Shown piece after piece: positions 1-11,106 of a DNA stretch of 11,106 nucleotides. This stretch comes from Caldilineaceae bacterium (GTDB lineage: Bacteria > Chloroflexota > Anaerolineae > Caldilineales > Caldilineaceae): NCBI GenBank assembly GCA_015494005.1, contig WGCB01000449.1, forward strand, positions 1 to 11,106. The letters are read 5' to 3'. The notes beneath the pieces were generated by a model. That model did not search any database and was not told the DNA's origin. It worked only from the letters and a program-made list of their open reading frames with translations. Both the position numbers and the translations under genes were made by a program. How positions within the stretch are numbered: the stretch's first letter is position 1; each line of letters starts with the position of its first letter.

Positions 1-56
1 GGAGACAAGGAGACAGGGAGACAGGGAGACAGGGAGACAAGGAGACTGGATGACAA
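1..56. repeat. 8-bp tandem repeat GGAGACAR, about 7 units
   Basis: Seven consecutive 8-bp units run from the window edge: GGAGACAA, GGAGACAG (three times), GGAGACAA, then the degenerate GGAGACTG and GATGACAA. The array is cut by the left edge, so its full length is unknown. The unit is the reverse complement of CTGTCTCC, which occurs at 114-121 inside the next repeat array, so the two arrays could pair. Confidence 0.9.
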
Positions 57-78
57 GGTGGCCCTGGTTTCACGACCA

Positions 79-127
79 CTGTCTTCCGTCTACCGTCTAC
101 CGTCTTCCGTCTTCTGTCTCCCGTCTA
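79..127. repeat. 7-bp tandem repeat CCGTCTW, 7 units
   Basis: Seven heptamers lie in phase: CTGTCTT, CCGTCTA twice, CCGTCTT twice, CTGTCTC and CCGTCTA. The same sequence type returns at 10028-10040 (GCTTCCGTCTACC) and, inverted, at 9967-9979. The array lies upstream of the lipoprotein promoter and is probably not transcribed from it. The open frame through it translates only as low-complexity Leu/Pro/Ser sequence, so I treat it as non-coding. Confidence 0.9.
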
Positions 128-154
128 CCCATCCACAAATTTGGTCGGGACGAT

Positions 155-183
155 TTGGTTTCTCTCTCCCCATCTTCTATAAT
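155..183 (+). promoter_or_regulatory. Sigma-70-type promoter of the SH3 lipoprotein gene
   Basis: A -35-like TTGGTT (155-160) and a perfect -10 TATAAT (178-183) are separated by exactly 17 bp. The expected transcription start is near 190, leaving a leader of about 45 nt before the ATG at 235. This is prediction from sequence only. Confidence 0.7.
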
Positions 184-234
184 TTGTGCATCTTCAGCCG
201 ACCATCCATCCACTCCATCCACAGGCGAGGCCCC

Positions 235-1320
235 ATGATCGAGCATCTGGATCCCAATCCTTCCCCTCGGCGTGTTCTGCCAGTTTTTCCCATCCCCCGG
301 ACCGGGCTGTGGCTGCTCCTGGCCCTGGGTGTGCTGGGCGTCCTCCTCAGCGGGTGCGTGGCGGACCCCAACGCGACCAATCCCCTCTTCGCCGTCCCCG
401 CGGACGCCAGCCTCTCCGGGCAGCCCGCTGCCTCCCAGGAGGAGGGCGGCGCCCTGGAGGAGGCCGCGGTGGTCATCCCCACGCCCACGCCCCTGCCGGA
501 GGTGACGGTCACCGTGCGCAACCGCAGCGTGAACATCCGCAGCGGACCGGGCACCAACTTCCCGGTCATCGCCGGGGCCAAGCGAGGGGCCTCCTTCCAG
601 GCCATCGGCCGCAACGGGGACAGCAGCTGGTGGCAGATCTGCTGCGTGCGCGGGCCGGAGGACGGGGAGGACGAGGCCACCCAGGTCGCCTGGATCTCCA
701 ACATCGTGGTGAACGTGGAGGGTCCTGGCGATGAACTGCCGGTGGTGGGCGAGCTCTTCCCCGGGGATCTGACGGCGGTCTGGTCCGTGGACTACGAGTG
801 CGACTCCCAGCGCTGCGTGGTGCCCAAGTGCGAGGGCGAGATCCAGGCGCTGGTCCGCAACGCGGAGGACAAACGCTGGCTGGAGATCGAGCGGCAGGTG
901 AGCTGGCAGGGGGATTGCGGGGAGCCGGCCACCTGGGTGCACCAGATCGACCGCTTCACCGGAGAGGAGCGGTACAGCAACGACAGTGAACTCTTCTTCT
1001 TCAACTACTGGGTGGGGGAGGAGCCCGGGGAGGCCAACAGCCTCTACACCCTGCCCGATGGGCGGAAGGTGCTGGCCTGGTGCTCCGAGCCCCAGAGCGC
1101 GGAGGTGGAGGAGGCCAACGGCTGGACCGCGGTCTACGAGGGGAAGACCTGCTACGATCAGCGCACGGGCATGCTGGTCTCCATGGAGTACACCAAGCGC
1201 TGGCTCTTCACCGGCACTTTCGAGGGCGAGGAGTACGACCGGGCCTACTTCGGGGACATGGAGCGGTACACCATCGGCCTGGAGGAGACCAACGTCAAGC
1301 TGGCGGAGGTCAGCGAATAA
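235..1320 (+). CDS. Lipoprotein with bacterial SH3 domain
   Basis: A 361-residue protein. Residues 22-40 are a hydrophobic signal segment ending in the lipobox LLSGC, with the lipidated cysteine at 41. A low-complexity Ala/Glu/Pro linker (42-88) follows, as expected for a surface lipoprotein. Residues 90-160 form a bacterial SH3 (SH3b) domain, with the hallmark VNIRSGPGTNF at 99-109, then WWQI and a final AWI. SH3b domains usually bind cell-wall or other surface ligands. Residues 165-361 are unrecognised, with Trp/Tyr and seven more cysteines overall (136, 137, 189, 194, 199, 228, 283, 306 are visible), suggesting possible disulfides outside the cell. The ATG at 235 is chosen because it directly precedes the signal segment and lies 45 nt after a good promoter. 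An in-frame start at 58 would translate repeat DNA. The ribosome site is weak (GGCGAGG). Ligand and role are unknown. Confidence 0.85.
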   Translation: MIEHLDPNPSPRRVLPVFPIPRTGLWLLLALGVLGVLLSGCVADPNATNPLFAVPADASLSGQPAASQEEGGALEEAAVVIPTPTPLPEVTVTVRNRSVNIRSGPGTNFPVIAGAKRGASFQAIGRNGDSSWWQICCVRGPEDGEDEATQVAWISNIVVNVEGPGDELPVVGELFPGDLTAVWSVDYECDSQRCVVPKCEGEIQALVRNAEDKRWLEIERQVSWQGDCGEPATWVHQIDRFTGEERYSNDSELFFFNYWVGEEPGEANSLYTLPDGRKVLAWCSEPQSAEVEEANGWTAVYEGKTCYDQRTGMLVSMEYTKRWLFTGTFEGEEYDRAYFGDMERYTIGLEETNVKLAEVSE

Positions 1321-1365
1321 AAACAGGGGGATTGGGCAGTTGTTCGCTGGCCCAATCCCCCGTTT
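1321..1365. terminator. Bidirectional intrinsic terminator between lipoprotein and trmFO
   Basis: A perfect 12-bp stem, GGGGGATTGGGC (1326-1337) with GCCCAATCCCCC (1350-1361), starts 5 nt after the lipoprotein stop codon, with a 12-nt loop. On the minus strand the stem is followed by TGTTTTTATT, a strong U-tract that would end trmFO. On the plus strand it is followed by GTTTCTCCTT, which is weaker but usable. Confidence 0.85.
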
Positions 1366-1375
1366 CTCCTTCACT

Positions 1376-1416
1376 CAGCTCCTCAACTTCTACCTCCCAG
1401 CTCCCAACTTCTCCTC
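1376..1416. repeat. Pyrimidine-rich direct repeat overlapping the 3' end of trmFO
   Basis: Two near-identical units are spaced 22 bp apart: CAGCTCCTCAACTTCT (1376-1391) and CAGCTCCCAACTTCT (1398-1412). They resemble the CCAACTTC tracts in the trmFO and glycosyltransferase leaders. The trmFO stop codon (1390-1392) and roughly its last eight codons lie inside the repeat. Confidence 0.75.
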
Positions 1417-2760
1417 AGAGAACACCGACTCGAACCCCATCTCTTCCAGGTAGCGTTCCAGATCCTGGTGGGCCCGCTGCGCGTAGGCCGCGTAGCGTTG
1501 GCGCTTGTTCCGCACCCGGGGACGCAGCTCGGGCAGGAGGCCCATGTTGGCCTTCATGGGCTGGAACTCCTCCGGCTCCGCGTGGGTGATGTAGTGGAGC
1601 AGCGCGCCGGTCATGGTGGTCCGGGGCAGGGTGAGCAGAGGCTCTCCCCGGAGCAGGCGCACCAGGTTGATCCCGGCCACCAGCCCGCCCATGGTGCTGC
1701 CCACGTACCCCTCTGTGCCAGTGATCTGCCCGGCGAAGAAGAGGTCCGCCCGCTCCCGGAACTGGAGGGTGGGGTGGAGCAGGGTCGGGCTGTTGATGAA
1801 GGTGTTGCGGTGCATCTGGCCCAGGCGCACGAACTCCGCCTGCTGCAGGCCCGGGATCATGCGCAGGATCTCCTTCTGGGCCCCCCACTTGATGTTGGTC
1901 TGGAAGCCCACCAGGTTGTAGAGGGTGCCGGCCACGTTGTCCTGGCGCAGCTGCACCACCGCGTAGGGCCGCTTGCCCGTGCGGGGATCCCGCAGGCCCA
2001 CCGGTCGCATGGGGCCGTAGGCCAGGGCGTCCTTGCCCCGGCTGGCCAGCACCTCGATGGGCATGCACCCCTCGAAGTAGCGCTCCAGCTCCTTGTCCGC
2101 CCCCTTCAGCTCCATGCGGGGCGCGGCCAGGAGCGCCTCCACGAAGGCCTCGTACCCCTCCTTGTTCATGGGGCAGTTGATGTAGTCCCCGGCCCCGTCC
2201 CCCAGCGCACTGTCCCGGTCGTAGCGGCTCTGGCGGAAAGCGATGGACATGTCGATGCTCTCCGCGGTGACGATGGGCGCCATGGCGTCATAGAAGTAGA
2301 GGTAGCGCCCGGTCAGCTTCTGGAGCTCCCGGGTCAGCGCGTCGCTGGTCAGGGGGCCCGTGGCCACGATCACCGGCCCCTCTGGGATGCGGGTCACCTC
2401 CTCCCGGATCACCTGGATGTTGGGGTGCCCCTGGATGAGCCGGGTGACCTCCTCCGCGAAGTCCTCCCGGCTGACGGCCAGCGCGCCTCCGGCCGGCAAG
2501 GCGTGCTTGTAGGCCGTGCGGATGATCAGGCTGCCCATGCGCAGCATCTCGTTCTTCAGGATGCCCAGGGCCCGATCCGGCAGGGTGCTGCCCATGGAGT
2601 TGCTGCAGACCAGCTCCGCCAGCCGATCCGTGACATGGGCCGGGGTGGGGCGCTTGGGCCGCATCTCGTAGAGTGTGACATGAACACCTCGGTTGGCCGC
2701 CTGCCAGGCTGCTTCCGTCCCGGCCAGGCCCCCGCCGATGATGGTGATGGTTTCGGTCAT
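1390..2760 (-). CDS. trmFO: Methylenetetrahydrofolate--tRNA-(uracil-54-C5)-methyltransferase TrmFO
   Basis: A 456-residue flavoprotein that methylates U54 in the T-loop of tRNA to 5-methyluridine, using methylenetetrahydrofolate and FADH2, in the cytoplasm. The N-terminus has the FAD-binding Rossmann motif [13 protein letters not shown] (7-19) and the family block VCSNSMGS (51-58). Cys52 and Cys232 (in FEGCMPIE) match the two functional cysteines known from Bacillus TrmFO (Cys53 and Cys226). The C-terminal half has the typical [21 protein letters not shown] and [14 protein letters not shown] blocks. Length is normal for the family. The ATG at 2760 gives the canonical [11 protein letters not shown] start; a longer in-frame extension upstream is translated repeat and belongs to other features. 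No Shine-Dalgarno sequence is seen: the bases before the ATG read CCAAACCAACC. The last residues (EEKLGAGR) are encoded by a repeat. It is divergent from the phosphorylase gene and has its own strong promoter. Confidence 0.96.
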
Positions 2761-2810
2761 GGTTGGTTTGGGCTGTGGATTGGTTGCTTGGTTGATTCGT
2801 TGAATGGGAG
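2761..2810. repeat. G/T-rich GGTTGNTT-like repeat tract in the trmFO leader
   Basis: Degenerate octamers such as GGTTGGTT, GGTTGCTT, GGTTGATT and CGTTGAAT lie directly before the trmFO start codon (on the + strand as read). They carry GTTGG, the complement of the CCAAC core in the neighbouring array at 2822-2880, so the two tracts form an opposite-orientation pair. On the trmFO mRNA this is a C/A-rich stretch lacking a ribosome-binding site. Confidence 0.6.
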
Positions 2811-2821
2811 TCGTCGCATCG

Positions 2822-2880
2822 CCAACTTCCAACTCCCATCTTCCAACTTCTATCTTCCAACTTCTATCTTCCAACTCCCC
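2822..2880. repeat. 14-bp tandem repeat CCAACTTCTATCTT in the trmFO leader
   Basis: Units in phase are a half unit CCAACTT (2822-2828), CCAACTCCCATCTT (2829-2842), CCAACTTCTATCTT (2843-2856 and 2857-2870), and a final CCAACTCCCC (2871-2880). The array lies between the trmFO promoter and its start codon, so it is transcribed as a purine-rich leader on the minus strand. It has no stop codons in that frame, which is why a long spurious open frame runs through it. Confidence 0.9.
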
Positions 2881-2896
2881 TAAACGGCATCCAATC

Positions 2897-2925
2897 ATTG
2901 TAGCAAAGGGGGAGGGGGACGTCAA
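2897..2925 (-). promoter_or_regulatory. Sigma-70 promoter of trmFO
   Basis: On the minus strand, TTGACG (2925-2920) and TACAAT (2902-2897) are separated by 17 bp, close to consensus in both boxes. Transcription should start near 2890, giving a leader of about 130 nt that contains the two repeat tracts. Confidence 0.8.
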
Positions 2926-2961
2926 AAGAGGGGCGTGATTTCTATCAATCGGGTTTTGTTC

Positions 2962-2991
2962 TTGCCTCGGACCCCACTTTCGCGGTACGCT
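2962..2991 (+). promoter_or_regulatory. Probable promoter of the pyrimidine-nucleoside phosphorylase gene
   Basis: TTGCCT (2962-2967) and TACGCT (2986-2991) are separated by 18 bp, with an expected start near 2998 and a 42-nt leader. The boxes match consensus only partly. It is divergent from the trmFO promoter, with about 37 bp between the two -35 boxes. Confidence 0.5.
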
Positions 2992-3039
2992 TTCCCCAGC
3001 CAATCCGTTCCACCCCCGCCCCAGGAAAGGAGCTTTGCC

Positions 3040-4428
3040 ATGATCTCCACCAGCCCCAGCCTGAACCCGGTCCAGATCATCGTCAAGAAGCGCGACGGCG
3101 GCGAGCACACCCGGGAGGAGCTCCGCTACTTCATCAACGGCTTCGTCCAGGACCTGATCCCCGACTACCAGGTGGCCGCCTGGGCGATGGCCGTCTACTT
3201 CCAGGGCATGACCCCGCCAGAAACCACGGAGCTCACCCTGGCCATGGCCGAGAGCGGCGACATGCTGGACCCCCACCTGGGCCTGCCCCCGGGCACGGTC
3301 ATCGTGGACAAGCACTCCAGCGGCGGCGTGGGGGACAAGACCACCCTGGCCGTGGCGCCCATCGTGGCCGCCTGCGGCCTGCCCGTGGGCAAGATGAGTG
3401 GCCGGGGCCTGAGCTACACCGGCGGCACCATCGACAAGCTGGAGAGCATCGCCGGCTGGAGCCCAGAGCTCAGCGAGGAGCAGTTCCGCCGCCAGCTCCG
3501 GGAGATCGGCCTGGTGGTGGCCAGCCAGACCGCCAACCTGGCCCCCGCGGACAAGAAACTCTACGCCCTGCGGGACGTCACCGGCACCGTGCCCAGCCTG
3601 CCCCTCATCGCCAGCAGCATCATGAGCAAGAAGCTGGCCGCCGGCGCGGACGCCATCGTCCTGGACGTGAAGTGCGGCCGGGGCGCCTTCATGGAGACCC
3701 TGGAGGAGGCAGAGAAGCTGGCCCGCCTCATGGTGGCCATCGGCAGCCGGGCCGGCCGCCTCATGACCGCCCTCATCACCCAGATGGAGCAGCCCCTGGG
3801 CCGGGCCGTGGGCAACGCCCTGGAGGTCAAAGAGGCCATCGCCACCCTCCACGGCCAGGGCCCGGACGATTTCCAGACCCTGGTGGAGCAGGTGGCCGGC
3901 GAGATGCTCTGGCTGGGGAAACGAGCGGGGAGTTCCCAGGGTCAGGGCGTCGCCGCCCCGGTGGGAGAGGGGTCAACGGACTTGCCAGAGGAGTTCAAAA
4001 ACCAGGTGCGGGAGGCCATTCGCTCCGGCGCGGCCTTCCGCAAGTTCCGGGAGTTCGTGGCCGCCCAGGGCGGGGATGTGGCCATGGTGGACCAGCCAGA
4101 GAAGCTGCCCGCCGCGCCCCTGGTGGTGGACGTCACCGCGCCCCGAGCCGGCTTCGTGGCCTCCATCGACGCCCGGGAGGTGGGCCTCACCGTGGTGGAC
4201 CTGGGAGGCGGCCGCCACAAAAAGGGCGACCCCATCGACCACCGGGTGGGCGTGGTGGTCCAGGCCAAGGTGGGGGACCGAGTGGAGGCCGGCCAGCCCC
4301 TCTGCCAGGTCCACGCGGGGAACCAGGCCGGCGCGGACATGGCCGTGGCTCGCCTCCAGGCCGCCTACACCCTCAGCGACGAGCCTGTCCCGCCTCTGCC
4401 GGTGGTCTACGAACGGATTCGCGGCTGA
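3040..4428 (+). CDS. pdp: Pyrimidine-nucleoside (thymidine) phosphorylase
   Basis: A 462-residue cytoplasmic salvage enzyme that splits thymidine and/or uridine with phosphate into the free base and (deoxy)ribose-1-phosphate. The phosphate-binding loop [10 protein letters not shown] is at 91-100 and the family signature [16 protein letters not shown] at 120-135. Arg178, Ser193 and Lys197 have exactly the spacing of the substrate-binding Arg171, Ser186 and Lys190 of E. coli thymidine phosphorylase. [11 protein letters not shown] block (209-218) and a C-terminal PYNP domain (about 360-440) complete the fold. The ATG at 3040 has a strong ribosome site, AGGAAAGGAG, 7 nt upstream. It is slightly longer than the usual 430-440 residues because of about 20-25 extra residues near 294-318, whose codons are less G/C-biased. 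Whether it prefers uridine or thymidine cannot be read from sequence; deoA is an alternative name. Confidence 0.93.
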
Positions 4429-4439
4429 GATTCCGTGAC

Positions 4440-4472
4440 AGATTCCGGGAAACTTCAAGTTTCCCGGAATCT
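4440..4472. terminator. Perfect 16-bp inverted repeat between two convergent genes
   Basis: AGATTCCGGGAAACTT (4440-4455) and its exact complement AAGTTTCCCGGAATCT (4457-4472) are separated by a single base. It starts 11 nt after the phosphorylase stop and ends 4 nt before the glycosyltransferase stop, so it can serve both as a terminator. No U-tract follows on either strand, so it may act only as an RNA-end stabiliser or as a protein-binding palindrome. A copy of GATTCCG (4429-4435) precedes it. Confidence 0.6.
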
Positions 4473-4476
4473 ATGG

Positions 4477-5682
4477 CTACCACTGGACCAATTGCCGCTC
4501 GGCCACCACCTCCCGGTAGACGGCCAGGGTGGCCGCGGCGATGCGGTCCCAGCTGTACTGGGTCTCCACCTGCCAGCTGGCCCGCTCCCGGCGCCGGGCC
4601 GCGGCCTCCGGATCCTGGAAGAGATGATCCACGGCCCAGGCGATGCTCTCCGGATCGTCCGGGTAGACCGTGAGGCCGTTCTCCTGGTGGGTGATCACCT
4701 CGCCCAGTCCCCCCACATCACTGACGATCACGTTGGTTCCTGCCGCCATGGCCTCCAGCGCCACGATGCCGAAGGGCTCGTACAGGCTGGGGAAGATGGC
4801 CGCGTCCACGATGCGGTAGAGGGCGTTCCGCTCCTCGTCGCTGACGTAGCCCAGGAAGCGCACCCGGTCCGCCACCCCCAGCTCCTGGGCCAGAGGCAGG
4901 TAGCGCTCTCCGTTCCGGCCGGCGGCCAGCAGCACCGCGTCCGGGTACTTCTCCAAGATGCGAGGCATGGCCCGAATGATGTTCTGGATGCCCTTCTCGT
5001 GGGTCATGCGTCCCACGAAGAAGAGCAGGGGCTCCCCGTTGGGCGCGTGGAGGCGGCGCAGCCGGGCCAGGGTGGCCCCGTCGTGGTTGCGGAAGGGCGT
5101 CACGTCCACCCCGTTGGGGATGACCACGATCTTGTCCGCCGGGGCCTGGAAGAAGGCCTGGAGCTCCTGGGCCATGTAGCGGCTGCAGACGATGATCTTC
5201 CAGGCCTCGTAGCAGAGGCGCCACTCCATGCGGTCGATGTGGTAGCTGGTGCGGCTGGGCAGGTGACCCTGGTGGCGTCCCCGCTCCGTGGCGTGGATGG
5301 TGGGCACCAGCGGGGTTTTCCAGCGGTGCTTCAGGGCGATGCCCGCCTCCCCCACCAGCCAGTCGTGGATGTGGATCAGGTCGTAGGAATGCTCCTCACC
5401 CAGCTGGATGGCCTTCTCCATCAGGGGCTGGTTGGCCGCGATGACGCTGTTGTACATGTCCTGGGGATCCATGGGCGGTGTCTCCACCCGGTGGATCGCC
5501 ACCCGGTCCTGGAGGCGTTCCACGGCCTCGCCCCCGCCCAGGCGGGTGGTCACCAGATCCAGGTGGAAGGAAGCGTCCTGGGCGGCCTGGCGGGCCAGGG
5601 CCGGGGTGAGCTCGGCCACATGTTTGCCCATGCCACCGACGACGTACGGCGGATATTCCCATGTGAGCATCAATACACGCAC
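4477..5682 (-). CDS. GT4-family glycosyltransferase (glycogen-synthase-like)
   Basis: A 401-residue GT-B fold enzyme expected to transfer a sugar from a nucleotide-sugar donor. The N-terminal domain starts [20 protein letters not shown] (3-22), with the glycine loop GGMGKHV typical of glycogen synthase-like GT4/GT5 enzymes, then HIHDW (104-108) and [11 protein letters not shown] (130-140). The C-terminal domain has PNGVD (189-193), [11 protein letters not shown] (222-232) and the donor-binding EX7E motif EPFGIVALE, with Glu302 and Glu310. The GTG at 5682 is chosen because AAGGAG lies 6 nt upstream; a TTG 12 codons earlier would put that ribosome site inside the gene. Donor and acceptor are not determinable; alpha-glucan (glycogen) synthesis is the best guess. 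Transcribed alone on the minus strand behind a leader of about 150 nt. Confidence 0.88.
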
Positions 5683-5688
5683 GTTCGT

Positions 5689-5694
5689 CTCCTT
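5689..5694 (-). promoter_or_regulatory. Ribosome-binding site fixing the GTG start of the glycosyltransferase
   Basis: AAGGAG on the minus strand is followed by 6 nt and then GTG at 5682. This spacing favours GTG over the upstream in-frame TTG (5718). Confidence 0.85.
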
Positions 5695-5730
5695 GTTGCT
5701 ACAATGTTGGTGCTGCAATGTTGCTGCGGC

Positions 5731-5827
5731 GGGGAGTTGGGAGTTGGAAGTGGGAAGTTGGGGTTGGTTGCCACTTCACTGCTCCCTGGGATGCGCTGCA
5801 CGTTCGCATCCTCCGTCTTCCAACTTC
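5731..5827. repeat. Inverted pair of GTTGGAAG / CTTCCAAC tracts in the glycosyltransferase leader
   Basis: The left tract (5731-5770) is purine-rich with repeated GAGTTGG and GAAGTTGG. The right copy, CTTCCAACTTC (5817-5827), is inverted. GAAGTTGG (5754-5761) matches CCAACTTC (5820-5827) perfectly over 8 bp, and 5740-5750 matches 5817-5827 at 10 of 11 positions. Both lie between the promoter and the start codon and could form a long-range hairpin in the mRNA leader. Confidence 0.75.
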
Positions 5828-5839
5828 GCGATGCCAAGG

Positions 5840-5868
5840 GTTATAGCACAACTTCCCCGAGCCACCAA
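5840..5868 (-). promoter_or_regulatory. Extended -10 promoter of the glycosyltransferase gene
   Basis: On the minus strand TGCTATAAC gives an extended -10 (TGn plus TATAAC, 5845-5840), with TTGGTG (5868-5863) as a partial -35 at 17 bp. Transcription should start near 5833, about 150 nt before the GTG. Confidence 0.65.
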
Positions 5869-5869
5869 C

Positions 5870-6040
5870 TTCTCTTGCGTTCGGAAAGGCGTCGGGTTTG
5901 TCCATGCCCGTCGCCGGATCGCTCCATCTGCCACACCTGCGCGCAGATGGCACAGGACGCGGGCCAGGGATCTTCCTCCTGGACTCCTCCCAGGCCCCGA
6001 GGGCCTATTTCTAGTACGTCCGCCAGAAACGAAAGTTCCG
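5870..6040. other. Non-coding stretch between two divergent promoters
   Basis: This part of the 500-bp gap between the glycosyltransferase and merR holds no gene I can support. A 69-codon minus-strand frame (5841-6050) contains a CAIC motif, but it has no ribosome site, low third-position GC, and its stop codon lies in the -10 box of the glycosyltransferase promoter. Divergent control signals flank the stretch on both sides. Confidence 0.6.
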
Positions 6041-6043
6041 GGC

Positions 6044-6074
6044 TTGACATTCAAGTAGCTTGATGGTTTAGACT
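6044..6074 (+). promoter_or_regulatory. MerR-type promoter/operator of the metal operon (19-bp spacer)
   Basis: A perfect -35 TTGACA (6044-6049) and TAGACT (6069-6074) are separated by 19 bp, longer than the 17 bp optimum. MerR-family activators act on such promoters by distorting the DNA. Inside the spacer is the dyad TCAAG-TAG-CTTGA (6051-6063). The outer parts (ATTCAAG and CTTGATG) look like a longer dyad with one base lost. The layout matches known MerR/SoxR-family sites. Transcription should start near 6081. Confidence 0.85.
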
Positions 6075-6085
6075 GGGAACCAGTG

Positions 6086-6116
6086 GATGCAGGCTCTCCA
6101 GGAGAGGGCCCGCATC
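6086..6116 (+). other. Possible hairpin in the metal-operon leader
   Basis: GATGC (6086-6090) pairs with GCATC (6112-6116), and inside CTCTCC (6094-6099) pairs with GGAGAG (6101-6106). The structure begins about 5 nt after the predicted transcript start. No U-tract follows, so it is more likely a stabilising or translational element than a terminator. Confidence 0.45.
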
Positions 6117-6182
6117 GTCACTTGACCTGAAAGCAGGACTTGAGAAAATGTGCAGAAGAAGCTGGGGAGAAAGGAGCGAGCG

Positions 6183-6605
6183 ATGCGCATCAGTGAACTG
6201 GCCCGGGCTGCAGGGGTGACGCCTCCCACCATCCGCTACTACGAGGCCATCGGCGTGCTGCCCGCCCCGCCCCGGGCTGCCAACGGCTACCGGCACTACG
6301 GCCCGGGGGACCTGGAGCGCCTGCGCTTCGTGACCCGAGCCCGGGCCCTGGACTTCAGCCTGGACGAGATCCGGGAGGTCCTGGCCTTCCGGGAGCGGGG
6401 CGAGGCGCCCTGCCGCTACGTGCTGGAGCAGATTCGGGCCAAGATCGCCGAGATCGACCGGCGCATGGCCGCGCTGGCCCAGCTCAAGCAGGAGCTGGAG
6501 CAGATCCAGGCCGAGACGGCCCATCTGCTCCCCGAGAGCCCGGCGGTCGAGGAGGGTTGCGTCTGCCACCTCATCCAGGCGGCCCCGGTATCCGCCGGTG
6601 AGTGA
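6183..6605 (+). CDS. MerR-family metal-responsive transcriptional regulator
   Basis: A 140-residue activator/repressor. Residues 1-68 are the winged helix-turn-helix DNA-binding domain (MRISELARAAGVTPPTIRYYE, then GYRHYG and LRFVTRARALDFSLDEI). Residues 79-113 form the long dimerisation coiled coil. Cys77 starts this helix and Cys126 and Cys128 lie near the C-terminus. In characterised family members, a Cys at this first position (MerR Cys82, ZntR Cys79) goes with Hg, Zn, Cd or Pb sensing, whereas CueR has Ser77. The ATG at 6183 is preceded by AAGGAG at 6 nt; an upstream in-frame GTG at 6150 has no such site and would add residues before the conserved start. First gene of the operon, behind the MerR-type promoter, hence probably self-regulating. 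Metal identity is inferred and uncertain. Confidence 0.9.
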   Translation: MRISELARAAGVTPPTIRYYEAIGVLPAPPRAANGYRHYGPGDLERLRFVTRARALDFSLDEIREVLAFRERGEAPCRYVLEQIRAKIAEIDRRMAALAQLKQELEQIQAETAHLLPESPAVEEGCVCHLIQAAPVSAGE

Positions 6606-6668
6606 CCGTCGATCAGCCGTGGAACGATCCCAGAGCATTGGCGCCTGCGGGCGCGGAAGGGGAACCGG

Positions 6669-6902
6669 ATGAACATCGAGACCCGGGTGTTCAAAGTGGT
6701 GGGCAAGCAGAAACTCCACTGCGCCAGCTGCGAGAAGAGCGTGCGTTTCCTCCTGCAGCAGCTGCCGGGCGTCCAGCGGGTGGACGCCAGCCACAAGACC
6801 CAGGAGATCCGCCTGGTCATCGACGCCCAGCGCCTGGATCTGGGCCAGGTGACCCAGCAGCTGGACTGGCTCGGCTACGAGGTGACGGAGGTCACCGCCT
6901 GA
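6669..6902 (+). CDS. Small heavy-metal-associated (HMA) domain protein, CopZ-like chaperone
   Basis: A 77-residue single-domain protein with the ferredoxin-like HMA fold, expected to bind a soft metal ion in the cytoplasm and pass it to the ATPase. The metal site is Cys18-Ala-Ser-Cys21 in KLHCASCEKSV; a typical helix, the PGVQRVDAS loop and the closing GYEV (69-72) follow. The usual GMxCxxC is changed: Leu16 replaces Met and His17 lies before the first Cys. A GGAAGGGGAA ribosome site precedes the ATG. It lies 63 nt after merR and 60 nt before the CcdA-like gene, in one operon. A mercury-type binding protein is an alternative to a copper chaperone. Confidence 0.88.
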   Translation: MNIETRVFKVVGKQKLHCASCEKSVRFLLQQLPGVQRVDASHKTQEIRLVIDAQRLDLGQVTQQLDWLGYEVTEVTA

Positions 6903-6962
6903 GCCGGCCGGCGCCATGGACCCAAGCCATTTCGCAACCACCCATCACGGAGCAGCACACCC

Positions 6963-7628
6963 ATGTCATTGATTCTCTCTGTTCTCATCATTCCTGTGGC
7001 CCTGGGCATCGGCGGGGCCTTCACCCCCTGCGCCCTGGGCATCAACTCCGTCTTCCTGGGCGTGGTGGCCGGCAAGCCCCGGGCCCGGCGCATCCGGGAC
7101 TGGATGCTCTTCTCGGCGTCCCGAGCGGCCCTGCTCACCCTCCTGGGCCTGGCCTTTGGCCTCCTGGGGCAAACCTTGCAGGTCTACGCCTGGCGCTACC
7201 AGATGGCCATCAACGTGGGGCTGATCCTCCTGGGCATCGTCTTCATCGTCCAGCGCTTTCGCCCCCTGCCCCTGCCCGGCTTCAGCCTGCTGGGCAGCAA
7301 GGCCCTCTCCGGGGATCTGGGCATCCTGGGCCTGGGTGCAGTCTTCGGGCTGGACATCTCCGCCTGCGTGGGGCCTCTGGTCCTGGGACTGCTGGCGGAG
7401 ACGGTGCTCCTGGGCCAGTGGTGGCTGGGGGGTGTCACCCTCTTCGTCTTCGGCGTGGGGCTGAGCCTGCCTCTCCTGGCCGCCACCTTCTTCGAGAAGG
7501 CCAACAACTGGCTGGTGGAGGTGGCCCGCCGCCATCGCACCACCTTCTACCTGGTGGCCGGCAGCCTGCTGATCCTCCTGGGTGCGGGGGAGCTGATCCT
7601 CTCCTTCGCCGGCCAGTACACGGTCTGA
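6963..7628 (+). CDS. CcdA/DsbD-type transmembrane thiol electron carrier
   Basis: A 221-residue membrane protein with about six hydrophobic helices (roughly 5-33, 46-70, 80-97, 118-147, 152-175, 195-215). It carries the paired cysteines of the CcdA/DsbD-beta family: Cys23 in FTPCALGI and Cys135 in DISACVGP, each next to a proline or glycine-proline turn. Such proteins move electrons from cytosolic thioredoxin to thiols outside the membrane. The ATG at 6963 has GGAG 10 nt upstream. Between the HMA protein and the ATPase, its likely role is to keep metal-binding or partner cysteines reduced, or to supply electrons to a metal reductase; neither partner is seen here. No thioredoxin-like domain is fused, so a separate partner must exist. 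A general cytochrome c maturation role is the alternative. Confidence 0.82.
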   Translation: MSLILSVLIIPVALGIGGAFTPCALGINSVFLGVVAGKPRARRIRDWMLFSASRAALLTLLGLAFGLLGQTLQVYAWRYQMAINVGLILLGIVFIVQRFRPLPLPGFSLLGSKALSGDLGILGLGAVFGLDISACVGPLVLGLLAETVLLGQWWLGGVTLFVFGVGLSLPLLAATFFEKANNWLVEVARRHRTTFYLVAGSLLILLGAGELILSFAGQYTV

Positions 7629-7726
7629 TGCGCGCGGGGCCAGGAGTGAACCGAGCCCGGTTGCGCCTCGATTTCGTGCGCATGTTCGTTATCTGCTGGA
7701 GCGATTTCCATCCAGCCTGTTCTCTC

Positions 7727-7731
7727 GGAGG
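7727..7731 (+). promoter_or_regulatory. Ribosome-binding site of the P1B ATPase GTG start
   Basis: GGAGG lies 8 nt before the GTG at 7740. This supports the non-ATG start for the ATPase; no ATG in frame lies near the HMA domain start. Confidence 0.85.
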
Positions 7732-7739
7732 CATCTTCC

Positions 7740-9971
7740 GTGACTGTCGATAAACTGCAAGTCAAAGTCGGGGGCATGAGCTGCTCCTTCTGCACCGCCA
7801 CCATCGAGCGAGCCCTGGGCCGCATGGATGGGGTGGCCGCGGTCCACGTGAGCCTGGCCCACGAGGAAGCCCTCATCCAGTACGACCCCAGCAAGCGCCA
7901 GCCCGAGGAGCTGATGGAGACCCTGCGCAGCCTGGGCTACACCATCCGGGACCCGGACAAGGTGCGGGCCTACGAGGAGCAGGAGGAGGAGCTGGCCCGG
8001 GAGAAACAGCGCCTCCTCCTGGCTGGGGTCTTCACCGGCATGGCGGCCCTGCTCATGCTGGCCATGTGGCTGGGCATCCGCCGCCCCTGGTTCAAGTGGA
8101 TCATGATGAGCCTGGCCCTGGCCACGGTCTTCGGCCCAGGCTGGTACATCCTCTCCATGGCCTTCCACTCCCTGCGTCGGCGCATCCTCAACCAGCACGT
8201 CCTCCTGGAGCTGGGGGCCTTCGCCGGGCTGCTGGGAGGCTTCATCGGCCTGGCGGGCCAGCTCCTGGACAACCCCATCCTGGCCCGTTTCCCCGTGCCC
8301 GATTTCTTCGGTGTGGCGGTCTTCATCACCAGCTACCACATCCTCTCCGGCTACACCTCTCTCCTGGTGCGGACCCGGGCCTCCCAGGCCGTGCGCCGCC
8401 TCCTGGATCTGCAGCCGGCCGTGGCCCGGGTGATCCGGGACGGCCAGGAGGTGGAGGTGCCCATCGAAGAGGTCCAGCCCGGGGACCAGGTGCGGGTGCG
8501 CCCAGGGGAGAGCATCCCCGTGGACGGGGTGGTGACCGAGGGCGCCTCCAGCGTGGACGAGAGCATCGTCACCGGGGAGTCCCTGCCTGTGGAGAAGGAG
8601 CCAGGCAGCCCGGTCATCGGCGGCTCCATCAACCAGTCTGGCAGCCTGGTGGTGGAGGTGACCCAGGTGGGGGAGGAGAGCTTCCTGCAGCAGGTGGCCC
8701 GCTACATCGAGGAGGCTCGGGCCATGAAGCCAGGCATCATGCAGCTGGTGGACCTGGTGCTCAAATACTACGTGCCCGGGGTCATCCTCTTCGCCGGGGC
8801 CGGCCTGCTCATCTGGACCCTGGGCAGCTGGCTGGTGACGGGCCAGATGGACGTGAGCCGAGCCATCTTCGCGGGCCTGGCCGTCTTCGTCATGGGCTAC
8901 CCCTGCGCCCTGGGTATGGCCACGCCCCTGGCCCTCATCCGGGGCGGGGGCGAAGCGGCCCGCAAGGGCATCCTCCTCCGCTCTGGCGAGGCCTTCCAGG
9001 TGTTGAAGGAGATCGACCAGGTCCTTTTCGACAAGACCGGCACCCTCACCGTGGGCAAACCCCAGGTGGTGGACCTGGTCCCGGTGGAGGGCGTCCCCTC
9101 CCAGGAGCTCCTGGCCCTGGCCGCCGGGGTGGAGTTCCCCTCGGAGCATCCCCTGGGCCGGGCTGTGGTGGACCGGGCCCTGGCGGACGGCGTGATGCCC
9201 CCCTCCGTCTCCGACTTCCAGGCCATCCCCGGCAAGGGCATCCGAGCCCAGGTGGAAGGGCGGTCCGCCCTGGTGGGCAGCCTGCGTTTCCTGGCCGAGG
9301 AAGGGGTGGAGCTGGCGCCCGTCCAGGAGCGGGTGCGCTCCCTGGAGGAGACGGGCAAGACCGTGGTGGGCGTGGCCCGGGACAGTCGCCTCCTGGGCAT
9401 CCTGGCCATCGCCGACACCCTGAAGCCCGACGCGGCCGAGGCCGTGAGCCAGCTCCGGGCCCTGGGCATCGAGCCGGTGCTCATCACCGGGGACAACTGG
9501 GCCACCGCCCGGGCCGTGGCCGCCAGCGTGGGCATCCAGGACGTGATGGCCCAAGTGCTGCCTGGGGAGAAGGCCGAGGCCGTGCGGGAGCGGCAGGCCC
9601 AGGGGCGCCGGGTGGCCATGGTGGGGGATGGCATCAACGACGCGCCGGCCCTCATGCAGGCGGACATCGGCATCGCCATCGGGGCTGGCACGGACATCGC
9701 CATCGAGTCCTCGGACATCGTGCTGGTGGGGGAGCGCCTCACCGCGGTGGTGGATGCCTACCACATCGGCCGCCGCTCCTACCGCAAGACCGTCCAGAAC
9801 CTGGTCCTGGCCTTCGCCTTCAACGGCATCGGCGTGCCTCTGGCCGTCACCGGGCTGGTGCACCCGGTCTGGGCCATGATCGCCATGGCCGCCAGCGTCA
9901 GCACCGTGCTCCTGAACTCCTTCGCCGGGCAGCTGCTGCCGGCCGTGAGGCCCGGGGCCGATGAACGGTAG
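7740..9971 (+). CDS. P1B-type heavy-metal translocating ATPase with atypical YPC motif
   Basis: A 743-residue ATP-driven membrane pump. Residues 5-70 are an N-terminal HMA domain with GMSCSFC (Cys15, Cys18). About eight transmembrane helices follow (near 93-112, 117-140, 155-173, 187-207, 345-365, 374-395, 685-705, 708-727). Catalytic blocks are complete: TGES (278-281), DKTGT with the phosphorylated Asp431, SEHP (468-471) and GDGIND (629-634). The ion-path motif in TM6 is Tyr387-Pro388-Cys389 instead of the copper type CPC. In TM7 the YN pair is Phe694-Asn695, and in TM8 the MxxSS pattern reads Met716-Ala-Ala-Ser719-Val720. These changes argue against ordinary Cu(I) specificity, so no copA symbol is given. 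The start is GTG with GGAGG 8 nt upstream. It is the last gene of the operon, 111 nt after the CcdA-like gene, and its stop codon lies in an inverted repeat. Confidence 0.93.
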
Positions 9972-10040
9972 ACGGAAGCCACCGGTCGGCCGTGTAGGCT
10001 GCCCCCGGAGCCGGAATCCGGTCACCAGCTTCCGTCTACC
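9967..10040. terminator. 13-bp inverted repeat at the end of the ATPase gene
   Basis: GGTAGACGGAAGC (9967-9979) and its perfect complement GCTTCCGTCTACC (10028-10040) enclose 48 nt. The left arm contains the ATPase stop codon (TAG, 9969-9971). The arms are the same sequence type as the CCGTCTW array at 79-127. No U-tract follows, so it may be an inverted repeat pair that happens to end the operon. A smaller palindrome, CCGGAATCCGG, lies in the loop (10011-10021). Confidence 0.6.
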
Positions 10041-10128
10041 AATTTCCCATCCTCCTCTCGCCGTTCCCCGCTGGTCCACTCCTCATCCGAAAAAACCTCC
10101 GATTCTGTTTCGCGCCTGGGCCGCGTTA

Positions 10129-10137
10129 TGGTAAAAT
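10129..10137 (+). promoter_or_regulatory. Extended -10 promoter of the tyrosine recombinase gene
   Basis: TGG-TAAAAT forms an extended -10 (TGn at 10129-10131, hexamer at 10132-10137). The -35 region is poor (TTCGCG near 10109). Predicted start near 10144 gives a leader of about 35 nt. Confidence 0.6.
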
Positions 10138-10178
10138 TCTCTGTTGTCTACGCCAACGCGCCACCTGGAGAGAACAGA

Positions 10179-11106
10179 ATGCGGCAAGAGGTGACTCGCT
10201 TCCTGGAGTACCTGCTGGAGGAAAAAACCAAGAACACGGCCGCGGCCTACCGGAACGATCTCAACCAGTTTCTGACGTTCCTGGGCTCCTACCTGCGGCC
10301 GGACGGCGTCTCCATCCAGGACTGGAACCAGGTGGACGAGATGGTGATCCAGGAGTACCTCTTCTACCTGAAGGGCAAGGAGTACGCCCCCTCCACCGTG
10401 GCCCGGAAGATCGCCTCGGTGAAGAGCTTCTTCCAGTTCCTCCAGCAGCAGGGACGCATCGCCCTGGACCCCACGGCCAGGCTGGTCTCTCCCAAGGTGA
10501 AGAAGAACCAGCCCCACACCATCGATCCCGCCCAGGTGGACCAGCTGCTGGCGGCTCCCACCCGGGAAGAGACCCCCAAGGCCATCCGGGACAAGGCGCT
10601 CCTGGAGCTGCTCTACGCCACGGGCATGCGGGTGACGGAGCTAGTGAACCTGGACGTGGATGACGTGGACCTGGCCAACGCCACGGTCACCTGCGGCACG
10701 GACGCCAAGCACAAGCGCACCGTCCCCATCTACCCGGACGCGGTCCGGGCCCTGGAGCGCTACCTGGGGGAGAGCCGTCCCCGCCTGGCCGCCAAGAACC
10801 CGGAGGAGCGGGCCCTCTTCCTCAACCACCGGGGCCGGCGGCTGACCCGCCAGGGGCTCTGGCTCATCATCAAGGAGTACGTGAACCAGGTGGGCATCGA
10901 GGGCCATGTGACGCCCCATACCCTGCGCCACAGCTTCGCCACCCACCTGCTCCGGGCCGGCGCGGGCCTCAAGGAGGTCCAGGCCCGGCTGGGCCACGCC
11001 AGCCCTACCACCACCCAGGTCTACCAGCGGGCCTCCCACACTCCCACCAGCGAGCTGATCATCGACGGGGAGCCGGTGGAGCCTTCCCCTGGGACGGCCC
11101 TGCCCC
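10179..11106 (+). CDS. XerC/XerD-type tyrosine recombinase (3' end beyond the window)
   Basis: At least 309 residues with no stop before the window edge. Residues 1-95 are the N-terminal SAM-like DNA-binding core (RFLEYLLEEKTKNTAAAYRN and the STVARKIASVKSFFQFL helix); residues 113-290 are the catalytic domain. Catalytic residues visible are Arg151 (ATGMRVTEL), a lysine in the hairpin GTDAKHKRTVPI (Lys177 most likely), His247 and Arg250 (HTLRHSF), His273 (LGHAS) and the nucleophile Tyr282 (TTTQVYQRAS). Such enzymes resolve chromosome dimers at dif or move integrative elements. The ATG at 10179 has GGAGAG 6 nt upstream and its own promoter. The lysine hairpin differs from the usual GKGxK. Length past Tyr282 is at least 27 residues, so a tail beyond the usual end is possible. 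A Xer housekeeping role and an integrase role cannot be separated here. Confidence 0.9.
   Translation, partial: MRQEVTRFLEYLLEEKTKNTAAAYRNDLNQFLTFLGSYLRPDGVSIQDWNQVDEMVIQEYLFYLKGKEYAPSTVARKIASVKSFFQFLQQQGRIALDPTARLVSPKVKKNQPHTIDPAQVDQLLAAPTREETPKAIRDKALLELLYATGMRVTELVNLDVDDVDLANATVTCGTDAKHKRTVPIYPDAVRALERYLGESRPRLAAKNPEERALFLNHRGRRLTRQGLWLIIKEYVNQVGIEGHVTPHTLRHSFATHLLRAGAGLKEVQARLGHASPTTTQVYQRASHTPTSELIIDGEPVEPSPGTALP

Follow-up and report, generated by a model that had tools for sequence, protein, structure and literature searches.

The window analyzed here, an 11,106-nucleotide stretch of DNA from a Caldilineaceae bacterium (GCA_015494005.1, contig WGCB01000449.1, forward strand, positions 1 to 11,106), contains four genes that run in the same direction, lie 60 to 111 bases apart, and encode in order a MerR regulator, an HMA protein, a CcdA/DsbD-like protein, and a P1B-type ATPase. 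The four genes are presumably co-transcribed. The features of the cluster and of the ion path of the pump are as follows.

6044 to 6074, + strand: MerR-type promoter-operator upstream of the merR gene (TTGACA, a 19-bp spacer with the dyad TCAAG-TAG-CTTGA, TAGACT)
6150 to 6605, + strand: MerR-family metal sensor (Pfam MerR_1/MerR-DNA-bind) with a C-terminal CxCH
6669 to 6902, + strand: HMA (CxxC) protein, 77 aa (PF00403)
6963 to 7628, + strand: CcdA/DsbD-like membrane protein, 221 aa (PF02683, PF13386)
7740 to 9971, + strand: YPC-type P1B ATPase, GTG start, 743 aa (PF00122, PF00702, PF00403)
8190 to 8201, + strand: ion entry region N151-Q152-H153-V154, where CPC pumps mostly have N-M-D
8898 to 8906, + strand: TM6 site Y387-P388-C389
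9816 to 9827, + strand: TM7 A693-F694-N695-G696, Y-N in CPC pumps
9876 to 9902, + strand: TM8 M713-I-A-M716-A-A-S719-V720-S721, with the extra Met713 and with Val replacing the second Ser

The pump is a HAD ATPase with DKTGT, TGES, GDGxND, an N-domain HP, and a TM6 Pro-Cys, the features of a P1B ATPase, and its N terminus carries an HMA domain (residues 8 to 68) with the motif MSCSFC. In a profile search, TIGR01525, TIGR01511, and TIGR01512 all scored above their cut-offs, the TIGR01511 copper model with 467 bits against a cut-off of 397, and the best PDB matches are copper pumps. A preliminary description of this DNA had read Y387-P388-C389 in TM6, F694-N695 in TM7, and M716-A-A-S719-V720 in TM8, beside intact energy-coupling motifs, and these readings were borne out throughout: the TM6 triplet falls exactly at 8898 to 8906, the TM7 and TM8 residues are as described, and the motifs are all intact, with TGES at residue 278, DKTGT at 431, SEHP at 468, and GDGIND at 629. 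The DNA pattern encoding GYPCA occurs once in the window, against an expectation of 0.01.

The promoter-like element at 6044 to 6074 is the single site of its kind in the window, and mononucleotide shuffling of the window, repeated 200 times, produced none. A like layout is present in eight of the 12 YPC relatives scanned (L013, L018, L022, L050, L058, L063, L083, and L122) and absent from the other four loci (L019, L045, L080, and L113); the E. coli copA and zntA promoters also show this layout, and the operator half-sites TTCCAG..CTGGAA of several relatives resemble the E. coli copA promoter. The true start of the regulator is likely the ATG at 6183, behind AAGGAG, from which Cys88 of the long ORF becomes Cys77. 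This residue aligns with a Cys of 4ua1 (which we take to be a Bacillus MerR), of 5gpe (presumably PbrR), and of CadR (6jyw), and the same position is Ser in E. coli CueR and Cys in ZntR, in CadR and PbrR of pMOL30, and in a Tn MerR. Within the MerR family, Cys at the N terminus of the dimer helix marks divalent sensors and Ser marks Cu(I) sensors, and the window regulator has the Cys. It scores 97 bits with the MerR model and 96 bits with the CadR-PbrR model, both below the cut-offs. The 77-residue HMA protein matches the C-terminal HMA of a relative, P0005, with 41% identity over 69 aa (E 4e-18) and its N-terminal HMA with E 0.017, and by this alignment it corresponds to the C-terminal HMA domain that relatives carry as part of the pump; a CxxC of the HMA kind lies within the last 110 residues in 166 of 198 YPC proteins. 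The CcdA-like protein has two cysteines only, Cys23 (TPC) and Cys135 (ACVGP), one in each of two TM helices, as expected of a thiol relay of the CcdA type, in which the cysteine pair lies in TPC and ACxGP. Neither MerA, MerT, nor MerB is found in the window, where the MerR-family regulator was the sole mer gene found.

In the case of the ion site, 105 YPC rows, among which two pairs have identical cores, were aligned with 18 CPC rows, a small set drawn partly from Chloroflexota. Residue 387 is Tyr in all 105 YPC rows and Cys in all 18 CPC rows; residue 694 is Phe in 104 of 105 and Tyr in 18 of 18, and residue 720 is Val in 99 of 105 and Ser in 18 of 18. Cys389, Asn695, and Met716 are present in every row of both kinds, and Ser719 in 104 of the 105 YPC rows and in 18/18 CPC rows. 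Four further differences were absent from the preliminary description. Met713 occurs in 105/105 YPC rows and in none of the 18 CPC rows, which have Ala, Glu, or Gly there, and at the ion entry the YPC rows have Gln152 (105/105; Met in 17/18 CPC rows), His153 (99/105; Asp in 13/18), and Ser207 (96/105; Glu in 15/18). Entry residue 338 is Asp in 93 of the 105 YPC rows, with Glu in the rest, and Asp in 17/18 CPC rows. The copper entry in the L. pneumophila CopA structure is reportedly lined by M, E, and D. The combination of a lost Cys, a gained Met, an altered entry, and retained ATPase machinery suggests that the site was retuned rather than that it decayed.

The closest comparators are the P1B-1 Cu(I)/Ag(I) ATPases (E. 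coli CopA, SilP, a pMOL30 pump that we take to be CopF, the copper pump 3j09, and ATP7B, 7xuk), which have the same domain order with an N-terminal HMA and resemble the window pump in the TM6 Pro-Cys, the TM7 Asn, the TM8 Met and first Ser, the catalytic motifs, and the lineage. The window pump differs from them in having YPC for CPC, with Tyr in place of the first TM6 Cys, FN for YN, with Phe in place of the TM7 Tyr, and MxxSV for MxxSS, with Val in place of the second TM8 Ser, as well as in the gain of Met713 and in the replacement of M-D-E by Q-H-S at the entry; in YPC pumps a second HMA is also frequent, either C-terminal or as a separate gene. The P1B-2 Zn/Cd/Pb ATPases (E. coli ZntA and a pMOL30 pump, presumably PbrA) are under divalent-type MerR control, as at the window, but they carry CPC, a TM7 Lys, and a TM8 Asp, all three of which the window pump lacks, and they branch outside the P1B-1, P1B-3, and YPC pumps. 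The pump has no CPH in TM6, the mark of P1B-3, and neither the SPC nor the TPC of P1B-4 and P1B-5. Membership in P1B-2, 3, 4, or 5 was considered and is excluded by the residues and by the tree.

Two homology searches (best 120 of 7,993 and best 120 of 7,847 matches), which require shared 5-residue words and so carry a milder bias toward YPC than the genome scan, gave 197 distinct proteins, and with the query YPC is present in 198 of 198 (197 by an automatic test, the last as GYPCS). The genome scan found YPC in 80/80 loci (best 80 of 562), 78 of them YPCA and two YPCS, a set that is biased because GYPCALGM served as one of the two scan patterns. By record titles, the 80 loci come from Chloroflexi, Proteobacteria, Methylomirabilota, Actinomycetes, a Bacillaceae strain, Thermaceae, haloarchaea, Methanoperedens, Thorarchaeota, Heimdallarchaeota, and others. 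An isolated substitution or an assembly error was considered as the source of the Tyr and excluded, every one of the 197 listed homologues and all 80 loci likewise reading YPC, and its chance is close to nil.

In a 133-row tree, all 105 YPC rows fall into a single clade (SH-aLRT 100, stem 0.62); this tree omits L014 (the same as L043), the partial L019, L020, L115, L116, L118, and L121, and the YPCS rows L075 and L081. In a 41-row tree with the site columns removed, which omits three long rows (pSymA_1300k, Nia, and G000_C429), the 21 YPC rows again form one clade (100/100), the P1B-1/3/YPC group separates from P1B-2/4 at 100/99, and the YPC clade groups with two CPC pumps from Chloroflexota at 88/88, which is under the confidence mark. 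The pump is placed in the P1B-1/3 lineage, and on this topology the YPC clade probably branches from inside P1B-1. It therefore looks like a derived copper-pump branch and not an independent lineage, and it appears to be old and of copper-pump descent. The preliminary description had proposed that the ion site is different and that the pump perhaps represents a distinct subfamily, to be checked by alignment and tree against the P1B groups, and that check supports both points: YPC pumps are a clade of their own and not an isolated change within the CPC clade, and the window pump almost certainly belongs to a distinct clade with an altered site. The qualification is that the clade lies within the P1B-1/P1B-3 lineage.

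The gene neighborhoods of 64 of the 80 YPC loci (L075 and 15 others were left out) were compared within 5 kb on either side with those of 51 CPC paralogue loci from the same genomes, the mean flanks being 8.9 kb and 8.4 kb, respectively. One non-YPC paralogue per genome served as control; 56 were taken, and five were dropped, L199 for a YPC gene within 5 kb and L210, L213, L231, and L235 for having no recognized CPC motif. Among 39 genomes, G186 and G205 gave no control, the YPC genes lying too near, and G175, G178, G179, G184, G206, and G207 had no other P1B match at E 1e-80. Greedy gene calling, which mislabels high-GC loci, served for leads only. Many neighbor queries came from YPC loci, which favors matches there; the loci are moreover not independent, and the p-values are therefore overstated. 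MerA with a C-terminal CC lies near 15/64 YPC and 1/51 CPC loci (p 0.0008), and a MerA-like protein without the CC pair, not scored as MerA, near 5/64 and 1/51. The sole MerA-positive control, L181, is from Methanoperedens and lies on the same contig as its YPC gene. A MerR-family regulator is present at 35 of the 64 YPC and 10 of the 51 CPC loci, and MerR with the divalent-position Cys at 30/64 and 2/51 (p 1.4e-7), the Ser type being found at 2/64 and 5/51 and other residues at that position at 8/64 and 4/51. YPC loci are also richer in CcdA (23/64 vs 2/51, p 2e-5) and small HMA proteins (44/64 vs 14/51, p 1e-5), with MerT at 7/64 vs 1/51 (p 0.075) and ArsC at 4/64 vs 0/51 (p 0.13). CsoR-family regulators, for which the query also came from a YPC locus, show the reverse, 1/64 vs 14/51 (p 3.6e-5). 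A four-helix copper-binding protein lies beside two of 90 YPC loci, one of them the Deinococcus copy.

On the YPC tree, the MerA trait requires at least nine changes over 63 scored rows, which argues that the association is not one inherited block. Across the 64 YPC genomes, 17 of 75 YPC genes (defined by at least 50% identity) have a MerA above the NCBIfam cut-off no more than 5.0 kb away, compared, among the matches listed, with three of about 220 other P1B matches, some of them fragments (p 1e-8). MerA above the cut-off is present in 43 of these 64 genomes and MerB in 20, and at least 51 of them have a CPC pump alongside the YPC pump. Because these genomes had been chosen for YPC, a second sample of 150 relatives, the window genome included, was drawn by kinship, with YPC carriers again defined by at least 50% identity; among the matches listed, MerA was found in six of 11 YPC genomes and 10 of 139 others (p 0.0002). 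In G096 the MerA and YPC genes are 1.6 kb apart. No MerA above the cut-off was found in the window's own genome, an assembly that is 88% complete, or in four other YPC carriers among the 150 relatives; three of the four, G001, G012, and G013, belong to the same family as the window genome. Besides the YPC pump, the window genome encodes two pumps in which the P1B-1 motif set is complete (C429 and the partial C153), one pump with CPH, two with SPC, and one with APC.

All seven annotated plasmid copies are YPC. Those of Haloarcula pNG600 and Halobacterium BOL4-2 adjoin merA, and those of C. metallidurans Ni-2 and Cytobacillus adjoin mer genes, with arsenic genes as well in Cytobacillus. The Nitrobacter copy adjoins MerT, thioredoxin, CcdA, and arsenic genes; the Leisingera copy adjoins a MerR-family regulator and CcdA genes; and the Deinococcus copy adjoins a four-helix copper-binding protein and a MerR-family-like heavy-metal regulator, with no other mer gene. 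Plasmids gather resistance genes for different metals, and some YPC genes are plasmid-borne. The window cluster shares with mer operons (MerR, MerT, MerP, and MerA) a MerR-type sensor and promoter and an HMA protein, and mer genes border a minority of YPC loci. To our knowledge, the classical mer operon does not include a P1B pump.

YPC pumps have appeared in print before. The preliminary description had given CPC, CPH, SPC, and TPC as the TM6 motifs of characterized P1B pumps; YPC is reported for CopAL6 (PMC11082258) and for S. solfataricus CopA (PMC4541151). CopAL6 is a metagenomic pump that reads YPC in TM6 and bears HMA domains at both ends, and is a likely member of the YPC clade; it shares YPC with the window pump and differs in that the second HMA of the window is a separate gene. 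CopAL6 did not rescue E. coli ΔcopA, its cells had lower copper resistance and grew more slowly, and their copper content (534.5 µg/g) was the highest among the copA-like genes measured (PMC11082258). For S. solfataricus CopA, copper resistance is described as verified and the pump is stated to read YPC (PMC4541151), suggesting the possibility that Tyr alone does not exclude Cu(I). In 398 Thermoproteota genomes the pattern YPCALGxA[ST]P was found twice, in each case with GMA, whereas a CPCALGLA motif has been reported for CopA1/2 of S. metallicus. Halobacterium YvgX was considered as an assayed YPC pump and set aside, the portion of PMC3551603 at hand giving no TM6 sequence. Among 181 Cu-ATPases of 53 Rhizobiales genomes, the available sections tabulate CPC, CPH, and CPD and do not mention YPC (PMC5552934), and in the excerpts of two further papers P1B-6 is assigned Fe(II) and the P1B-7 substrate is listed as unknown (PMC7558416, PMC4932525). 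A literature search for YPC together with P1B found nothing; YPC does occur with CopA and ATPase. Titles and abstract openings in the literature on mer and P-type ATPases, among the matches listed, contain no dedicated mercury P1B pump.

We consider the cluster best read as a unit for soft-metal efflux under MerR control, its pump coming from a large, widespread, uncharacterized P1B clade with a rebuilt ion path; to this reading, with mercury as the most likely cargo, we give a probability of roughly 0.45. The preliminary description had left the metal unassigned; this stands, yet the gene context in relatives now points to mercury. On that gene association, mercury species may well be the cargo, at slightly short of even odds, most likely as Hg(II) bound to thiol or as organomercury R-Hg+, of which the latter would chemically suit a single thiolate. 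Several observations count against mercury: no MerA above the cut-off in the window genome and the four other carriers, the YPC statement on S. solfataricus CopA, the plasmid location of some YPC genes, the copA-like half-sites of relatives, and the four-helix copper-binding neighbor at two loci. A single TM cysteine kept throughout the clade also sits oddly with Hg(II), for which two thiolates are the usual ligands. A fuller and more tentative form of the mercury reading, to which we give little better than one chance in three as a whole, is that the YPC clade evolved from copper pumps, exports mercury species via a single-thiolate, double-thioether site suited to R-Hg+ or thiol-bound Hg(II), and is an ATP-driven arm of mercury detoxification that may accompany MerA or, in genomes such as that of the window, act in its absence. 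In the proposed working of the unit, metal binding to the MerR sensor through Cys77 and the C-terminal cysteines would open the 6044 promoter, and the HMA proteins, as putative chaperones, would pass the metal to the pump, which it would enter past Q152 and H153 in place of M and D. It would then be held by the thiolate of C389 and the thioethers of M713 and M716, in a predicted geometry in which N695, S719, and the aromatic Y387 and F694 surround it, and would be expelled, presumably outward, through ordinary phosphorylation at D431, while the CcdA-like protein could give reducing power to thiols along the route.

That the pump is not a routine Cu(I) exporter is probable, since CsoR-family regulators are nearly absent from YPC loci, divalent sensors are common there, CopAL6 failed in complementation, and at least 51 of the 64 genomes have a CPC pump too. 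A Cu(I)/Ag(I) pump of unusual site, in which Cys389 and the two TM8 methionines would stand in for the CPC pair and perhaps serve low-affinity efflux or cuproprotein loading, is nevertheless kept alive by its P1B-1/3 ancestry, the statement on S. solfataricus CopA, and the copA-like half-sites of relatives. The TIGR01511 score, the copper pumps among PDB matches, the four-helix neighbor at 2/90 loci, and the altered copper content of CopAL6 hosts also favor it, as does a thioether-rich site, sites of this kind being suited to Cu(I); the excess of Cys-type over Ser-type MerR at YPC loci and the replacement of M, D, and E at the entry speak against it, and on balance we regard copper or silver as unlikely, at about one chance in four.

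It is doubtful, at odds of some one in five, that the pump carries some other soft metal or a metalloid (Cd, Pb, Au, or As compounds) and has mer genes as neighbors only through shared resistance islands. TIGR01512, the Cd family, is above its cut-off, the window MerR scores almost alike with the MerR and CadR-PbrR models (both below cut-off), ArsC lies near four of 64 loci, and arsenic genes lie beside the copies in Nitrobacter and Cytobacillus. Against this reading, ZntA and PbrA have a Lys in TM7 and an Asp in TM8 that the pump lacks, and other P1B matches in the same genomes, among those listed, are far more seldom near MerA. The high copper and poorer growth of CopAL6 cells would also be expected of an importer, a metal-loading pump, or a metal binder that does not export, but that assay would not separate import from binding by surplus HMA or from membrane stress, and every energy-coupling motif is intact. 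We know of no firmly established P1B importer, and an identity of this kind is improbable.

P1B pumps are classified by the metal residues of TM6 to TM8, and the YPC clade, a deep one that spans many bacterial and archaeal phyla, alters several of the canonical ligand positions throughout while gaining one methionine. Should the mercury link be true, ATP-driven efflux would join mercury resistance, and the clade would be a natural experiment in the retuning of a copper site; if copper is still moved, the CPC pair would be dispensable and the textbook rule corrected. Where members of the YPC clade carry database names, these are of general heavy-metal or Cu+ pumps.

The protein family that repeatedly adjoins the YPC pumps is encoded at the relative locus L113 (7408-7950) and at ten other loci, which together form one single-linkage cluster, and the single member that was scanned belongs to DUF7482. 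Methyltransferase genes lie near some YPC pumps, at L085 (3542-4612) and three other loci, and their products also form one cluster; by look they are arsenite methyltransferase-like, L085 being the one member of the cluster that was scanned. On a Leisingera plasmid (locus L124), a gene for a 507-aa protein (6443-7966) separates the YPC pump gene from CcdA; a Pfam scan of this protein returned zero matches, and similar genes occur within 5 kb of 2/64 YPC loci.

Within the YPC pumps, GYPCAVGISAP or a similar motif marks a sub-clade that is mostly proteobacterial and includes L066, L073, and L078 among others, and three pumps, at L075 (7233-9773) and L081 (57-2522) and in the homologue P0189, carry GYPCS, not GYPCA. 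Some members of the GYPCAVGISAP-type sub-clade have an MFS transporter gene 3' of the pump. Counted over all loci, and not the sub-clade alone, MFS genes lie within 5 kb of 10 of the 64 YPC loci versus 1 of the 51 CPC paralogue loci.

In the window, the pump cluster is flanked by the following genes.

Upstream, within 1390-5718, (-): GidA-family (TrmFO-like) gene
Upstream, within 1390-5718, (-): GT4-type glycosyltransferase gene
Upstream, within 1390-5718, (+): putative pyrimidine-nucleoside phosphorylase gene, so named by the look of a signature
10128-11105: tyrosine recombinase with a Phage_integrase domain, starting ~155 bases past the pump gene and open at the window end

By look, the tyrosine recombinase is XerC/XerD-like.
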